The notes below the pieces were generated by a model. The model was given only the letters and a program-made list of their open reading frames with translations. It was not told where the DNA came from and did no database searches. Shown piece after piece: positions 1 through 64,000 of a stretch of 64,000 bases of DNA (positions are counted from its first letter, which is position 1; each line of letters opens with the position of its first letter). Position numbers and translations under genes: made by a program. The stretch comes from Spelaeicoccus albus. Its GTDB lineage: Bacteria; Actinomycetota; Actinomycetes; Actinomycetales; Brevibacteriaceae. The stretch covers positions 558,001-622,000 of the forward strand of contig NZ_JACBZP010000001.1 in the NCBI RefSeq assembly GCF_013409065.1, in the 5' to 3' direction.

Positions 1-123
1 ACTGCCGCCGGCAGGGAAGCACTTGCCGAACGGCAACACCAATGGGCCGTCGTGGCCGAGGCTTTGCGCGCGGTGTGGCAAAACGGCCGAGTCCCGCCGG
101 CCCGCGCGCACGGGTGGGCCTGA
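1..123 (+). CDS. PadR-type regulator, C-terminal end only
   Basis: An open frame enters from the left edge and stops at a TGA (121-123). The 40 visible residues include AAGREALAERQHQWAVVAEA, which resembles the wing-to-C-terminal-helix region of PadR-family repressors (the usual form is LTxxGRxxLxxxxxxW). The stop overlaps the ATG of the next gene by one base (TGATG), and a PadR gene directly before a permease-prefix membrane protein is a familiar arrangement. The DNA-binding part lies outside the window, so the family call rests on context and a short tail. Confidence 0.6.
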   Translation, partial: TAAGREALAERQHQWAVVAEALRAVWQNGRVPPARAHGWA

Positions 124-1472
124 TGACGCTGCCGACAGAGACGGAGACGCAGATTGCCCGATGGCGCGGGTACGTCCAGCGACGGCAGGCCATTTCCGTC
201 GACGACGTCGATGAACTCGAAGACCATTTGCGCCACCAGATCGCCGATCTGACCTCTTCCGGTCTCGACGACGAGGAGTCGTTCCTCGTCGCCATCAAGC
301 GCCTCGGCAATATGGACGCGATTTCGCGCGAATACGCCCGCGAGCATTCCGATCGGCTCTGGAAGCAGCTCGCCCTGGTCCCGGAAACGTCGGGGCCGGC
401 CGGCAGCTCGGCGTGGCGCGAACCCGCCATCGTGCTGGGACTTGCCGCAGGGGCCGGCTTGGCGGTCAAGGCCGGATTGACATGGATGCCCGGCGCCGGC
501 GTACCGGCGCGCAATTGCGGATTGCTCGTCTTTCCGTTCCTTACCGCATACTTCGCATGGAAGCGACGATTTAGCGCTCGCGTGGTGACCGCACTGCTCA
601 TTGCCTTCGTCATTCTTGCCGTGGCCGTCAACGTCTATCCGTTCGTTCCGGCCGGTTCCACCGAATTGCTCGTCATCCTGCACGCACCGGTCGTGCTTTG
701 GCTGCTGGCCGGAGTGGGCTATGTGGGCGGGCGCTGGCGCTCGGGCGGCCGGCGGATGGATTTCGTCCGTTTCACGGGCGAGCTGGCGATCTATTTCGTC
801 CTGTTGGGTCTGGGCGGCGGCATCTTGATCGGACTGACCTCGGCGGTTCTGCAACTCGTGGGCGTCGATCTGGAACCGGTGATCGGGGGCTGGATTCTTC
901 CGTTCGCCGCGCCGGGCGCTTTCATCGTCGCAGCATGGCTGGTCGAGGCCAAACAAAACGTCGTCGAGAATATCGCTCCAGTGCTCACGCGCGTCTTCAC
1001 CCCGCTGACGATCGTGATGCTTCTGACGCTCTTGGCGGTTCTCGCCGCCTCCGGGGGCCTCATCGAGGTCGACCGCGACCTGCTCATCCTCATGGATGCG
1101 ATCCTCATCCTCGTGCTAGCCCTGCTGCTCTACTCGATTTCCGCTCGTGATTCACTTTCGCGGGCCGGGTTCTTCGACGTCATGCAACTGATCCTCGTGG
1201 TCTTGGCCCTTGCCGTCGATGCCGTGATGCTGACGGCCATGCTCGCGCGCATCGCCGAGTTCGGCTTCAGCCCCAATAAGATCGCCGCCCTCGGCGTGAA
1301 TCTCTTGCTCCTCGTCCATCTGGCCGGGGCGGCCCGGCTTTCCGTCGGATTTGTGCGCAACCGGCGCCGGTTCACCGCACTGGAACGCTGGCAAACGCAG
1401 TATTTGCCGGTCTATGGCGTTTGGGCTGCCGCGGTCGTCGTGGCATTTCCGCCGCTCTTCGGCTTTGCCTGA
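123..1472 (+). CDS. Permease-prefix-domain integral membrane protein
   Basis: 449 residues. The first ~70 form a soluble helical segment (LEDHLRHQIADL, then GLDDEESFLVAIKRLG) typical of 'permease prefix domain 1'. About nine or ten hydrophobic helices follow from roughly residue 100 to the end. I chose the ATG at 123 because it overlaps the upstream stop and starts just before the prefix domain; a longer in-frame start at 42 would run inside the PadR gene. Such proteins pair with PadR regulators and are thought to act in envelope transport, but no substrate is known. Confidence 0.75.
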   Translation: MTLPTETETQIARWRGYVQRRQAISVDDVDELEDHLRHQIADLTSSGLDDEESFLVAIKRLGNMDAISREYAREHSDRLWKQLALVPETSGPAGSSAWREPAIVLGLAAGAGLAVKAGLTWMPGAGVPARNCGLLVFPFLTAYFAWKRRFSARVVTALLIAFVILAVAVNVYPFVPAGSTELLVILHAPVVLWLLAGVGYVGGRWRSGGRRMDFVRFTGELAIYFVLLGLGGGILIGLTSAVLQLVGVDLEPVIGGWILPFAAPGAFIVAAWLVEAKQNVVENIAPVLTRVFTPLTIVMLLTLLAVLAASGGLIEVDRDLLILMDAILILVLALLLYSISARDSLSRAGFFDVMQLILVVLALAVDAVMLTAMLARIAEFGFSPNKIAALGVNLLLLVHLAGAARLSVGFVRNRRRFTALERWQTQYLPVYGVWAAAVVVAFPPLFGFA

Positions 1473-1486
1473 GCCGGAAGCCCGGC

Positions 1487-2008
1487 TCAGAACTCGATCG
1501 AGAATCTGCGCTCGCGGATGGTGAATCCGCGTTGTTCGTCGGCCTCTTCGAAGCCGTCGTCGCTCCACCCGTGATGCCGGTAGAACCCGATGGCGCGCTT
1601 ATTGCCGGCGGCCACCCAGAGGTAGGCACCGGTGAACCCGCGTGCCTTCAGCCCCTGCACGGCGCGGGCGAACAACGCCGATCCGTATCCGCTGCCCCAC
1701 GCATCGTGCGCAAAATTGATGGCGGCGATTTCGCCCGTGCCGGCCGGCACGTCGTCGCGCGGCTCTCCAAATACCACGAACCCGACGATCCGACCGTCCA
1801 GTTCGGCCACGAGAACCGTATTGCCGTCCGGTGGCAGCCCAAGGGTTCGCTGCCACCACTTGCCCCGCTCCTCGGCGTCCAGGCCGGCAAGAAATTCGGC
1901 GGGCATCAGGTCGGCGTACGCGTACTGCCACGCATCGACGTGCACGGCGCCGATCGCCGGCCCGTCGGCGGGCACGGGCTCGCGGATGATGAGGTCGCTC
2001 GGTGTCAT
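1487..2008 (-). CDS. GNAT family N-acetyltransferase
   Basis: 173 residues with the GNAT fold. It begins LIIREPVPADGPAIGAVHVD, and the acetyl-CoA pyrophosphate-binding segment is near AAINFAHDAWGSGYGSALF, followed by the late motif NKRAIGFYRHHGW. The ATG at 2008 is preferred over an upstream in-frame codon because the family alignment starts there. It converges with the upstream membrane-protein gene (14 bp between stops) and is divergent from the MFS gene. The acceptor substrate cannot be deduced. Confidence 0.85.
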   Translation of the reverse strand: MTPSDLIIREPVPADGPAIGAVHVDAWQYAYADLMPAEFLAGLDAEERGKWWQRTLGLPPDGNTVLVAELDGRIVGFVVFGEPRDDVPAGTGEIAAINFAHDAWGSGYGSALFARAVQGLKARGFTGAYLWVAAGNKRAIGFYRHHGWSDDGFEEADEQRGFTIRERRFSIEF

Positions 2009-2097
2009 GAGCGCGACACTATCGGGTGCACGTCCCCCGACATAATTCTGCAATCATGCTAGCATTCTTGTATTTTAGTAAGAGAAAGAGGCAGTCA

Positions 2098-3498
2098 ATG
2101 TCCGCAGCGCACGATTTGCCGGTCAGCTGGCGAAACGCCGTCGGCACCAGGATCGGATGGATAGCCGTCGCCATGGTGGTGATCGAGCTCATTGCGGGCA
2201 TGCAGACCTACGTCACGCAAACCGTCAAACCGCTCATGGCCGCCGAATTGGACGGGCGGCACTTGTACGGCATCATCACGGCCGTCAGCCAGATCGGCAC
2301 GTTCATCACGATGCCGATCGGAGGGGCATTACTCACGCGCTTTCGCTCGTCGACCCTGTTGACTTTGCTGCTGCCGGTGACGGCGCTCGGGTCCGCATTG
2401 TGCGCCCTGGCAGCGGATATGCCGACATTCCTGGTCGGCACCGCCATACGCGCGCTGGCCGCGGGCGCGCTTGCCACTGTCGGCATGGGAGTCATCGTCA
2501 CCGAGATGCCGAAACACTGGCGTCGGATCGTCCTGGCGGCGCTGTCCGGGGTCTGGGTGTTCGCGTCGATCATCGGTCCGGCCTATGCGTCGTGGATTTC
2601 GGTGGTGGCCGGCTGGCGATGGGCGCTCGTGGCATACCTGCCGATCCTCTTCGCGGCGCGCGGGATGATTGCCCGGCAGTTGCGACATTCGCCGGTGCGG
2701 GCCGACGACGCTGCCGGCCTCTCGATTCCCTCGGCCCTGCTTTTAGCCGCGGGGATCACACTTGTCTCGCTTTTCACCGACACATCGTGGTGGCGCATCG
2801 CGGCATGCGGCGCGGGCGTGACAGCAGTCCTGATCGCAGTCCGCGCGCTATTGCCGAGCGGCGTCGCGCGCTTGGCGCGCGGCCGCCCCGGCGCCATCGC
2901 GGCCATGTTCGTGCTGTGCGGCGTGTACTTCGGCGCATCCGGCCTGATCGCGATAGCCGCTCACGACACTCTTGCATTTTCGGCCCCGCAAATCGGCGTG
3001 CTCCTGGCCGCCGGAGGACTGGGGTGGGCAGTCGTCGGATTCCATTGCGGACGGCGTCCGGCGGCGTCCGGCGCAGCGTTCACGGCTCGCCTGACCCGAG
3101 CGATAGGAGGACTGCTGTCCGGGCTTGTGCTGGTAGGAACAGCGATGCAACTGCCGTCCGGGACGGCGTCCGGAACCATCTTCGTCATCGGCTGGCTGCT
3201 TGCCGGCGTCGGGATGGGGTTCGGATATATCGACATCATGAACCGCATTGTCGAGCCGACGGACGATGGGATCGGCCAGGCGCGGGCCGCCACGGCCGTC
3301 GTGTTGGCCGAATCGGTCGCGGCAGCGCTTTTCACGACGCTCACCACCACGTCTCTCGTCTCGATGACGGCCGCCTGGGGCGGCCGCTCGGTCGGGTTCC
3401 TCTTCTTTGCCCTGGCCGCGCTGGGGCTCGTACTCATCCCGGCGGCACGGCATGCGGCGGCCGTGCCGCGGCCCGCGAATACCGGGGCGAGTCATTGA
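2098..3498 (+). CDS. MFS drug transporter
   Basis: 466 residues with about 14 hydrophobic segments, resembling the 14-helix drug:H+ antiporter (DHA2-like) branch of the major facilitator superfamily. An early motif resembles the first-loop signature (GGALLTRFRSSTLL). The ATG at 2098 has a purine-rich site (AAGAGG) 7 bases upstream; longer in-frame starts at 2026 and 2056 would place unneeded residues ahead of helix 1. It probably exports a small molecule from the cytoplasmic membrane; substrate unknown. The tail is rich in Ala/Pro and ends before a ~90-bp gap leading to the map gene. Confidence 0.82.
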   Translation: MSAAHDLPVSWRNAVGTRIGWIAVAMVVIELIAGMQTYVTQTVKPLMAAELDGRHLYGIITAVSQIGTFITMPIGGALLTRFRSSTLLTLLLPVTALGSALCALAADMPTFLVGTAIRALAAGALATVGMGVIVTEMPKHWRRIVLAALSGVWVFASIIGPAYASWISVVAGWRWALVAYLPILFAARGMIARQLRHSPVRADDAAGLSIPSALLLAAGITLVSLFTDTSWWRIAACGAGVTAVLIAVRALLPSGVARLARGRPGAIAAMFVLCGVYFGASGLIAIAAHDTLAFSAPQIGVLLAAGGLGWAVVGFHCGRRPAASGAAFTARLTRAIGGLLSGLVLVGTAMQLPSGTASGTIFVIGWLLAGVGMGFGYIDIMNRIVEPTDDGIGQARAATAVVLAESVAAALFTTLTTTSLVSMTAAWGGRSVGFLFFALAALGLVLIPAARHAAAVPRPANTGASH

Positions 3499-3591
3499 CG
3501 CCGGAGGCGAAGTGGCAGAGTTTCGTAGAGAGCGTCCCGCGCGGCCCGCCGCCGGAGCGCCGATTATCCCGTCGCATGAAAGTTGTCGCTA

Positions 3592-4359
3592 GTGATCGAG
3601 TTCTTTACGGCTACCGAAGTCGAACAAATGCGCCCGGCCGGAAAGTTCGTCGCACGCGTCCTGTCCACGTTGCAGGGCGAGGTCGGCGTCGGCACGAACC
3701 TGCTCGAGATCGACGCGATGGCCGAAAAAATGATTCGCGAGCGCGGGGCAGTCAGCTGCTACGTCGATTATCACCCGTCGTTCGGAGCGTCGCCGTTCGG
3801 CAAGGTCATTTGCACGTCGGTGAACGATGCCGCGCTGCACGGGCTTCCGCACGATTATCAGCTGCAGGACGGCGACTTGGTCAGCCTTGATTTCGCGGTG
3901 TCCGTCGACGGCTGGGTCGCCGATTCGGCACTCAGCTTCGTCGTGGGCACGCCGCGTCAAGAGGACCTGCACATGATCGACGTGACCGACGAGGCGTTGG
4001 CGGCCGGGATCGCGGCGGCCCGGACCGGAAACAAGCTCGGCGACATCTCGGCGTCCATCGGCAAGATCGCAACGGACAACGGCTTCAGCGTCAACACGGA
4101 TTTCGGCGGTCATGGGGTCGGGCGCATCATGCACGGCGATCCGCACGTGCCCAACAACGGAAGGCCCGGGCGCGGCCTGAAGCTCAAGCCGGGCCTCGTC
4201 ATTGCAATCGAGCCGTGGCTGATGCACACCACCGATAAGATCTACACCGATAACGACGGCTGGACTCTACGCAGCGCCGACGGTTCGCGCGCCGCGCATA
4301 TGGAGCACACGATCGCAATCACCGATGGCGACCCGATCATCATGACCCAGCGCGGGTAG
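3592..4359 (+). CDS. map: Type I methionine aminopeptidase
   Basis: 255 residues. It removes the initiator methionine from nascent proteins in the cytosol. All five metal ligands of the family can be matched: Asp in SLDFAVSVDG, Asp in WVADSALSF, His in GHGVGRIMHGD, Glu in VIAIEPWL and Glu in HMEHTIAIT. The N-terminus IEFFTATEVEQMRPAGKFVA lines up with the usual family start when GTG 3592 is used; a TTG at 3583 would add three residues. There is no N-terminal zinc-finger/SH3 extension. High-GC actinobacteria commonly have two map genes, and this one is not next to the secY-adk-map cluster. Confidence 0.93.
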   Translation: MIEFFTATEVEQMRPAGKFVARVLSTLQGEVGVGTNLLEIDAMAEKMIRERGAVSCYVDYHPSFGASPFGKVICTSVNDAALHGLPHDYQLQDGDLVSLDFAVSVDGWVADSALSFVVGTPRQEDLHMIDVTDEALAAGIAAARTGNKLGDISASIGKIATDNGFSVNTDFGGHGVGRIMHGDPHVPNNGRPGRGLKLKPGLVIAIEPWLMHTTDKIYTDNDGWTLRSADGSRAAHMEHTIAITDGDPIIMTQRG

Positions 4360-4542
4360 GTTGCCGCAGACGAGCCAAGGGCCCGCTACCGCAGCCGGGC
4401 GAGTTCGCCGACCACTCCGGCGCCGCGACGACGCGTATCTTGCGCATCCGGCTTCCGACGGCGAACACCCGGCCATTCGAACACCTGATTGAGCGAGCCC
4501 TTATCGGCCTACTCGGCGTCGGATAAGCAAAGTCGGGCACCG

Positions 4543-5103
4543 TCATCGTGAGTTGCACGCATTGTCAAACGTGCCGATCAACCACCCGAGACTGTCATCG
4601 ACGCTGCGTTCCATGGCGAATCCGCCGGCTTGGCGCAAACCGACGAAGCCGTGCAGTGCTGCGCGCAGGCTTCGGGTGACATCGACTTTTCGCTCGTCGT
4701 CGAGGCCGTACCCCTCCAGCACGGCGTAAATGACCTGGACGGCGTCCGCGCTTGCCCGCTCGTCCTCGACATCACCGACAACGGGAGCAACGACGGTCGC
4801 CGGATAGAGGCCCGGATGTCGCCGGGCCCATCCCATGAACGCTTCGGCCAATGCCCCAAGAGCCGTCCGGCGTGATTTGCCGGCAACTGTGCGCGTGAGC
4901 ACGGTGGCCAGCTCGGTCTTGGCACGCACGGCCAACAGGCGGCGAAGCGCCGGCAGACCCGCCACGTGCTTATAGAGGCTCGGAAGCTGGACGCCGAGAC
5001 GCTTGGCGAGGGCGGCGAGCGTCAGTTGCTCCCAGCCGACCTCGTCAGCGAGGATCGCGGCTTCGTCGACGATGCGTGCCGGGGTGAGACCTGCTCTAGG
5101 CAC
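4543..5103 (-). CDS. TetR-family repressor with WHG-type C-terminal domain
   Basis: 186 residues. An N-terminal TetR helix-turn-helix is clear (RIVDEAAILADEVGWEQLTL, then ALAKRLGVQLPSLYKHV). The C-terminal part (FMGWARRHPGLYPATV, later ALHGFVGLRQAGGF) is the ligand/dimer domain of the WHG type. Its start overlaps the end of the upstream alpha/beta-hydrolase gene by 8 bp, so the two form one minus-strand operon. The palindrome at 5954-5968 in the operon promoter is the likely operator, making it an autorepressor controlling the hydrolase. Confidence 0.88.
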   Translation of the reverse strand: MPRAGLTPARIVDEAAILADEVGWEQLTLAALAKRLGVQLPSLYKHVAGLPALRRLLAVRAKTELATVLTRTVAGKSRRTALGALAEAFMGWARRHPGLYPATVVAPVVGDVEDERASADAVQVIYAVLEGYGLDDERKVDVTRSLRAALHGFVGLRQAGGFAMERSVDDSLGWLIGTFDNACNSR

Positions 5104-5944
5104 CGGCTCTCACCGCACGCACGAAGTCGATGATCGCCGGGTTCACCAGGTCCGGTCGTTGGAACTGCGGGTAGTGCCCGGCATCGTCGATCATGACGAC
5201 TTGGCCGGACGCAGCATCGGCGGACGCGGCGTCGGCGACCCAATCGGCTTCAACGGAAGGATCGGGAAAGTCCGGGTCGAGCTTCCCCATCACAACGAGG
5301 GTTGGCGACTGCACGCGACCGATCACGGCTTCGACCGGCGCATGCGAGGTCGCGGTGGTCCGCGAAAAGGCCGTCGCACGTCCGCGGCGCTTCATTGAAT
5401 CCATGATCGCCCGTCGATGCTCGCCAAATCCCTCCCCCTTCGTCCCGGCATAAAGCGACGGCAGATACGCATTCCAGACCAGGCGGGCGAACGGCGGTGT
5501 CATGGCGATCCGCATGAGCATTTTGACCGGCGGCGCGACGTGCGGGTCACGGACGAACGGGCCGATCAACACCAGCCCGCTGACCGTGTCCGGGGCTGCA
5601 GCGGCGGCCAGGACGGCAGCACCGGCACCCATGGAATTGCCGATCACGACAGCCGGCCCTCCCAGCTCGGCGATCAGCGCGGCAATGTCGCCAGCGGCCG
5701 CCTCATCGTCGTAGGAGGCGAATGTCGCGTCACTGTCCCCGTGACCGCGAAGGTCCATCACCGCAACCCGAAATCCCGCACCGACGAGCACCGGCATGAG
5801 GTATTGAAAAGTGGAACGCAAGTCGCCCATGCCCGGAACACCCACAATCAGCGGCCCCGATCCGCTGACCTCATAAGCAATGCGCCCCTCATCCCTGTTC
5901 AAATAGCGAATGGCATGTGATTGATTGGATTGGCTAGTTGTCAT
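5096..5944 (-). CDS. Alpha/beta-hydrolase
   Basis: 282 residues. The nucleophile elbow is GNSMGAGAAV (Ser), the acid is in VVMGKLDPDFPDP, and the base is His in IDDAGHYPQFQRP, giving the complete Ser-Asp-His triad. The oxyanion-side motif GVPGMGDLRST is present. I chose ATG 5944; an upstream ATG at 5980 would run through the promoter and palindrome. First gene of a two-gene operon with a TetR repressor. The natural substrate (ester, lactone or a xenobiotic) is not apparent. Confidence 0.85.
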   Translation of the reverse strand: MTTSQSNQSHAIRYLNRDEGRIAYEVSGSGPLIVGVPGMGDLRSTFQYLMPVLVGAGFRVAVMDLRGHGDSDATFASYDDEAAAGDIAALIAELGGPAVVIGNSMGAGAAVLAAAAAPDTVSGLVLIGPFVRDPHVAPPVKMLMRIAMTPPFARLVWNAYLPSLYAGTKGEGFGEHRRAIMDSMKRRGRATAFSRTTATSHAPVEAVIGRVQSPTLVVMGKLDPDFPDPSVEADWVADAASADAASGQVVMIDDAGHYPQFQRPDLVNPAIIDFVRAVRAGA

Positions 5945-5953
5945 AGCTCTAAA

Positions 5954-5968
5954 GCTAATACTATTAGC
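5954..5968 (-). promoter_or_regulatory. Palindromic operator of the hydrolase/TetR operon
   Basis: Perfect 7-bp inverted repeat around one base, GCTAATAGTATTAGC on the minus strand, ending 9 bp before the hydrolase ATG. A -35-like TTGACT lies at 5975-5980 on the minus strand, so a bound repressor would cover the spacer and -10 region. Size and symmetry suit a TetR dimer, and the operon encodes one. Confidence 0.65.
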
Positions 5969-6080
5969 CACAATAGTCAATGCCTCGAAAAATCATTTAG
6001 TAAACGTTGTGTTCTCTAATGGGCGGGTGTAGCTTTTTAAAGAACTGAAAGTTTCTTAACTTCGTTCCCTGGAGGATCGA

Positions 6081-8678
6081 ATGACAATCACCCGGCACAC
6101 CGGAGCGGACGATCCCGAGTTCACACCCCGTCGTTCGTCGCCGAGCGCCTCGCCTCTCGGGACGAAAGCCCGCCCACCGCTTATCGCCTCGCTCGACAGC
6201 CTCGGCGCCAAGGATCTGCCGATCGCCGGCGGCAAGGGCGCCAATTTGGGCGAGCTCACCCGCGCCGGATTCCCGGTGCCGGGAGGATTCGTGGTGACCA
6301 CCGCGGCTTACGACCTGATGCTCACCGAGACCGGCATCGGAGCTGATCTCAAAACCCGGGTGGGAGCGGACGGCGACGGTTCCGCACTCCGCCGCGAGAT
6401 CGCGTCGTCTGCCATGCCCGGGGCCGTGGCGGACGGCATCCGCGCCGCCTATGCCGGTCTGGGCGAGGGAGCCGTTGCCGTTCGATCGTCCGCCACCGCC
6501 GAGGACCTGCCCGGCGCGGCATTCGCCGGGCAGCAGGACACGTATTTGAACATCAAGGGCCCCGACGACGTGATTGACGCCGTGGCACGATGCTGGGCGT
6601 CGTTGTGGACGGACCGCGCGATCTCGTACCGGGCGCGGCAGGGCGTCGCGGCCGACCATGTGAGCATTGCAGTAGTCGTCCAGCGCATGGTGCCGAGCGA
6701 ATTCGCCGGCGTGATGTTCTCCGCGAATCCCGTCACGGGCGACCGCAGTCAGATAGTCGTTGATGCGAGCCGCGGCCTCGGCGAATCCGTGGTGTCCGGG
6801 CTTGTCACGCCCGAGCACTTCGTCCTGGACTCGAACAATCAAATCGACGAGTGGCGGGCGGGCGGCAACGAAGCAGTCATCAGCGGATTGGACGACGGCG
6901 GCACCGATGAGGTGGCCGGAACACCGTCGGCGACGCAAGAGTTGCCGAACTCGGCGCTGACGCGGCTTGCCGAACTCGGGCGGTCCGTCGAATCGCATTT
7001 CGGGCGGCCGCAGGACATGGAATGGGCGTTGGCGGACGGCGAGGTCCGGCTCGTGCAGGCCCGCCCGATGACTGCGCTGCCACCGGAGCAGGTCGACCTG
7101 AACGCGTTCCAACGCAAGGTCGGGCCATTCTTCTTTGAAATGCTGCAGACCCGTCCGACTCCGCTCGATGCCTCCGGGTGGATGGACCGCGGCATCGTCA
7201 AAATGGTGCGCGACATGGCGGCCAGCGTCGCAGTGCGATTCCCCGACATGCCCGATTTCCTCCCCGAGACGGACGGCGTCATAGAGAGTTTCATCCCTCC
7301 GGTCCCGCGCCCGACGTTGCGATCGCTGGGGGCGCCGGCATCGCTGGCCCGCCGCATCAAACGATACAAGCCGGCACATTGGCAGCGGGACGCGCGATTC
7401 GCCAAATTCCTCTCGGCCGTCGCCGAGCTGCGACGGCGCGACGTCGGGGCACTTTCGTGGCGCGACCTCACCGCGATGCCCAGCGAGTTGTTCGCCGCCA
7501 TGGACGTCATCACGCAGCTGCGCATCGATTACCTTCCCGGCTCGTTCGCCCCGGCCGGCAAGCTGCGCGCCGAGCTCGCAGCGCTTCGGCGTTCCGATCT
7601 GGCATCGGCCCTGGTTGCCGGTGCTCCCACGCAGACGCGGGCCGCCAACGATGCACTGAATGCCCTGGCCGAGATGGTGCGCGATGACGAGCGCTTGAGC
7701 AAGGCTTTCACCGAGCTGCAGGGCGCGGAACTCCTGAAATTACTGCGGGGCGCCCCCGAATTCGACGCGTTCAACACTGCGTTGACGGCGCTGCTCGATC
7801 GGTTCGGGCACCGCGAAACCGTCAGTCCGCTGCTCGTGTCGGAGCCGACGTGGAGGTCGGATCCGACTGTCGTGCTCGGTCTCGTCAAGGTACTTGCGGA
7901 CACTCCGCCGGACGACACCGTCGACCGGACCGCCACCGCCATCGCCGAGCTCGCCCGGCATCCGGCTTTGCGGAATCCCAAGCGCCGCCGGCAGGTGCTG
8001 GACACCATCGAGGCGGCTCGGCTCGGATTGGCGTTCCGTGAGGATTCGCATTTCTACGGCACGCAAGTGCTCCCGATCCTGCAAGACGTTTTTGCGGAGA
8101 TCGGACGGCGACTTGTCGCCCGGCACGTCATCGAAGCTCCGCAAGAGGTGTACCTGTTCAAACTCGACGAGCTCGAGGCCATCGACGACGTCGACGAATT
8201 GACCGCCTCCGACGTAGGCCGATTGAGCGACTTGGCGATGCGCCGCACCGCGATCATGGCGGGTTTTGCCGGCGTCCCGTTGATCAACGTGCTGAGCTTC
8301 TCTCCGGATCGGACGGCTCCGGACGGCGTCCGGCTCAGTGCGACACCCGCAAGCGGCGGCACGGCGACCGGACCGGTCCGGGTGATTCGTGCCCCGTCCG
8401 AGTTCGGCGAGCTGCGTTCCGGCGACATACTGGTCTGCCCATACACAAATCCGGCCTGGACGCCGCTTTTCCAGCGAGCTGCCGCGGTAGTCGTCGACAC
8501 CGGAGGGCTCGGATCGCATGCGGCTATCGTCGCCCGCGAATACGGAATCCCGGCGGTGATGGGCACCGGGTCGGGCACGTCCGTGCTGGTGGACGGCGAA
8601 CGGATCACCGTTGACGGGGACCTCGGGTTCGTGGTGAATGCCGAAGACGCCACCGACGCACAGGCGGGGCCGGCGTGA
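6081..8678 (+). CDS. rph: Rifampicin phosphotransferase-like / PEP-synthase-family enzyme
   Basis: 865 residues, close to the ~865 of rifampicin phosphotransferases and longer than PEP synthase. An N-terminal ATP-grasp domain (residues ~35-340) shows GGKGANLGEL, VRSSATAEDLPGAAFAGQQ and a VQARPM end. A long middle domain (~345-750) is the antibiotic-binding region in Rph. A C-terminal swivelling domain carries the phospho-histidine in GGLGSHAAIV (His813). Rph moves the beta-phosphate of ATP to the C21 hydroxyl of rifamycins. GGAGG lies 5 bases before the ATG. It overlaps the next TetR gene by 4 bp. No 19-bp rifamycin-associated element was seen upstream. A generic PEP-utilising enzyme remains possible. 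Confidence 0.78.
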   Translation: MTITRHTGADDPEFTPRRSSPSASPLGTKARPPLIASLDSLGAKDLPIAGGKGANLGELTRAGFPVPGGFVVTTAAYDLMLTETGIGADLKTRVGADGDGSALRREIASSAMPGAVADGIRAAYAGLGEGAVAVRSSATAEDLPGAAFAGQQDTYLNIKGPDDVIDAVARCWASLWTDRAISYRARQGVAADHVSIAVVVQRMVPSEFAGVMFSANPVTGDRSQIVVDASRGLGESVVSGLVTPEHFVLDSNNQIDEWRAGGNEAVISGLDDGGTDEVAGTPSATQELPNSALTRLAELGRSVESHFGRPQDMEWALADGEVRLVQARPMTALPPEQVDLNAFQRKVGPFFFEMLQTRPTPLDASGWMDRGIVKMVRDMAASVAVRFPDMPDFLPETDGVIESFIPPVPRPTLRSLGAPASLARRIKRYKPAHWQRDARFAKFLSAVAELRRRDVGALSWRDLTAMPSELFAAMDVITQLRIDYLPGSFAPAGKLRAELAALRRSDLASALVAGAPTQTRAANDALNALAEMVRDDERLSKAFTELQGAELLKLLRGAPEFDAFNTALTALLDRFGHRETVSPLLVSEPTWRSDPTVVLGLVKVLADTPPDDTVDRTATAIAELARHPALRNPKRRRQVLDTIEAARLGLAFREDSHFYGTQVLPILQDVFAEIGRRLVARHVIEAPQEVYLFKLDELEAIDDVDELTASDVGRLSDLAMRRTAIMAGFAGVPLINVLSFSPDRTAPDGVRLSATPASGGTATGPVRVIRAPSEFGELRSGDILVCPYTNPAWTPLFQRAAAVVVDTGGLGSHAAIVAREYGIPAVMGTGSGTSVLVDGERITVDGDLGFVVNAEDATDAQAGPA

Positions 8679-9316
8679 GCGGGAGCAGTCGCGTCGCCGA
8701 CGTGCGCAGCGCGAAGGTGGGCCGACGCACCATTGACCACCGGACGCTCCCCCGCCGGCGCGGCGCCGTGCTGGAGCACGCGATCTTCGAAGCCGTGCTG
8801 GCCGAGATCGACGACGTCGGCTACGAAAGCATGACCATGGAGTCCGTGGCGATCCGTGCTCACGCCGGCAAAGCGTCGCTGTACCGCCGGTGGCCGGACA
8901 AGATCGCACTGGTCCGCGACACTGTCTATCACCGGATGCCCGGGCCGGAAGCCTTCGACACCGGCAGTCTGCGCGGAGATCTGCTGCGCACATTGAAGGC
9001 CGCCAATGTGGAGTTGTCCGGCAGCGTGGGCTCCGCGATGCGCGGGCTCATCGGCGAGTCCCTGCTGGATCCGGTTCGCAGGGAACGCTTCCGGAAGCTG
9101 ACGGAGGGGCGCACCGCGACCACGATCCGATCGGCCGTACAACGCGCGGTTGAACGCGGCGAGATCGATGCGGCGCTCGTGAACGAGCGGAAGGTGGAGA
9201 CCGGGCCGGCGCTACTCCGGCAGCAGTTCCTCTTTGGCCACGACGCCGTCACGAACGATTTCCTGAAAGAGGTCGTGGACGACGTGTTGTTGCCGCTCTT
9301 CGGCATCGGGCGTTGA
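8675..9316 (+). CDS. TetR-family regulator
   Basis: 213 residues, GTG start overlapping the stop of the rph-like gene (GTGA). A basic N-terminal extension precedes a TetR helix-turn-helix (ILEHAIFEAV-like helix 1, then ESVAIRAHAGKASLYRRWPD). The C-terminal domain resembles AcrR-type regulators. Translational coupling suggests it regulates the rph-like gene, possibly in response to the compound that enzyme modifies. That link is inferred from position only. Confidence 0.85.
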   Translation: MSGSSRVADVRSAKVGRRTIDHRTLPRRRGAVLEHAIFEAVLAEIDDVGYESMTMESVAIRAHAGKASLYRRWPDKIALVRDTVYHRMPGPEAFDTGSLRGDLLRTLKAANVELSGSVGSAMRGLIGESLLDPVRRERFRKLTEGRTATTIRSAVQRAVERGEIDAALVNERKVETGPALLRQQFLFGHDAVTNDFLKEVVDDVLLPLFGIGR

Positions 9317-9459
9317 CCCTGCCGCGACCTCGCACCGACCGTTCCGCGTGTGGGCCGGCACCGGTGATCGGAGCATTTTCTCGCGCAAAATCAATGGACG
9401 CGACGGGCGGATGACCATACCGTGTGGGGGAAATACTCCCACACGCTCGGAGAACCGAC

Positions 9460-10203
9460 ATGCCGATACCACGGATCCACGAAATCATGGAGGCCGACCA
9501 GCGGATCCTCAATGCCTTCTCACCGGAGAAGCTGCATCGACTCGGGCAAGCGATCGGTCTCAATGATTCGACGACCGTCCTCGACCTGGCGTGCGGAAAG
9601 GCCGAGATGCTGGCGACGTGGGCTCGCGACTACGGAATCTCCGGCCTCGGTGTCGACTTCAGTGAGGTCTTTGTGGCCGATGCGCGTGACCGGGTGCGCG
9701 AACTTGGCGTGGCCGACCGGATCACTATCGAATACGGTGACGCCCGCAACTTTTCGCCCCGGCAGCGTTTCGACGTCGCGTGCTGCATCGGCGCCACCTG
9801 GATCGGCAATGGCGTCGAGGGGACCATCGAGCTGTTGCGGCAAAGCGTGACGACGCAAGGGCTCATGCTGATCGGCGAACCGTTCTGGCGAAAGGCTCCC
9901 ACAGCAGAGGAGTCGGTCGAGATGGGATTCTCGGCTGACGAGTTCTCATCGTCGCTGCACGAACTTGTCGCGCGCTTTACGGCGTGCGATTTGGACGTCG
10001 TCGAGATGTTCATATCGAGTGAAGACGACTGGGACAGATACGTCGCACCGAAATGGCTGACGATGCGCCGTTGGCTGGAAGACAATCCGCACGATCCGAT
10101 GTTCGACGAGGTGCGCGCCGAACTGACGAACAGCCAATTGAGCTACACGCGATACCAGCGCGACATGCTCGGCTGGGGCATATTCGGCCTGCTGGAACGT
10201 TGA
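9460..10203 (+). CDS. SAM-dependent class I methyltransferase
   Basis: 247 residues. Motif I for S-adenosylmethionine is TVLDLACGKAEMLATWA, followed by the acidic ribose-binding loop (GLGVDFSEVF) and IEYGDARNF. The C-terminal part (DDWDRYVAPKWLTMRRWLED) is found in small-molecule methyltransferases of the ubiE/type-11 group. ATG 9460 has GGAG 7 bases upstream; an in-frame start at 9424 lies in the upstream spacer. It stands alone between the TetR gene and the HNH gene, and its substrate is unknown. Confidence 0.82.
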   Translation: MPIPRIHEIMEADQRILNAFSPEKLHRLGQAIGLNDSTTVLDLACGKAEMLATWARDYGISGLGVDFSEVFVADARDRVRELGVADRITIEYGDARNFSPRQRFDVACCIGATWIGNGVEGTIELLRQSVTTQGLMLIGEPFWRKAPTAEESVEMGFSADEFSSSLHELVARFTACDLDVVEMFISSEDDWDRYVAPKWLTMRRWLEDNPHDPMFDEVRAELTNSQLSYTRYQRDMLGWGIFGLLER

Positions 10204-10466
10204 ATATCAGCCGCACACCCGCCGTATCGATAGCTGTCCTGGTGCTGGTGGTGGGCGTGGGAAACAAGTGAATTCGACCCCGCAAAACGCGTCACAAAAA
10301 CACGAAAATAATAGGAATCAATCCGAACAATAATCGTTCATTGCTTGCTTTTAAGCGTATACTGATATGAGTAAGCGGACATGGATGATCGTTTCGAATC
10401 GATATATTCTGGTCATCCACTCGTTCGACCGGCACGACCGCGAAGGGGCGGGAGGCGACAGGGAAC
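10204..10466 (+). other. Intergenic region before the HNH gene
   Basis: About 260 bp without a convincing gene, with an A+T-rich stretch at 10290-10400. A TATACT (about 10359-10364) could be the -10 box of the HNH gene's promoter, but the region 17 bp upstream matches -35 poorly. Nothing else was seen. Confidence 0.35.
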
Positions 10467-12365
10467 ATGGTCGACATCACGCCGGAGAACGCGCAGTCGA
10501 TCCTGAATGCGCTGATTGCCAAGACCGGTCACGTCGATCCTCCGCCCGACACCGGCACCGGCACCGGTACCGATTCGGGCATGGCCGTGACTGATAGTGC
10601 TTGCACGCGCGACGGCGGGCCGGGCGAGGCTACTCGCTTAGACGATTCGGTGCCGGGGTTGTTGGCCGGGTGGGGCGCGTCGGTGCGGGGCCTGGTCGAC
10701 GCCCCGTGTGCGACATTGTCGGATCGGCAATTGACGGATCACCTGGTTGAGGTCGATCGGTTGCGTCGGGCTTCGGATGCCGCGTATTTGCGGCTGGTTG
10801 CCGAAGTCGATGCGCGCGGGGCGGCGCCGGGTAGCCGGGTTGGGGCGGTGTCGACGGCGAATCTTCTTACTGCCGGGTGTGGGGCGTCGCCGGGTCGGGC
10901 GAAAGCCGATCTGGATGCCGCGCACGCTTTGTATACGTCCACTGTCGAAACGTCCGCGCTGGTGCCGACGTGCCGGCCGGGCCCGTTGGCCGGGATGGCC
11001 GGCATGCTTGAAGACGGCACGATTCGCCTGGCCCATGTGGATACCGCCGTGCGTGCTCTTGACCGGATCCCCGAACACTTCCTGCGCGCGCGTGAAAACG
11101 ACCCCGACGCGGGCCCGGACACGACAGTCGATAACGATCTGGCCGGGGCGGACGACGAAGTTTCCAAGGTGCTGGTTGGTTTTTTCGCTACCCACGCGCC
11201 GACCATGAGTCCGCGGAAGATGGCCGAGCTCAGTGACGAGCTCCTCCGCCAAATCGCCCCGCCCACCGATGACCTTTTCGATCCGGACGCGTTCAACCGG
11301 CGCGATCTTGCGATCAGCACGGATTTGGCCGGCATGGTCCACGGCCGCTACCAGCTCGATGCGAATGCCGGAGGCTTGTTTGCCGCGATCATTGACGCAT
11401 TATCGGGCCCGCTCCCGCAGACCAGTGACGACACCGGCGAAGTCACGGTCCGCGATCCGCGCAAACCCGGTCAACGCCGCGCGGACGCATTGACCGAGAT
11501 CATCCGCCTGGCCGCAGCACGCCTGCAAATCCACACAGCACCCACCACCGAGGACACCGCAGCGGCCAACACCGATCCCAAAAGCACCGATGGCAATAAT
11601 CCGGACGACGCGCCAAACCTTGGACTGTTCGATCTGCCCGAGCGGGCAGGAAAGGCCACCGGCACGTCGCGTGCCGGACGCCTGCGTCCCGGACGGCGCG
11701 CGCCACGCATCGTGATCGTCACCACCGAAGACCAGGTCCGGGCCCGCCGCCGCGACCGCGACACCCGGACCCCTCGCCCGGGAACAAACCCGAGAACAAG
11801 CCCGGGAACAAGCCCAGGACAAGAACCGCCGGACGGACCGGAATGCCGGTACGGGCCGGACGATCCGTCCCGCTCCTTCAGCCCCGGCCTCGGGCTCGTT
11901 GACGCCGGGATGGTGGCCCGTACCGCCTGCGACGCGGTATTCGAACGCATCATCCTGGACGCCAACGGCGCGATCCTGGACCTCGGCACCGGTGTGCGCC
12001 TTGCCACCCCGGCCCAGCGACGCGCACTTGAAGCACGCGATAAAGGATGCACCTTCCCCGGATGCAACAGACCCGCATCCTGGTGCGACGCCCACCACGT
12101 CATCTGGTTCTCCCGCGGTGGGCCGACCAGCATCGACAACATGGCCCTTCTCTGTCCGGCGCACCATTCACTGATCCATACCGGACAATGGACCATGACC
12201 ATGATCGATGGCATCCCCTATGCCCGGCCCGCGCCCGGCGGCCGCACGCCGGCGATCTACGGCACCGCCGTGTCCCCCGACGGATGGATCCGCAACACCT
12301 ACTTCGACGCCCTGAACCACGCCAAACACACCGCCGCAACCATCCGACACCTCGCCACCGGATAA
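10467..12365 (+). CDS. DUF222 / HNH endonuclease (13E12-type) protein
   Basis: 632 residues. An N-terminal DUF222 helical domain (about 65-330) is followed by a low-complexity basic linker (RTPRPGTNPRTSPGTSPGQE, around 425-450). A C-terminal HNH nuclease motif spans about 525-571: FPGCNRPASWCDAHHV, then GGPTSIDNMALLC and HHSLIH. The Cys pairs suggest a structural zinc. This family occurs in many copies in actinobacterial genomes (mycobacterial REP13E12) and behaves like a selfish or phage-related gene. Its cellular role is unresolved. It converges on azlD with only 10 bp between stops. Confidence 0.85.
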   Translation: MVDITPENAQSILNALIAKTGHVDPPPDTGTGTGTDSGMAVTDSACTRDGGPGEATRLDDSVPGLLAGWGASVRGLVDAPCATLSDRQLTDHLVEVDRLRRASDAAYLRLVAEVDARGAAPGSRVGAVSTANLLTAGCGASPGRAKADLDAAHALYTSTVETSALVPTCRPGPLAGMAGMLEDGTIRLAHVDTAVRALDRIPEHFLRARENDPDAGPDTTVDNDLAGADDEVSKVLVGFFATHAPTMSPRKMAELSDELLRQIAPPTDDLFDPDAFNRRDLAISTDLAGMVHGRYQLDANAGGLFAAIIDALSGPLPQTSDDTGEVTVRDPRKPGQRRADALTEIIRLAAARLQIHTAPTTEDTAAANTDPKSTDGNNPDDAPNLGLFDLPERAGKATGTSRAGRLRPGRRAPRIVIVTTEDQVRARRRDRDTRTPRPGTNPRTSPGTSPGQEPPDGPECRYGPDDPSRSFSPGLGLVDAGMVARTACDAVFERIILDANGAILDLGTGVRLATPAQRRALEARDKGCTFPGCNRPASWCDAHHVIWFSRGGPTSIDNMALLCPAHHSLIHTGQWTMTMIDGIPYARPAPGGRTPAIYGTAVSPDGWIRNTYFDALNHAKHTAATIRHLATG

Positions 12366-12375
12366 CCCTGTACCA

Positions 12376-12753
12376 CTAGGCCACGCCCATCAACCGCAAG
12401 CCGGCGGCGACCGCGGCGGCCGCAAGGATCACCACGATGAACGGTACCTTCAGCCACGCGAGCACTCCGCCGACAAGTACTCCGGCCGGCCGGGCGATGC
12501 CGGCAAACCCCTGTTCCTCCGTCAATGCCGTGCTTGCGACGACCGCAATGAGTAAGACGACGGCCCCGCGCGACATCAATGCCTCGAGCCACGGCGGGAG
12601 CCCGCGCCGTTCGCCCTCGGCGCCGGCACACGGCTCACCCTCGCCGTCCGGCGATTTTGCGTTCTTCCCCAGCAGCGGGCCGGCAACACGAAACGCGAAA
12701 GTTCCAATTGCGAGTCCGCCGATGGCTATCAACAATTGCGTCAGCGTGCTCAT
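12376..12753 (-). CDS. azlD: AzlD-type branched-chain amino-acid exporter subunit
   Basis: 125 residues with about four hydrophobic helices, starting MSTLTQLLIAIGGLAIGTFA, the typical small AzlD partner. Its ATG overlaps the azlC stop (ATGA), so the two are translated together. An acidic loop (KSPDGEGEPCAGAEGE) sits between helices 1 and 2. AzlCD pairs export branched-chain amino acids or analogues across the cytoplasmic membrane. Confidence 0.88.
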   Translation of the reverse strand: MSTLTQLLIAIGGLAIGTFAFRVAGPLLGKNAKSPDGEGEPCAGAEGERRGLPPWLEALMSRGAVVLLIAVVASTALTEEQGFAGIARPAGVLVGGVLAWLKVPFIVVILAAAAVAAGLRLMGVA

Positions 12754-13424
12754 GATCCCCGGTTCTTTCCGGCAGTGAAAATCAGTCCGATCAGCGAAAG
12801 CAGCACGGGCATGCCGGCAGGCAGCAACGGCGTCGTGGCCACGGCGATCACCGCTCCGGCAATGACGGCAAGCCTCGTACGGCGGTCTTTGAGCGACGGC
12901 AGCACGAGCGCGAGCAGGACCGTCGGGAACATGGCGTCGAGCCCGAATACGTCGGTATCCCCGATCGAACCGCCAATCAGCCCGCCGACGAATGCGCCCA
13001 CCGGCCAGCAGATCAAGATGCCGACGCCGCATATCCAGAATGCCGCTTTCCTCTTGTCGGCTTGTTGCTGACTCAGCGCGAAAACCACCGACTCGTCGTT
13101 CATGACGTGACTTCCAAGCACGCGGCGCCACCCACTGCCGATCACGTCTCGAACGGCGACCCCGAACGGCAGATGGCGGGCATTGACTAACAGTCCGGCC
13201 GCCATGGCGGCGAAGACACTGCCGCCGGAAGCCACAATTCCCACGAACAACAATTCGGCCGCACCGGCCAGCACGGCAATCGCCAACACCACCGGCACCC
13301 AGAGTTCAAAGCCCTTGCTCACTGCGATCGCCCCATACGAGAGGCCCACCACGCCGTCCGCCAAACAGACCAACGCGATGTTTCGCAATATCGGGCGACT
13401 CAGTGTTCGCCATAACGAACGCAT
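12750..13424 (-). CDS. azlC: AzlC family inner-membrane exporter subunit
   Basis: 224 residues. The AzlC signature region is visible (GLSYGAIAVSKGFELW, then VNARHLPFGVAV and the cytoplasmic loop HVMNDESVVFALSQQ). Five to six membrane segments. It is first in the azlCD operon and divergent from an XRE-cupin regulator, a common pairing. A putative operator half overlaps its 5' end at 13405-13420, so repressor binding would block elongation as well as initiation. Confidence 0.9.
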   Translation of the reverse strand: MRSLWRTLSRPILRNIALVCLADGVVGLSYGAIAVSKGFELWVPVVLAIAVLAGAAELLFVGIVASGGSVFAAMAAGLLVNARHLPFGVAVRDVIGSGWRRVLGSHVMNDESVVFALSQQQADKRKAAFWICGVGILICWPVGAFVGGLIGGSIGDTDVFGLDAMFPTVLLALVLPSLKDRRTRLAVIAGAVIAVATTPLLPAGMPVLLSLIGLIFTAGKNRGS

Positions 13425-13468
13425 ACCTCACAATATTGAACGGTCGTCAAGTGTTCGTCAAACCGAAC
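13405..13468. promoter_or_regulatory. Paired operators between azlC and the XRE-cupin gene
   Basis: Two sites share the form GTTCG-N6-CGAAC: 13405-13420 (spacer CCATAA) inside the first codons of azlC, and 13453-13468 (spacer TCAAAC) 24 bp before the regulator ATG. They are offset by 48 bp and bracket the divergent promoter region. The equal arm and spacer length argue for one protein, most simply the adjacent XRE-cupin regulator. Confidence 0.6.
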
Positions 13469-13491
13469 GCGCCGTCCGGTAAACTGGACAC

Positions 13492-14055
13492 ATGACTACC
13501 GACAGCAAAAGCCGCCTCGATGCGATCGGCCGAGCCCTCCGCCGCGAACGCGAACGCGCGAGGCTCTCCCTCTCCGAGCTGGCCCGCAAGGCGGGCGTGG
13601 CTAAATCCACGCTGTCACAGCTGGAATCGGGAGGGGGCAACCCCAGTGTCGAAACGCTGTGGGCACTCTGCATCGCATTGGACATTCAAATCTCGGTGCT
13701 ATTCGACGCCCCGAAGCCGCGCGTCCAAGTCATCCGGGCCGGCGACGGCCCCGAGCTACAGTCCGATCAAGCGGAATACCGCGCCACGCTACTATCCGCG
13801 TGCCCACCGCTGGCACGGCGGGACGTTTTCCGCCTCACCGCAGAGCCGGGCGCCTCGCGGCAAGCCGACCCTCACGCCCAGGGAGTTGTCGAACACGTCG
13901 TACTCGGCACGGGCCGTGCGCTGGTCGGAATCGCCAGCGATCCAGTGGAACTCGAACCCGGCGATTACATTTCGTATCCCGGCGACGTGGCACATACGTT
14001 TCAAGCACTCGAACGCGGTACCAGCGCAGTGCTCGTCTCCGAGCACACACGATGA
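13492..14055 (+). CDS. XRE-family regulator with cupin domain
   Basis: 187 residues. An N-terminal Cro/CI-type helix-turn-helix (ARLSLSELARKAGVAKSTLS, then QLESGGGNPSVETLWALC) is followed by a C-terminal cupin barrel (~110-187; EPGDYISYPGDVAHTFQAL). Cupin-XRE proteins sense small metabolites such as amino acids. It is divergent from azlCD and probably controls that operon and itself through the paired GTTCG-N6-CGAAC sites. Confidence 0.9.
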   Translation: MTTDSKSRLDAIGRALRRERERARLSLSELARKAGVAKSTLSQLESGGGNPSVETLWALCIALDIQISVLFDAPKPRVQVIRAGDGPELQSDQAEYRATLLSACPPLARRDVFRLTAEPGASRQADPHAQGVVEHVVLGTGRALVGIASDPVELEPGDYISYPGDVAHTFQALERGTSAVLVSEHTR

Positions 14056-14056
14056 T

Positions 14057-14100
14057 TTACATTCTAAAGATCTCTTGCTAAAACTCTCTTTAGAATGTAA
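14057..14100. repeat. 14-bp perfect inverted repeat upstream of the ArsR gene
   Basis: Arms TTACATTCTAAAGA (14057-14070) and TCTTTAGAATGTAA (14087-14100) around 16 bp, ending 9 bp before the ArsR start. The stretch is A+T-rich against a GC-rich background and lacks a following T-tract, so an operator is more likely than a terminator. A smaller repeat (CTAAA-N6-TTTAG, 14078-14093) is nested inside. Confidence 0.6.
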
Positions 14101-14109
14101 TTTGAGCGC

Positions 14110-14733
14110 ATGACCAAAGCCGAGGATCAGACTGGCGATATTCACTATCCGACCCACGAAGGCGAGCAAGTCGTCGCCGACCCGGTCCATATTCGCGCGC
14201 TGACCCATCCGGTCCGTCTTCGGCTGCTCGGCTATCTCGACGACGTCTCCGAGGCCACGGCAACCGAGTGCGCCGACGCGATCGGCGAGTCAGTGGCAAG
14301 TTGCTCGTTCCATTTGCGCACCCTCGCCAAGCACGGATACATCGAGCCGGCCGAACGCCGGGGTCGCGAAAAGCCGTGGAAAGTCGTCTCGCACCGCCGT
14401 TCGCAGGTGATCGATCGCAATGCCCCGGGTGCCGCGCACGCATTGTCGTCACTCGCGTCGATGTCCGTCAGCGTCCAGACCGAGCGGATACACGAGTGGT
14501 TGCGCGTTGCCCCGAGCCAGCCCATTGAGGAGGTCGAAGCGGCTTCAGTTTACGGCGCCTCGTATTACCTCACCTTGGACGAAATGTACGAGCTGCGGGA
14601 AGAACTGCTGCGCCTCGGCGAGCGCTTTGCCGGTCGTACCGCCAATCCCGAGCTTCGACCCGACGGCGCCAGACACGTCAACCTGTTCGGGGTCTTGAAC
14701 ATCGACCCGCACGATGAAACGAGTGGCCGGTGA
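14110..14733 (+). CDS. ArsR-type winged-helix regulator
   Basis: 207 residues. The winged-helix part is residues ~25-95: IRALTHPVRLRLLGYLDD, then ATECADAIGESVASCSFHLR and the wing AERRGREKPWKVV. A long C-terminal extension with an acidic helix (YLTLDEMYELREELLRLGER) has no recognised ligand motif. Its stop overlaps the MFS start (TGATG), and a strong inverted repeat lies just upstream, consistent with autoregulation of a regulator/pump operon. Confidence 0.85.
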   Translation: MTKAEDQTGDIHYPTHEGEQVVADPVHIRALTHPVRLRLLGYLDDVSEATATECADAIGESVASCSFHLRTLAKHGYIEPAERRGREKPWKVVSHRRSQVIDRNAPGAAHALSSLASMSVSVQTERIHEWLRVAPSQPIEEVEAASVYGASYYLTLDEMYELREELLRLGERFAGRTANPELRPDGARHVNLFGVLNIDPHDETSGR

Positions 14734-15986
14734 TGACGGACGACACGGCGACGGCCGAAAACGACGTCGGCACGAACCGTGAGGCCTTGGCCGTCCGTCC
14801 ATTCCGCCGGCTCGCAGGGGCATGGGTGGTCAGCAACTTTGGCGACTCGGCTCTCTACATCACGGCGGCCATTTGGATGAAAGACCTCACCGGCAGCAAT
14901 TCGGCCGCCGGTCTGACATTCGTGGCGCTCGGCCTGCCTGCACTGTTCGCCCCGCTCACCGGCCAGCTCGCCGACCGTTTTCCACGCAAGAACGTGTTGG
15001 TGGTCAACAACTTCGCGGCGGCCGCCATCGTCCTACCGCTCCTGCTCGTGCACGATTCCCGCTTGCTGTGGCTGATCTTCGTGTCGATCTTCCTTTACGC
15101 CAATACCGGTTATCTCACTGCCGCGGCTCAATCCGGGCTGATCCGTGCCATGCTTCCCGACCGGCTGCTCGCCCCGGCCAATGGATTGCTGAGCAGCATC
15201 GATCAGGGTTTGCGCATCATTTCCCCGTTGATCGGTGCGGGCCTGTACGCGCTGTGGGGCATGGACGCCGTCGTCCTGCTCACTGCCGCGTGTTTCCTTG
15301 CCACCGGACTCGTTCTCGTGACTCTGCAGGTCGACGAACCGGCCCGGGAACCGGATCCGGACGAGACGTTTTGGCGCCGGACGACGGCCGGACTGCGGTT
15401 CCTCACTGCGAATGTCCGCTTGCGCGGGCCTCTCCTGACGGTGTTCATCTGCATTGCCGCAACCGGCATGATCAACGCCGTCGCCTTCGCCGCCATCGAG
15501 TACGGGGTGCACAAGCCGCCCGAATTCATCAGTGTCATCGTCAGCCTGCAGGGCGTGCTCGCCGTGGCCGGCGGCCTCACCGCGAGCCGCGTCATCAAGT
15601 TCGTCGGACTCGAAACGACGATGGCGGCCGGCGTCGGACTGTCCGGCCTGGCCATCGCCTTGTTCGCGACGGATTCGCTCATGCTCTTTTGCCTGGGCAG
15701 TTGCCTGCTCGGGCTCGGCATCACGTGGATGATCGTCGCCTTCGTCACCCTCCGGCAGACCGAGACGCCGCACCGTCTCCAAGGGCGCGTGTCGGCGGCG
15801 GCTAATCTCGCGTTCAACCTGCCGCAAGTTTTCACGGCAGCGGTCGGCGCGTCGCTGCTCGGCCTCGTCGACTACCGCATCCTGATTCTGGCCACGACTC
15901 TTGCTTGCCTGCTCAGCATGATTCCGGTGCTCCGGGGACGCCGTCGAACGGCCCGCGGGGCCCCGGAATTCAGCCAAAAGTCGTAA
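14733..15986 (+). CDS. MFS transporter coupled to an ArsR regulator
   Basis: 417 residues, 12 predicted helices, with the loop 2-3 signature GQLADRFPRKNVLVV. It resembles the enterobactin-exporter/macrolide-efflux branch of MFS. The ATG at 14733 overlaps the regulator stop by one base; GTG 14730 is an alternative adding one residue. It is probably an efflux pump regulated by the upstream ArsR-type protein; substrate unknown. Confidence 0.85.
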   Translation: MTDDTATAENDVGTNREALAVRPFRRLAGAWVVSNFGDSALYITAAIWMKDLTGSNSAAGLTFVALGLPALFAPLTGQLADRFPRKNVLVVNNFAAAAIVLPLLLVHDSRLLWLIFVSIFLYANTGYLTAAAQSGLIRAMLPDRLLAPANGLLSSIDQGLRIISPLIGAGLYALWGMDAVVLLTAACFLATGLVLVTLQVDEPAREPDPDETFWRRTTAGLRFLTANVRLRGPLLTVFICIAATGMINAVAFAAIEYGVHKPPEFISVIVSLQGVLAVAGGLTASRVIKFVGLETTMAAGVGLSGLAIALFATDSLMLFCLGSCLLGLGITWMIVAFVTLRQTETPHRLQGRVSAAANLAFNLPQVFTAAVGASLLGLVDYRILILATTLACLLSMIPVLRGRRRTARGAPEFSQKS

Positions 15987-16044
15987 CCCAGGTTCCTGCT
16001 TCCGCCCGGCGCGAGACCCATGCGTGCCCCGGCACGATGAAGAC

Positions 16045-16779
16045 ATGCAACCACGCATTGAAATCCAGGACCTCACCAAAACCTATTCGTCCCGTCGGGT
16101 ACTCGACTCAATAAGCCTCTCCGTGCCGCCCGGACACATCACCGCGTTTCTCGGTCCGAACGGTTCGGGCAAGACGACGACGCTCCGCGCCCTTCTCGGA
16201 CTGGCGCGGCCGACGTCCGGCATCGCCTTGATCTGCGGCTCACGATATGTCGACCTCCCGAATCCGACCCGCACCGTCGGCGTCCTGCTCGACAACGCCG
16301 GCCTACACCCCGGCCGAACCGCGCGCCACCATCTGGTAATCGCCGCCCTGGCCGCCCACCTGCCGCCGGCCAGGGTGGACGAGGTACTCGAACTCGTCGG
16401 CCTCGACCGCGATGCCGACCGCACAATCAAACAATTCTCGCTCGGCATGAAACAACGGCTCGGCTTGGCCACGGCGCTTTTGGGCGACCCGGACATCCTG
16501 ATCCTGGACGAACCCACGAGCGGTCTCGACCCGGCGGGAGCCCGCTGGCTCCGGACGACGCTGCGCGAGTTCGCAGCGTCCGGAAAGTCGGTGCTCATCA
16601 CGAGTCACGTGCTTGCCGAAGTCGAGCAGATCGCCGACGATCTCGTGCTGATCGGGCGCGGGCGGATCGTCGCTTCCGGTCCGCTGGCCGAACTCGTGCA
16701 CGAGGAATCACTCGAAGACTTCTACCTCAATGTGATGGGCGACGATTCCGTCCCCGTCACCTCCGGACTCAAAGGATGA
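16045..16779 (+). CDS. ABC exporter ATP-binding protein
   Basis: 244 residues: Walker A GPNGSGKTTT, signature FSLGMKQRLGLATA, Walker B ILILDEPTSGLD, H-loop ITSHVLAEVEQ. It matches the DrrA/bacitracin-type exporter ATPases. ATG 16045 puts the family start (MQPRIEIQDLTKTY) at the N-terminus; a GTG at 16024 would add seven residues. Its stop overlaps the permease start (ATGA). Confidence 0.9.
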   Translation: MQPRIEIQDLTKTYSSRRVLDSISLSVPPGHITAFLGPNGSGKTTTLRALLGLARPTSGIALICGSRYVDLPNPTRTVGVLLDNAGLHPGRTARHHLVIAALAAHLPPARVDEVLELVGLDRDADRTIKQFSLGMKQRLGLATALLGDPDILILDEPTSGLDPAGARWLRTTLREFAASGKSVLITSHVLAEVEQIADDLVLIGRGRIVASGPLAELVHEESLEDFYLNVMGDDSVPVTSGLKG

Positions 16780-17627
16780 TCGCCATGTACAAAAGCGAAC
16801 TCGCCAAACTGCTGTATTCACGGGCCCTGTGGATCGTCGCCATCGTGTCGTCGATAGGCGTCATAGCGACGTCGCTCCTGTCCGTTTTCGCTCGTGACTT
16901 CGTGTCGTGGGCCGAGAACGTCGCCGGGTCGTCGAGCGCCGTGGCCGGCGAGCTCGACGTTGCGGGCTTCTCGCACGCGTCGATGCAATGGGCGACACTG
17001 AACATCTCCGGCGCCTCCGGATCGAGTACCGGCATCAGCGCTATCTGCCTGATCGTCCTCGGCCTGTTGAACGTCACGGGCGACTTCCGATTCGGCTCGA
17101 TGTCGACGACGCTGATCGCCTCGCCGAGCCGGACCCGCGCGCTGGCTGCCCGTGGGGCGGCGATCGCGACGGTTGCAGCCGCCATCGCCGTCGTGCTCGT
17201 CGCCATCACCGCCGTCGCACTGACGCTCGGACTCGTCATACACGGCGTGCCGTTGGCCGTCCCCGTCGGCGGAATGCTGACGAATTGGTTGATCGAGGTC
17301 GCCGCACTCATCGCGATGGCGTTAATCGGCATGGGCGTTGGGCTGATAGTACGCAGCCAGGTGGCCGCACTCGTCATCGTGTTCACGTGGGTCTTTGCCG
17401 AATCACTCGTCCGTTCCATCGTCGCCTTCCTGGTCAAGGGAACCACAATCGCTGATTTCCTCCCGCTCGGCCTGGGTACCGCCGTCAACCACGGCAGCGG
17501 TGAATTCAGCGGAGGAGCGCTCGTCTCGGTGGCGCCGTCGATCGCCTTGATTGCCTTGATCGTGTGGATGGTCTGCACGGTCGGCGTCGGAGGATTCACG
17601 CTACGGCGGCGCGACGTCCCGGCATGA
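16776..17627 (+). CDS. ABC-2 type permease
   Basis: 283 residues with about six hydrophobic helices and a large extracytoplasmic loop after helix 1 (~40-85), the usual layout of ABC-2 exporter permeases. It starts by overlapping the ATPase gene. The DFRFGSMSTTLIASPSR segment between helices 2 and 3 resembles the coupling region that contacts the ATPase. Followed by a kinase/response regulator pair, it probably belongs to a peptide-antibiotic or membrane-stress efflux system. Confidence 0.85.
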   Translation: MIAMYKSELAKLLYSRALWIVAIVSSIGVIATSLLSVFARDFVSWAENVAGSSSAVAGELDVAGFSHASMQWATLNISGASGSSTGISAICLIVLGLLNVTGDFRFGSMSTTLIASPSRTRALAARGAAIATVAAAIAVVLVAITAVALTLGLVIHGVPLAVPVGGMLTNWLIEVAALIAMALIGMGVGLIVRSQVAALVIVFTWVFAESLVRSIVAFLVKGTTIADFLPLGLGTAVNHGSGEFSGGALVSVAPSIALIALIVWMVCTVGVGGFTLRRRDVPA

Positions 17628-17735
17628 TGACAGACTGAGCACAGCACTCATTTGCCCCATGCACGCACAATAGAAGCGGTCAGGACACGTTCGTTGACAC
17701 CTCTGCACCCCGTCGGCCCCCGATGGGCCCGCGCG

Positions 17736-19001
17736 ATGCCCCAGCGTCCGCGGGCCCGATCGGTGCTGGTCGTGCTGCTTTTCGTGGCGCTTGAACTCGT
17801 GTATGTGGTCCCCAATGCATGGACCGTCAGTCGCGATCGTCTCGAATCCGTCAGTCCTGCCGCGCTCACCGCGTGGGGAGCGGCCGCGGCGTCCGCCATC
17901 TTGCTTGCCTCGTGCATCGCGCTGGCGTGGCGGATAAGCCGGCCCATCACCGTGTTCGCGGTGTGCGCCATCGGCTATCTCGTCTTGTGCCTGCTGCTGG
18001 GCAACCGAATGCTGGCCGCCAATCCGGCGTTGATGTTTTCGCTGTTCAGCCTCGGACGGCGTGTCCGGCCGCGGACCATGCTGCTCTTGCTCGGCGCCCT
18101 GATAGCCCTGGATTCAGCCGTGCAATGCACCGTTCTGGGCGACGTGCCGAGCATCATGGCCAGGTTGAACATCGGCGATCTTCAGGCCGTATTGCTGATA
18201 GTGCTCAGCTCGGCGGCGAACAACGCTCTCTTCGCGCTGGCCGGTTTCGGCGTCGCGCTGTACGACCGGCGCCGCGAAGCATCGCGCGAGCTCGCCCGCG
18301 CACAACTGAGCGAACACGATGCCAAACTGCGCGAAGCACTTGCCGCCGAACGCAATAGGATGGCTCGTGAGCTGCACGATATGGCTGCACACCACCTGAC
18401 CGCCTTGATCATCGAGGCCAAAGCAGCCCGTCGCCTCCAGCTGACGGATCCGGAAACCACCACCGAGCTTCTTGCCGACATCACGGTGCAGGGGCAACAG
18501 ACGCTGGACAGCATGCGAAGCGTCGTCGGCGTCCTCCGCCGGTCTCCCGGAAGCCGGGACGACGGGAGCGCGCACGAGCCGCAGCCATCTCTCGACGACG
18601 TGCCGGCGCTCATCGCTGCGGCGCGCACGATCAATCCGCGCATTGCGCTCACGCTCCCCGACAGTGCGGGTGACATCGATCCGACCGTCGGCCTGGCCTG
18701 CTATCGGATCATTCAAGAATCGATCTCCAACGCGCACCGGCACGCTCCCGGCGCACCGATCCGGGTCGGGGTCGCCGCGACGGACACCTCGGTGACCGTC
18801 ACGGTGACCAACGCGGAGCCCACGTCACCGCCGCCTGACGAGGAGCCGGGGTTCGGACTGGCCGGAATGCGCGAACGTGCGGCATTTCTCGGCGGCACCC
18901 TGACCGCGGGCCGTGCCGATGAAGGCGGGTGGCGGGTAACCGCCGAGCTGCCGCTGCCGGCGCGGACCCGGCCGACTTCACGGGAGTCCCATCATGATTA
19001 A
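17736..19001 (+). CDS. Two-component sensor histidine kinase (HisKA_3 type)
   Basis: About 421 residues from ATG 17736; in-frame TTG codons at 17697 (AGGA 8 bases upstream) and 17652 are alternatives, so the start is uncertain. Five or so membrane helices form the sensor. Then comes the phospho-acceptor box RELHDMAAHHLTALI and an HATPase domain with the N-box IQESISNAHRHA and G-box GFGLAGMRERA. This is the NarL-partner class of kinase. Its end overlaps the response regulator by 8 bp. It likely senses a membrane-active compound and controls the ABC exporter upstream. Confidence 0.88.
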   Translation: MPQRPRARSVLVVLLFVALELVYVVPNAWTVSRDRLESVSPAALTAWGAAAASAILLASCIALAWRISRPITVFAVCAIGYLVLCLLLGNRMLAANPALMFSLFSLGRRVRPRTMLLLLGALIALDSAVQCTVLGDVPSIMARLNIGDLQAVLLIVLSSAANNALFALAGFGVALYDRRREASRELARAQLSEHDAKLREALAAERNRMARELHDMAAHHLTALIIEAKAARRLQLTDPETTTELLADITVQGQQTLDSMRSVVGVLRRSPGSRDDGSAHEPQPSLDDVPALIAAARTINPRIALTLPDSAGDIDPTVGLACYRIIQESISNAHRHAPGAPIRVGVAATDTSVTVTVTNAEPTSPPPDEEPGFGLAGMRERAAFLGGTLTAGRADEGGWRVTAELPLPARTRPTSRESHHD

Positions 19002-19665
19002 GGTGCTCATTGCCGACGATCAGCAAGTGATCCGGCGCGGTTTCCGACTGTTTCTGGACGGCGCCGACGATATCGACGTGGTCGGCGAAGCATCCTCGGG
19101 GCCGGACGCCGTCCGGCAGGCCCGCGCGCTCGGGGTGGACGTCGTGTTGATGGATATTCGGATGCCGGGCGGGGACGGACTGAGCGCAACCCGCGAGCTC
19201 GCCGGGCCGGAGACTGTCGACCCGCTGCCGGTCATCATCGTCACCACGTTCGACACCGACGACTACCTCTATTCGTCGCTCGAGAACGGAGCGGCCGGTT
19301 TCATTTTGAAAGACACCGATCCCGATGACCTCGCGGGCGCCGTTCGCGCGGCCGCGCGCGGCGACGGGCTCGTCTCCCCCGCAGTCACCAAACGCATCAT
19401 CGGCGAATTCGCCCGCCGCCGTCCTCCCGTCACCGATGCGGCGCCGGCGGCCTCCGAAAGCTTGTCGGCCAGGGAAATCGACATTGTGCGCGCGCTGGCC
19501 GAAGGATTGAGCAACGCGGAAATCGCCGAACGTCTGTTCCTCGAAATCAGTACCGTGAAATCCCATTTGGGCAGGATTACGACGAAACTCGATCTGCGCG
19601 ACAGGGTGCAGATAGTCGTGTGGGCATTCCGTCACGGCATTGCCGACTTGACCCCGGAAAGCTAG
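18994..19665 (+). CDS. LuxR/NarL-type response regulator
   Basis: 223 residues. A receiver domain has the acidic pocket DD (residues 8-9), phospho-acceptor Asp54 in VLMDIRMPGG, and the Lys motif GFILKDTDPDD. A LuxR helix-turn-helix follows (LSAREIDIVRALAEGLSNAE, then ISTVKSHLGRITTKL). Cognate partner of the overlapping kinase gene. Its stop shares 4 bp (CTAG) with the stop of the convergent glycosylase gene. Confidence 0.93.
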   Translation: MIKVLIADDQQVIRRGFRLFLDGADDIDVVGEASSGPDAVRQARALGVDVVLMDIRMPGGDGLSATRELAGPETVDPLPVIIVTTFDTDDYLYSSLENGAAGFILKDTDPDDLAGAVRAAARGDGLVSPAVTKRIIGEFARRRPPVTDAAPAASESLSAREIDIVRALAEGLSNAEIAERLFLEISTVKSHLGRITTKLDLRDRVQIVVWAFRHGIADLTPES

Positions 19666-20336
19666 CGTCCCCGGACGAGTGTGCCGCTGTCACCGGAAGG
19701 GCGCAGGACGGCGTCGGCAACGTCCTCGTGCAGAGCTGCTCGCACACAGCCCGCGGCCAGTCGCGGCATATCGGCGGATTCGACGAACTTGCCCAGCTTG
19801 GCCGCCTCGCCGGGCAATCCGAGACGCTCGGCACCGTCTTGGACCTTCCGGTCGGCGAACGGCGCGAGCTCGGGCCACACCGCTTGCACCTCGCGGCAGA
19901 ATATCGACGATCCGGTCGGTCCGATTCCCGGGAATTCCTGCAGTCTGCCGAGCATTTGCTCGCGGCCCGTGGAGGCAAGCCGCAGTTTGCGCAGATCGCC
20001 GCCGTACTCGTCGATGAGCATCGTCGCCCCGTTGCCCAACGCCGTCGATGCCCGTTCGTCGTATCGGCGATAGTGCGCGCGTCCCAGCGCGGCAACGCGC
20101 TCTTTCCAGCCCGCGTCGCGCATCTTTTGCGGCGTGCGGTAGCCGGATGCGAAGAGCTCGCGCGCGCCGGCCACCGCGATGTCCGAACCGATGCGAGCCG
20201 ACAACAGCAATGCCAGCACGAGCAACCGGTAGAGCGGCGCCGGCTTGTCGCGCACGGTGATCCCGGCATCTTGCGCGTACGTGGAACCGTATTCGCTCAA
20301 GAGTGTGGATACTATCGCTTCTTGCCTTGTCGTCAT
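19662..20336 (-). CDS. Endonuclease III-like DNA glycosylase
   Basis: 224 residues with an HhH-GPD core: helix-hairpin-helix FPGIGPTGSSIFCREV (~145-160) and the conserved Asp in ELAPFADRKVQDGAERLGL. The usual catalytic Lys of endonuclease III (GVGRKTA) is not visible; the hairpin reads GIGPTGSS. There is also no four-Cys iron-sulfur cluster tail. A monofunctional or divergent glycosylase is likely. ATG 20336 is chosen; an upstream start at 20354 would add six residues. Confidence 0.72.
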   Translation of the reverse strand: MTTRQEAIVSTLLSEYGSTYAQDAGITVRDKPAPLYRLLVLALLLSARIGSDIAVAGARELFASGYRTPQKMRDAGWKERVAALGRAHYRRYDERASTALGNGATMLIDEYGGDLRKLRLASTGREQMLGRLQEFPGIGPTGSSIFCREVQAVWPELAPFADRKVQDGAERLGLPGEAAKLGKFVESADMPRLAAGCVRAALHEDVADAVLRPSGDSGTLVRGR

Positions 20337-20458
20337 TGCGACCCCAACCGCCAATAGCTTCGAGAGTCACCATGATTCCACTTCGTCCACCGTAAATCAC
20401 TCGAACAGATATTTTAGATTGGAACGTCACATAACGTTTTGATAACTTACTCCGGTTG

Positions 20459-21292
20459 TCAGCCGAGAAACTCGCCGTAAGCCGGTACCTCCGCTCCCGG
20501 CAATGCGCCGCCGACTATTTCTCGCACGGCCTCAACCGCCCCGGAAATTGCGTGTCTGAACAAGAAGGATCCGGTACTGAGCCGTGCTGCCCCGGCGTCG
20601 TTGAGCTCGGCAACCGTGAGCCCGGCCGGCGAATACAGGACGTTGACGGGCGCCGGAATCTCCTTGCAGTAAGCGCGGATTTGCGCGGCATCGGCCAACG
20701 CCGGGATAAAAATCCCGTCTGCCCCTGCGTCGACATACCGTCGTGCTCGTTCAAGTACTTCGTTCGCGGCGGCATCGCCCTCGGCCGACCCCACCCAGTA
20801 GGTGTCGATTCTCGCGTTGATGAAGATGTCCGCGTCGGCTTCCCGGCATGCACGAATCTTCTCGATCTGCCGGTCCGCGGGAACCAGCTTCCCCGTCGAC
20901 GTGCCGTCTTCTATATTGCATCCGACGATGCCGGCCTCTGCGAGCTCCCGGACTACTGCGGCGACCTCGTCGTCACGCTCGCTGAACCCGCTCTCGATAT
21001 CGACGGTAACGAGCGCCTTCAGCCTGCCGAGTTGCCGCGCCAAATCGATCGTCTGGTCACGCGTCTGTCCGGTGCCGTCTTCGACGCCCGCCCCGAAAGC
21101 CGTCGCCAGGCTTGTCGTGCCGATGGCGTTGAAGCCGGCCTGCATCAGTGCCCGCGCCGACGTCACATCCCACGCGTTCGGCAAGATCAACAAGTGTCCC
21201 GGTTCATGCAGCCGTCGAAAACGGGCGCACGCCTCCGTGTACTCCGCGGCTGTGGCCGTGTACGTACGGTTGTCATCCCCATGTGTCGCCAT
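20459..21292 (-). CDS. Isocitrate lyase / PEP mutase family protein
   Basis: 277 residues, TIM-barrel enzyme. Visible blocks: LLILPNAWDVTSARALMQAG, TTSLATAFGAGVEDG, VTVDIESGF, GCNIEDGTST and INARIDTYWVG. Mg2+-binding acidic residues sit in DIESGF and NIEDG. This subgroup (type 2 ICL/PEPM) splits or forms C-C or C-P bonds of 2-oxo acids. The usual loop KKCGH of true isocitrate lyases is absent, so that activity is unlikely. Exact substrate unknown. Confidence 0.85.
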   Translation of the reverse strand: MATHGDDNRTYTATAAEYTEACARFRRLHEPGHLLILPNAWDVTSARALMQAGFNAIGTTSLATAFGAGVEDGTGQTRDQTIDLARQLGRLKALVTVDIESGFSERDDEVAAVVRELAEAGIVGCNIEDGTSTGKLVPADRQIEKIRACREADADIFINARIDTYWVGSAEGDAAANEVLERARRYVDAGADGIFIPALADAAQIRAYCKEIPAPVNVLYSPAGLTVAELNDAGAARLSTGSFLFRHAISGAVEAVREIVGGALPGAEVPAYGEFLG

Positions 21293-21364
21293 GCCTCAAG
21301 CATGCCCCGGAATCGCTTCGATGTCAGCGGCGCCGGCGGGGACGTCACCGCACGCGGCCCACAC

Positions 21365-21406
21365 GCACAAGTGGCCCGCCGTCCGAGGACGGCGAGCCAC
21401 TTGTGC
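21365..21406. repeat. Compound 42-nt hairpin between csp and the PEPM-like gene
   Basis: Outer arms GCACAAGTGGC (21365-21375) and GCCACTTGTGC (21396-21406) enclose inner arms GCCGTCC and GGACGGC. No T-tract follows on either strand. It may act with the smaller hairpin next to csp as a processing or termination structure. Confidence 0.5.
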
Positions 21407-21413
21407 AAGATCC

Positions 21414-21431
21414 CGAAGCGCTCACGCTTCG
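21414..21431 (-). terminator. Hairpin after csp
   Basis: CGAAGCG-CTCA-CGCTTCG, 12 bp downstream of the csp stop on the minus strand. The following bases (GGGATCTTGC) contain only a weak T-rich run, so termination efficiency is uncertain. Confidence 0.5.
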
Positions 21432-21443
21432 ACAACTATTTGA

Positions 21444-21647
21444 TTAGAGCGCGCGGATGTCTTCCGCCTGCGGGCCCTTCTGGCCCTGCGTGATCTCGAA
21501 TTCAACCTTCTGGTTTTCTTCGAGCGAGCGATAGCCGGTGGCGTTAATCGCCGAGTAGTGGGCGAAGACGTCGGCCGAGCCGTCGTCCGGAGCAATGAAG
21601 CCGAAGCCCTTTTCAGCGTTAAACCATTTCACGGTACCGGTGGTCAT
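21444..21647 (-). CDS. Cold-shock domain protein (CspA family)
   Basis: 67 residues, a single OB-fold cold-shock domain with RNP1 [10 protein letters not shown] and RNP2 DVFAHYSAI. It binds single-stranded RNA/DNA and melts RNA structure. AGGAAG precedes the ATG. A gene-free stretch of about 220 bp lies upstream, room for the long structured leader typical of csp genes. Confidence 0.95.
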
Positions 21648-21866
21648 ATTTGTTCTTCCTAACTTGGAACGTTTCCACTCCCGACTTTCGAGAGCATTCG
21701 TCGAGGTGATGCTCGTCCGCTCCTAGGTAGAACAAGCGCTTCTCATCTTTCCGAAGCGCGCAAGACGTGCGTGGCACAACAACTACTGGGTAAGACTACC
21801 GGAAATTGCGGTATCAATGCACCTCAAATTGGTTCCGTCCGCCAAACCGCGGACTAGTGTTCATTT
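21648..21866 (-). promoter_or_regulatory. Leader/promoter region of csp, shared with dinB-like gene
   Basis: Gene-free region between two divergent genes. On the minus strand it is likely to hold a long 5' leader for csp. I see short complementary segments (GAAGCGC and GCGCTTC around 21735-21765) but no confident promoter boxes. Confidence 0.35.
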
Positions 21867-22400
21867 ATGAGTAACTTTCCGACACCGCCGCCGGACACGA
21901 AAGACTGGACGTGGGTGCTCGAGCGCCCGTGCCCGGAATGCGGTTTCAACTCGCCCGAATACGGCAGTGACGCCTTTGCTTCGCGTATCGACGGAGCTGC
22001 AATTTTCTGGCAATCGCTCTTGGAATCCGACGGCCCCGAGCTGCGCGAACGGCCGGCGCCGACGAAGTGGTCGCCAATGGAATACGCCTGTCATATTCGC
22101 GACATCCTCGCACTGTTCGACGGCAGGTTCGATCAGATGCTGACCCAGGACGCCCCCGAGTTCGACGATTGGAGCGCCGACGACGCGGCCGCGGCCGGCG
22201 ACTACGCACACGCCGATTCGCACCGTGTCGCCGAGGAGATCACTGCCAACGCGGCGGCCGTGAGTCTGCGGCTGCGTCTTGTCCAGGACGACGAGTGGGA
22301 GCTGGTCGGCGATCGCGGGGACGGCGTCCGGTTCACTATCGACTCGCTGGCCAGATATCTCTTGCACGAACTGGTCCATCATGAATGGGATGTCAGCTGA
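21867..22400 (+). CDS. DinB-like metal-binding protein
   Basis: 177 residues forming a DinB four-helix bundle. Likely metal-binding histidines lie in WSPMEYACHIRD and near the C-terminus in LLHELVHHEWDV. The N-terminal CPECG pair is unusual and could form an extra site or be structural. Actinobacterial DinB proteins include mycothiol-dependent transferases; no substrate can be assigned. Confidence 0.82.
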   Translation: MSNFPTPPPDTKDWTWVLERPCPECGFNSPEYGSDAFASRIDGAAIFWQSLLESDGPELRERPAPTKWSPMEYACHIRDILALFDGRFDQMLTQDAPEFDDWSADDAAAAGDYAHADSHRVAEEITANAAAVSLRLRLVQDDEWELVGDRGDGVRFTIDSLARYLLHELVHHEWDVS

Positions 22401-22433
22401 TCTGATCGAGCGCAGGCGTGATTAGACTGGCGT

Positions 22434-23285
22434 ATGGTTTCTCCTTCGCTCGTTATGGTGGATCTTGCCGCCGGCACCTTTCATCCGGCAGACGTCACCG
22501 AGCCCCAGCTCCGAGTCGACGACCTCGCCCCGGTGCGCGGCGACGGCATCTTTGAAGCGGTCTCGGTTCGCGGCGGCGTCATACACGGGTTCGACGACCA
22601 CATGGCCCGGCTCGCCCGTTCGGCACGCACCATGGACCTACCGGAGCCCGATGCGGGGCTGTGGCGCCGCGCCGTTGAAGCGGCAGTGGAGGCGCACGAC
22701 GCGTGCGACGAAATCGTCGTCCGCTTCATCATCAGCCGCGGCGTCGAGGCAACCGGCGCGCTGACGGCGTGGGCACTGGCCGGCCCGGCACCCGAGCATG
22801 CGATTGCCGAACGCGAGACCGGGGTGGACGTCGTCCTTCTCGAACGCGGCTACGACAGCGATGCGGCTCAGCGCGCGCCGTGGTTGCTTCTTGGCGCCAA
22901 AACACTTTCCTACGCCGTCAATATGGCTGCCACCCGATATGCGAAAGACCACGGCGCCGACGAGGTCATCTTCACCAGTTCGGACGGCGCAATTCTCGAG
23001 GCGCCAACCTCCACGGTCGTCGCTGCGCGTGGAGACACCCTCCTCACTCCGGACCCCGACTTCGGCATCTTGTTCGGCACGACGCAGATCGAGCTGTTCC
23101 GCCGGGCCCCGGAAGTCGGCCTCACCGTCGAATACGCCCGGTTGACGGAAGAGGACCTGCTGACGGCGGACGCCGTCTGGGTGCTGTCGAGCGTCCGGCT
23201 GTTGGTTCCGGTCAACTCAATCAACGGCACACCGGTCAAACGCGACGACGATCGTGGACGGACGCTGTTGGAGTTGCTCGGCTAG
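22434..23285 (+). CDS. Aminodeoxychorismate lyase-like class IV PLP enzyme
   Basis: 283 residues, fold type IV PLP enzyme. The Schiff-base Lys is in LLLGAKTLSYAVNMAA, with RGDGIFEAV near the N-terminus and DEVIFTSSDGAILEAPTSTV in the cofactor region. This fits 4-amino-4-deoxychorismate lyase (PabC, p-aminobenzoate/folate synthesis) better than branched-chain aminotransferase or D-amino-acid transaminase. No pabA/pabB is adjacent, so the assignment is by family only. Confidence 0.8.
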   Translation: MVSPSLVMVDLAAGTFHPADVTEPQLRVDDLAPVRGDGIFEAVSVRGGVIHGFDDHMARLARSARTMDLPEPDAGLWRRAVEAAVEAHDACDEIVVRFIISRGVEATGALTAWALAGPAPEHAIAERETGVDVVLLERGYDSDAAQRAPWLLLGAKTLSYAVNMAATRYAKDHGADEVIFTSSDGAILEAPTSTVVAARGDTLLTPDPDFGILFGTTQIELFRRAPEVGLTVEYARLTEEDLLTADAVWVLSSVRLLVPVNSINGTPVKRDDDRGRTLLELLG

Positions 23286-23295
23286 AATTCACAGC

Positions 23296-23916
23296 ATGAG
23301 GTCTCCGCGCTTCGGACAGCTGCGCTATCTGCGTGCCGCCGTCTTTGCCGCGGTGATCATTCTGGTCGGCACCACCGCCCATGTTGCCGGCGGCGGGCGG
23401 CTTCCGTCGTTCGTCCACGGGTCGATAATCTTCGTTCTCGTCTTATGGGCCTGCGTCGTCCTCACTCGGTGGCGACTGCCGCTGCCGGCCGTCCTGGCCA
23501 TGCTCGGCTTCGGCGAGCTCGCGCTGCATGAAGCGCTGATGATCTCGCCCGGAACCATGGCCGGGCCGATGGGCGCCGGCGCGATGGGCACCGGCGCGAT
23601 GGCCGGGATGCACGGCGCAGACTTGCCCGCCACGGCCATGCAGGCGGCGTCCATGAACGCGGGCTTGTCGCACCCGCTCAGCATGATCGTCTTCCACGTG
23701 ATAGCTACGGCGGTGACCGCGCTGGCTCTCAGCCACGGCGAGGACGCGGTCTGGCGCCTGTGGGCCTGGCTGACGGCACGCGTCGTCCGGACGTATCCCT
23801 TTAGGCTGAGCCCGCGGTCGGTGTTGCGTGCCCGCGTCCAATTCGGCACGCCGACGCTGTGTCCCATCTTGAGCGTGGCTCCCTTGCGCGGACCGCCACG
23901 TCGTCAATTCGCCTGA
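23296..23916 (+). CDS. Met/His-containing membrane protein of the copper module
   Basis: 206 residues starting MRSPRFGQLRYLRAAVF. Roughly four membrane helices, with a Met-rich outer loop between helices 3 and 4 (MAGPMGAGAMGTGAMAGMHG, then ATAMQAASM). Met and His clusters like this bind Cu(I) in copper-handling proteins. It is followed in order by ycnI and copC, so a role in copper uptake or homeostasis is likely. No named family recognised. Confidence 0.6.
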   Translation: MRSPRFGQLRYLRAAVFAAVIILVGTTAHVAGGGRLPSFVHGSIIFVLVLWACVVLTRWRLPLPAVLAMLGFGELALHEALMISPGTMAGPMGAGAMGTGAMAGMHGADLPATAMQAASMNAGLSHPLSMIVFHVIATAVTALALSHGEDAVWRLWAWLTARVVRTYPFRLSPRSVLRARVQFGTPTLCPILSVAPLRGPPRRQFA

Positions 23917-24003
23917 ACACGTTCTCGGCTCGACCGCACCCGGTCGGCCAATTCGTACTGCCCGCAAGCACCCGCTTGTCGGCACCATTCTTAAGGAATT
24001 GAC

Positions 24004-24819
24004 ATGAAGCACAAGAAACTCGGGCTGCGCATGCTCGCTGCCGGAGCCGTGACCGCCGCGATGATCGCCCTGCCGACCGTAGCGGCGTCCGCGCATGTCC
24101 GCGTCGAGGCCGACGGCACCGCCGCGGGCGGATATTCGCAATTGACGTTCCGGGTACCAAACGAGTCCGCGACGGCAACCACTACGAAGCTCAGCGTGAA
24201 ACTGCCCGCAAAGCATCCGTTCACGTCCGTCTCGACAAAGCCCACCCCGGGGTGGACTGCGACAGTCAAAGAAGGCAAGCTGCCGAAGGCCGTGACGGTC
24301 GACGGTGCCACGATCACCAAGGCGCCGCGCACCGTGACATGGAAGGCGGAACCCGGACATCGCATCAAGGCAGGGGAATATCAAACGTTCACGATCATGG
24401 TCGGCCCCTTGCCCAAGGACGGCAGTACCGTCATGATGCCGGCCAAGCAGACGTATTCGGACAAGTCCGTCGTCTCATGGTCGCAAAAGACGAAAGCCGG
24501 TGCCGAAGAACCGCCGCATCCTGCCCCCACCTTCACCACGACTGCCGCCGAGGACGCCGACTCGTCGAGCCACGGGTCGTCGAGCCACGCGTCGTCCGGG
24601 CAGGATATGAGCGGCATGAAGGGGATGAGCGGCATGGACATGAGCAAGTCGTCCGCTTCCGACGACACCGCCCGATGGCTCGGCGGAATCGGGATCGGCC
24701 TGGGCGTCATTGCCGTATTCATTGCCTTGTTCCGGCGCGATTCCGGGCCCGTCACGGGAGCACGAGGACGCACGAAGCCCGGCACCTCAGGTACGTCCGG
24801 CAGCTCGGAATCGGACTGA
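24004..24819 (+). CDS. ycnI: YcnI-type copper-binding protein (DUF1775)
   Basis: 271 residues. A signal peptide ends in ASAHVRVEA; cleavage before His would expose the N-terminal His used in the YcnI copper site. The DUF1775 beta-sandwich covers ~30-175 (YSQLTFRVPNESATA, TPGWTATV). A Met/His/Ser-rich linker follows (DMSGMKGMSGMDMS), then one C-terminal membrane helix (~225-245) and a short cytoplasmic tail. Extracellular, membrane-anchored copper chaperone; 3 bp before copC. Confidence 0.9.
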   Translation: MKHKKLGLRMLAAGAVTAAMIALPTVAASAHVRVEADGTAAGGYSQLTFRVPNESATATTTKLSVKLPAKHPFTSVSTKPTPGWTATVKEGKLPKAVTVDGATITKAPRTVTWKAEPGHRIKAGEYQTFTIMVGPLPKDGSTVMMPAKQTYSDKSVVSWSQKTKAGAEEPPHPAPTFTTTAAEDADSSSHGSSSHASSGQDMSGMKGMSGMDMSKSSASDDTARWLGGIGIGLGVIAVFIALFRRDSGPVTGARGRTKPGTSGTSGSSESD

Positions 24820-24822
24820 CCG

Positions 24823-25410
24823 ATGAGACCGATCCTGCGAATTCCGCTCATTGCGCTGTTGACGATCGTTCTGGCCTTTTCCGGAGTGACGGCGGCGTCG
24901 GCACACAATGTGCTGGAGTCGACGGCCCCACAGGACGGGGCGTCCGTTTCAACGGTGCCGCATCGCGTAGTGCTGACGTTCGATCAGCCGTCCGAATCGA
25001 TCGGGACGACTATCGCGGTGAAGGGGCCCGACGGCCCGGCCACCGTCTCGAAGGCGAAGCTCGTCAACAATACTGTCGCAGTCGTGGTCGGAGGAAAACT
25101 CCCGGCCGGGTCGTACACGGTGAATTGGCGCGTCACGTCGGCCGACGGGCATCCGGTCTCGGGCAGTTTCGACTTCACCGCCAAAAAGGCGACCACGTAC
25201 GAAGCGCCCGCGTCCCCGGCGTCCGGCACCACGGGAAAATCCGGCAGTAGCGACCGGGACAACGGCTCGCAGGACGCCTCGACGCCGTCCACCAGTCAGA
25301 GTTCGGGGTCTCTCGGCACGATTCTGATTGTCATCGGGGTGGCCTTGATAGTGGTGATCATCATCGTGATCGCCGTCGTCACCCTACGCCGCCGGCGGTA
25401 CTCCGACTGA
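24823..25410 (+). CDS. copC: CopC-domain copper-binding protein
   Basis: 195 residues. The signal peptide ends ASAHNVLE, giving the N-terminal His copper ligand of CopC. The partner Asp-x-His is in WRVTSADGHPVSG. A Ser/Thr-rich linker and a C-terminal membrane helix (~163-187) follow, then basic RRRR as cytoplasmic anchor. Co-transcribed with ycnI; no CopD domain is fused or adjacent. Confidence 0.93.
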   Translation: MRPILRIPLIALLTIVLAFSGVTAASAHNVLESTAPQDGASVSTVPHRVVLTFDQPSESIGTTIAVKGPDGPATVSKAKLVNNTVAVVVGGKLPAGSYTVNWRVTSADGHPVSGSFDFTAKKATTYEAPASPASGTTGKSGSSDRDNGSQDASTPSTSQSSGSLGTILIVIGVALIVVIIIVIAVVTLRRRRYSD

Positions 25411-25412
25411 TC

Positions 25413-25471
25413 CCGCTCCCGCCGAGTGGTGGCGAATGGCGCTCCGCTCCCGCCGAGTGGTGGCGAATGGC
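25413..25471. repeat. Two tandem 28-bp direct repeats
   Basis: The same 28 bp occurs at 25413-25440 and 25444-25471, beginning CCGCTCCCGCCGAGTGG and ending TGGCGAATGGC, separated by GCT. Each contains GCCGAGTGGTGG, the sequence complementary to the guide of the neighbouring IS110 bridge RNA. Confidence 0.9.
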
Positions 25472-25509
25472 TGCGAAATCGGCGATTTCGCAGCCATTCG
25501 CCACCACTC
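25455..25509. repeat. Near-uninterrupted 27-bp-arm palindrome at the IS110 left flank
   Basis: Perfect inverted repeat: arm 25455-25481 (starts GAGTGGTGGCGAATGG) and arm 25483-25509 (ends CCATTCGCCACCACTC) around a single G. The right arm ends exactly where the IS110 element begins. It could double as the copC terminator. It looks like a REP-type dispersed element. Confidence 0.9.
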
Positions 25510-25522
25510 CTTTACTGGTGTG

Positions 25523-25782
25523 TGGCTGGCCTGGTTGTTAGCTGGCAGGCTGGTAACTGGTCTCTTGTGGCGTGTCTCTCCACCACTCGGCCCCTCTGTT
25601 GAGGTGTCTTTGCGTCGACTTGACCACGATAAGAGGCCGGTGCCGGCCTGACCGTGTCGAAGGCTTGATAGAAGTATGCCCACCCCGTATGTGGGGGTGT
25701 GGCCCTTAAAGGAGATGCCTCCACACACTATTTCCAGACCGGCACCGTGACAGTCACGAACCGTGAAGGAGACGTAACCATC
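25523..25782 (+). ncRNA. Predicted IS110 bridge RNA (3' end uncertain)
   Basis: Order of elements: a 5' hairpin (25529-25533 with 25546-25550); target-loop stem CTCTTGTGG (25562-25570) with CCAC/AAGAG (25624-25635). Inside it, left target guide CCACCACTC (25580-25588), hairpin CCTC-TGTT-GAGG (25593-25604) and right target guide TGCGTCGA (25611-25618). A GC hairpin (25635-25648) separates the loops. The donor-loop stem pairs GTGT..AGGC (25654-25664) with GCCT..ACAC (25717-25726), enclosing left donor guide ATAGAAGT (25668-25675), hairpin CACCCC/GGGGTG (25681-25699) and right donor guide TAAAGGA (25707-25713). Guides match the flanks and element ends. The RNA may end near 25730. Confidence 0.78.
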
Positions 25783-26826
25783 ATGACTATCGTCGCAGAC
25801 ACCTACGATCATGTCATCGGCGTGGACACCCACGCCCGCACGCACACCTATGCCCTCGTCAACGCCCGCACCGGCGGCATTGAGAAAACGAAAACGTTCC
25901 CGACCCACCCGGCCGGACTAGCCCGAGCCCTGACCTGGATCAGCCAAGTCACCGGCACCGTGTTGATCGCCTGCGAGGGAACCGGCTCCTACGGGCGCCA
26001 ACTGGCCCTCCTGCTGGCCGACGCCGGCCTGCAAGTGACCGAAGTGCGCCCACCAGCCAAAACCAGCCGAGTCGGTACCGGTAAGACCGACAACATCGAC
26101 GCCCGCACCGCTGCCCGCGGGATTCTGGGCACCGACACCGACCAGCTCATCACACCCCGCGCGCCAGGCGCCCGCCACGCCCTGGCAGTGCTCCTCGCCG
26201 CCCGCCTACGCCTCGACGCCCACCGCACCCGGCTGAAAAACTCACTCACCGCGCTATGCCGCGACACCAACCTCGGCATCGACGCCCGCACCGGCATCAC
26301 CAACGCTCAAATCACCACCATCGCCGCCTGGCGAACCCGAACCACCGACGACCTCGACACCACCACCTGCCGCGACGAAGCCCGCCGCATAGCCAAAGAA
26401 ATCCACCACCTCACCGCCGAACTCGCCGCCAACCGAGAACGCCTGGCCACCATCATCACCGACACCACGCCAGCCCTCCTCGACATCAACGGCGTCGGCC
26501 CCATCAACGGCGCGAAAATCCTCAACGCCTACTCCCACCACGGCCGCATCCGCACCGAAGCCGCATTCGCCAAACTCGCCGGCACCGCCCCATTACCAGC
26601 ATCCTCCGGCAACACCACCCGACACCGGCTATCACGCTACGGCGACCGGCAACTCAACTCAGCACTCCACCGCATCGCCATGACCCGACTCGCCCACGAC
26701 CCCGCCACCCAGGCATACCGCGACAAACGCACCACCCACGACGCCAGCAACCGCGACATCCACCGAAGCCTCAAACGCTACATAGCCCGAGAAATCTACC
26801 GAAACCTCGAACACATCACCGCTTGA
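25783..26826 (+). CDS. IS110-family DEDD recombinase/transposase
   Basis: 347 residues. The N-terminal RuvC-like domain shows the DEDD acids: Asp in VIGVDTHARTH, Glu in LIACEGTGSYG, and Asp residues in GKTDNIDARTAARG. The C-terminal Transposase_20 domain has the HhH-like LLDINGVGPINGAKIL and the catalytic-serine region APLPASSGNTTRHRLSRYGD. ATG 25783 follows AAGGAG; an in-frame GTG at 25699 lies inside the donor loop of the RNA and is rejected. It should catalyse RNA-guided excision and insertion. Confidence 0.95.
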   Translation: MTIVADTYDHVIGVDTHARTHTYALVNARTGGIEKTKTFPTHPAGLARALTWISQVTGTVLIACEGTGSYGRQLALLLADAGLQVTEVRPPAKTSRVGTGKTDNIDARTAARGILGTDTDQLITPRAPGARHALAVLLAARLRLDAHRTRLKNSLTALCRDTNLGIDARTGITNAQITTIAAWRTRTTDDLDTTTCRDEARRIAKEIHHLTAELAANRERLATIITDTTPALLDINGVGPINGAKILNAYSHHGRIRTEAAFAKLAGTAPLPASSGNTTRHRLSRYGDRQLNSALHRIAMTRLAHDPATQAYRDKRTTHDASNRDIHRSLKRYIAREIYRNLEHITA

Positions 26827-26828
26827 CA
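26823..26828 (+). promoter_or_regulatory. TTGACA -35 box in the IS110 right end
   Basis: Perfect TTGACA overlapping the transposase stop. In a circle joining 26844 to 25510 it lies exactly 17 bp from TTTACT (25511-25516) in the left end, which would drive the bridge RNA and transposase from about 25523. Confidence 0.7.
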
Positions 26829-26905
26829 CAACCATAGAAGTGTCGGCGCGGGGCCAGGCGCGGACCCAGACACGGGAAGGGGGCTGAGGAGGCGCGGGGC
26901 CGGGG

Positions 26906-27688
26906 CTACGTGAAGATGAAGTTCCAAGTACCGGCGAGGTTCGCGGCCGTCACGGCAAGCGCCGCCACCAGCGCGGCACCGCCCACCAGGACGGCGTCCC
27001 GAGCGGCAAACGTGGACACGCGCGCGCTCGTCCGGGGCGCCGCAGTGCCGAACCCGCGAGCCTCCATGGCCGTTGCCAGCTGGGAACCGCGTCGCAACGA
27101 CATCACCAGCAGCGCAAACGCTTGGCCGGCAAATCGTTTGATCCCCATGCCGCCGCCGACGCCTCGCGCCCGGCGGGCCATCGCGAGCGACTGCCAGTCG
27201 TCGATGAGCAGCCCCACCAAGCGCAGCGCCGCAAGCGCTCCCAACACGAATCGTGCCGGCAGCCCCAGCCGCTGGATCATTCCGTCGGCCAAATCCGTTG
27301 GGTCGGTCGTTGCAAAGAGCACCACACCGGGTAAGGCGACGGCCAGCACGCGCAAGCAGATTGCCGCGGCCAGCATTGCCGACCCCTCCGAAATTCGCAC
27401 TACCTGGAGGTCGAGCACGGTGGCGCCGGAATCCACTCCGAAGAACAGCGTCGCGAATCCGCCCGCGAACGCGGCAAGCCACACAACGGAGGTGCGGGCC
27501 AGCAACGTCTTCACGCCCAACCCGGCGAACGGCAACGCGATCAGCTCGATTGCGAGCGCCACGGCTGCCGAGACCGGGTCGATCGACAGCACCAGCGTCG
27601 CGGTGAGGATCAGGGCGGCAGTCATTTTGGCCACGGCGTTCGCCCGGGAGATTGGTGTCGCACGCACCGGTGCCGCCATGATGCTCAT
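26906..27688 (-). CDS. ykoC: Energy-coupling factor transporter T component
   Basis: 260 residues with five or six membrane helices and the two EcfT coupling motifs: ARRARG (in LAMARRARGVGGG) and MEARGFG. It couples the ATPase to the substrate-binding S component. Its start overlaps the ATPase stop by 4 bp; last gene of the riboswitch-controlled operon. Confidence 0.9.
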   Translation of the reverse strand: MSIMAAPVRATPISRANAVAKMTAALILTATLVLSIDPVSAAVALAIELIALPFAGLGVKTLLARTSVVWLAAFAGGFATLFFGVDSGATVLDLQVVRISEGSAMLAAAICLRVLAVALPGVVLFATTDPTDLADGMIQRLGLPARFVLGALAALRLVGLLIDDWQSLAMARRARGVGGGMGIKRFAGQAFALLVMSLRRGSQLATAMEARGFGTAAPRTSARVSTFAARDAVLVGGAALVAALAVTAANLAGTWNFIFT

Positions 27689-29238
27689 GCGACGGCCCGC
27701 CTCGACTCGCCCGCGGGCTGCACGGCCGGTCCGAGTTGCAAGCGGTCGTCGGCCAGCGCGTCAATGAAGTCGGCGTCGTGCGTGACCGCTACGACGGCGC
27801 TACCCGAATCCAGCAGTTCACGAAGCAACGCGACGAGTTCGGCCCAGGTTCCGGCGTCCTGTCCGAACGTCGGCTCGTCCAACACGACGACCTTGGGAGC
27901 GGTGGCAAGAGCGGTAGCCACGGAAAGGCGCCGCTTCTCCCCACCCGACAATGTGAACGGGTTGGCCCGGGCCAACCCCGACAAGCGCAGCCTGTTCAAC
28001 AACTCGTCGATGCGCGCACGGCGTTGTTCCGGCGGCACGCCGGCCTTCACCAGCCCGAGAGCGAGTTCGTCATCGACCGATCCGGTCAAGAATTGCAGTT
28101 CCGGGTCTTGGAAAACGACGCCGATCCGGGTCAGGAGCTCACGCGAGGACCACTCGTTCGGCTCGCTGCCGGCATCGCCGGCCAGTTCGGACGCGGCTTC
28201 CACGGCGCCGCCCAATTCCGGCAGCAGCCCGGCCAATGTCAGCGCGAGCGTGGATTTGCCGGACCCGTTCGGTCCGCTGATGGCCAAGCACCGTCCCGAG
28301 CGGATGCGCACGTCGATGTCGCCGGCAGCCGGCACGCCCCCCGCCGGCCGTCGCTCCCGAGAAAAGAAGCGACGTCGTCCCCCGCGGCCGACCGTCAGGC
28401 CGTTGGCCCGGAGAAGTTCCGGTCCGGCCGGACGCCTGCCGCGCCCAGGCAGGGCAGGTGGAAATTCCGGCACCCAGACGCCGGCTTCGGCAAGCATGCG
28501 GCCGTGCCGACCCAGGACGTCGTCCGGCTCGCCATCCGCTAACACCCCGCCGCCCGGCGCCAGGACGATGATCCGGTCGACGACGTCCCGCCATACCGCG
28601 ACCCGATGTTCAACGATGAGCGTCGTGGCCTGACGCGACGCGGTGGCGGCCACCACCGCCTCTCGAACCTGCCGGACGCCGTCCGGGTCAAGATTCGCCG
28701 TCGGCTCGTCCAGCAGAATCAGCCCGGCCCGCATGGCCAGCACGCCGGCCAGCGCCAAGCGTTGCTTTTGTCCGCCGGACAAGGCGGTCGTCGGCCGATC
28801 GCGTTCAACGGGGAGCCCGACGGCGCGCAGCGCGGAATCGACCCGCGGCCAGATATCGCGACGAGGCACGCCGAGGTTTTCGCACCCGAACGCCACGTCG
28901 TCGCCGCACCGGGCCAGGACAACCTGTGATTCCGGGTCTTGAAGGACGAGCCCCGACCTGCCGGGCAGCCGTCCCGGTCCGAATGCGGGCCGGCCGTCAA
29001 CGAGCAGCTCCCCGACGCTTTCGCCTTCGTCGGCTCCACCCAGGACGCCGGCCAGCGCGCCCATCAGCGTCGACTTGCCGGCTCCGGACGGGCCAAGCAC
29101 CAGAATTTTCTCGCCCGGCGCGATTGTCAGGTCGAGCCCGGAAACGGCGAACGCCTTGCGGCCGGCATGTCTCCAGCCCCATCCGCGTGCGGTGACCGCG
29201 GCCGGGCCGACCGGGCCGGCGAATTCGGGCTCGGCCAT
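27685..29238 (-). CDS. ykoD: ECF transporter ATPase with two fused ABC domains
   Basis: 517 residues carrying both ATPase halves in one chain. Domain 1 has GPSGAGKSTLMG, LSGGQKQRLALAG and LILLDEPTANLD; domain 2 has GPNGSGKSTLALT, LSGGEKRRLSVA and VVVLDEPTFGQD. This fused EcfA is typical of YkoD. Domain 2 is followed by the H-loop AVTHDADF. It powers uptake through YkoE/YkoC at the cytoplasmic membrane. Confidence 0.93.
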   Translation of the reverse strand: MAEPEFAGPVGPAAVTARGWGWRHAGRKAFAVSGLDLTIAPGEKILVLGPSGAGKSTLMGALAGVLGGADEGESVGELLVDGRPAFGPGRLPGRSGLVLQDPESQVVLARCGDDVAFGCENLGVPRRDIWPRVDSALRAVGLPVERDRPTTALSGGQKQRLALAGVLAMRAGLILLDEPTANLDPDGVRQVREAVVAATASRQATTLIVEHRVAVWRDVVDRIIVLAPGGGVLADGEPDDVLGRHGRMLAEAGVWVPEFPPALPGRGRRPAGPELLRANGLTVGRGGRRRFFSRERRPAGGVPAAGDIDVRIRSGRCLAISGPNGSGKSTLALTLAGLLPELGGAVEAASELAGDAGSEPNEWSSRELLTRIGVVFQDPELQFLTGSVDDELALGLVKAGVPPEQRRARIDELLNRLRLSGLARANPFTLSGGEKRRLSVATALATAPKVVVLDEPTFGQDAGTWAELVALLRELLDSGSAVVAVTHDADFIDALADDRLQLGPAVQPAGESRRAVA

Positions 29239-29853
29239 TTAAATCGCTTCCCGGCTGCGTCCGGCCGCGAACCGGTTCAGCGCGCCGGTGCGTGCCAACG
29301 CTCGCACGGCCACCCAGGAGAGCAGGCCGCCGAGCACCGCGCCCGAGACGATGGTGCACGCCGTGTACAGGGATTTCCAAGCGGCGCTCCACGCCGCCGA
29401 GTCCGTGAACGTCGTGTCCATCAGCCCACAGACCAGTCCGGACGCCGCTCCGGCCAGGACGGCGACCGCCACGCCCCACTTCCGGTAGAGGAAGAGCAGC
29501 AAGATCACCTCGGCGCCGAGCCCTTGGGCGAGCCCCCAGATCAAGTTGGAGAAGCCGAATTGGCTGCCAATGGCCATCTCGACCGTCGCGGCGACGATCT
29601 CCGTGAAGACGGCGGCACCGGGCTTGCGGACGACCAGCCCGCCGATGACTCCGGCAAATAGCCAGACGCCGGCCAGCAGCCCGCTGAGCGGCGCGATGAC
29701 CACCAGTAGATTGCTCAGCGGCGTCCACGCCAGGCCCCAGGCCCAAAAGATGACGCCTGCCGCAACGCCAAGAACCGCCGCAATCACGATGTCGACGACG
29801 CGCCACCGGAATCTACCGGCGCGCGGCGTCTGCGAAACGTGTGCAGTAACCAT
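29239..29853 (-). CDS. ykoE: YkoE family ECF substrate-binding component
   Basis: 204 residues, about six membrane helices, with the YkoE-type opening RWRVVDIVIAAVLGVAAGVI and core FTEIVAATVEMAIGSQFG. YkoE binds hydroxymethylpyrimidine or thiamine. The TPP riboswitch directly upstream supports this substrate. It is adjacent to ykoD with no gap between stop and start. AGGAGG lies 8 bases before the ATG and can be hidden in a hairpin. Confidence 0.93.
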   Translation of the reverse strand: MVTAHVSQTPRAGRFRWRVVDIVIAAVLGVAAGVIFWAWGLAWTPLSNLLVVIAPLSGLLAGVWLFAGVIGGLVVRKPGAAVFTEIVAATVEMAIGSQFGFSNLIWGLAQGLGAEVILLLFLYRKWGVAVAVLAGAASGLVCGLMDTTFTDSAAWSAAWKSLYTACTIVSGAVLGGLLSWVAVRALARTGALNRFAAGRSREAI

Positions 29854-29861
29854 TGCACTGA

Positions 29862-29882
29862 CCTCCTGTGCATATCAGGAGG
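29862..29882 (-). promoter_or_regulatory. SD-sequestering hairpin (riboswitch expression platform)
   Basis: On the minus strand CCTCCTG (29882-29876) pairs perfectly with CAGGAGG (29868-29862) across a 7-nt loop. The second arm is the ykoE ribosome-binding site, so folding would block initiation: a translational off-switch. Confidence 0.8.
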
Positions 29883-29895
29883 GGTAAAGAGCTCT

Positions 29896-29986
29896 CGACT
29901 CCCTTCGCCGGTATTAGCCGGATCAGGTTCGAGGGTCTGCGGATTCGTCACCGCACTCTCAGCACTCTTGCCGTGCTCCCCTGTCG
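29896..29986 (-). promoter_or_regulatory. TPP riboswitch (thi box)
   Basis: On the minus strand the conserved elements appear in order: GGGGAGC near the 5' side, GCTGAGAG, then ACCC..GAACCTGATC, GGCTAATACCGGCG and closing GGGAG. This is the canonical thiamine pyrophosphate aptamer. It ends about 40 nt before the ykoE start and feeds the SD-hiding hairpin. Confidence 0.96.
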
Positions 29987-30050
29987 CTGCGGCAAGTGTA
30001 CGTCGGAACAGGCGGCCGACCCAAACGTCCGCCCCGCGGCCGGAGCCGGC

Positions 30051-30965
30051 TCAGCCGCCGAGGCCGTTCTTTGCCAGCCAGTCGCCGGCGACCTTCTTGC
30101 TGTCCAGCTTGTCGAGTTGCACCTTTTTGGTCAGCGCGGTCAGCTCGTGCGTCGTGAGCTTCTTGTTGACTTCGTCCAACACCTTCTTGACCTTGGGCGT
30201 TGCCTTCTTCTTGTTCACCAGCGGTACCACATTGCCGGGCAGGAAGAGGTGTTTATCGTCTTTCAGCACCACGAAACCGTTCTTGGCGACCTGCGGGTCG
30301 GTGGTGAACAGGTTCGCCGCTTGCACTTGACCGTTCTTCAATGCCGTCACGGTCTCCGGACCGGCGGTATCCAGCGGCTTGAAGTCCTTGAAGTGCAGGC
30401 CGTAGACCTTCTTCAAGCCGGGCACGCCGGTCTTTCGCTTGGCCCATTCGGGCGGCCCGCCCAACACGAGTTTCGATGCCACCGGCTTCAAATCGGAGAT
30501 CGTCTTCAGGTTGTACTTCTTCGCGGTCTCCTTGGTGACGGTCACCGAGTCCTGATCGGCGGCTTTGCTGGGGTCCAGCACCGTCAGATTGTTCGGCACG
30601 GCCTTCTTCAGCCGCTTCATCACTGTGGCCGGATCAGTCGACGTGGCGTTCTTGTCCAGATACTGCAGCAGGTTCCCCGTGTATTCGGGCACCAGATCGA
30701 TGGAGCCGTCCTTAATTGCCTTGATGTACACCTCGCGCTGGCCGATATTGAGTTTCGTGCCGGCCTTCACGCCCGCATCGTTCAACGCGCCCGCGTAGAT
30801 CTCGGCGATCAGCGAGTTTTCCGGAAAGTTCGCGGAGCCGACGATGATCTTCCCGTTCGATCCTCCCTCGGTGCTGTCATTTTTCAGCGGATCTTTCCCC
30901 GCACCGCACGAGGACACGGCGAGTACCCCGGCCACTGCGGCCGCAACGATTGCCATCTTTCGCAT
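30051..30965 (-). CDS. Osmoprotectant/glycine betaine ABC substrate-binding lipoprotein
   Basis: 304 residues. Signal peptide with lipobox LAVSSC (Cys20), then the OpuAC/ProX-type fold: KIIVGSANFPENSLIAEIYA, GSIDLVPEYTGNLLQYLDK and TVTKETAKKYNLKTISDLK. It captures quaternary amines outside the membrane. Last gene of a four-gene operon; it starts 9 bp after the second permease. Confidence 0.9.
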   Translation of the reverse strand: MRKMAIVAAAVAGVLAVSSCGAGKDPLKNDSTEGGSNGKIIVGSANFPENSLIAEIYAGALNDAGVKAGTKLNIGQREVYIKAIKDGSIDLVPEYTGNLLQYLDKNATSTDPATVMKRLKKAVPNNLTVLDPSKAADQDSVTVTKETAKKYNLKTISDLKPVASKLVLGGPPEWAKRKTGVPGLKKVYGLHFKDFKPLDTAGPETVTALKNGQVQAANLFTTDPQVAKNGFVVLKDDKHLFLPGNVVPLVNKKKATPKVKKVLDEVNKKLTTHELTALTKKVQLDKLDSKKVAGDWLAKNGLGG

Positions 30966-30974
30966 GAACGTTTC

Positions 30975-31766
30975 CTATCTGTGTGCCATCTCTTGGTCCG
31001 TAGTGCCTGACGTCCCCGCGGCCGAGGGTCCCGTGCCGCGCTCATCCGACTCCGCACGCTGTGCCGCGCGTGCCGACCGGGCATTCGTGAGTCGGAGTTT
31101 ACGAGCCGACACGCCCGGGGACACGATGAGGGTTTGCACGCCGACCAGCGCTATCTCGACGAGAACGGCCAGGATGACGACGAGCAGCGATCCGGCGGCC
31201 ATCTGCGCGTAGTCCTGCGTGGCGAGCCCGTCGATGAGGTACCGGCCAAGGCCGCCCAACGATACGTACGCCGCGACCGTCGCCGTGGCGATGACCTGGA
31301 GCGCCGAGCTTCGGATCCCGGCCACGATCAGCGGCAGCGCGTTCGGCAGTTCGACCTGCCACAACACCTGTCGGCTGGTCATTCCCATCCCGTATCCGGC
31401 TTGCTTGATCTCCTCCGGGACCGCGGCCACGCCCGCGAACGTGTTTGTCATGATCGGCGGAATCGCCAAAATGACGAGCACGATGATGCACGGCAGGGTG
31501 AACGCCAGGTCATTCGTGATCACCGGCGAAATGATGAGCACGCCCAGGATCAGCAATCCGAGGGTCGGCAGGGCGCGCAGGGCGTTGGCGATGCCGGCCA
31601 TGACGACCCGGCCGCGCCCGGTATGCCCGATGTAGAGGCCCAGCGGCAGTCCGATCGCCATGGCGAAGGCCAGCGTGATCCCGGAGTAGGCGAGATGCTC
31701 GACGACGCGGATCCAGATGCCGGTCTGGCCGGTCCAGTGGGATGGGTCGAACAGCCACGCGATCAT
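30975..31766 (-). CDS. Osmoprotectant ABC permease
   Basis: 263 residues, five or six membrane helices, with the EAA-type coupling loop EEIKQAGYGMGMTSRQVLW. ATG 31766 overlaps the stop of the other permease gene (ATGA). A hydrophilic C-terminal tail of about 35 residues (ARSARAAQRAESDERGTGPS) is unusual for the family. Confidence 0.88.
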   Translation of the reverse strand: MIAWLFDPSHWTGQTGIWIRVVEHLAYSGITLAFAMAIGLPLGLYIGHTGRGRVVMAGIANALRALPTLGLLILGVLIISPVITNDLAFTLPCIIVLVILAIPPIMTNTFAGVAAVPEEIKQAGYGMGMTSRQVLWQVELPNALPLIVAGIRSSALQVIATATVAAYVSLGGLGRYLIDGLATQDYAQMAAGSLLVVILAVLVEIALVGVQTLIVSPGVSARKLRLTNARSARAAQRAESDERGTGPSAAGTSGTTDQEMAHR

Positions 31767-32485
31767 GCCGTCACCTCTTCCGTGCGTGCCCGCTTCCACG
31801 GCGTCATGAGCCGTTCGGCCACCACGATGATGCCGTCGAACACGAACGCCAAGAACACCGTCAAGACGATGCCGGCGATGATTGGCGCGTAGAAATCGAG
31901 TTGAAATCCCTCGGTGAACAGCTGCCCGAGCTGCGGGATGCCCAGGAGGGCGGCAACCGACAGGATGCTCACGTTCGCCACCGACGCCACACGCAGTCCG
32001 GCCAAGATGACGGGCGCGGCAATGGGCAGGTCGACCGTGAGGAACCGCCGGACGCTGCGGTAGCCCATGGCCTCGGCCGCCTGCACCGTCTCTTCCGGCA
32101 CGGACGCCAAACCGTCGGCCACGACCCTGACCAGCAGCGCGAGCGTGTAAATGATCAGCGCGATGATCACGTTGAGCGGATCGAGGATCTTGGTACCCAG
32201 CACGAGCGGTAAAAGCACGAATACAGCAAGTGACGGCAGCGTATAGAACAGCCCGGCAATGGTGATGGTGGGCGTGTACGCCCACCGATAGCGGTTGGCG
32301 AACGCTCCGATCGGCAGCGCGATGATCAGCCCGGCAAGCGTTGGAATGCCGGACAGCACAATGTGGTGGACAAACATCGACACGATCTCGCCGGCGTTGC
32401 TGCCCAGCCAGTTCAGCGACACGTTACCGGCGGCGTTCAGCGATGCGCCCCCGCTCAGCGATGCCGCAGCGATCCCCGCGGTCAC
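31763..32485 (-). CDS. Osmoprotectant ABC permease
   Basis: 240 residues, second permease of the heterodimer, with the EAA-type loop EETVQAAEAMGYRSVRRFL. It starts by overlapping the ATPase stop by 4 bp. The extracytoplasmic N-terminus is Gly/Ala-rich (ASLSGGASLNAAGN). Confidence 0.9.
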   Translation of the reverse strand: MTAGIAAASLSGGASLNAAGNVSLNWLGSNAGEIVSMFVHHIVLSGIPTLAGLIIALPIGAFANRYRWAYTPTITIAGLFYTLPSLAVFVLLPLVLGTKILDPLNVIIALIIYTLALLVRVVADGLASVPEETVQAAEAMGYRSVRRFLTVDLPIAAPVILAGLRVASVANVSILSVAALLGIPQLGQLFTEGFQLDFYAPIIAGIVLTVFLAFVFDGIIVVAERLMTPWKRARTEEVTA

Positions 32486-33618
32486 GGGACGACGTCCTGT
32501 TCAATAACGGCTTCGCCGGCGCCGACCACCTCGGGCTTATTGGCAAGCTCCGCGACGACTTCACTGGCCAGGACGGAGCCGGCGAACCGGCCGGAACCGT
32601 CCACAACGACCCCGCGACCGGACGGCGAGGACAGCGCGGCGTCCAGCGCCTCACGAATCGCGCCGTTCGAGCTGGCCAGCGTGCCGCCGAGGTTCATGGT
32701 GGTGGAGTCGATGACGTCGCCCGACGGCCGATCGAGGTCCGTCCATCCCAATGGCCGGTCGTCGTCGTCCACGATCAAGATCCAGTGATCGAGACTTGCC
32801 GACGCGGCATCGCTCCACGCGGTGCCGGGCCGGACCGTCGGCTCGGTGTGCAACGGCAGACCCGCGGCCTGCCGGAACCCGAGCGCCCGGTACCCGCGGT
32901 CGCGGCCGACGAAATCCGCAACGAAATCATTAGCCGGACGCCCCAAGAGGGTGGCCGGCTCGGCCATCTGCGCGATATGCCCGCCGCGGGCGAAGACCGC
33001 GATCTGATCGCCCAATTTGATGGCTTCGTCGATGTCGTGCGTGACAAGCACTATCGTCTTTTCCAACTCGGCCTGCAAGCGCAAGAACTCGTCCTGCAGC
33101 TGAGCGCGCACTATCGGATCGACGGCCGAGAACGGCTCGTCCATCAACATGACCGGCGGATCGGCGGCGAGCGCACGTGCCACGCCGACGCGCTGCTGCT
33201 GCCCGCCGGACAGCTGTGCCGGATATCTGCCGGCCATCGCCGCGTCCAAGCCGACACGCTCGAGCAGGTCCATGCCGCGCGACCGTGCCTCGGACTTCGA
33301 CCAGCCGAGCAGGCGCGGCACGGCAGTGACATTGCCGAGGACCGTGCGGTGCGGGAAGAGCCCGGCATGTTGAATGACGTAGCCGATACCCCGGCGCAAC
33401 ACTGCCGGATCGAGCTCGGCGGTGTCGTCGTCGCCGAGCATGATGCGCCCCGTGGTGGGAGTGATCAGCCGATTGATCATCCGCAATGTCGTCGTCTTAC
33501 CGCATCCGGACGGGCCGACAAGCGCCGTCAGTTTGCCCGTGGGGGCTTCAAGGTCGAGATCGTCGACCGCCACCGTGCCATCGGGGAACTTCTTCGTGAC
33601 TGCTTCGAACCGAATCAT
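32482..33618 (-). CDS. Osmoprotectant ABC ATPase with C-terminal CBS-like region
   Basis: 378 residues: Walker A GPSGCGKTTT, signature LSGGQQQRVGVA, Walker B VMLMDEPFSAVD, H-loop VLVTHDIDEA. Residues ~260-378 resemble the tandem CBS module of OpuCA/ProV, which senses ionic strength (LDHWILIVDDDDRPLGW; SSPSGRGVVVDGSGRFAGSV). First gene of the operon, so the order is ATPase, permease, permease, binding protein. Confidence 0.92.
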   Translation of the reverse strand: MIRFEAVTKKFPDGTVAVDDLDLEAPTGKLTALVGPSGCGKTTTLRMINRLITPTTGRIMLGDDDTAELDPAVLRRGIGYVIQHAGLFPHRTVLGNVTAVPRLLGWSKSEARSRGMDLLERVGLDAAMAGRYPAQLSGGQQQRVGVARALAADPPVMLMDEPFSAVDPIVRAQLQDEFLRLQAELEKTIVLVTHDIDEAIKLGDQIAVFARGGHIAQMAEPATLLGRPANDFVADFVGRDRGYRALGFRQAAGLPLHTEPTVRPGTAWSDAASASLDHWILIVDDDDRPLGWTDLDRPSGDVIDSTTMNLGGTLASSNGAIREALDAALSSPSGRGVVVDGSGRFAGSVLASEVVAELANKPEVVGAGEAVIEQDVVP

Positions 33619-33872
33619 TGACCTTCAACCTTGTTCGGTGTTGCGTGCCTCGTACACTGGCGAAAAAGTGTCCTCGCGCACGAGCCCGGTGGGGAACCCG
33701 ACGATCGGAGAGCTCTGAATTACCGATCTTAGCCAAACTTGGCATCCGGGCGCGAACGTTTTGGTCCGGCCGCGCTACGGTTAGGCGAGGACATGCTCGA
33801 TACCGAGCGCCGAGGACCACAGGCGGGCTACTCATAGTGGGGGTTCGTCGCCGATGCACGAGGAGATGGGCC

Positions 33873-34160
33873 ATGAACTCGATTGTCTGGAAAATCGCGG
33901 GGGCCGGCGGGGCCGCGTTGGCCGGAATGGCGACCCGCAAGGCCATGACGGCCGCCTGGCAAAAGGGCACCGGGAAGAATCCTCCGGACGACGTGCACGA
34001 TCCGGACGTCGCGTGGGCCGAGGCCATCGGCTGGGCAGTGCTGTCCGGCGTCGGCATCGCGGTGGTGCAACTCCTTGTCAAGCGGTTCGTCGCCAAACAA
34101 GAGCATGCTCGCACGGCGCGGGTGCCCGAATCGATTTCGAGCACGCTGGACGACGACTAG
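33873..34160 (+). CDS. DUF4235 small membrane protein
   Basis: 95 residues. Two hydrophobic segments (IAGAGGAALAGMATRKAM; AIGWAVLSGVGIAVVQLLV) around the sequence WQKGTGKNPPDD, as in actinobacterial DUF4235 proteins. GAGGAG precedes the ATG. Function unknown. Confidence 0.82.
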   Translation: MNSIVWKIAGAGGAALAGMATRKAMTAAWQKGTGKNPPDDVHDPDVAWAEAIGWAVLSGVGIAVVQLLVKRFVAKQEHARTARVPESISSTLDDD

Positions 34161-34197
34161 CGGACGCATATTGTGGGGCGCCCGCCCTTCGGGGCGC

Positions 34198-35460
34198 TCA
34201 ATGCCACGGCATCGACCGGACGAGCGCGCGCGGCTTGGCGATGAGCGCGAAGACCAGCGATCCCGCTGCAAAGCAGGCAAACATCATGGCGGCCATCGGC
34301 ACCGCCGAGTCCTGAGGGAACAATCCCGTCACGGGGGCCAATAGCGCTCCCGCCAAGAACTGCATGGCACCGAGGAACGCGGCGGCCGATCCGGCCCGGT
34401 CGGGGTGGTCGTACAAGGCGAGCGTCGGAGTATTGGGCATGACCATGCCCATGCAGATCAGTGCCGGCATCAGCATGCCGATGAATGCCCATTTGCTTGC
34501 ATCCGACGCTGCCAGAATTATCAGGACGGCGCCGAAGAATGCCCCGCCGGCCATCGCCGTCCGCAAGATGTTGGCCGGATGGAATCGCCCCACAAGACTG
34601 GCGTTGAGCTGGCTGCCGCCCGTAATCATGACGGCTCCGACGGCAAAGAGTATCGCGTAGGTTTGGACGCTGAAACCGTACAGATCCTGGTAGACGAAGG
34701 TGGCGGCGCTGACGTACGTGAACAGCGCCCCCATCGCGACGGACCCGGTCAGCACGATTCCGAGATACCGTGCCGACCGCAACAGGACGCCGTACGACCG
34801 CAGTGCCGGCATCACGCCGGCCTGCGCCCGCCGGGATTCCGGCAACGTCTCCTTCACCCGGACGAGCGCGAGAACGGCGAGCGCCAGGCCGAAGCCGCCG
34901 AGGGCGAAGAACATGGACCGCCAGGTGCCCAGCGCGAGGAATCCGGCACCGATCGTCGGAGCGAGCACGGGCGCCACGCCGGAAACCAGCATGAGCCGCG
35001 ACAACAGCCGGGCCAGCACGCTCCCGGTGTAAAGGTCGCGCGCCATGGCCATCGACAACACCATGCCGGCAGCTGCCGTGAATCCTTGCACGAACCGCAT
35101 GGCGAACAGCAGGGCGAACGACGAGGTCACGGCGACAACGAGCGACGCCAGCACGTACAGCACTAACGCCGCGATGAGGGGCCGACGGCGTCCGTACGCG
35201 TCCGAAATCGACCCGAGGAACAGCTGGCCGAGCGCAAGACCGGCAAGTGTCGCAGTGAGCGTGAGCTGCACCATGGCCGAGGACACGTCGAGGTCGGCCG
35301 AGACGGCCGGGAAGGCCGCTAGATACATGTCAATGGTGAGAGGGCCGATCGCCGTCAGGGCGCCGAAAAGCATCACTCGTGCGATCGGGGGCCGGGGCGT
35401 GATTGCGGCGGCGCTCGCGGGAGCGGGGGCCGGGGCGGGTGTTGGGGATGTCTCAGGCAC
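34198..35460 (-). CDS. Bcr/CflA-type MFS multidrug exporter
   Basis: 420 residues from GTG 35460, 12 predicted helices. Family landmarks: IGPLTIDMYLAAFPAVSADL in helix 1 and LGSISDAYGRRRPLIAALV in loop 2-3. An Ala/Pro-rich N-terminal tail precedes helix 1. The start is uncertain: the frame stays open upstream to a TTG at 35598, but those residues have no family match. Confidence 0.87.
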   Translation of the reverse strand: MPETSPTPAPAPAPASAAAITPRPPIARVMLFGALTAIGPLTIDMYLAAFPAVSADLDVSSAMVQLTLTATLAGLALGQLFLGSISDAYGRRRPLIAALVLYVLASLVVAVTSSFALLFAMRFVQGFTAAAGMVLSMAMARDLYTGSVLARLLSRLMLVSGVAPVLAPTIGAGFLALGTWRSMFFALGGFGLALAVLALVRVKETLPESRRAQAGVMPALRSYGVLLRSARYLGIVLTGSVAMGALFTYVSAATFVYQDLYGFSVQTYAILFAVGAVMITGGSQLNASLVGRFHPANILRTAMAGGAFFGAVLIILAASDASKWAFIGMLMPALICMGMVMPNTPTLALYDHPDRAGSAAAFLGAMQFLAGALLAPVTGLFPQDSAVPMAAMMFACFAAGSLVFALIAKPRALVRSMPWH

Positions 35461-35662
35461 AACACACTCAACCGCGGCGAGCGCGTTTTGATTCCGCGCA
35501 TGCCCGGCGACTTCGCACAATGGGCCGGCGCCCGGCGATCTTTCACTTGATGGACCACCCGGGTGGCTGGAAAGACGGTCGGTGACGGATAATGGCAAGT
35601 AGACGTGTCACAGGCGTCGGCGCAGGTTGCCGACGTGAGCGGGATCTTCGAAAGGAAATGCA

Positions 35663-35911
35663 GTGAGCAACGATTTAAAGCTCCAACGAGGAGCGGTGGG
35701 CAGCCGGGCCGTCACCGCGGTCGGACTCATTATCGGATTCGTGTTGTTCGCCGCCAGCCTGTACTTCATGGGCAGCGCCTTCGACCCGGCGATCTCCGAG
35801 ATGCGGGCCGTCATCGAATGGTCGAGCGCCATGATCCTGATGGGACTGGCCTTCGGGGTCCCGATCCACATCATCGCCAAGATCGACGGCCAGTCGATTA
35901 AGGTCGAGTAG
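35663..35911 (+). CDS. Small two-helix membrane protein
   Basis: 82 residues, GTG start with AAAGGAAA upstream. Two hydrophobic helices (VGLIIGFVLFAASLYFMGSA; SAMILMGLAFGVPIHIIAKI). It sits 2 bp before the aminotransferase gene and is probably co-transcribed. No family recognised. Confidence 0.65.
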   Translation: MSNDLKLQRGAVGSRAVTAVGLIIGFVLFAASLYFMGSAFDPAISEMRAVIEWSSAMILMGLAFGVPIHIIAKIDGQSIKVE

Positions 35912-35913
35912 CC

Positions 35914-37275
35914 TTGTCCGGGGATCGCCTGAGCACTGCGGAAGTGCGCGAGTTGGACGCCAAGCACGTCCTGCATTCCTGGTCCGCGCAAAACGCGATC
36001 ACCCCGGTGCCGATCGCGAGTGCGTCCGGCGCCAGCTTTACCGATGCGGACGGCAACACGTGGCTCGATTTCGCCTCGCAGCTGGTGAACATGAACATCG
36101 GGCACCAGCATCCGAAGCTCGTCCAAGCCATCAAGGATCAAGCCGACGAACTTTGCTATATCGCTCCGGCATTCGCCAATGACAAGCGCAGCGAGCTGGC
36201 GAGGCTCATCGCCGACCGTGCTCCCGGCGCCCTGAACACAGTCTTTTTCACCAACGGCGGCGCCGAGGCCAATGAGAACGCCATCCGGATGGCGCGCGTG
36301 CACACCGGTCGCCACAAGATTCTGAGCATGTACCGCTCGTACCACGGTGCGACGTCGACGGCTATCACGGCCACCGGGGATCCACGCCGCTGGCCGTCCG
36401 ACGGGGCGGCGACGGGTGTGGTGCATTTCATGGGCCCCTATGCCTACCGCTCCGCGTTCGGTTCGACCGACCAGGAGGAGGAATCCCGGCGGGCACTCGA
36501 CCATTTGCGGCAAACCGTTCAGCTCGAAGGGCCCGGCACGATTGCCGGCATCCTGTTGGAAACGATTGTCGGCACCAACGGCGTGCTGATTCCGCCGGCC
36601 GGCTATCTGGACGGCGTCCGGCAGCTGTGCGACGACTACGGTATCGCCATGATCGCGGACGAGGTGATGGTTGGATTCGGCCGAACCGGCGAGTGGTTCG
36701 CCATCGGCGGGTTCGACGTCGAACCCGACCTCATCACGTTCGCCAAGGGCGTCAACTCCGGGTACGTTCCGCTCGGCGGCGTCATTTTGTCCGACCGGAT
36801 CGCCCGCACGTTCGACGACACGCCGTACCCGGGCGGACTGACTTATTCCGGGCACCCGTTGGCCTGCGCGGCCGGCGCGGCGTCCATCAAGATCTTCGAA
36901 GAAGAGCACATCCTCGAAAATGTGCGCGACCTCGGCGAACGGGTGCTGCGCCCCCGGCTCGAGAAGATGGCCGTCGACCACCCCTCGATCGGCGAGGTGC
37001 GTGGGAAGGGCCTGTTCTTTGCACTCGAGCTGGTGCGCAACCGCGACACCCGTGAACCGCTCGTGCCGTTCAACGCGTCGGGGGCCGACGCCGAGCCGAT
37101 GGCCCGCTTGATGACCGCGTGCAAAGAGCGCGGCGTGTGGCCGTTCAGCCATTTCAACAGGCTGCAGATCGCGCCGCCGCTCGTCATCAGCGAAGACGAT
37201 CTGGTGCGCGGATTGGACGCGATCGACGAGGCGCTGAGCGTTGCCGACGGCTACTACGCGGAGTCCCCGGCCTGA
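35914..37275 (+). CDS. Class III PLP-dependent aminotransferase
   Basis: 453 residues. The cofactor Lys is in LITFAKGVNSGYVPLGG; the phosphate and ring contacts are in FFTNGGAEANENAIRMAR and the Asp of MIADEVMVGFGRTG. The sequence resembles the taurine:pyruvate / beta-alanine-type omega-aminotransferases more than argD or gabT. TTG 35914 follows the previous stop by 2 bp; GTG 35944 is an alternative start. Confidence 0.88.
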   Translation: MSGDRLSTAEVRELDAKHVLHSWSAQNAITPVPIASASGASFTDADGNTWLDFASQLVNMNIGHQHPKLVQAIKDQADELCYIAPAFANDKRSELARLIADRAPGALNTVFFTNGGAEANENAIRMARVHTGRHKILSMYRSYHGATSTAITATGDPRRWPSDGAATGVVHFMGPYAYRSAFGSTDQEEESRRALDHLRQTVQLEGPGTIAGILLETIVGTNGVLIPPAGYLDGVRQLCDDYGIAMIADEVMVGFGRTGEWFAIGGFDVEPDLITFAKGVNSGYVPLGGVILSDRIARTFDDTPYPGGLTYSGHPLACAAGAASIKIFEEEHILENVRDLGERVLRPRLEKMAVDHPSIGEVRGKGLFFALELVRNRDTREPLVPFNASGADAEPMARLMTACKERGVWPFSHFNRLQIAPPLVISEDDLVRGLDAIDEALSVADGYYAESPA

Positions 37276-37291
37276 CCCTCCCTCCCCTATC

Positions 37292-37303
37292 GCCGAGTGG
37301 TGG
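37292..37303. repeat. Isolated copy of the GCCGAGTGGTGG repeat
   Basis: The 12-bp core of the IS110-target repeat, here just after the aminotransferase gene and without the palindrome seen at 25455-25509. It is complementary to bridge RNA positions 25580-25591. Confidence 0.8.
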
Positions 37304-37317
37304 AGTCCGCTGAAAAC

Positions 37318-37759
37318 TTACGGGGTGTCGAGCGCGCGGACTTCGTCATGTAAACGTTCCATTGTGACGTCGAGTTCGTTCGCCACATCGGCTGCGCGGC
37401 CGAGCTCGGCAAGCAGTTCGGCCGGAACGTCCCTGGCGTATTTGTAATAGATCTTGTGCTCGAGGCTGGCCCAGAAGTCCATGGCGATCGTGCGAATCTG
37501 GATCTCGACGCGAACCTGCTCGACGTTGTCCGACATGAAGACGGGCACGTCCACGATCAGGTGCAAGCTCTTGTACCCGTTCGGCTTGGGTGACTTGATG
37601 TAGTCCTTGACCTCGATCACGCTCACATCGCCTTGCCGCGTGAGCATATCGGCCACCCGGTACGAATCGGCGATGAAGCTGCAGACCACGCGGATCCCGG
37701 CGATATCGTGCATTGTCGCCCGCATGGCCTCGAAGGTCAGCGGGCACCCGATGCGTCTC
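37318..37759 (-). pseudogene. Small alarmone synthetase, C-terminal half (split by insertion)
   Basis: It encodes ARRIGCPLTFEAMRATMHDI, then AGIRVVCSFIADSYRVADML, PKPNGYKSLHLIVDVPVF and EIQIRTIAMDFWASLEHKIY, the RelA/SpoT nucleotidyltransferase core. The N-terminal ATP-binding helices are missing here and lie at 57406-57639. Deleting 37765-57400 plus one GCTTT copy gives one continuous 681-bp gene. Locally the frame stays open into the element terminus (to a GTG at 37786-37788), so a truncated product is possible but would lack the ATP-binding part. Confidence 0.92.
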
Positions 37760-37764
37760 GCTTT
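37760..37764. repeat. Target-site duplication, left copy (GCTTT)
   Basis: GCTTT immediately outside the left terminus, repeated at 57401-57405. It reads AAAGC in the interrupted gene, inside the codons for Lys-Ala of SIVEKARRIG. Confidence 0.92.
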
Positions 37765-37898
37765 GTCAGTTTCAGGAGTCGATGGCACGGCCTGCCGCGC
37801 AATTTCAGGGTTGTGCAGAGGACTGTTGACTTTTATTTGTCAGTAGTCCCGTTCGCAACATTGCGTTTTGCTCTAAAGTTCCCTTCACGAAACGGCAG
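37765..37898 (+). repeat. Left terminus of the 19.6-kb element (copy A)
   Basis: It begins GTCAGTTTCAGGAGTCGATG and continues for ~130 bp closely matching the copy at 50657 (about a dozen differences). Only the first 25 bp match the right terminus. An internal TTTATTTGTCAGTAGTCCC echoes the TGTCAGAAGT motif found just inside the right end. Confidence 0.88.
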
Positions 37899-37962
37899 TC
37901 GGTGTGAAGGCTCACATTCAGTTGGGGATCGGCCAGGGGTGCGGGCATGGGAGACTGTCAGG

Positions 37963-38460
37963 GTGGGTACAACGTTGACAACGCTTGCGCTGCCCGACGC
38001 CGTGGTCGTGCTTCGTCGAGCGGCGATTGAGGATGTGCGAGGCATCGTCGAGTTGTTGTCTGACGACCCATTGGGCAACACCCGGGAGGATGTTGCTGGT
38101 GAGGCGGACCTGGGGCCGTATCGGCGTGCGTTCCATCTGATCGACGCTGACCCGGCCCAGCTCCTCGTGGTCGCCACCACTCGCAGCGATGAGATGGTGG
38201 GCACTCTCCAGTTGTCCACCATTCCTGGCATGTCTCGGCGGGGCGCGCTGCGAGCTCAGATCGAAGCTGTGAGAGTGGCCCAGGCCTACCGCAGCCAAGG
38301 CTTGGGTGCCGCCATGTTCGAGTGGGCCATCGCCGAGGCCCGCCGGCGCGGATGCATCCTCGTGCAACTGACCACGGACAAGACCCGCCTCGATGCGCAC
38401 CGCTTCTACGAGCGACTCGGCTTCGTTGCTTCACACGAGGGTCTGAAGCTGAACCTATGA
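37963..38460 (+). CDS. GNAT family N-acetyltransferase
   Basis: 165 residues. GTG 37963 has GGGAG 9 bases upstream. GNAT features: VVLRRAAIEDVRGIVELL at the start, acetyl-CoA loop EAVRVAQAYRSQGLGAAMF, and the C-terminal LDAHRFYERLGFVASHEGLK. It is the first cargo gene inside the left terminus. Substrate unknown; relatives acetylate antibiotics or small amines. Confidence 0.86.
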   Translation: MGTTLTTLALPDAVVVLRRAAIEDVRGIVELLSDDPLGNTREDVAGEADLGPYRRAFHLIDADPAQLLVVATTRSDEMVGTLQLSTIPGMSRRGALRAQIEAVRVAQAYRSQGLGAAMFEWAIAEARRRGCILVQLTTDKTRLDAHRFYERLGFVASHEGLKLNL

Positions 38461-38538
38461 ACGCAGGCCGTCCCGCACGAGGATCCTCTCGCGGCACGTG
38501 CTGCTGTGTTGTCGGTGGTAGCGGGCATTCTGGTGTGT

Positions 38539-39264
38539 ATGACGAATTCGGTACAGCTCGTACAGGCAGCGCTCAACGGGGATCGCGTACATCCTGCGGT
38601 GCCGCACACCCCGGACGAGATCGCCGCGGACACGGTCGCAGCGGTAGCCGCCGGTGCCCAGTCGGTGCACGTCCACGTCTTCGACGATGAGGGCCGGCAG
38701 ACCCTCGCCGCGGATCATGTCGCGAAAGTGCTGCGCGCCATTCGCGCCTCGTCGCCGCACACGCCGATCTCGTTGACCACCTCAGCCGACGTCGAAGCAG
38801 ATCCTGCGAGTCGACTACGTGCGATCGAAGCGTGGACCAAGCTCCCGGATCTGGTCACCGCCAACCAAGGCGAGGACGGCATCACCGACCTCTGCGAACT
38901 GCTCGCAGGTCGCGGCGTTGGAATCGAAGCGGGTCTGCTGTCCTTCGGCGACGCCCAAGCCTTCGTCGCGTCCGGTTCGGCACGATGGTGTGTGCGGGTC
39001 ATGGTCGAACCGTTGGACGCCGACCCGCATGCCGCGCTGGCGCAGGCCGAGGCCATTGAGGAATTGGTGACCGGTGCGGGCATCCCGCTGGGACAGGTGC
39101 ATCACGGTGACGGAATCGCATCGTGGTCGGTCAACCAGCGCGCGGTTGCTCTCGGCCACGGCATCCGGACCGGGCTGGAGGACACTCCGGTCCTTCCCGG
39201 TGGTCGCCAAGCACGCGATAACGCTGACTGCGTCGTCGCCGCCATCGCCATGCTTGATCGCTGA
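38539..39264 (+). CDS. BKACE-type beta-keto acid cleavage enzyme (DUF849)
   Basis: 241 residues. Family landmarks: ALNGDRVHPAVPHTPDEIAA, the zinc-binding HxH in SVHVHVFDDEG, VTANQGEDGITDL and GQVHHGDGIASW. These enzymes cleave beta-keto acids with acetyl-CoA. The chain is shorter than the usual 270-310 residues and mid-domain segments look trimmed, so activity is uncertain. ATG 38539 chosen over an in-frame ATG at 38506. Confidence 0.8.
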   Translation: MTNSVQLVQAALNGDRVHPAVPHTPDEIAADTVAAVAAGAQSVHVHVFDDEGRQTLAADHVAKVLRAIRASSPHTPISLTTSADVEADPASRLRAIEAWTKLPDLVTANQGEDGITDLCELLAGRGVGIEAGLLSFGDAQAFVASGSARWCVRVMVEPLDADPHAALAQAEAIEELVTGAGIPLGQVHHGDGIASWSVNQRAVALGHGIRTGLEDTPVLPGGRQARDNADCVVAAIAMLDR

Positions 39265-39307
39265 CCCACTCGCCGATCCTGTTACGGTTCACCTCTTTGG
39301 TCTCGGA

Positions 39308-39772
39308 TCATTTACGGCTGGCAATTTTTAGCATCAGCTTCGAAGACTCGATCTGTTCGGCTGGGGCCTGGTCCCTCAGGCGAAGCTCTAACGCTTCTTC
39401 CAGATGCGCTAACGCCATATGCCGATCGCCGGCAGCGTATTCCGCTTTGGCAAGGTGTTGAATCAACATGGCTCGCCGAAGTCCTTTCGGGGTATGGATC
39501 TGGAACAAATCGGTGAAGATGACAATGGCTTGCTCGGGATGGCCCGCGCATCGAGCGAGTTCTCCACGGAGAACATCGCGACGAAAATTCTGCGGCGCTG
39601 CATCAAGTTCGGTAGCTGCAACATCTAAGTCGCCGTCGACGAGAGCGGCGACGGCGCGGTTGCAGTGGTCAGGAGAGTGAGCAAGCTCCGCCTCGACACG
39701 CGACCGGTTGACGATAATCATCTCTCCAGAATGTTCATCGATACCAAGACCTGAACCAATGTTGATTGTCAC
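39308..39772 (-). CDS. TPR-like helical protein
   Basis: 154 residues with repeated helical pairs resembling tetratricopeptide repeats (VLRGELARCAGHPEQAIVIF; MLIQHLAKAEYAAGDRHMAL; HLEEALELRLRD). The length and lack of other domains suggest either a small adaptor or the C-terminal remnant of a larger TPR regulator. No signal peptide. No partner identified. Confidence 0.5.
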   Translation of the reverse strand: MTINIGSGLGIDEHSGEMIIVNRSRVEAELAHSPDHCNRAVAALVDGDLDVAATELDAAPQNFRRDVLRGELARCAGHPEQAIVIFTDLFQIHTPKGLRRAMLIQHLAKAEYAAGDRHMALAHLEEALELRLRDQAPAEQIESSKLMLKIASRK

Positions 39773-40282
39773 CGTCTCATCATGACGTAATTCGCGGTGG
39801 CGTCCAAGAGAGGATCGTCCTGTGGCATGAAGCTCTCAAGCTTCTCTGCAACCGGATGGACGCCCATGTCTCCGGTGAAAGGAACACGTTTCGTCTGCGA
39901 AGATGACGAAGATGCGTGGACCGGCTCTGAACTGCTGGGCGAGTTCGCCCGGCACGAGGCAGGCGGAATGGAGGCCGTCGACCAACTCCTTCATCATGGG
40001 ATCAGTAACCCTGTTGCCACTCAAGCCGGGCCGCCCCGCTCACGTCCCGCACACCGATCCGCTCACGGCTCGTCCCAGGAGGTTGGGCGCGAGTGCGGAG
40101 GGGCTCTGGCATCGGTACGGGCGAATTCTGAAACCGGCATCTTCTACTTCGCATAAACGCAGTTCCGTGCTGCATTACGGGTTGACGGCGACCGCATTGG
40201 CGCGTTGACCGGCGTGAGGTTTCGTGGCCTCGTCTTGGAGTTGGTTCAATCGTAGAAAATCGATCCATTCAAGGGAAGCCGA
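39773..40282. other. Gene-poor stretch upstream of the helicase
   Basis: About 510 bp. Short open frames exist on both strands but none has a coherent protein pattern or family match. It may be eroded coding DNA. An A/T-rich leader with AAGGGAAG precedes the helicase start. Confidence 0.4.
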
Positions 40283-42394
40283 ATGTCCGAAGCAATTGTC
40301 CGACAGGCCGACGCGCTTGCCGATGAGCAGCACGCCGTCGACCTGGCATACGGGCGCAGAGACGAGCTGCTGATGGAGGTCAAGCAGGGTCTCGTCGACG
40401 CAGTCCCACGCAATGCCGTGGAAGCGGCCCGCCTCACGATCCTTCGCCGCAGACAAGCGGACCTGCGGCACGCTGAAACCGGCCTGGTCTTCGGCCGGCT
40501 CGACGCCGCCAACGGATCCACCCGTCATCTGGGGCGAGTCGGACTCCCCAGCCCGGACGACGACTCCGAGCCATTGGTACTAGACTGGCGCGCTCCCGCG
40601 GCACGTCCGTTCTACACGGCGACGCCGCTCGACTCACAGGGCCAACGGCGCCGCCGGCACATCCGAACCAACGGGCGCGAGGTGGTCGGAGTCGACGACG
40701 AACCGCTCGACGCGGGAGGTGAATCCGGCGATCTCGTCGGTGAGGGCGCTCTGTTCGCGGCGCTCTCCGCACGCCGGACCGGCCGGATGGGCACTGCAGT
40801 CGCGACACTGCAGCGTGAGCAGGACGACATCGTGCGGGCGGCGCCCGATGGCCTGCTGGTCGTGCAGGGCGGCCCGGGTACCGGCAAAACGGTCGTCGCG
40901 CTGCACCGCGTCGCCTACCTGCTCTTCAGCCATCCGAGTCTGGCCAGCCAGGGGGTATTGGTCCTCGGCCCGTCGCGCCGCTTCCTGGACTACATCGCTC
41001 AAGTACTGCCGGCTCTTGGCGAGACTGCGGTCGTGGGAGCGACCTGCGAGACGCTGGTGCCAGGTGTCGCAGTGGAGCGGGACGAGTCCCGTGAGCTCGC
41101 GAAGCTGAAGGGGCGCTCTCTCTGGCAGTCTTCGCTGACGGCGTACGTGCGCTCATTGGCCCCTGTGCCGACTGCTCTGGACTTCCTGGTGGACGGCGAG
41201 ACTCATACGCTGCCGGCGCATCGGATCCGGCGCGCTGTGGAGGGTGCGGTGTCCGGAAGGGACCTACACGCGGCCCGTCGTTGGTTCGTCGAGAACGTGC
41301 ACGACTTGCTGACCGACGCCGTGATCGAACGCCACGAGGAATTGCTCGACGGCGTGGAGGATGGCTTTGAGGACCTCCTGGCCCGTGTGGACGCCGGCCT
41401 GGCGAAGTCGGATAATCGCGGCACCCTTACCGGCGCAATGGGCAGCGACGTCGATGGGACTCTCACCGACGATGACATCGAGCGGCTGCACACAAGAATC
41501 GCGGGCGACCGCGACATCACTGGCGTGCTCGACGGGTTCTGGCCTCTCTACGACCCCCGCCAGACCCTTCAATCGTTCCTAGCGGACGACGCGCTGCTCC
41601 ACGAGTTCGCCCCCTGGCTCGATGAACATGAGCGGGCAATGATCACTAACGCCCTGACGCCGCTCGCGCCCAGCGATATTCCGCTGTTGGACGCCGTCGC
41701 GGAGTTGTTGGGACCGACCGAAGCAGCAAGTGAACAGGGTGAGTTCCTCGTGGACCGGGCAGCAGCTCAGCGTGATTGGGCATACGGGCACGTCGTCGTC
41801 GACGAGGCGCAGGAACTCTCGGCGATGCAGTGGCAGATGGTGGCCCGCCGCGTCCCGTCCCGATCTATCACCGCCGTGGGCGACATTGACCAGGCTGAAG
41901 CGCCGCATCGGCATAGGACGTGGGAAGGGTCGCTCACCCCGGTTTTCGGTGAGCGATGGCGCCGCGGCGACCTGACGATCTGCTTTCGGACCCCGCGTGA
42001 AGTTATAGCTCTCACCGGCCCGGTCCTGGCCCGGGCAGGAAGCCACAACGAGCCGCCCCGCGCGGTCCGCGACTCAGGGTTTGAGCCTTGGGAAGTCACT
42101 TCGGCCGACCCAGAACTGGCCGACACCGTCGCGGGCCTGGTGGAGGCAATGAGAGTGCGGTGGCAAAGTGGCAGTGTCGGTGTGGTGGCACCGCGGTCGC
42201 GTATCGCGGTGTTGCGAGAAGCTGTGCCGGACGCTGTCGTGCTGGCCGCCGTTGAGGCAAAGGGGCTGGAGTGGGACGCCGCGCTAGTCGTCGACCCGGA
42301 CGGCATCACCGCTGAGCCTCGCGGCTGGAACGGACTGTATGTCGCGCTGACCCGCTGCACGCAAGAACTGGGCCAGGTGCGACCGGCCGATTAA
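40283..42394 (+). CDS. helR: HelR/HelD-like RNA polymerase-associated helicase
   Basis: 703 residues, superfamily 1 helicase: an N-terminal helical arm (~1-90), a LDWRAPAARPFYTA domain typical of HelD, Walker A GGPGTGKTVV (196-203), Walker B HVVVDEAQELSAMQWQ, and the late motif GLYVALTRC. HelD proteins free stalled RNA polymerase; the actinobacterial HelR branch displaces rifamycins and confers tolerance. No rifamycin-associated element was seen upstream. A general HelD function is equally possible. Only one helicase of this type is in the window. Confidence 0.82.
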   Translation: MSEAIVRQADALADEQHAVDLAYGRRDELLMEVKQGLVDAVPRNAVEAARLTILRRRQADLRHAETGLVFGRLDAANGSTRHLGRVGLPSPDDDSEPLVLDWRAPAARPFYTATPLDSQGQRRRRHIRTNGREVVGVDDEPLDAGGESGDLVGEGALFAALSARRTGRMGTAVATLQREQDDIVRAAPDGLLVVQGGPGTGKTVVALHRVAYLLFSHPSLASQGVLVLGPSRRFLDYIAQVLPALGETAVVGATCETLVPGVAVERDESRELAKLKGRSLWQSSLTAYVRSLAPVPTALDFLVDGETHTLPAHRIRRAVEGAVSGRDLHAARRWFVENVHDLLTDAVIERHEELLDGVEDGFEDLLARVDAGLAKSDNRGTLTGAMGSDVDGTLTDDDIERLHTRIAGDRDITGVLDGFWPLYDPRQTLQSFLADDALLHEFAPWLDEHERAMITNALTPLAPSDIPLLDAVAELLGPTEAASEQGEFLVDRAAAQRDWAYGHVVVDEAQELSAMQWQMVARRVPSRSITAVGDIDQAEAPHRHRTWEGSLTPVFGERWRRGDLTICFRTPREVIALTGPVLARAGSHNEPPRAVRDSGFEPWEVTSADPELADTVAGLVEAMRVRWQSGSVGVVAPRSRIAVLREAVPDAVVLAAVEAKGLEWDAALVVDPDGITAEPRGWNGLYVALTRCTQELGQVRPAD

Positions 42395-42741
42395 TCGACC
42401 CGGAACAGTGTGAACCGCCACAGGGCAGCATTGCTGGGCACTTCCGAGCACCGCGCACGCTTATGCTGCCGGGCGCGTACCCCTTCGGATAGCACAGTGC
42501 GCATCAGGGCCTCGATTTACGCTACAAAAGATCGACTGTCAGTTTCAGAAGTTGTCTCCACAAATCTCAAAGCTCGACGGCGTTCGTGGCCGGTGCCTCG
42601 GACAGTCCCGAGCGGTCCATTCAACCATCGTCAAGTGGGCCGTGTCGGTCGGCGCGACCGTCAATCGGGCTCATCAGTACACGAGGAACGTTCCACAAGC
42701 CAGAAGGGGCTTTATCGAATCACACGAATCTGCGCCACGAA
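42395..42741. other. Gene-free stretch with a terminus fragment
   Basis: No convincing gene. It contains GTCAGTTTCAGAAGT at 42537-42551, identical to the first 15 bp of the conserved terminus, in the same orientation as the left end, after which similarity stops. Confidence 0.55.
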
Positions 42742-43578
42742 CTATTCGATCACGCGACCGGCGCGAGATTGAGTGTGGTCATTGTCCGATATTATCGTGC
42801 GGGTCAACAGCCCAACCACCACGGCAACGGCGACAACAACGAGTGCTTGCAGCCATTGCTCCGCCGGCCCGGTTCCAGCGCCGGGACCTCTGAGGTAGCC
42901 GAGCAAGTCAAAGCTGGCGTGCACAGACCCGGCGATCCATAATGAACCGATCTTTTGCCCCCGGATCAAGAAAGCCATAATGAACGACAGGGCGACCGTA
43001 GTCGTGAGAAACCCGAGCACGAATAGCGGGGCCTGCGTAAAGATTTGAATATGCCAGGCCCCCCAGAATAACCCCGCGCTGGCGGTGCCGAGCCAGAATC
43101 CTAACCGATTCTGTAGCTTGGGCTGCAGGTATGCACGCCACCCGAACTCCTCACCGAATGAGCCAAGTAGCGTCCAAATTAAAATTGTTGGAAGGGCTCC
43201 ACCCTCGTCAACGGGAGTGAAGATGCGATCGGTGACTCCGAGAGCGCGCATGATCAGCAACCAGCCCAACACTCCGACGGCAGCCGCAATGATCCCCGTG
43301 ATGACACGGCGCCAAACCACGCCGTTAGCGCGCACGCTATCCAAGAGGTCGGTAGAATCTCGCCCCGTGAAACGGCGATATACGATGACCGCGACGACTC
43401 CCAAAGCCGGCGCGAACTGGACCCACTGTGCCGAGTTGTCACTCCCTGTACCTAGTGCCGTACCGATGAGGGACTGCAGCGCAATGAGCAACTCCGACGC
43501 CACCAACAACACAAGCAGGTAAATAAGGCCTTCCCACCAAGGAAAACGATGGGTGCCCTTGCTTTTTATACCTGCCAT
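42742..43578 (-). CDS. CPBP-family intramembrane metalloprotease
   Basis: 278 residues, about eight membrane helices. The Abi/CAAX-protease motifs are complete: EE..R in LGSFGEEFGWRAYLQ, His in LFWGAWHIQIF, and the third motif in GSVHASFDLLGYL. Members process prenylated or bacteriocin-type peptides or confer immunity. Standing alone, it gives no clue to its substrate. Confidence 0.88.
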   Translation of the reverse strand: MAGIKSKGTHRFPWWEGLIYLLVLLVASELLIALQSLIGTALGTGSDNSAQWVQFAPALGVVAVIVYRRFTGRDSTDLLDSVRANGVVWRRVITGIIAAAVGVLGWLLIMRALGVTDRIFTPVDEGGALPTILIWTLLGSFGEEFGWRAYLQPKLQNRLGFWLGTASAGLFWGAWHIQIFTQAPLFVLGFLTTTVALSFIMAFLIRGQKIGSLWIAGSVHASFDLLGYLRGPGAGTGPAEQWLQALVVVAVAVVVGLLTRTIISDNDHTQSRAGRVIE

Positions 43579-43620
43579 TTGCTGATCCTCACGTTGAATC
43601 GTGCCCCTCTGATGCCCTGG

Positions 43621-44091
43621 TCACAGGCCGTCCGCCGGCGGTAGCCGGGGTTCCGTGTCGAGGGTGATCTCCAGGCCGACGGCCGGGCCACCGTGCTTAC
43701 GGGACGCGCCGATGAGGAGCATCAGATGGAACAGGCGAAATTGATTGTCGTACTTGGCCGTCATGGCGCGTGCGGCCGGGCGTAGTTCCGCTCTGGGCAG
43801 GACGCGTGCGCGCCCTGCGTGCCATCGTCCGAGCGGTTCGCCGTGGAACGTGGCTGCTGCGATCTCGACGTGGTCGTTGTGGTGAATGCGTCTGACTTTC
43901 CACGACCGGCTGGGTGTCACGGCGTACCATCGCCCGTTCGCTGGTGCGAGCCAGATCGGTGTCGACTTGGCGGACCCGTTACGTCGGAAAGTTCGAAGTG
44001 CGAAGAAGCGATCCTTGTGTGGATCAGTTCGAAACTGCAGGCCGGTCAAGCACCTCTTCAGCGTCCTTCGGACTATTTGACCGATGTGCAC
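43621..44091 (-). CDS. PPOX-type flavin/F420-dependent oxidoreductase
   Basis: 156 residues. A split-barrel FMN/F420-binding pattern (FRRNGSAKSTPIWLAPANGR; WKVRRIHHNDHVEIAAATF; GRARVLPRAELRPAARA). Last gene of the TetR-led operon. The ATG at 44091 gives a 68-bp overlap with the upstream gene; a TTG at 44049 inside it is a likely alternative start. Confidence 0.72.
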   Translation of the reverse strand: MHIGQIVRRTLKRCLTGLQFRTDPHKDRFFALRTFRRNGSAKSTPIWLAPANGRWYAVTPSRSWKVRRIHHNDHVEIAAATFHGEPLGRWHAGRARVLPRAELRPAARAMTAKYDNQFRLFHLMLLIGASRKHGGPAVGLEITLDTEPRLPPADGL

Positions 44092-45178
44092 TGTTCTTGT
44101 CCTTTCCTGGCGTGTTGTCGGAGATTGGATCGGCAGAAAGCGGGTGTGCCCTTTGCTGGTCGGACGATGCCGGCCGCGAGTCGAGTCGGCGTTGGTAGAG
44201 GGCGATGATCAAGGCCGCTTCGAGCAGAGCGAACACTGCAAGGGTGATGAGCTCGGCCGGGTTGGTCGACGCGAAAAGGGAGGCGCCGACAATGGTGTGT
44301 GCCAACAGTGCACCGCCGGCGACAGCGACGAGGTGGCGCCGACTCCATCCGGTACGTAAGGACGAGCGCCACAAAATCGTGAGTACGACAGCGGTGACGG
44401 CGAGGGAGCCCGCGATTTGGGCCAGGACGGGCCATCCCGCGCCGAAGAGGGGATGCGGGTCGCCGGCTGCGCCGAGTGGGGCGGTGAGCCGGAGCGCGAG
44501 CACCGTACCAGCGGCAACGGCGACGCCGATCAGCCACGGCGGAGGCGGAGTGCCGGGAACGATCGGCCGGTGGGTGGGCTTGGGAACGATCAGCAGCGCG
44601 GTGAGGCCCAGAGCCAGCACGACTGTTCCGGCGACGATGAGGTGCCCGACCGGTACGGCGTCGGCGGTGTTGGCGCCGGGCGCGTTGGGCGCGACGGCAA
44701 GGCGGAGGATCGCGACGCCGAGCAGGTAGGCAACGGCGGTGATTACGAGTCCACGGGTGCGAAGGTACGGTTGGTGTCGCCGGGCCGGGAACATCAGTTC
44801 GGTGATCAAGATCGGCACGGCGATGGTGAATGCCACGTGATAGATCATGTTGAACTCCGTGTAGGCCCAATTCACGCCGAGGACCCGGGCTCCCCACTGG
44901 GCGGCGTGGTAGGTGTGCGGGCTGAACATTGCGCGCAGACCGAATCCGTCCTCGACGACCTCGTAAGCGACGCCGAGCAACAGCAGACTCGCCCAGCCGC
45001 GGCCGGTGCGACGGACCAGCTCGCGAGCGAGTAGCGCGCCGCACCCATAGACCGGCACCAGGAATGGCAGCGCGTACGCGACTTGGATCGGTAGCGAGCC
45101 CCACGACAGCTCGGCCACCAACGGGGTGAGCACGATCAGCACCAGGATCGGCAGCATTGCGCGGGGCCGGTCAGACAT
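44024..45178 (-). CDS. Polytopic membrane protein, unknown family
   Basis: 384 residues with about ten hydrophobic helices and a long hydrophilic C-terminal tail (RLDSRPASSDQQRAHPLSAD). It begins 8 bp before the end of the upstream membrane-protein gene, so it is in the same operon. No transport signature recognised. Confidence 0.7.
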   Translation of the reverse strand: MSDRPRAMLPILVLIVLTPLVAELSWGSLPIQVAYALPFLVPVYGCGALLARELVRRTGRGWASLLLLGVAYEVVEDGFGLRAMFSPHTYHAAQWGARVLGVNWAYTEFNMIYHVAFTIAVPILITELMFPARRHQPYLRTRGLVITAVAYLLGVAILRLAVAPNAPGANTADAVPVGHLIVAGTVVLALGLTALLIVPKPTHRPIVPGTPPPPWLIGVAVAAGTVLALRLTAPLGAAGDPHPLFGAGWPVLAQIAGSLAVTAVVLTILWRSSLRTGWSRRHLVAVAGGALLAHTIVGASLFASTNPAELITLAVFALLEAALIIALYQRRLDSRPASSDQQRAHPLSADPISDNTPGKDKNSAHRSNSPKDAEEVLDRPAVSN

Positions 45179-45887
45179 CGAGACCTCCTATTTCGTCCGT
45201 TCGTTTTAGTCGAGCGGGTTTGGGATGGTAGAGCGCCGATGTCGGGTTGTACGCACCGGCGGCGCGGTAGTAGACGTTTGTCACGACGATGAGGACGGCT
45301 GAGGTGATCGCGTACATCGCAGCACTAATGGCGGGGACGACGTCGACGGGCAGGGTGTAGGCCATGACCACCCGGGCGGCAGAGTCGAGTAGGGTGCCGA
45401 GTCCCCAGAGAACCGTGGAGATTTGCCACATTCGACGAAAGCGCGGCGCACGTTCCCAGGCGGCGTCCCAATCGGCCGGCCAACCGAGCCGCCCTTCGAG
45501 AAGTGGTCGAGAGAACTGATAGGCCAGCGGCCGCCGCGCCCTGAGCGAGCCGAGGAACCAGACCCCCGTGACGGCGGTCAGCCAACCTTCTTTTGCCAGA
45601 AGGAACCGGGTGCTGCCGGTCAGCAGCGACACCCCGACGCTCAGCAGCATCGTACTCATCACGAACACCGCGATACCGTCCAGCCGGTGCTGCGTCGCCA
45701 CTACGACGACCGCGGTGATCCCGGAGGCGAGCGCACCCGCAAGCAGTGCGAGGTAGATGCTCACTCCAGCGCCGCGCAGCACATAGAACAACGTGAGTGG
45801 AACGACCAAGTCGAATACCATTCGTGCTGCGGCGAGCAATGCGCGACCAGTGCGTCGACCAGACTCCTGTGTGGTCGTCTGGTTCAC
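45171..45887 (-). CDS. VC0807-like membrane protein
   Basis: 238 residues with about six membrane helices; FDLVVPLTLFYVLRGAGVSI near the start and the SLRARRPLAYQFSRPLLEGR loop are typical of the VC0807-type family, whose function is unknown. It overlaps the TetR gene by 4 bp and follows it in one operon. Confidence 0.7.
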   Translation of the reverse strand: MNQTTTQESGRRTGRALLAAARMVFDLVVPLTLFYVLRGAGVSIYLALLAGALASGITAVVVVATQHRLDGIAVFVMSTMLLSVGVSLLTGSTRFLLAKEGWLTAVTGVWFLGSLRARRPLAYQFSRPLLEGRLGWPADWDAAWERAPRFRRMWQISTVLWGLGTLLDSAARVVMAYTLPVDVVPAISAAMYAITSAVLIVVTNVYYRAAGAYNPTSALYHPKPARLKRTDEIGGLDV

Positions 45888-46486
45888 GGCAGGGTCCGAG
45901 TAGTGCCGGCTTGGAACAGTTCCACGAGCTCGTGGGCGTAGTGGGCGCAGTCCAGGTCCGGCTTCGAGTCCAGCAGGAACGGCAGCCCATCCACCGCCCG
46001 CTGCACGACGGCGGCCATAATGACCGGGTCGAATTCTCCGAACTCACCGGCCGCCTGCCCGTCGCGCAAGATCTGCTCGACCGGAGAAATCACTCTGCGG
46101 TCGGCATCGGCGTCGTAATTCAGCCCTCCACCGAGCAAAATGGCCATCAGCGCCTTCATTTGCGCCCGATGAGTGTCGATAAAGCCCACTACCCCCTCGA
46201 TATAGGCACGCAAACGCGCCGGAGCGCCATCCCGGTCACGCAACTGCTCAGCCATGAAGGTCCCGATCGTACTCACCACGTCATTCGCCGCGGCAGTGAT
46301 CAACTCGTCCTTGCCGGCGAAATGATACGAGATCAACCGGGTACTGGACAGGCCCGCACGCTCTGCGATCCGCGCGAACGACGCCCGACCGTAGCCCTCC
46401 TCGGCAATCACAGTGATCGTCGCAGCCACGATCTGCGTGCGCCGTGCACTTGCCGCCGCAGATTTATCCGCATTCGTTACTCGCAC
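45884..46486 (-). CDS. TetR-family repressor of a membrane-protein operon
   Basis: 200 residues from GTG 46486. TetR helix-turn-helix: ATITVIAEEGYGRASFARIA, then ERAGLSSTRLISYHFAGKD. The start was chosen because one of two tandem operators overlaps it, so the longer upstream frame would run through regulatory DNA. First gene of a four-gene operon (TetR, two membrane proteins, PPOX). Confidence 0.86.
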   Translation of the reverse strand: MRVTNADKSAAASARRTQIVAATITVIAEEGYGRASFARIAERAGLSSTRLISYHFAGKDELITAAANDVVSTIGTFMAEQLRDRDGAPARLRAYIEGVVGFIDTHRAQMKALMAILLGGGLNYDADADRRVISPVEQILRDGQAAGEFGEFDPVIMAAVVQRAVDGLPFLLDSKPDLDCAHYAHELVELFQAGTTRTLP

Positions 46487-46512
46487 AAGTAAAAAGTTAC
46501 TTGGTGAAGTAA
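46477..46512 (-). promoter_or_regulatory. Tandem 16-bp operators of the TetR operon
   Basis: TTACTCGCACAAGTAA (46477-46492) and TTACTTGGTGAAGTAA (46497-46512) fit TTACT-N6-AGTAA, with centres 20 bp apart (about two helical turns). The first overlaps the TetR start codon. Confidence 0.72.
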
Positions 46513-46791
46513 AAAAATGCAATCCCGCTTTGTGTGACGTCCCAATGCTGAAACTGCCACTTGTAGAGATGCCGTCGAGTTTGGACGCGGCATGCCTGGA
46601 TAGATTGCACAAATGCTCGCTATCGCCGGAACTCGTGCAGAATACTTCCGGGGTTCAAATCAAACGCGGCAAATATGACCTTGGTTGCCTTCTCGGCCAA
46701 CTCGACGTGAATAGCAACCCATAAGCCGATCATTGACCGGTCGGGTTTGCCGACAGGTTGGATTCGTCGCCCGCATCTTCCGGAATGCCGT
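46513..46791. other. Gene-free stretch
   Basis: No supported gene between the TetR promoter and the SnoaL-like gene; it presumably holds the promoter of the TetR operon. Confidence 0.4.
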
Positions 46792-47223
46792 TTATCGATT
46801 GGCTTTGGTGATGGCGTTGGCGATGATGTGTTGCGTGCCGCGCCATCCCCAATAAATCCGGTGCCGTCGGATGAGTGCGCCGTCAAGTTCCATTACTTCA
46901 ACAAGGTCGAGCTGATCTCCGTCAGGTGTCTTTCGAGGATATTCCCAGGTCAGAGTCTCGCCGTCGAACATGAAATCCCCACTTCGATACAGTGAGGGCA
47001 ACTCGTCATCGGGGCGCCGCTTGGTGGCTTCAGCCACGAAGCGGTCGATTTCCTCCCGACCCTGAACAACACCGGTATCGATATCAAACATGCGGGGCAC
47101 CAGCGGGCTTTCCAACTCGGCGTCGTCGGCGTATAAAGCCGCCAACCCGTCCGCGTCCCGATCTTTGATGCGTTGATGCCACTGCTCAAATACGAATTTT
47201 GCTTGTTCTGCGGTAGCCGTCAT
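46792..47223 (-). CDS. SnoaL/NTF2-like protein
   Basis: 143 residues, NTF2-like cone fold: FEQWHQRIKDRDADGLAALY, DDAELESPLVPRMFDIDTGV and LVEVMELDGALIRRHRIYWG. Divergent from the ArsR gene by 96 bp. Such proteins can be isomerases/hydrolases or simply binders; no catalytic set is obvious. Confidence 0.82.
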   Translation of the reverse strand: MTATAEQAKFVFEQWHQRIKDRDADGLAALYADDAELESPLVPRMFDIDTGVVQGREEIDRFVAEATKRRPDDELPSLYRSGDFMFDGETLTWEYPRKTPDGDQLDLVEVMELDGALIRRHRIYWGWRGTQHIIANAITKANR

Positions 47224-47319
47224 GATCTTTTGGTTCCTCTCTCTCGTGACAGGGCTTTCTCACAATCCCACGCCAATAATTCAATGGTGGTGGAACTGTG
47301 ACCGCGCTACATTGAAACT

Positions 47320-48081
47320 ATGAGGAAATCGTCTGATCCGGTCGGGGTGACAGTCGGCGAGGCTGACGTTGCCTTTATCGCCGCGCTGGTCGGCGAACCC
47401 TCGCGCGCCAGAGTGCTCATGGCACTGGCCGACGGACGGGCATTGTCGGCTTCGGCACTGGCCACGGAAGCCGGAGTATCACGACAGACAGCCAGCGCCC
47501 ATCTGGCCAAACTAGTGCGAGGTGCCCTCATCACCGCCGAGGCAGCTGGCCGGCAACGCTATTACCGCCTCGCCGGACCCAACGTGGCGGACTTGGTTGA
47601 AGCCCTGGCCCGGCTCGCCCCTGCCGAATCAGTACGATCACTACGCCAAGGCAGCAAGGCGCGAGCTCTTCGGGCGGGTCGCACTTGTTACGATCACCTC
47701 GCAGGCAGGCTTGGTGTGGCTATCACGGATGCGTTGATCGCTCGCGACGCACTCGTCCCTATCGGCCGAGACCCTCATGCCAAACTCGGCGCCGGGCCGG
47801 TGGCATCCAACCCCTACCATCTCGGACCAGCCTCCGACGATATCTTCGACCGGCTCGGAATTAGCCTGGCGGAGGTGCGAGTGGTTAAGAGTCGACGACC
47901 GCTTTTACGGTTCTGTGTGGATTGGAGCGAGCAGCAACCACATTTGGCCGGTCGGCTCGGTGCCGTCCTCGCCACGACCCTCATCGACAACGGGTGGGTG
48001 ATGCGACGGCACCAACACCGAGCAGTTACTCTCACCGATCGAGGCGTAGCCGGGCTGACGGCTATTGGCTATATACCGTAA
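47320..48081 (+). CDS. ArsR-type regulator with long C-terminal domain
   Basis: 253 residues. The winged helix at ~20-90 (GEPSRARVLMALADGRALSA; LATEAGVSRQTASAHLAKLV; RQRYYRLAGP) is followed by a C-terminal region with a conserved His/Cys pattern (AGRTCYDHLAGRLGVAITDA) common in this ArsR subgroup. An inverted repeat TTCAATG/CATTGAA (47280-47286, 47310-47316) just before the ATG is a candidate operator for itself and the divergent SnoaL-like gene. Confidence 0.84.
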   Translation: MRKSSDPVGVTVGEADVAFIAALVGEPSRARVLMALADGRALSASALATEAGVSRQTASAHLAKLVRGALITAEAAGRQRYYRLAGPNVADLVEALARLAPAESVRSLRQGSKARALRAGRTCYDHLAGRLGVAITDALIARDALVPIGRDPHAKLGAGPVASNPYHLGPASDDIFDRLGISLAEVRVVKSRRPLLRFCVDWSEQQPHLAGRLGAVLATTLIDNGWVMRRHQHRAVTLTDRGVAGLTAIGYIP

Positions 48082-48645
48082 GCCGAACCGCATCCGGCGA
48101 CGACGGTGAACAATTCGAGCCTCGAGCCGATGAGCCACAAACCCCGTTCCGGTTGGCGATCCGCCTACCGGATGGGGGCGTGGCTCGATGGCGGTACGCA
48201 TGACTGCCATGCCTCGAACTCGGTTCTCCTGGGTGATCTCCACGGCAAGACAGACCTACGACCACTCACACCGACGGTTCGACCCAGCCAAAACGATCGC
48301 CGCAAGCCGGTCCGCTTACGGAACCACGAGCAGAGGTCGCGTTGGAGGGATTACAGCAGAAGCTGGGTCTTGAGTACGCCGGCGCCGTGGCGGTGCTGGA
48401 CTTACAGTTGCGACGTCTGACTAGCAGTGCGCGGGATCGAACCGCTGCGGAGTTAACGGAGGCCAACGCTCGTCTGCGCGCAGTGCGCCAACAGCCGGGA
48501 AATTGAATTGTGTAAGCCTATTTCACCATTGAGCGGGCCGGCCCCAATCGGTTCGGCTTGTGGGATGAACGTTGCATGGGTCGTCGCTCGCCATATGTGG
48601 GATTGCCCTGTGCTCGACCGTTATCGGGCGTCCCGGGCCCGCGCC
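48082..48645. other. Gene-poor stretch with an eroded coding remnant
   Basis: About 560 bp. The plus strand at ~48330-48507 reads as a coiled-coil-like fragment (ALEGLQQKLGLEYAGAVAVL; ELTEANARLRAVRQQPGN) with no credible start, probably the tail of a deleted gene. Nothing else supported. Confidence 0.4.
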
Positions 48646-49140
48646 TCAGGGTGAGTTCTGGTCGGCCAGCTTCTGCAGGAAGTGCGGCAATCGTCCGGCG
48701 CCGAAGTCGTAATACCGTACCCAGCTCGGTGAGATCGCGATGCGCGCCATCTGGTCGTACATGTTGCGCGAGTTCCGCTCGAACGCGGCAAGGGCTTCCG
48801 TGTCCATGATCTTCCCGGCGCCGGCGAGATACTCCCCGGTGAGACCCTCGACAATCTCGACGCTCGCTCGCCCGCGTATCGACAGCGTCCTTGCTTGATC
48901 GGGCGAGTCGCCGGCATCGATGCTTACGGCGACGTCCGGACGGGCCGACAGTGCCGTGACCTTGGGCGAGGTCGTCGCCGTGGAAATGACGACCTGCGCA
49001 CCGGTCCAGAAGAAGCCGACCGGGATGACTTTCGGCGTGTCATCTTTCCCGACGTACGCCAGATGGGCCAAACGACTCGAGGTGAGCAGCTCTTGGGCGC
49101 CGGGACTGGCGAGTTCGTAGTCTATGACCTGCTGTTTCAT
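48646..49140 (-). CDS. Pyridoxamine 5'-phosphate oxidase-like flavoprotein
   Basis: 164 residues, split-barrel: LTSSRLAHLAYVGKDDTPKV, SPKVTALSARPDVAVSID, ARTLSIRGRASVEIVEGL. ATG 49140 overlaps the SRPBCC stop by 4 bp. Third gene of an ArsR-SRPBCC-PPOX operon. Confidence 0.84.
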   Translation of the reverse strand: MKQQVIDYELASPGAQELLTSSRLAHLAYVGKDDTPKVIPVGFFWTGAQVVISTATTSPKVTALSARPDVAVSIDAGDSPDQARTLSIRGRASVEIVEGLTGEYLAGAGKIMDTEALAAFERNSRNMYDQMARIAISPSWVRYYDFGAGRLPHFLQKLADQNSP

Positions 49141-49592
49141 GCAGCAGGCCCGCCCAGGTGCTCGCTGAGAGAATCGAGCGTTGCGTCCCACCCGTCGTAA
49201 AAGTACCCATCGCCCTTCGCCCCGGTGACGCCGCGCAGCTCGAACGTCATCCGCGTGCCGTCGGCAACCGGTTCGAGAGTGACGGTCACGACCGGCGAGT
49301 CATCGGGATCGTCGTCCGGATTGCCCCAGGTGAATGCGAGACGTTCAAACGGGTCGACCGTCAGGTAGGTGCCTCCAGTGACGACTTTCTCGCCGGTAGC
49401 GTCGTTCACCATGGCGTACGTGTACCGGCCACCTACTCGCGCGTCGATGTCCACTGTCTCCCGGGGCGTGCTCGTCCCGCGCGGATGCCACCATTTCGCT
49501 ACCGAATCGGGGTCCGTCCACGCCGTCCAGATTTCCTCGCGAGTCGCGTCGAACGTGCGCACGAGCGTGAAGCCTTCGGTCGTATTGATCAT
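49137..49592 (-). CDS. SRPBCC/AHSA1-domain protein
   Basis: 151 residues with the helix-grip pattern: LVRTFDATREEIWTAWTDPD, AKWWHPRGTSTPRETVDI, GTRMTFELRGV. AHSA1-type proteins are routinely linked to ArsR regulators, as here (4-bp overlap). Ligand unknown. Confidence 0.9.
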   Translation of the reverse strand: MINTTEGFTLVRTFDATREEIWTAWTDPDSVAKWWHPRGTSTPRETVDIDARVGGRYTYAMVNDATGEKVVTGGTYLTVDPFERLAFTWGNPDDDPDDSPVVTVTLEPVADGTRMTFELRGVTGAKGDGYFYDGWDATLDSLSEHLGGPAA

Positions 49593-49957
49593 TGCTGTTC
49601 TCCTTCGTTCGGGTCGTGTGGTGCGTGGTCGTGCTCTCGGCGGCTGCGGAGGTGTTCGTCGAGCAGGTCGAACTTTTCGATCCACTCCGCGCGTTGTTGC
49701 TCGATCCATGCTGCCGCCTCGTCCAGGCTGGCGGTCTCCAGCGTGCAGTCGTTCCACTGTGCTCTACGGTCGCGCGTGACGAGCCCCGCCTTCTCGAGCA
49801 CCGCCAAATGCTGGGAGACGGCGGGCCTGCTGATCGAATAGTGCCCCGCCAGGTCACTCACGGTCAGGGAGCCGTTGCGGAGTCGGGTGAGAATATCTCG
49901 ACGTGTCGGATCGGCCAATGCGGCGAACGCCGTGCTGAGCCGATCCCGATTATTCAT
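49589..49957 (-). CDS. ArsR-family regulator
   Basis: 122 residues. The winged helix is ALADPTRRDILTRLRNGSLT, VSDLAGHYSISRPAVSQHLA, VLEKAGLVTRDRRAQW. It leads the ArsR-SRPBCC-PPOX operon and has two tandem palindromic sites directly upstream of its ATG, so autoregulation is expected. It lacks the Cys metal-binding motif of arsenic/cadmium sensors. Confidence 0.93.
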   Translation of the reverse strand: MNNRDRLSTAFAALADPTRRDILTRLRNGSLTVSDLAGHYSISRPAVSQHLAVLEKAGLVTRDRRAQWNDCTLETASLDEAAAWIEQQRAEWIEKFDLLDEHLRSRREHDHAPHDPNEGEQQ

Positions 49958-49990
49958 GTAAGTATTTCCTTACCGTAAGCAGTTGCTTAC
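49958..49990 (-). promoter_or_regulatory. Tandem 16-bp operators of the ArsR operon
   Basis: GTAAGTATTTCCTTAC (49958-49973) and GTAAGCAGTTGCTTAC (49975-49990) share GTAAG-N6-CTTAC; the second is a near-perfect palindrome. One base separates them and the first abuts the start codon. Confidence 0.75.
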
Positions 49991-50150
49991 ACATTAAAGA
50001 TGTCGGCCCCTGCTGTCAATATGTCGCGGGATGAAGTGACTGCGGGCCTGAAAACTCAACGGTAGGAAAATCTATGAATCGTCACGTGCGGTCGTGGCAT
50101 GATGTCGACATATCCGGACATCCACACCGACATATGAGGTAGTACGCCGA

Positions 50151-50656
50151 CACGGGAGGAAGTCATCGGGAAGGGTTCGGCGCGGGCGACGTCCCACCGG
50201 GCGGCCACGACCCGTGCACGGGAGTCTCGGTGCCGGCTGCGGTCGGCGGTCGTAGCGGCACTCGCTCTCTGGGGTCTGGGCTACGCCTGCTACCGGGCCT
50301 ACTACGCGGACGGTGGCGAAGTTGGGATGATCGGCCGTCCGGTCTCGGAGGGGCTGTTCCGGCGGGTCAACGCTACTGGTGCCGCCATCTTGCTGGTCGC
50401 CGCGGTGCTGCCGGTGGTGCTCTCCCGGGCGACGGCGCTGCGGACGACGATCCCGGTGGTGGGCTGGATCGGCGCGGTCGGCTGCTGCATGCACGCCCTG
50501 GTCGACGGCGTGCTGCGGTTGCTCAGCGTGACCGGGGTGCACCCGGCTCAGCTGCCTGAACAGTTCTGGCTGTCCTTCGACCGGCGCTCGGCCGATGTGC
50601 AGGACCTGCTCTTCAATGAGCCGTGGTTCTTCATCGAGGGAATGTTGGGGGCGGTT
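50151..50656 (+). pseudogene. Membrane protein gene cut by terminus copy B
   Basis: A frame encoding VVAALALWGLGYACYRAYYA, VGMIGRPVSEGLFRRVNATG and VVGWIGAVGCCMHALVDGVL (DUF3995-like small membrane protein) runs directly into the terminus copy at 50657 and loses its natural C-terminus after FFIEGMLGAV. No clear ATG/GTG start fits; a GGGAGGAA site sits at ~50153, so the 5' end may also be damaged. Confidence 0.55.
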
Positions 50657-50793
50657 GTCAGTTTCAGAAGTCGACGGCACGGCCTGCCGCGCAATTTCAG
50701 GGTTGTGCAGAGGACTGTTGACATTTATTTGTCAGAAGTCCCGTTCACAAGCGTGCGTTTTGCTCTGAAGTCCCATTCACGACACGGCACTCC
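50657..50793 (+). repeat. Internal copy of the element terminus (copy B)
   Basis: It starts GTCAGTTTCAGAAGTCGACG, identical to the right terminus over 25 bp, then matches the left terminus for ~130 bp. Same orientation as copy A. It truncates the upstream membrane-protein gene. No GCTTT flank, so it was not part of the insertion event that split the synthetase gene. Confidence 0.88.
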
Positions 50794-50936
50794 GCGCCAT
50801 GGCGATTCGGCTCTGTCAGTTGGGGTTCCTCTTACGGATGTACAAGTCGGGACTGGTCCTCGGGTGTTTCTGGTCTTCCGGCGCTCGGTCCAATATTGAG
50901 ATGCCGTCCTGGGCCACGCGCATGTACGGTGAAGCG

Positions 50937-51581
50937 ATGTTGAGCTTTGCACCGCTGCAAGTCCGAGTATCGACGCCGCGAATCGAGCTCGTTGGCGCTA
51001 CTGACGAGCTGCTCGAACAACTGCAGCCCCTCGTGCGTGATGGCAAAGCCAATGCGGACCCCGCACCCTATGACGACCCCATATCGCTTTACGAAGAAGA
51101 CCCGGCAGTTCGCGTACACAAGTGGCTGCAGGGCATATGGCGCGGCCGCGGGCACGCAGCCCCGGGCTCCTGGAGGCTGAACTTCGCCGTGGTGCTCGAT
51201 AGTCAACCAGTGGGAATGCAAGACCTGATCGGCGAAAACTTCGATACCTTCGGAACAGTGATGTCGTTCTCATGGCTGTCCACCGACATACGCCACCGTG
51301 GGATCGGCACAGAAATGCGTCAGGCAATTCTGCATCTGGCATTCGAGGGGCTTAAAGCCACAGAGGCAGCCTCCGATGCGTTCGTCGACAATGCCGGCTC
51401 CAACGGTGTATCGAGGGCTCTTGGGTACACGGAGAACGGTGTTGATTGGGCGACTCGCCGTGGCGAAGTGGGCCTGCTCCAACGATGGAGACTGACCCGC
51501 GACGACTGGCTTCCCCACCGCAGGACCGACATCCGGTTGCAGGGAGTGGGCGACTGCGCAGCAGCGCTCGGGATAGCTTAA
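50937..51581 (+). CDS. GNAT family acetyltransferase
   Basis: 214 residues. RimJ/RimL-like pattern: LNFAVVLDSQPVGMQDLIGE, FSWLSTDIRHRGIGTEMRQA, FVDNAGSNGVSRALGYTENG. It is the first gene after copy B, as another GNAT gene is the first after copy A. In-frame ATG at 50922 would add five residues. Confidence 0.85.
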   Translation: MLSFAPLQVRVSTPRIELVGATDELLEQLQPLVRDGKANADPAPYDDPISLYEEDPAVRVHKWLQGIWRGRGHAAPGSWRLNFAVVLDSQPVGMQDLIGENFDTFGTVMSFSWLSTDIRHRGIGTEMRQAILHLAFEGLKATEAASDAFVDNAGSNGVSRALGYTENGVDWATRRGEVGLLQRWRLTRDDWLPHRRTDIRLQGVGDCAAALGIA

Positions 51582-51713
51582 GTGTTCGCTGAGGGATGGC
51601 ATTTCGGCTACCGGTCCGCAAAGGAGATTCGGCGCTGAGCCGAACGGTTCGAACGGCCTCGCGTGGCTGGAACCAAGGCGATCGAAAGCGAGTATTCTCT
51701 CCGGAGAAGGGTG

Positions 51714-52361
51714 GTGGCCGCGTTGAAACGAGGTCGACACTTCTTTTGGGTGATCATGGTCGCCATGACGGTCATGGCCGCAGGCTGCGGTAACACTGGG
51801 ACTGAGGATAACGTCGCGTTTCCCACCACTTCGTCGCCAAACTCAAAGAGAACGACTCCTACGAGTTCACACAACAACACCAAATCTTTAGCGCTCACCT
51901 GTGACGATTCCAGTAGCACCACAGAATCCGATCGAACCGGCCGAGCCGCCGGATGGGGACTGGACCACTTCCAAAGGCATCAACAAGTACGAGTGAGCAA
52001 TCTACCCGCGGCAAAGACAGTGAACTTGCAGCCACCGGATGCGTTGAACGACTGGTACTTCTATAAGGGACCCATCACCGTTGCGCAGCGCCACACTCTG
52101 AGGTTGGTGGTCAGTAGCCCCTCCGACATTCACCTCGCTTTTGTTCCAGCCAAGTTCTGGACCGGTAATGCCGGGCCGGTCGATCTTGACGAATGGGTAG
52201 CCAACGAAACCGACTTCACGGGCCGCCCTTCTCGCAAGGGTTCCTGGTTCGGCGGACTATTAATCAAGGAGTCAGGCGGCTGTCTCGATTTGCACAGCGC
52301 CACACACGACGCCACAACTACGGTCCGGCTGAGCTATGACGCCGCTCTTTGCAACGGGTAG
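51714..52361 (+). CDS. Secreted lipoprotein of unknown function
   Basis: About 215 residues from GTG 51714 (GGAG 7 bases upstream). Signal peptide with lipobox MAAGC, then a Thr/Ser-rich linker (AFPTTSSPNSKRTTPTSSHN). The rest has no recognised domain; two Cys near the C-terminus (GGCLDLHS; ALCNG) could form a disulfide. Confidence 0.65.
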   Translation: MAALKRGRHFFWVIMVAMTVMAAGCGNTGTEDNVAFPTTSSPNSKRTTPTSSHNNTKSLALTCDDSSSTTESDRTGRAAGWGLDHFQRHQQVRVSNLPAAKTVNLQPPDALNDWYFYKGPITVAQRHTLRLVVSSPSDIHLAFVPAKFWTGNAGPVDLDEWVANETDFTGRPSRKGSWFGGLLIKESGGCLDLHSATHDATTTVRLSYDAALCNG

Positions 52362-52566
52362 CCGGCTGACACGACGAGGGCGTGTGCACCGACGAATTCG
52401 CCAGGCCCGCTCAAATGGCCGCTGAGCGCGGATGCACACACCCAATAAACACATTCCGCCTGTCCCGCAGCGGGATCCCTAATCGGAGCACTTGGCCTGC
52501 CGGAGCTGTCGAAGTCGCCTCCGGGTCGTCTGTGCCGTCGTAGACTGGAATCACGAGGTGAGGTCG

Positions 52567-52818
52567 ATGATTCCGACGATGATCCTTTTTGGGGTGCTGT
52601 TCGGTCGCTGGTGGCGTCCGGCTCTGGTTGCGGCAGTTGTCGTCTGGCCGGTGATACTCGTTGTGAGTGGTGCGATGAGTATCGGACCGGGGCTAGCGGC
52701 CGGTGCCGCGTTGGGACTGATCAATGCCGCGGCCGGAGTCGCATTGCACCAAGCCGGCCTGCACCTGATCCGCTTCGCTCGTCGTTCCTATCGACGCTCG
52801 GGCCGCGTGAGTTCGTGA
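52567..52818 (+). CDS. Small hydrophobic protein
   Basis: 83 residues with two membrane helices (RPALVAAVVVWPVILVVSGA; GLAAGAALGLINAAAGVALH) and a basic tail (RFARRSYRRSGRVSS). Family unknown; possibly transcribed with the next gene. Confidence 0.5.
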   Translation: MIPTMILFGVLFGRWWRPALVAAVVVWPVILVVSGAMSIGPGLAAGAALGLINAAAGVALHQAGLHLIRFARRSYRRSGRVSS

Positions 52819-52879
52819 GCGGCGGCTCGGTTGGCTTTGGTGACTGGCTTTGCTTTCGGGATTGGGGTGGAGGCGTGCG

Positions 52880-53233
52880 ATGCCGTATTCGGTGGCCGAT
52901 TATTACCGATTGAATTTCCGTGACCGGCAGGCAGTGAAATTCGCTGTCGATCGCGGCCAACGGTTAGACGATCCGAACTTGCGGCCGATCGCCGTCGCAA
53001 CGGCCACGGGCTTCTTGGAGCGCGGTGGAGTCCGGGTCCTCAAGTGGCCACCCGTGGTTGTTGGAGTCATTATCGCAGCCGTCATCCTCATCTGGATCGG
53101 TCTTTGGTGGCTGCTGCTAGTCGCGCTGACTGTCGGGATTATCGGCGTGATCGCCACGGAACGTCAAGCCCGTCGCTTGCGCCCAGAATGGCGCGAGTCC
53201 GTCGCTGCGAACCAAGGCACTTCACGCCCATGA
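52880..53233 (+). CDS. Small membrane protein
   Basis: 117 residues: a soluble N-terminal half (VADYYRLNFRDRQAVKFAVD), two adjacent membrane helices (PVVVGVIIAAVILIWIGLWW; LLLVALTVGIIGVIATER) and a basic tail. GGAGG lies 6 bases upstream of the ATG. No family recognised. Confidence 0.6.
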   Translation: MPYSVADYYRLNFRDRQAVKFAVDRGQRLDDPNLRPIAVATATGFLERGGVRVLKWPPVVVGVIIAAVILIWIGLWWLLLVALTVGIIGVIATERQARRLRPEWRESVAANQGTSRP

Positions 53234-53519
53234 CCCCGTAACAGGCCAACATGGCCACCCTCCACGTTCCGTAAACGGATCCCTTACCGGTCAAACACGG
53301 CGCTGATCAGCATCGTTAAAGTGATGTCCTGGCTGTGGAGTTCGTCGCTTCGTAGCGACGTTTGTGGTCGCTCCGTACTGCAGGTCGGGCCGCGCGTCAT
53401 CTTATAACCATAGGTTGTGACACACGTTGGTTCTGAGACACATTGTTTGAGTGACCCGGCCTCAGAGTGCGGTTCAATGAAGAACCCTGGATCTTAACGA
53501 ATCTCGCTGAAAGACGGTA
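53234..53519. other. Intergenic region before the ATPase cassette
   Basis: About 285 bp, no gene. It holds the hairpin at 53343-53360 and related short direct repeats (GACACACGTTG and GAGACACATTG, ~53418-53446) that could be regulatory. Confidence 0.4.
53343..53360 (+). terminator. Possible terminator hairpin
   Basis: CGTCGCT-TCGT-AGCGACG followed by TTTGTGG, about 110 bp after the membrane-protein gene. The T-tract is short. Confidence 0.4.
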
Positions 53520-53771
53520 ATGCTAGTAAATGACGCCTCTACAGCCCAGAATGACAACATGCTCAACTCTGAGGAAGAAGCGCACACTGAGGTGCCAATG
53601 GACGACAACGTTCTTTCCGTTGTAGATCAAATCATGATCGAATTTGGTCGCTCCTTGGGAGAACTAGAGGGATTTTCGACTACCGGAGCTGATTTGGCGA
53701 TACTTCTACGTCGGGAGAAGGCACCCACTGAAGCTGAAGTTCGTGCGATCCTCGAAGGTGCCACGAAATGA
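53520..53771 (+). CDS. Small acidic partner protein of the SMC-like ATPase
   Basis: 83 residues, acidic, no membrane segment or known domain. The C-terminal half (LAILLRREKAPTEAEVRAIL) is predicted helical and could be an interaction domain. Its stop overlaps the ATPase start by 4 bp (ATGA), so the two are translationally coupled and probably form a complex. An internal ATG at 53559 is an alternative start. Base composition is poorer in G+C than the neighbouring genes. Confidence 0.72.
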   Translation: MLVNDASTAQNDNMLNSEEEAHTEVPMDDNVLSVVDQIMIEFGRSLGELEGFSTTGADLAILLRREKAPTEAEVRAILEGATK

Positions 53772-56203
53772 TCAAAATCGAGATGCTACGCATCAACAAC
53801 TTTCGAGGCATCCGCTCGTTTGATTTCAAGATGGATGAGAAGTCTTTCGTAGTTGAAGGGCGGAACGGGACAGGAAAGAGCGGCGTGATCGACGCACTCG
53901 AGTTCGCACTCACAGGATCCATCACCCGTTTGACAGGCAGAGGTTCGGCCGGGGTTTCGGTTAAGTCGCATGCTTCGCATGTTGACATGGTCAAGACACC
54001 TAAAGATGCTTGGGTCGAAATGACATTCACCGTCGTTGGGACAGGCTCGTCTCATGTATTGAAGCGGACTGTCGCGAAACCTCGGGAGCCAGCTTTGACT
54101 CCACATACTCTCGAATCTGAGGCCGCGCTCAATTGGATGGTGCAACATCCTGAGTTCGCTCTCACGCGAAGAGAGATAGTCCGCTTCGTTCTAGCTGAGG
54201 GAAAAAGTCGAGGGGAGGGTGTTGCGGATCTACTTGGTCTTCAACGTATCGGCCAAGCGAGATCGACATTGGTCCGGGTTCGCAATGTGGACAAGCGCGA
54301 TTCTGATATAGCCAGAACAGATCTCTCTGGTCGAAAGGACAAACTACTTTCTGCGTCTGGAATCGAAACTCTAGATGGTGATGCGCTATTAACTGTGGTC
54401 AACACGAACAGGATAGGTCTGGGACTTCGGTCTGTCGTCGACGTAAATCCCGAAGGGATTGTCGCAGGAGTCGATTCTTCTGCGAGCAAGTCCGCATCGC
54501 TCCACAACCGGCCCGAATGGATAAACGAGCTGTCAATACTTGAGGCAAGTCTGAAAGCTTCCCTTCAAGATGACGTCGACGGGCAGCTAGGCCAATTGGT
54601 AGATGATGCTGCTCGTCGGACTGATTCGGTGGAGTTTATGACAGCGCTGAAGTCCGATGACCTTCTGGAATCTGCGCTGGAGCTGTTCGAGGGCGTGGAG
54701 TGCCCCGTTTGCGCAACCACCTGGCTCCCAGGCGAGTTTGAGGCGGTCGTTGCACGTAAAAGGGTTGAATCTACTGCAGCAAAGAACGCTCTAACGGCCC
54801 TCAGTGCTAGGTCCGGCCTTCTGGTGCCACGTTTTAGTGATTTACAGAACAAGATCTCGGATGTGCTTCCCATTGCGGAAGCGATGGACCACGAATCGAC
54901 CGCAACAAAGCAGCAACTTGAAATAATTCGTGCGGCAATCAATACTCTCCTTTCCGTCGATTCGCCCTCGGAGCTAGCAGCGCTTGCTGTACTCGCGAAG
55001 TCGAATATGGAGCCAATTAGTGCCTGGCTTTCGGAGCTGCAACTGAAAGTTCAGGCACTCCCCTTACCTAGCGAATCGGATGAACGAAAGGGTCGCTTGC
55101 GGTCAATGTCGCATGCTCTGGATGAGTATAAACAACAGCAGCAAGTGGCTTCTGAACTGTCCGAAAAGTCTCGAAGATCAAGCGCAGTCTGCAAGGTCTT
55201 TGAATCGTCGACGTCTACGAGTCTTGAGCAAATCTATCTCGATGTTCAAACTAAGTTTGCGTCCTTTTACGCGGCTGTCAATGCTGACGATGAGAGCCAA
55301 TTTTCTGCAACTTTAACTCCATCAGGCGCAGGCTTGGACATGAATGTCGACTTCTACGGTCGAGGTCAGTACCCTCCTGGGGCATACCATAGCGAGGGTC
55401 ATCAAGATGCGATGGGGCTATGTCTCTATCTCGCTCTAGCCCAATTGACCATGAGCTCCAAATTTACCCTGTGCGCCTTGGACGACGTCCTAATGTCGAT
55501 CGACTCGGGTCACCGCCGTCTCGTCGTTTCGTTGTTGATGAAGGAATTTCCGAACACGCAGTTTGTCGTGACTACCCACGACGAGCAATGGATGCGCCAA
55601 ATGAAATCACAGGGTTTTGCACAAGGCCGTAACGTACTTCAATTTCGGACATGGAGTGTCGATAGCGGGCCTGTCGACTGGGCGAACTATGAACCGTGGG
55701 ATGAGATTTCGACCTTCTTGGGTAAGGGGCAGGTGAAAGCTGCTGCTGGATCATTGCGCTCTTACCTTGAGCACATTGGGCGCGAATGCGCCAGCAACGT
55801 CGCAGCACCAGTCCCGTACAGACTGGACGGCCAAAATACGCTTGGAGAACTCTTCAACAGCAGCATCAAGGCGCTGAGAGCAACAATTAAAAAGGGAAAG
55901 AACTCTGCCAACTCTTGGGGGCATTCCGAGATTGTTGCTGAACTAGACGCGTGGGATACCCAAATACAAGCGGCAGCCCAGGAAGCAAAACAAGATGAAT
56001 GGGCAATCAACACTGTCGTTCACTTCAACGAATGGGAGAATCAGACCCCGGCTGAATTTGCTCTGGTAGCGAAGTCGTGGAGGTGTTTGATCAAGGAGTT
56101 TTCGTGTAGCGAATGTGAGGGACTGGTGAGAATCGGAGGCGACCAGGAGTCTCTTCGTTGTGCTTGCACACACGTGTCAGTGAATCTGCTCGGTAAGTCT
56201 TGA
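53768..56203 (+). CDS. SMC/Rad50-like ABC ATPase with zinc-hook and C-terminal zinc ribbon
   Basis: 811 residues. Walker A GRNGTGKSGV (31-40), a short coiled-coil arm broken by a CPVC hook (Cys312, Cys315), signature-like EGHQDAMGLCLYLAL (~543-557), Walker B TLCALDD (Asp572-573), H-loop VVTTHDEQW (His604). Residues ~625-775 are a helical domain of unknown type, and the C-terminus carries CSEC/CAC (Cys780, 783, 798, 800), probably a zinc ribbon. It lacks nuclease motifs. Coupled to the 83-residue gene. Paired SMC-like ATPases in accessory DNA often act in phage or plasmid defence, but no effector is visible. Confidence 0.85.
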   Translation: MIKIEMLRINNFRGIRSFDFKMDEKSFVVEGRNGTGKSGVIDALEFALTGSITRLTGRGSAGVSVKSHASHVDMVKTPKDAWVEMTFTVVGTGSSHVLKRTVAKPREPALTPHTLESEAALNWMVQHPEFALTRREIVRFVLAEGKSRGEGVADLLGLQRIGQARSTLVRVRNVDKRDSDIARTDLSGRKDKLLSASGIETLDGDALLTVVNTNRIGLGLRSVVDVNPEGIVAGVDSSASKSASLHNRPEWINELSILEASLKASLQDDVDGQLGQLVDDAARRTDSVEFMTALKSDDLLESALELFEGVECPVCATTWLPGEFEAVVARKRVESTAAKNALTALSARSGLLVPRFSDLQNKISDVLPIAEAMDHESTATKQQLEIIRAAINTLLSVDSPSELAALAVLAKSNMEPISAWLSELQLKVQALPLPSESDERKGRLRSMSHALDEYKQQQQVASELSEKSRRSSAVCKVFESSTSTSLEQIYLDVQTKFASFYAAVNADDESQFSATLTPSGAGLDMNVDFYGRGQYPPGAYHSEGHQDAMGLCLYLALAQLTMSSKFTLCALDDVLMSIDSGHRRLVVSLLMKEFPNTQFVVTTHDEQWMRQMKSQGFAQGRNVLQFRTWSVDSGPVDWANYEPWDEISTFLGKGQVKAAAGSLRSYLEHIGRECASNVAAPVPYRLDGQNTLGELFNSSIKALRATIKKGKNSANSWGHSEIVAELDAWDTQIQAAAQEAKQDEWAINTVVHFNEWENQTPAEFALVAKSWRCLIKEFSCSECEGLVRIGGDQESLRCACTHVSVNLLGKS

Positions 56204-56456
56204 GTGGGAATGCGGAATTATGCCGAGGCAGGTTCAGACGATGAGCTCTGCAGATGTTGTCGCTCAGTCTCGTAACCCTAGGGATATGAGACGTCTCGCC
56301 AGTCGGGTGCGCATATGAACGATGTCCTTCAGGTTTTCGCGGAATCCTGCGTGGTCGCTCGTCTCCAGATAATCTCACAACTATGTCTTGAAACCGTTCG
56401 GCTGAAGTGGAGTGCTCGACGTTAGTTTCGAGACATCTTGAGAGGACGTCACGGGG

Positions 56457-56500
56457 AAGTTGATCGGCTATGCGCGCGTCTCAACGAGGCGGCATCCGAC
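56457..56500 (+). pseudogene. Remnant of a second serine recombinase N-terminus
   Basis: KLIGYARVST is encoded by 56457-56486, the invariant start of resolvase/invertase genes with its catalytic Ser. The following codons lose all similarity, so it is a short relic of another recombinase upstream of the intact one. Confidence 0.6.
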
Positions 56501-56570
56501 TCAAATTCGACCAGCTCGGCATCCCTCTCGAATTCCTGTCACAATAGATGCGGACGATACCGTCTGTGTT

Positions 56571-56660
56571 ACGTAGAATAAGTAACGGAATAAGTGACAC
56601 AATAGTCTAGGAGAGCGAATCGTCTGAACGGTGTCACTTTATCGAACGAATAAGTGATGG
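56571..56660 (+). other. Putative res site for the adjacent resolvase
   Basis: Repeated motifs: GAATAAGTAAC (56576-56586), GAATAAGTGACAC (56588-56600), inverted GTGTCACTTTATCG (56631-56644) and GAATAAGTGATG (56648-56659). The clustering of inverted and direct copies directly before the resolvase gene is the usual layout of a Tn3-type recombination site. Confidence 0.62.
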
Positions 56661-56671
56661 AGGACCACCGG

Positions 56672-57295
56672 ATGCTTGTCGGATATGCGCGGGTCTCAAA
56701 GGCCGATGGGTCGCAGACCACCGATCTGCAACGTGACGCGCTCTTCACCGCCGGAGTAGGGGCCGAACGGCTGTATGAGGACCAGGCTTCCGGGAAGAAA
56801 GACGATCGGCCACATCTGGCCGCGTGTCTGAAAGCGTTACGCGCCGGTGACACGTTGATCGTGTGGAAGCTCGATCGTCTCGGTCGGGATCTGCGTCATC
56901 TGGTCAATACCGTCCATGACCTCACCGAACGTGGCATCGGATTGAGAGTCCTCACTGGCCAGGGTGCGGCCATCGACACGACCACCGCGTCCGGGAAACT
57001 GGTCTTCGGCATATTCGCCGCCCTGGCAGAGTTCGAACGCGAACTGATCTCCGAACGCACCGTCGCCGGCCTCACCTCAGCCCGCGCCCGCGGACGCAAA
57101 GGCGGACGGCCGTACAAGATGACGCCAGCCAAGGTGCGACTGGCCGTAGCCTCAATGGGCCAACTCGACACGAAGGTCGGCGGACTCTGCAAAGAACTCG
57201 GTATCACCCGCCAAACCCTCTACCGCCACGTCTCTCCCAGCGGAGAACTCCGCGAGGACGGACGAAAGGTACTGAAGCAGAGCAAGAGCAAGTAA
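56672..57295 (+). CDS. tnpR: Serine recombinase (resolvase)
   Basis: 207 residues. Catalytic Ser in MLVGYARVSKADG; conserved acidic and basic residues in DRPHLAACLKALRAGDTLIV and WKLDRLGRDLRHLVN; a C-terminal helix-turn-helix (GGLCKELGITRQTLYRHV). ATG 56672 has GGAGG 8 bases upstream. It belongs to the small resolvase/invertase group of Tn3-type transposons and lies 80 bp from the right terminus, next to its likely res site. Confidence 0.93.
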   Translation: MLVGYARVSKADGSQTTDLQRDALFTAGVGAERLYEDQASGKKDDRPHLAACLKALRAGDTLIVWKLDRLGRDLRHLVNTVHDLTERGIGLRVLTGQGAAIDTTTASGKLVFGIFAALAEFERELISERTVAGLTSARARGRKGGRPYKMTPAKVRLAVASMGQLDTKVGGLCKELGITRQTLYRHVSPSGELREDGRKVLKQSKSK

Positions 57296-57373
57296 CTTCG
57301 GGCGCGAATCCTCACGTGAGCTGCTCACGGACTATGACGTCAGTCGAGGGAGTGAAGGCCACTTCTGACATTT

Positions 57374-57400
57374 CGTGCCGTCGACTTCTGAAACTGACAC
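57374..57400 (-). repeat. Right terminus of the 19.6-kb element (copy C)
   Basis: Read inward on the minus strand it begins GTGTCAGTTTCAGAAGTCGA. It matches the first 25 bp of copies A (2 differences) and B (none), but carries two extra outer bases (GT). A second TGTCAGAAGT motif follows at 57361-57370. Confidence 0.9.
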
Positions 57401-57405
57401 GCTTT
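57401..57405. repeat. Target-site duplication, right copy (GCTTT)
   Basis: Identical to 37760-37764. Collapsing the pair restores the alarmone synthetase frame exactly. Confidence 0.92.
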
Positions 57406-57639
57406 CTCGACAATGCTCTTCGGCTCTTTCAGCCGCGACGTGACGTGCTCGATAGGGCTGTATTCGTGCGTATAGGTGAATTCGTCCTTGAGAATGTTGA
57501 TCTTCGTCATCATCTCGTCGATGCCGAACCGGTACGTCATCAAAAAGCGCGAGAGTCCGTCGGGCGGGAACATCAGCTGCTCAGCCGCCGTCTCGCCCGT
57601 CACCGACACACCTGTTTGTTGGGAAGGACTGTCCTTCAC
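57406..57639 (-). pseudogene. Small alarmone synthetase, N-terminal half
   Basis: GTG 57639 overlaps the amidase stop (GTGA). It encodes LSRFLMTYRFGIDEMMTKIN, EYSPIEHVTSRLKEPKSIVE, then K and the split point. This is the helical and ATP-binding part of a RelA/SpoT-domain small synthetase (ppGpp/pppGpp). The nucleotidyltransferase centre lies 19.6 kb away at 37318-37759, so the gene is inactivated; the intact protein would have had 226 residues. Confidence 0.92.
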
Positions 57640-59057
57640 CTCATCCTGTCAAGCTCCGGACGGCGGGCACCGGCCGGGTTGAGTGCTTCAAATGCCTTCG
57701 CGATGCCCAACAGCTTCAGATCCCGGTTCGGCGGGCCGACAATTTGGACGCCGACCGGCCACCCTTCCGGTGTGAAGCCGGCCGGCATGGAAATGGCCGG
57801 GCACCCCGTCACGGTGATGAAGTACGCCGAGCGCATCCAATCCAGGTAGGAGGTCATCGTTGCGCCGTCGATGGTCTCCGGGTACTCCTGCCCGGCATCG
57901 AACGGCGGGACCTGGGAGACGGGCATGACCAGCACGTCGAACCGTTCGAAGAACCGCCATATGCGTTGATAGATCGCAGCTTGTTCTCCCATCGCCCTGG
58001 CGACGTCGTGCCCGGTGAGAGCCTCGCCGTCCCGAATGTTTTCCGCCAGCGTGGCCTTGAACTGATCGGGATGCCGGGCCAGCATGGGGCCGAGGTTCAT
58101 CTGGAACTGCCACGCCCGCAACGTCGTGAAGGCGTCGTCGGCGCCGCTCAGATCGGGTGCGGCGTCCTGCACGTCCGCGCCGGCCGTCGAAAACACGTCG
58201 CGTCCGGCCGCCGTCACCGCGCGGACCGCCGGGTCGAGAGCGAGCGCACCGTTCAGATCGGCGCTGAATGCAACGCGCAATCCGGCCAGCGGAGTCTGCT
58301 CGATCCGGGCGAACGTCGATCCGGCCGTCGACAGTGACATAGTCGTCCTGTCGGTCGGCCCGGCGATGACCGACAACAGCAGCGCCAGATCGTCGACCGA
58401 TCGAGCCATGGGCCCCTGTACGGCCAACCTGTCCCATGGCGTCGAATTCGGCCACGTCGGCACTCGTCCGGGGCTCGGCCGGAAGCCGACGACATTGTTG
58501 AACGACGCCGGATTGCGCAGCGATCCGCCCATATCGCTTCCGTCCGCCAGCGGAAGCATGCCGGAGGCCAATGCGGCGGCCGCACCGCCCGACGATCCTC
58601 CGGCGGACCGGCTGAGATCGTACGGGTTGTACGTCGTGCCGAAGATGGGGTTGAAGGTGTGCGAGCCGGCGGCCCATTCCGGCGCGTTGGTCTTTGCCAC
58701 CGTCACCGCACCGGCGCCGCGCACACGTTCGGCCAACAGGTCGTCGGCTTCCGGCACGTGATCGGCCATCACGGGCGATCCATGCGTGCTTCGCCAGCCG
58801 GCAACGTCCACAGTGTCCTTGAACCCGAACGGCAGCCCGTGCAGGGCGCCAAGCGACCGGCCGTGCGCCGCAGCGTCGTCCGCCGCGGCCGCCGCCGCTT
58901 CGGCCTTGTCGAAATCGATGCTGACCAGCGCATTCACCTCACCGTTCACGGCGTCAATGCGTTCGCGGTGCAAGGCGAGAAGCTCGCGGGCGGAGATTTC
59001 CTTCCGGTCGAGCGCAGCCCGCATGTCGATAGCGGAACTGTACGTCGTGAGGGTCAT
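57636..59057 (-). CDS. Amidase signature-family hydrolase
   Basis: 473 residues. The Ser-Ser-Lys triad appears as Lys in LPFGFKDTVDVAG and the Ser pair in SRSAGGSSGGAAAALASG plus GSDMGGSLRNPASF. The family covers amidases from indole-acetamide hydrolase to GatA-like enzymes; no gatB/gatC is nearby. ATG 59057 is chosen over an upstream in-frame start at 59153. It is the operon leader for the disrupted synthetase gene. Confidence 0.9.
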   Translation of the reverse strand: MTLTTYSSAIDMRAALDRKEISARELLALHRERIDAVNGEVNALVSIDFDKAEAAAAAADDAAAHGRSLGALHGLPFGFKDTVDVAGWRSTHGSPVMADHVPEADDLLAERVRGAGAVTVAKTNAPEWAAGSHTFNPIFGTTYNPYDLSRSAGGSSGGAAAALASGMLPLADGSDMGGSLRNPASFNNVVGFRPSPGRVPTWPNSTPWDRLAVQGPMARSVDDLALLLSVIAGPTDRTTMSLSTAGSTFARIEQTPLAGLRVAFSADLNGALALDPAVRAVTAAGRDVFSTAGADVQDAAPDLSGADDAFTTLRAWQFQMNLGPMLARHPDQFKATLAENIRDGEALTGHDVARAMGEQAAIYQRIWRFFERFDVLVMPVSQVPPFDAGQEYPETIDGATMTSYLDWMRSAYFITVTGCPAISMPAGFTPEGWPVGVQIVGPPNRDLKLLGIAKAFEALNPAGARRPELDRMR

Positions 59058-59266
59058 GGCCGTCGCTTTCTGATCGGGAGGTCGACTTCCTCTCAGCCTA
59101 GCCGCGACCGAGCGGAGCCGAATTGGCGAATGTCGACAAATCGCCGAGCTCACCGACGAAATCTGTTCACCGGGGCTCTCGCCGGCGATGCCGAGCAGGG
59201 CATAATCGACTGTGTGAAGCGGCCGGTACCGGCGCTTTCCGACGGAACACGATGAAGGGCCCGACG

Positions 59267-60559
59267 ATGACTCTCTCCGCTGCCGAACGCACCCGCGCGC
59301 TTCTTGCCGACTCGGCCGATGACCGGCAAGCCGACATCGTGGATTTCTATACCGATCTGCATACGCATCCGGAATTGTCGATGGCCGAGCACCGGACCGC
59401 CGGCAAGGTCGCCGAGCGGCTGCGCGCCGCCGGATACGACGTGACGGAGGGCGTCGGGAAGACCGGCGTGGTCGGCGTCCTGCAAAACGGCGAGGGCAAG
59501 ACGGTCCTCGTGCGCGGTGACATGGATGCCCTGCCTGTCAAAGAAGCGACAGGGCTCGATTACGCCAGCACGCGGACCGTCGACGTGAACGGCACCGCGA
59601 CCCCGACCATGCACGCGTGCGGTCACGACGTGCACACCACGTGCCTGGTCGCCACTGCCGAACTGCTTGCCGCGCACCTCGACTCGTGGTCGGGCACGCT
59701 GGTCATTTGCGCGCAGCCCGCCGAAGAGACTGCCGAAGGCGCCCTGGCAATGGTCGACGACGGGCTCATGACCCGGTTCCCGCGGCCGGACGTGTGCCTC
59801 GGCCAGCACGTGATGCCGGGCCGTGAAGGCACGGTGATGCACAAGGAAGGCATCGTGATGTCGGCGGCGGCCAATGTCGACGTGACAATTCACGGCCGCG
59901 GCGGTCACGGCTCACAGCCGGAGTTCGGCGTCGACCCGGTGGCGGTCGGCGCCTACCTTGTCACCCGCCTGCAAACGATCGTGTCCCGGGAGTTCGCGCC
60001 GTCGGACCCCGCCGTGTTGTCCGTGACCATGTTCCACGCCGGCTCGAAGGCCAACGTGATCCCGAACGAAGCAGTGATCACCATGAATATCCGGGTGCGG
60101 TCGGATCGCAGCAAAGACAAGATGCTGGCCGCCATCCGGAGGATCGCGGACGCCGAATGCCTGGCCGCCGGTTGCCCGGCCCCGCCGGACGTCACCACGT
60201 ATTCCGACTTTCCCGTCACAGTCAACGACGCCGACGTCGTGCGCACCGTCCGAGCCGCCCACGAGGAGCTGGAGGGCGGCGCCGTCATCGAGGGCGCCAC
60301 CATGATGGGCAGCGAGGATTTCTCCGAACTCGGAATCCCCGGCCCGGGTCGTTACGACGGCGCGCCGATCCCGTACGCATACTGGTTCCTGGGGATTACC
60401 GATCCCCGGACGTGGGATGCGGCCGAGGGTGACTCTTTCGCCGACAAGGTCGTGAACGTGCCGGGCAATCACACCGACAAGTTCGCGCCGTCCGCACCGG
60501 AACCGACCTTGTCGACGGGTGTGCGGCTCCTGACGTCGGCAGCGCTGGGCTACCTGTAG
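59267..60559 (+). CDS. M20-family amidohydrolase
   Basis: 430 residues. Metal ligands: the N-terminal motif VRGDMDALP, HACGHDVHTT, the Glu pair in CAQPAEETAEGA, and GSEDFSELG. This is the hippurate hydrolase/IAA-amino-acid hydrolase branch, deacylating N-acyl amino acids in the cytosol. ATG 59267 has AAGGG about 8 bases upstream; 59252 is an in-frame alternative. Confidence 0.9.
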   Translation: MTLSAAERTRALLADSADDRQADIVDFYTDLHTHPELSMAEHRTAGKVAERLRAAGYDVTEGVGKTGVVGVLQNGEGKTVLVRGDMDALPVKEATGLDYASTRTVDVNGTATPTMHACGHDVHTTCLVATAELLAAHLDSWSGTLVICAQPAEETAEGALAMVDDGLMTRFPRPDVCLGQHVMPGREGTVMHKEGIVMSAAANVDVTIHGRGGHGSQPEFGVDPVAVGAYLVTRLQTIVSREFAPSDPAVLSVTMFHAGSKANVIPNEAVITMNIRVRSDRSKDKMLAAIRRIADAECLAAGCPAPPDVTTYSDFPVTVNDADVVRTVRAAHEELEGGAVIEGATMMGSEDFSELGIPGPGRYDGAPIPYAYWFLGITDPRTWDAAEGDSFADKVVNVPGNHTDKFAPSAPEPTLSTGVRLLTSAALGYL

Positions 60560-60727
60560 AGAGCGGCGGGCCCGAGTCCGACCGGCCGGGCTCAGGTCCG
60601 GGCTACCTCGCGCTCACCCGATTCCCAGCGAACTTTCGTATGATTTTTATTGAGTAGACGTCGGACATCTGAAATAGTCGAAGTCAACGGTTACAACGAT
60701 GTAGCTCCCAACCGCAAGGAACTTCTC

Positions 60728-62626
60728 ATGGGCGAGAACAACGCGCTGAATCCCCGAGCGCTGACGTATCGCGACGCGAGCCTTTATCGATTCGATCGGC
60801 CGCATACGATCCGCTCCGGGGCGCTTCACTATTTCCGGGTGCATCCGGGTTATTGGGCGGACCGATTGGCCCGTGCCAAAGCCATGGGTTTGAACACTAT
60901 CGACACGTATATTCCGTGGAACTTCCATCAGCAGTACCGCGGCGAGCCCGATTTCTCCGGTCCGCGCGACCTCGAGCGATTCATCGGTCTAGCCGCGGAC
61001 GCCGGCCTCGATGTGATGGTCCGCCCCGGCCCGTATATTTGCGCCGAGTGGGATAACGGCGGTCTGCCCAGTTGGGTCACCGGCATCCCGGGTATCCGGC
61101 TGCGCAGCTCGGACGAACGTTTCACCACTCCGGTGGCCGAGTGGCTGTCGCACCTGTTGCCGCGGTTGGCCCCGCTGCAGGCCTCGGCCGGCGGCCCGAT
61201 CGTTGCGGTGCAGTTGGAGAACGAATACGGAAGCTACGGCGACGACCACGAGTATCTCCGGTGGCTGGCCGATACGTTCAGGTCGGGCGGCATCACGGAA
61301 CTTTTGTATACGGCGGACGGGCCGACCGAGCTGATGCTGGACGGCGGCAGCGTCCCCGGCGTCCTCACGGCCGCCACTTTCGGCAGCCAGCCGAGCACTG
61401 CGGCGGCATTGTTGCGATCTCGGCGGGCCGATGAGCCGTTCCTCTGCGCGGAGTTCTGGGACGGCTGGTTCGACCATTGGGGAGAACGTCATCACGTGCG
61501 AAGCGCCGAAAGCGGCGCGCAATCGCTCGACGACATCCTCGCCGAAGGGTCCGTCAGCATTTACATGGCGCATGGCGGTACCAATTTCGGCTTGCGTGCC
61601 GGCGCCAACTTCGACGATTTCCAATTGCAGCCGACGATCACCAGCTACGATTCCGACGCCCCGATCTCCGAAAACGGCGCGGTGACGGACAAATTCTTCT
61701 CGTTCCGCAAGGTCCTCACCCAGCACGCTCAGGAGGATTTTCCCGAGCCGCCGCCCGTTCCGCCGACGCTCCCCGAGGAGTCGCTGCCCATCACGTTCCG
61801 CCGCGAGCTGCTCCCGGCGTTGCGCAATGTCGCCCCTGCGGTGGAGTTCCCGGCACCGCAAACGTTCGAGGAGGTTGGGCTGGACGCCGGGCTCATGCTC
61901 TATCGGGCCGCGCCGGTAGTCCCGGACGGCAAACACGTGCTCGAATTCCCGCGGCTGCACGACCGGGCGCAGGTGTATTCCGACGGCCGGCTCGCCGGCA
62001 CCGTGCACCGACTCGGTTCGGGCGACGGACTTGCCATCGAAGGCACCGGTGACGAGTTGAGCCTGGAGATCCTCGTCGAGAATCTCGGCCGGATCAATTA
62101 CGGCCCGAAGCTCGGCGAACACAAGGGCATCATCGACGGCGTCCTGATCGATCGGCGATTGGTGATGGGCTGGTCGATGGTGCCGGTGCCGCTCGACGAA
62201 CTCACGCCGGACGCCCTCGGCGCGAACGGACCGGCGTTGGACATGCCCGATCGGTCCGACGACGTGCCGGAAACATCGCTGCGGGCCGATGCCGGGGCAA
62301 CCTGGCCGGCCGGGGCTACGGCGGCCGGTGCCGCCGGAGTTGCAGGCGTGGCCGGCGTGGCGACGGCCGAGCTGACCATTGACGAGCCGGCGGACACGTT
62401 TTTGGCGTTCCCCGGGTTCGGCAAGGGCTTTGTCTGGATCGGCGACTTCCTGCTGGGCCGGTATTGGCACGTCGGCCCGCAGCGGACACTGTATGTGCCG
62501 GCGCCGCTGCTGCACGCCGGCACGAACCGGATCACGGTGCTCGAGCTCGAACGGATCGGCGAGCGCATCGAGCTGGCGTCCGATGCCGAATTGGGCCCGC
62601 ACGAAGAGTACATCGAGACGATTTAG
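60728..62626 (+). CDS. GH35 beta-galactosidase
   Basis: 632 residues. The acid/base Glu is in VAVQLENEYGSYGDD and the nucleophile Glu in LCAEFWDGWFDHWGE. The GH35 barrel start is SGALHYFRVHPGYWADRL. A C-terminal beta-sandwich follows (~450-632), interrupted by an Ala/Gly-rich insertion (AGATAAGAAGVAGVAGVATA) unusual for the family. No signal peptide, so intracellular. AAGGA precedes the ATG. Confidence 0.92.
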   Translation: MGENNALNPRALTYRDASLYRFDRPHTIRSGALHYFRVHPGYWADRLARAKAMGLNTIDTYIPWNFHQQYRGEPDFSGPRDLERFIGLAADAGLDVMVRPGPYICAEWDNGGLPSWVTGIPGIRLRSSDERFTTPVAEWLSHLLPRLAPLQASAGGPIVAVQLENEYGSYGDDHEYLRWLADTFRSGGITELLYTADGPTELMLDGGSVPGVLTAATFGSQPSTAAALLRSRRADEPFLCAEFWDGWFDHWGERHHVRSAESGAQSLDDILAEGSVSIYMAHGGTNFGLRAGANFDDFQLQPTITSYDSDAPISENGAVTDKFFSFRKVLTQHAQEDFPEPPPVPPTLPEESLPITFRRELLPALRNVAPAVEFPAPQTFEEVGLDAGLMLYRAAPVVPDGKHVLEFPRLHDRAQVYSDGRLAGTVHRLGSGDGLAIEGTGDELSLEILVENLGRINYGPKLGEHKGIIDGVLIDRRLVMGWSMVPVPLDELTPDALGANGPALDMPDRSDDVPETSLRADAGATWPAGATAAGAAGVAGVAGVATAELTIDEPADTFLAFPGFGKGFVWIGDFLLGRYWHVGPQRTLYVPAPLLHAGTNRITVLELERIGERIELASDAELGPHEEYIETI

Positions 62627-62667
62627 CCTCCCTCCCGGCCGGCCCGGTTTTGTGTTAAAAGAGAGCA

Positions 62668-63819
62668 ATGAGCGATCGCAGGTTTCATCTCGGCTTCCGG
62701 GCTCGTCCGCGCCCGGCCGTTCCCGGCGCGCACGAGTCCGCGCCGGACCGGTCGGATGCCGTGACGGCTCCCGGCGACGGCGATTCCGAAGTCGTCGACG
62801 AGAGCCTCATTGACAACGCGATCTATGTCGACGGCCGGCGCGTCAGTTCGCCGACGTCGCTCAACGCCACCTACGCCGAGCTCGGCCGGCGCCGCGGCGC
62901 CCTTGCGTGGATCGGCCTGTACCGGCCGTCGGTGCGGGAGTTGAATTCGCTGGCCGCCGAGTTCGAATTGCACGAACTCGCGGTCGAGGACGCCATCAAG
63001 GCTCACCAGCGGCCCAAGGTCGAACGCTACGGCAGCACAATGTTCGTCGTGCTTCGCGCAGCCCAGTACTTCGATGAGAACGAAACCGTCGACTTCGGCG
63101 AATTGCACGTGTTCATCGGCCGCAACTTCGTGATCACTGTGCGCCACAGCGAGTCCCCGGACCTCTCCACGGTCCGGCATCGGATGGAGAACGACCCCGA
63201 TCTGCTGGCAGTCGGCACCGAGGCCGTGTTGTACGCGATCCTCGACAAGATCGTCGATGGCTACGCACCGGTGGTGGACGGGCTCGAGAACGACATCGAC
63301 GAGATCGAAACCCAGGTCTTTGGCGGCGACCCCGCCGTCTCCCGGCGCATCTACGCGCTCTCCCGCGAGGTGATCGAGTTCCAACGGGCGACGGATCCGC
63401 TTCGGGGAGCAATCACGTCGTTGGAAACCGGATTCGACAAGGAACGCGTCGACACCGAGCTGCAACGATACTTGCGCGACGTGTCCGATCACGTCGAACG
63501 CGTCTGCGAGCGCGTCGACGGTTTCCGCCAGCTGTTGCGTGAGATCATGTCGGTCAACGCAACGCTGATCGCCCAACGGCAGAACTCCGACATGCAACAT
63601 CTGACCGAGGCGAGTTTGCGCCAGAACGATGACATGAAGAAGATCTCCAGCTGGGCGGCCATCTTCTTCGCGCCGTCACTCGTCGGCACCGTGTACGGAA
63701 TGAACTTCACCCATATGCCGGCACTGGACTGGTATTGGGGCCTGCCCGCATCGCTGGTGATCATGGTCGGCGGTGCCTTCGTGTTGTACGGGCTGTTCAA
63801 ATGGCGCGGGTGGCTCTAA
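62668..63819 (+). CDS. corA: CorA-type magnesium/cobalt channel
   Basis: 383 residues. A large cytoplasmic N-terminal domain, two C-terminal membrane helices with the GMN motif in GTVYGMNFTHMPALDW between them, and a basic tail (KWRGWL). The pentameric channel imports Mg2+ or Co2+. AAGAGAG precedes the ATG. Confidence 0.93.
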   Translation: MSDRRFHLGFRARPRPAVPGAHESAPDRSDAVTAPGDGDSEVVDESLIDNAIYVDGRRVSSPTSLNATYAELGRRRGALAWIGLYRPSVRELNSLAAEFELHELAVEDAIKAHQRPKVERYGSTMFVVLRAAQYFDENETVDFGELHVFIGRNFVITVRHSESPDLSTVRHRMENDPDLLAVGTEAVLYAILDKIVDGYAPVVDGLENDIDEIETQVFGGDPAVSRRIYALSREVIEFQRATDPLRGAITSLETGFDKERVDTELQRYLRDVSDHVERVCERVDGFRQLLREIMSVNATLIAQRQNSDMQHLTEASLRQNDDMKKISSWAAIFFAPSLVGTVYGMNFTHMPALDWYWGLPASLVIMVGGAFVLYGLFKWRGWL

Positions 63820-63842
63820 CCGTTAGCGTCGCACTCCCGCAA

Positions 63843-63904
63843 AACGCCCCGTGGCGTATAGCCCGCCCCGTCATGACGGGGCGGGCTATACGCCCCGGGG
63901 CGTT
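63843..63904. terminator. Large hairpin between converging genes
   Basis: 62-nt inverted repeat. The core is a perfect 21-bp-arm palindrome (GGCGTATAGCCCGCC at 63853 onward, mirrored to 63894), and outer arms AACGCCCC / GGGGCGTT extend it. It lies just after corA and before the end of a probable minus-strand gene, so it may stop transcription from both sides. Confidence 0.7.
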
Positions 63905-63957
63905 CCCGACGACGCCGGGCGTTTTGGCGGGCGGGCCGGCCGAAGACCGGTGGCCGG

Positions 63958-64000
63958 TTACTCGGCTGGTGTGCGGCTCGATTTGTCGCGGCGGCGCATG
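63958..64000 (-). CDS. C-terminal end of an unknown minus-strand gene
   Basis: The minus strand reads MRRRDKSSRTPAE followed by TAA (63958-63960). It would be the basic tail of a gene continuing beyond the window. Supported only by its convergent position behind the hairpin. Confidence 0.35.
   Translation of the reverse strand, partial: MRRRDKSSRTPAE

Follow-up and report, generated by a model that had tools for sequence, protein, structure and literature searches.

Transposons of the Tn402/Tn5053 family favour the res site as their target. Insertions of Tn402/Tn5053-type elements elsewhere are rare but real, and the passages that report them (PMC7765201) also describe two arrangements close to the one considered here. 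In Tn6604, the outer IRt works together with the IRo of an inner element, itself equipped with an IRt; tni-less elements such as Tn6606, which carry 5-bp repeats, are moved in trans. For Tn7-like transposons, passages of another report (PMC8649781) state that several left and right ends may arise when one element inserts into or beside another already present. A structure with extra internal ends is already known in kind. In titles, abstract openings and passages of the literature, we found no transposase-less or multi-end actinobacterial Tn402-type element, which does not prove its absence in print.

We analysed a 64,000-nucleotide stretch of Spelaeicoccus albus DNA, hereafter the window, which contains a 19,636-bp (19.6-kb) block, A–C, whose outer ends are A (from 37764) and C (to 57399). 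The pentanucleotide CGCTT stands directly outside each of them, at 37759..37763 beside A and at 57400..57404 beside C; a lone 5-bp repeat is matched by chance about once in 1000 cases. The block separates the C-terminal part (37318..37763, minus strand) of a RelA/SpoT-type gene from its N-terminal part (57405..57639, minus strand), and deleting A–C together with one CGCTT copy in silico fuses the halves into one open frame. Of the 59 other family genomes, at least 35 have an uninterrupted homologue of the joined protein, as counted from the matches listed, one of which has an internal stop; the best is 68% identical over residues 2–190. Since CGCTT borders both ends and the RelA/SpoT-type frame is restored, the last transposition used A and C as its ends. 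Thus, A–C moved into a stress-signalling gene as a single 19.6-kb piece, with duplication of 5 bp. The target repeat is of the length typical of the Tn402/Tn5053 family; the target is this RelA/SpoT-type gene and not a res site or its vicinity. The initial annotation had overlooked both the CGCTT pair and a fourth end, D.

The left end A (37764..37900, plus strand) is of the long, tniA-side type and has a 25-bp terminus with subterminal repeats. B (50656..50792, plus strand), an internal left end of the same type, is in the same orientation and gives with A a gapless 137-bp alignment of 91% identity, so that the two are the copies of about 130 bp that had been noticed at the outset. Likeness past 137 bp was rejected, its score of 21 being the 95th percentile of shuffles. 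C (57351..57399, minus strand), of the short, cargo-side type, shares with these ends, as the initial annotation also held, only its outermost bases: its outer 26 bp are inverted relative to B and identical to it at 26 of 26 positions, and differ from A at 2 of 25. It is indeed the only right end found, as against the left ends A and B. D (42537..42582, plus strand) is a short, cargo-side type end in the orientation of A and B; it shares its outer 16 bp with B and C, agrees at 21 of 25 positions overall, and carries a second repeat of the short type in an imperfect inner part. The 16-bp core TGTCAGTTTCAGAAGT occurs four times in the window with at most two mismatches, against 0.01 times expected in shuffles, and the degenerate 25-bp end pattern occurs five times in the 4.03-Mb genome and never in the reversed control. 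From the terminus, the subterminal repeats and the adjoining res–tniR, the ends are of the Tn402 type: A, B and C are genuine Tn402/Tn5053-type transposon ends, with 25-bp inverted terminal repeats starting TGTC. Their alignment supports the view that A and B are sister copies of one end kind. Dating B against A by decay relative to other ends gave no signal; of the 13 sites at which A and B differ, other ends match B at 8 and A at 5 (14 aligned ends, minus the duplicate L034 and the poorly aligned L037b). The left flank of B, GCGGT, has no partner at C. At position 349870 of the same genome (L008:8871), a lone Tn402-type end overlaps the 3′ end of a recombinase gene and has no partner within the stretch read.

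Beside C lie a res site (56537..56657, plus strand), with conserved blocks common to autonomous actinobacterial elements, and a serine resolvase gene (56672..57295, plus strand). The resolvase is 83–87% identical to TniR in five actinobacterial plasmid records, and genes of this kind adjoin tniQ, tniB and tniA in Rhodococcus pDF02 and others, which identifies it as TniR. A–C thus has the res site and tniR resolvase of the Tn402/Tn5053 family and lacks its tniA, tniB and tniQ. What is left of the tniABQ operon is a relic, the last codons of tniQ (56491..56547, plus strand); no complete tniA, tniB or tniQ was found in A–C, and none of this kind in the host's own genome, where TniA has no better match than 32% over 118 residues and TniB profiles match twice, in frames of 841 and 875 residues. 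A–C is a defective Tn402/Tn5053 derivative, not an autonomous member. Since neither the element nor the genome offers these genes, A–C needs helper TniA/B/Q from another element, and we infer that its transposition was served in this way. The A-to-B part holds no second res or tniR, so there is no proof that A was ever the boundary of a full element. A LIGYARVS fragment just upstream of res was considered as a second resolvase start and dropped; its homology is to the tniQ tail in another frame. Remnants of tniQ ahead of an intact tniR are also present at L012 (7797–8039), L137 (8250–8765) and L138 (10536–10697), three stretches in which neither tniA nor tniB was matched.

Beside A lies a GNAT gene (37963..38460, plus strand); further in, the cargo includes a gene for a HelR/HelD-like RNA polymerase recycling ATPase (40283..42394, plus strand) and a host-like stretch (43629..46537). 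In the last, 43629–44432 and 45128–46537 (2.2 kb) match the host chromosome around 1.946 Mb with 88–91% identity, so part of the A–B segment stems from this host's own kind of DNA. A second GNAT gene (50937..51581, plus strand) adjoins B. The initial annotation had noted that both left ends are followed by a GNAT gene; both genes are there, but they belong to different Pfam families (Acetyltransf_1 beside A, Acetyltransf_3 beside B), and the resemblance looks like coincidence. It had also described B as truncating a membrane-protein gene. There is indeed an open frame (50153..50655, plus strand) that extends into B and possibly represents a truncated gene, but it matches nothing in Pfam or NCBIfam, and neither 396 order genomes (of which three others matched at E 3e-4 to 8e-4) nor the plasmid collection yielded a convincing homologue or an intact form. 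Further towards C, the cargo includes a gene for an SMC/RecF-like ATPase of 811 aa (53768..56203, plus strand), low in G+C and weakly like the PtuA and LmuB defence ATPases. Its full-length relatives are 81% (Paeniglutamicibacter) and 66% (Arthrobacter) identical, and its plasmid relatives, mostly alphaproteobacterial, about 34–37%. The ATPase cassette also occurs outside such elements at two loci (L041, L042), with no Tn402-type end within their 22 kb. A tblastx comparison of the island with three loci gave chiefly composition noise, and only blastn rows were used.

Relatives of the ends were matched in 8 of 60 family genomes and 7 of 396 order genomes, counts that take in the host's own genome, and in 10 of 72,556 plasmid records; the order set includes some family genomes again. 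Apart from 25–26-bp matches, none of these was closer than 80% over 93 bp, and no A-type end was found outside the island. The DNA of res–tniR–C had matches in 18 of the 60 family and 40 of the 396 order genomes, where only the host's own copy was covered in full, and it disclosed no stand-alone B–C unit. Elements running from A to C with B as a regular internal component, the pattern named at the outset as speaking against nested growth, were likewise not seen.

For comparison we surveyed 44 sequences (899,894 bases), comprising the window and 43 loci chosen for B-like ends or tniR-like DNA; its rates do not stand for those of a population. Short flank loci, L009, L041, L042, L088–L090 and others fetched for other reasons were left out. 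The survey yielded 66 such ends, with near-duplicates in L033/L034, L052/L053 and L133/L134, and none in the reversed control. Exact 5-bp repeats bound eight units, the window and seven others; L052, with the near-repeat CAAAG/CACAG, was not counted. In the seven others, the paired ends differ at 2 (L047), 3 (L145), 4 (L010, L033, L136) or 5 (L053, L135) of 25 positions. Pairing ends by 25-bp identity, tested on these repeat-bounded units, does not discriminate. A–C, with two differences, is an unremarkable pair; B and C are unusually alike, which hints at a common origin and is no proof of one.

Extra internal ends in left-end orientation are present in two of the eight exact-repeat units, the window and L136. 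In L136, the outer pair has the repeat AATTT, and an internal end of the same orientation encloses, with the right end, a bare tniRQBA unit of 4,971 bp; the cargo between the outer and inner ends includes frames for a P-type ATPase and an ArsR-like protein, both named by eye without profile search. Consecutive ends of the same orientation with no matching repeat occur in L033, L037, L054, L055, L057, L132, L133/L134 and L143. Among the 26 long-type ends, five are beside tniA, 11 are faced by a serine recombinase and one has tniR further in; A and B belong to the remaining nine, which have neither tniA nor a facing serine recombinase or tniR. Long ends that adjoin tniA and resemble A and B occur in autonomous elements, and most short ends resembling C and D belong to the cargo-side kind.

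Four units of the survey have no tniA/B/Q matches: L047 (9849–12606), L053 (14001–17649), L052 (14001–19014) and L033 (8386–14057). They have 5-bp repeats at their borders (with one mismatch in L052), a serine recombinase faces their long end, and a second recombinase gene starts about 100 bp beyond their short end. We read them as transposase-less res hunters beside their target resolvase. In another repeat-bounded unit, L145 (5991–19827), some 8 kb of other DNA interrupts tniR.

The window itself shows the transposon ends, the 5-bp target repeat, the reading frame that opens on joining, the res site, tniR and the remaining piece of tniQ; the helper and the order of events we infer. That A–C is a composite, transposase-less element that moved as A–C and contains foreign internal ends is a far safer statement than either specific order of its assembly. 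As to the order, we favour, with somewhat better than even confidence, a composite transposase-less Tn402/Tn5053 transposon in which A–C, inserted as a unit, arose by distal-end pairing of A with C over B–C. A smaller B-to-C unit, its tniABQ already swapped for cargo, would have lain downstream of the related end A in the same orientation. A transposase would have paired C with the farther A, and the 12.9 kb between A and B would have become new cargo, B and D being internal ends left by earlier or neighbouring elements. The orphan GCGGT beside B fits such pairing, because the remainder of B's target would stay behind. Two histories fit: distal-end pairing needs no deletion and has a precedent in Tn6604, and nesting followed by collapse between res sites explains the single res. 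Against distal pairing, the searches found neither a stand-alone B–C nor an A-type end outside the island. The lack of a second res or tniR between A and B, the target outside any res site, the chance level of a lone 5-bp repeat and the undated order of A and B weigh in the same direction.

The initial annotation proposed that B and C may be the original pair, with A as a later, independent end and the identity of B and C as the trace of a common origin. This comes near the history we favour and keeps an appreciable probability, though one clearly short of even. In its favour, all 26 outer positions match between B and C, and B–C is distinct in composition, with 56% G+C against 63% in A–B. The evidence given does not carry it, however: since the seven other repeat-bounded pairs differ at 2–5 of 25 positions, paired ends would not be expected to match exactly, and the two differences between A and C do not exclude that these form a pair. 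The missing stand-alone B–C among the 60 family and 396 order genomes also counts against it. Of the original proposal, nested growth stays plausible, with Tn6604 as precedent and L136 as parallel, while 25-bp identity fails as a mark of the original pair.

A second alternative, which we consider unlikely, reverses the order. A–C would have come first, and a second element, consisting of B and its own right end, would have inserted later in the same orientation; TniR would have recombined the two direct res repeats, a deletion that removed the second right end together with its target repeat and what remained of the cut gene, and two left ends with one res–tniR–C would be left. Such a course accounts for the presence of just one res and one right end, for the unpartnered GCGGT, for the frame interrupted at B and for the repeat around A–C; both TniR and res look intact. 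It requires, however, a deletion that left no separate trace, a hybrid res is not demonstrable, and the unpaired short-type D implies a reversed element, which could not collapse in that way. Both alternatives share the general claim, so that the confidences given to the readings overlap. That B and D are chance matches or decoys in ordinary cargo is very improbable: D is imperfect in its inner part, but B retains 137 bp at 91% identity to A, which already refutes the idea for B, and the shuffled window and reversed control described above yield next to no core and no end.

The two leftover inner ends and the lost transposase of A–C suggest growth from smaller mobile elements, and loss of the transposase genes with retention of res–tniR seems recurrent. 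We propose tentatively, and with more doubt than confidence, that Tn402-type elements of Actinomycetales gain cargo stepwise, a fixed end being paired with ever farther ends of relatives in its neighbourhood, that bypassed ends record the steps, and that many of these elements are transposase-less, keeping their ends and resolvase. If extra internal ends mark earlier borders, the order of cargo uptake could be read from the sequence. A–C also shows that transposase-less res-hunter elements with their own resolvase are not restricted to Pseudomonas and its plasmids.

Among the described systems, Tn6604 would resemble A–C if A was joined to the right end of an inner B–C unit: in the passages describing it, an outer IRt and the IRo of an inner element were paired and foreign DNA between the IRts was carried along (PMC7765201). 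Unlike A–C, Tn6604 has working tni genes and mer, whereas A–C has lost tniABQ, contains the further end D and lies in a chromosomal actinobacterial gene. The tni-defective Tn6606 and Tn6607 of the Tn5053 family share with A–C the lack of a complete tniABQ; Tn6606 likewise kept its ends with 5-bp repeats, and Tn6607 retained res–tniR. They differ in lying in or near res sites, and the same passages describe no extra internal ends in them (PMC7765201). The element of Rhodococcus pDF02 (L010) is like A–C in its kinds of end, its res, a TniR that is 86% identical and a 5-bp repeat, GTTTC; it is, however, autonomous, with a complete tniABQ, cargo between tniR and the short end, and no internal ends. 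L136 (G326) has, like A–C, an extra inner left end within a repeat-bounded pair and cargo between the outer and inner ends. It differs in being autonomous, in its P-type ATPase cargo and in its outer short-type end, which lies about 100 bp from a resolvase gene.
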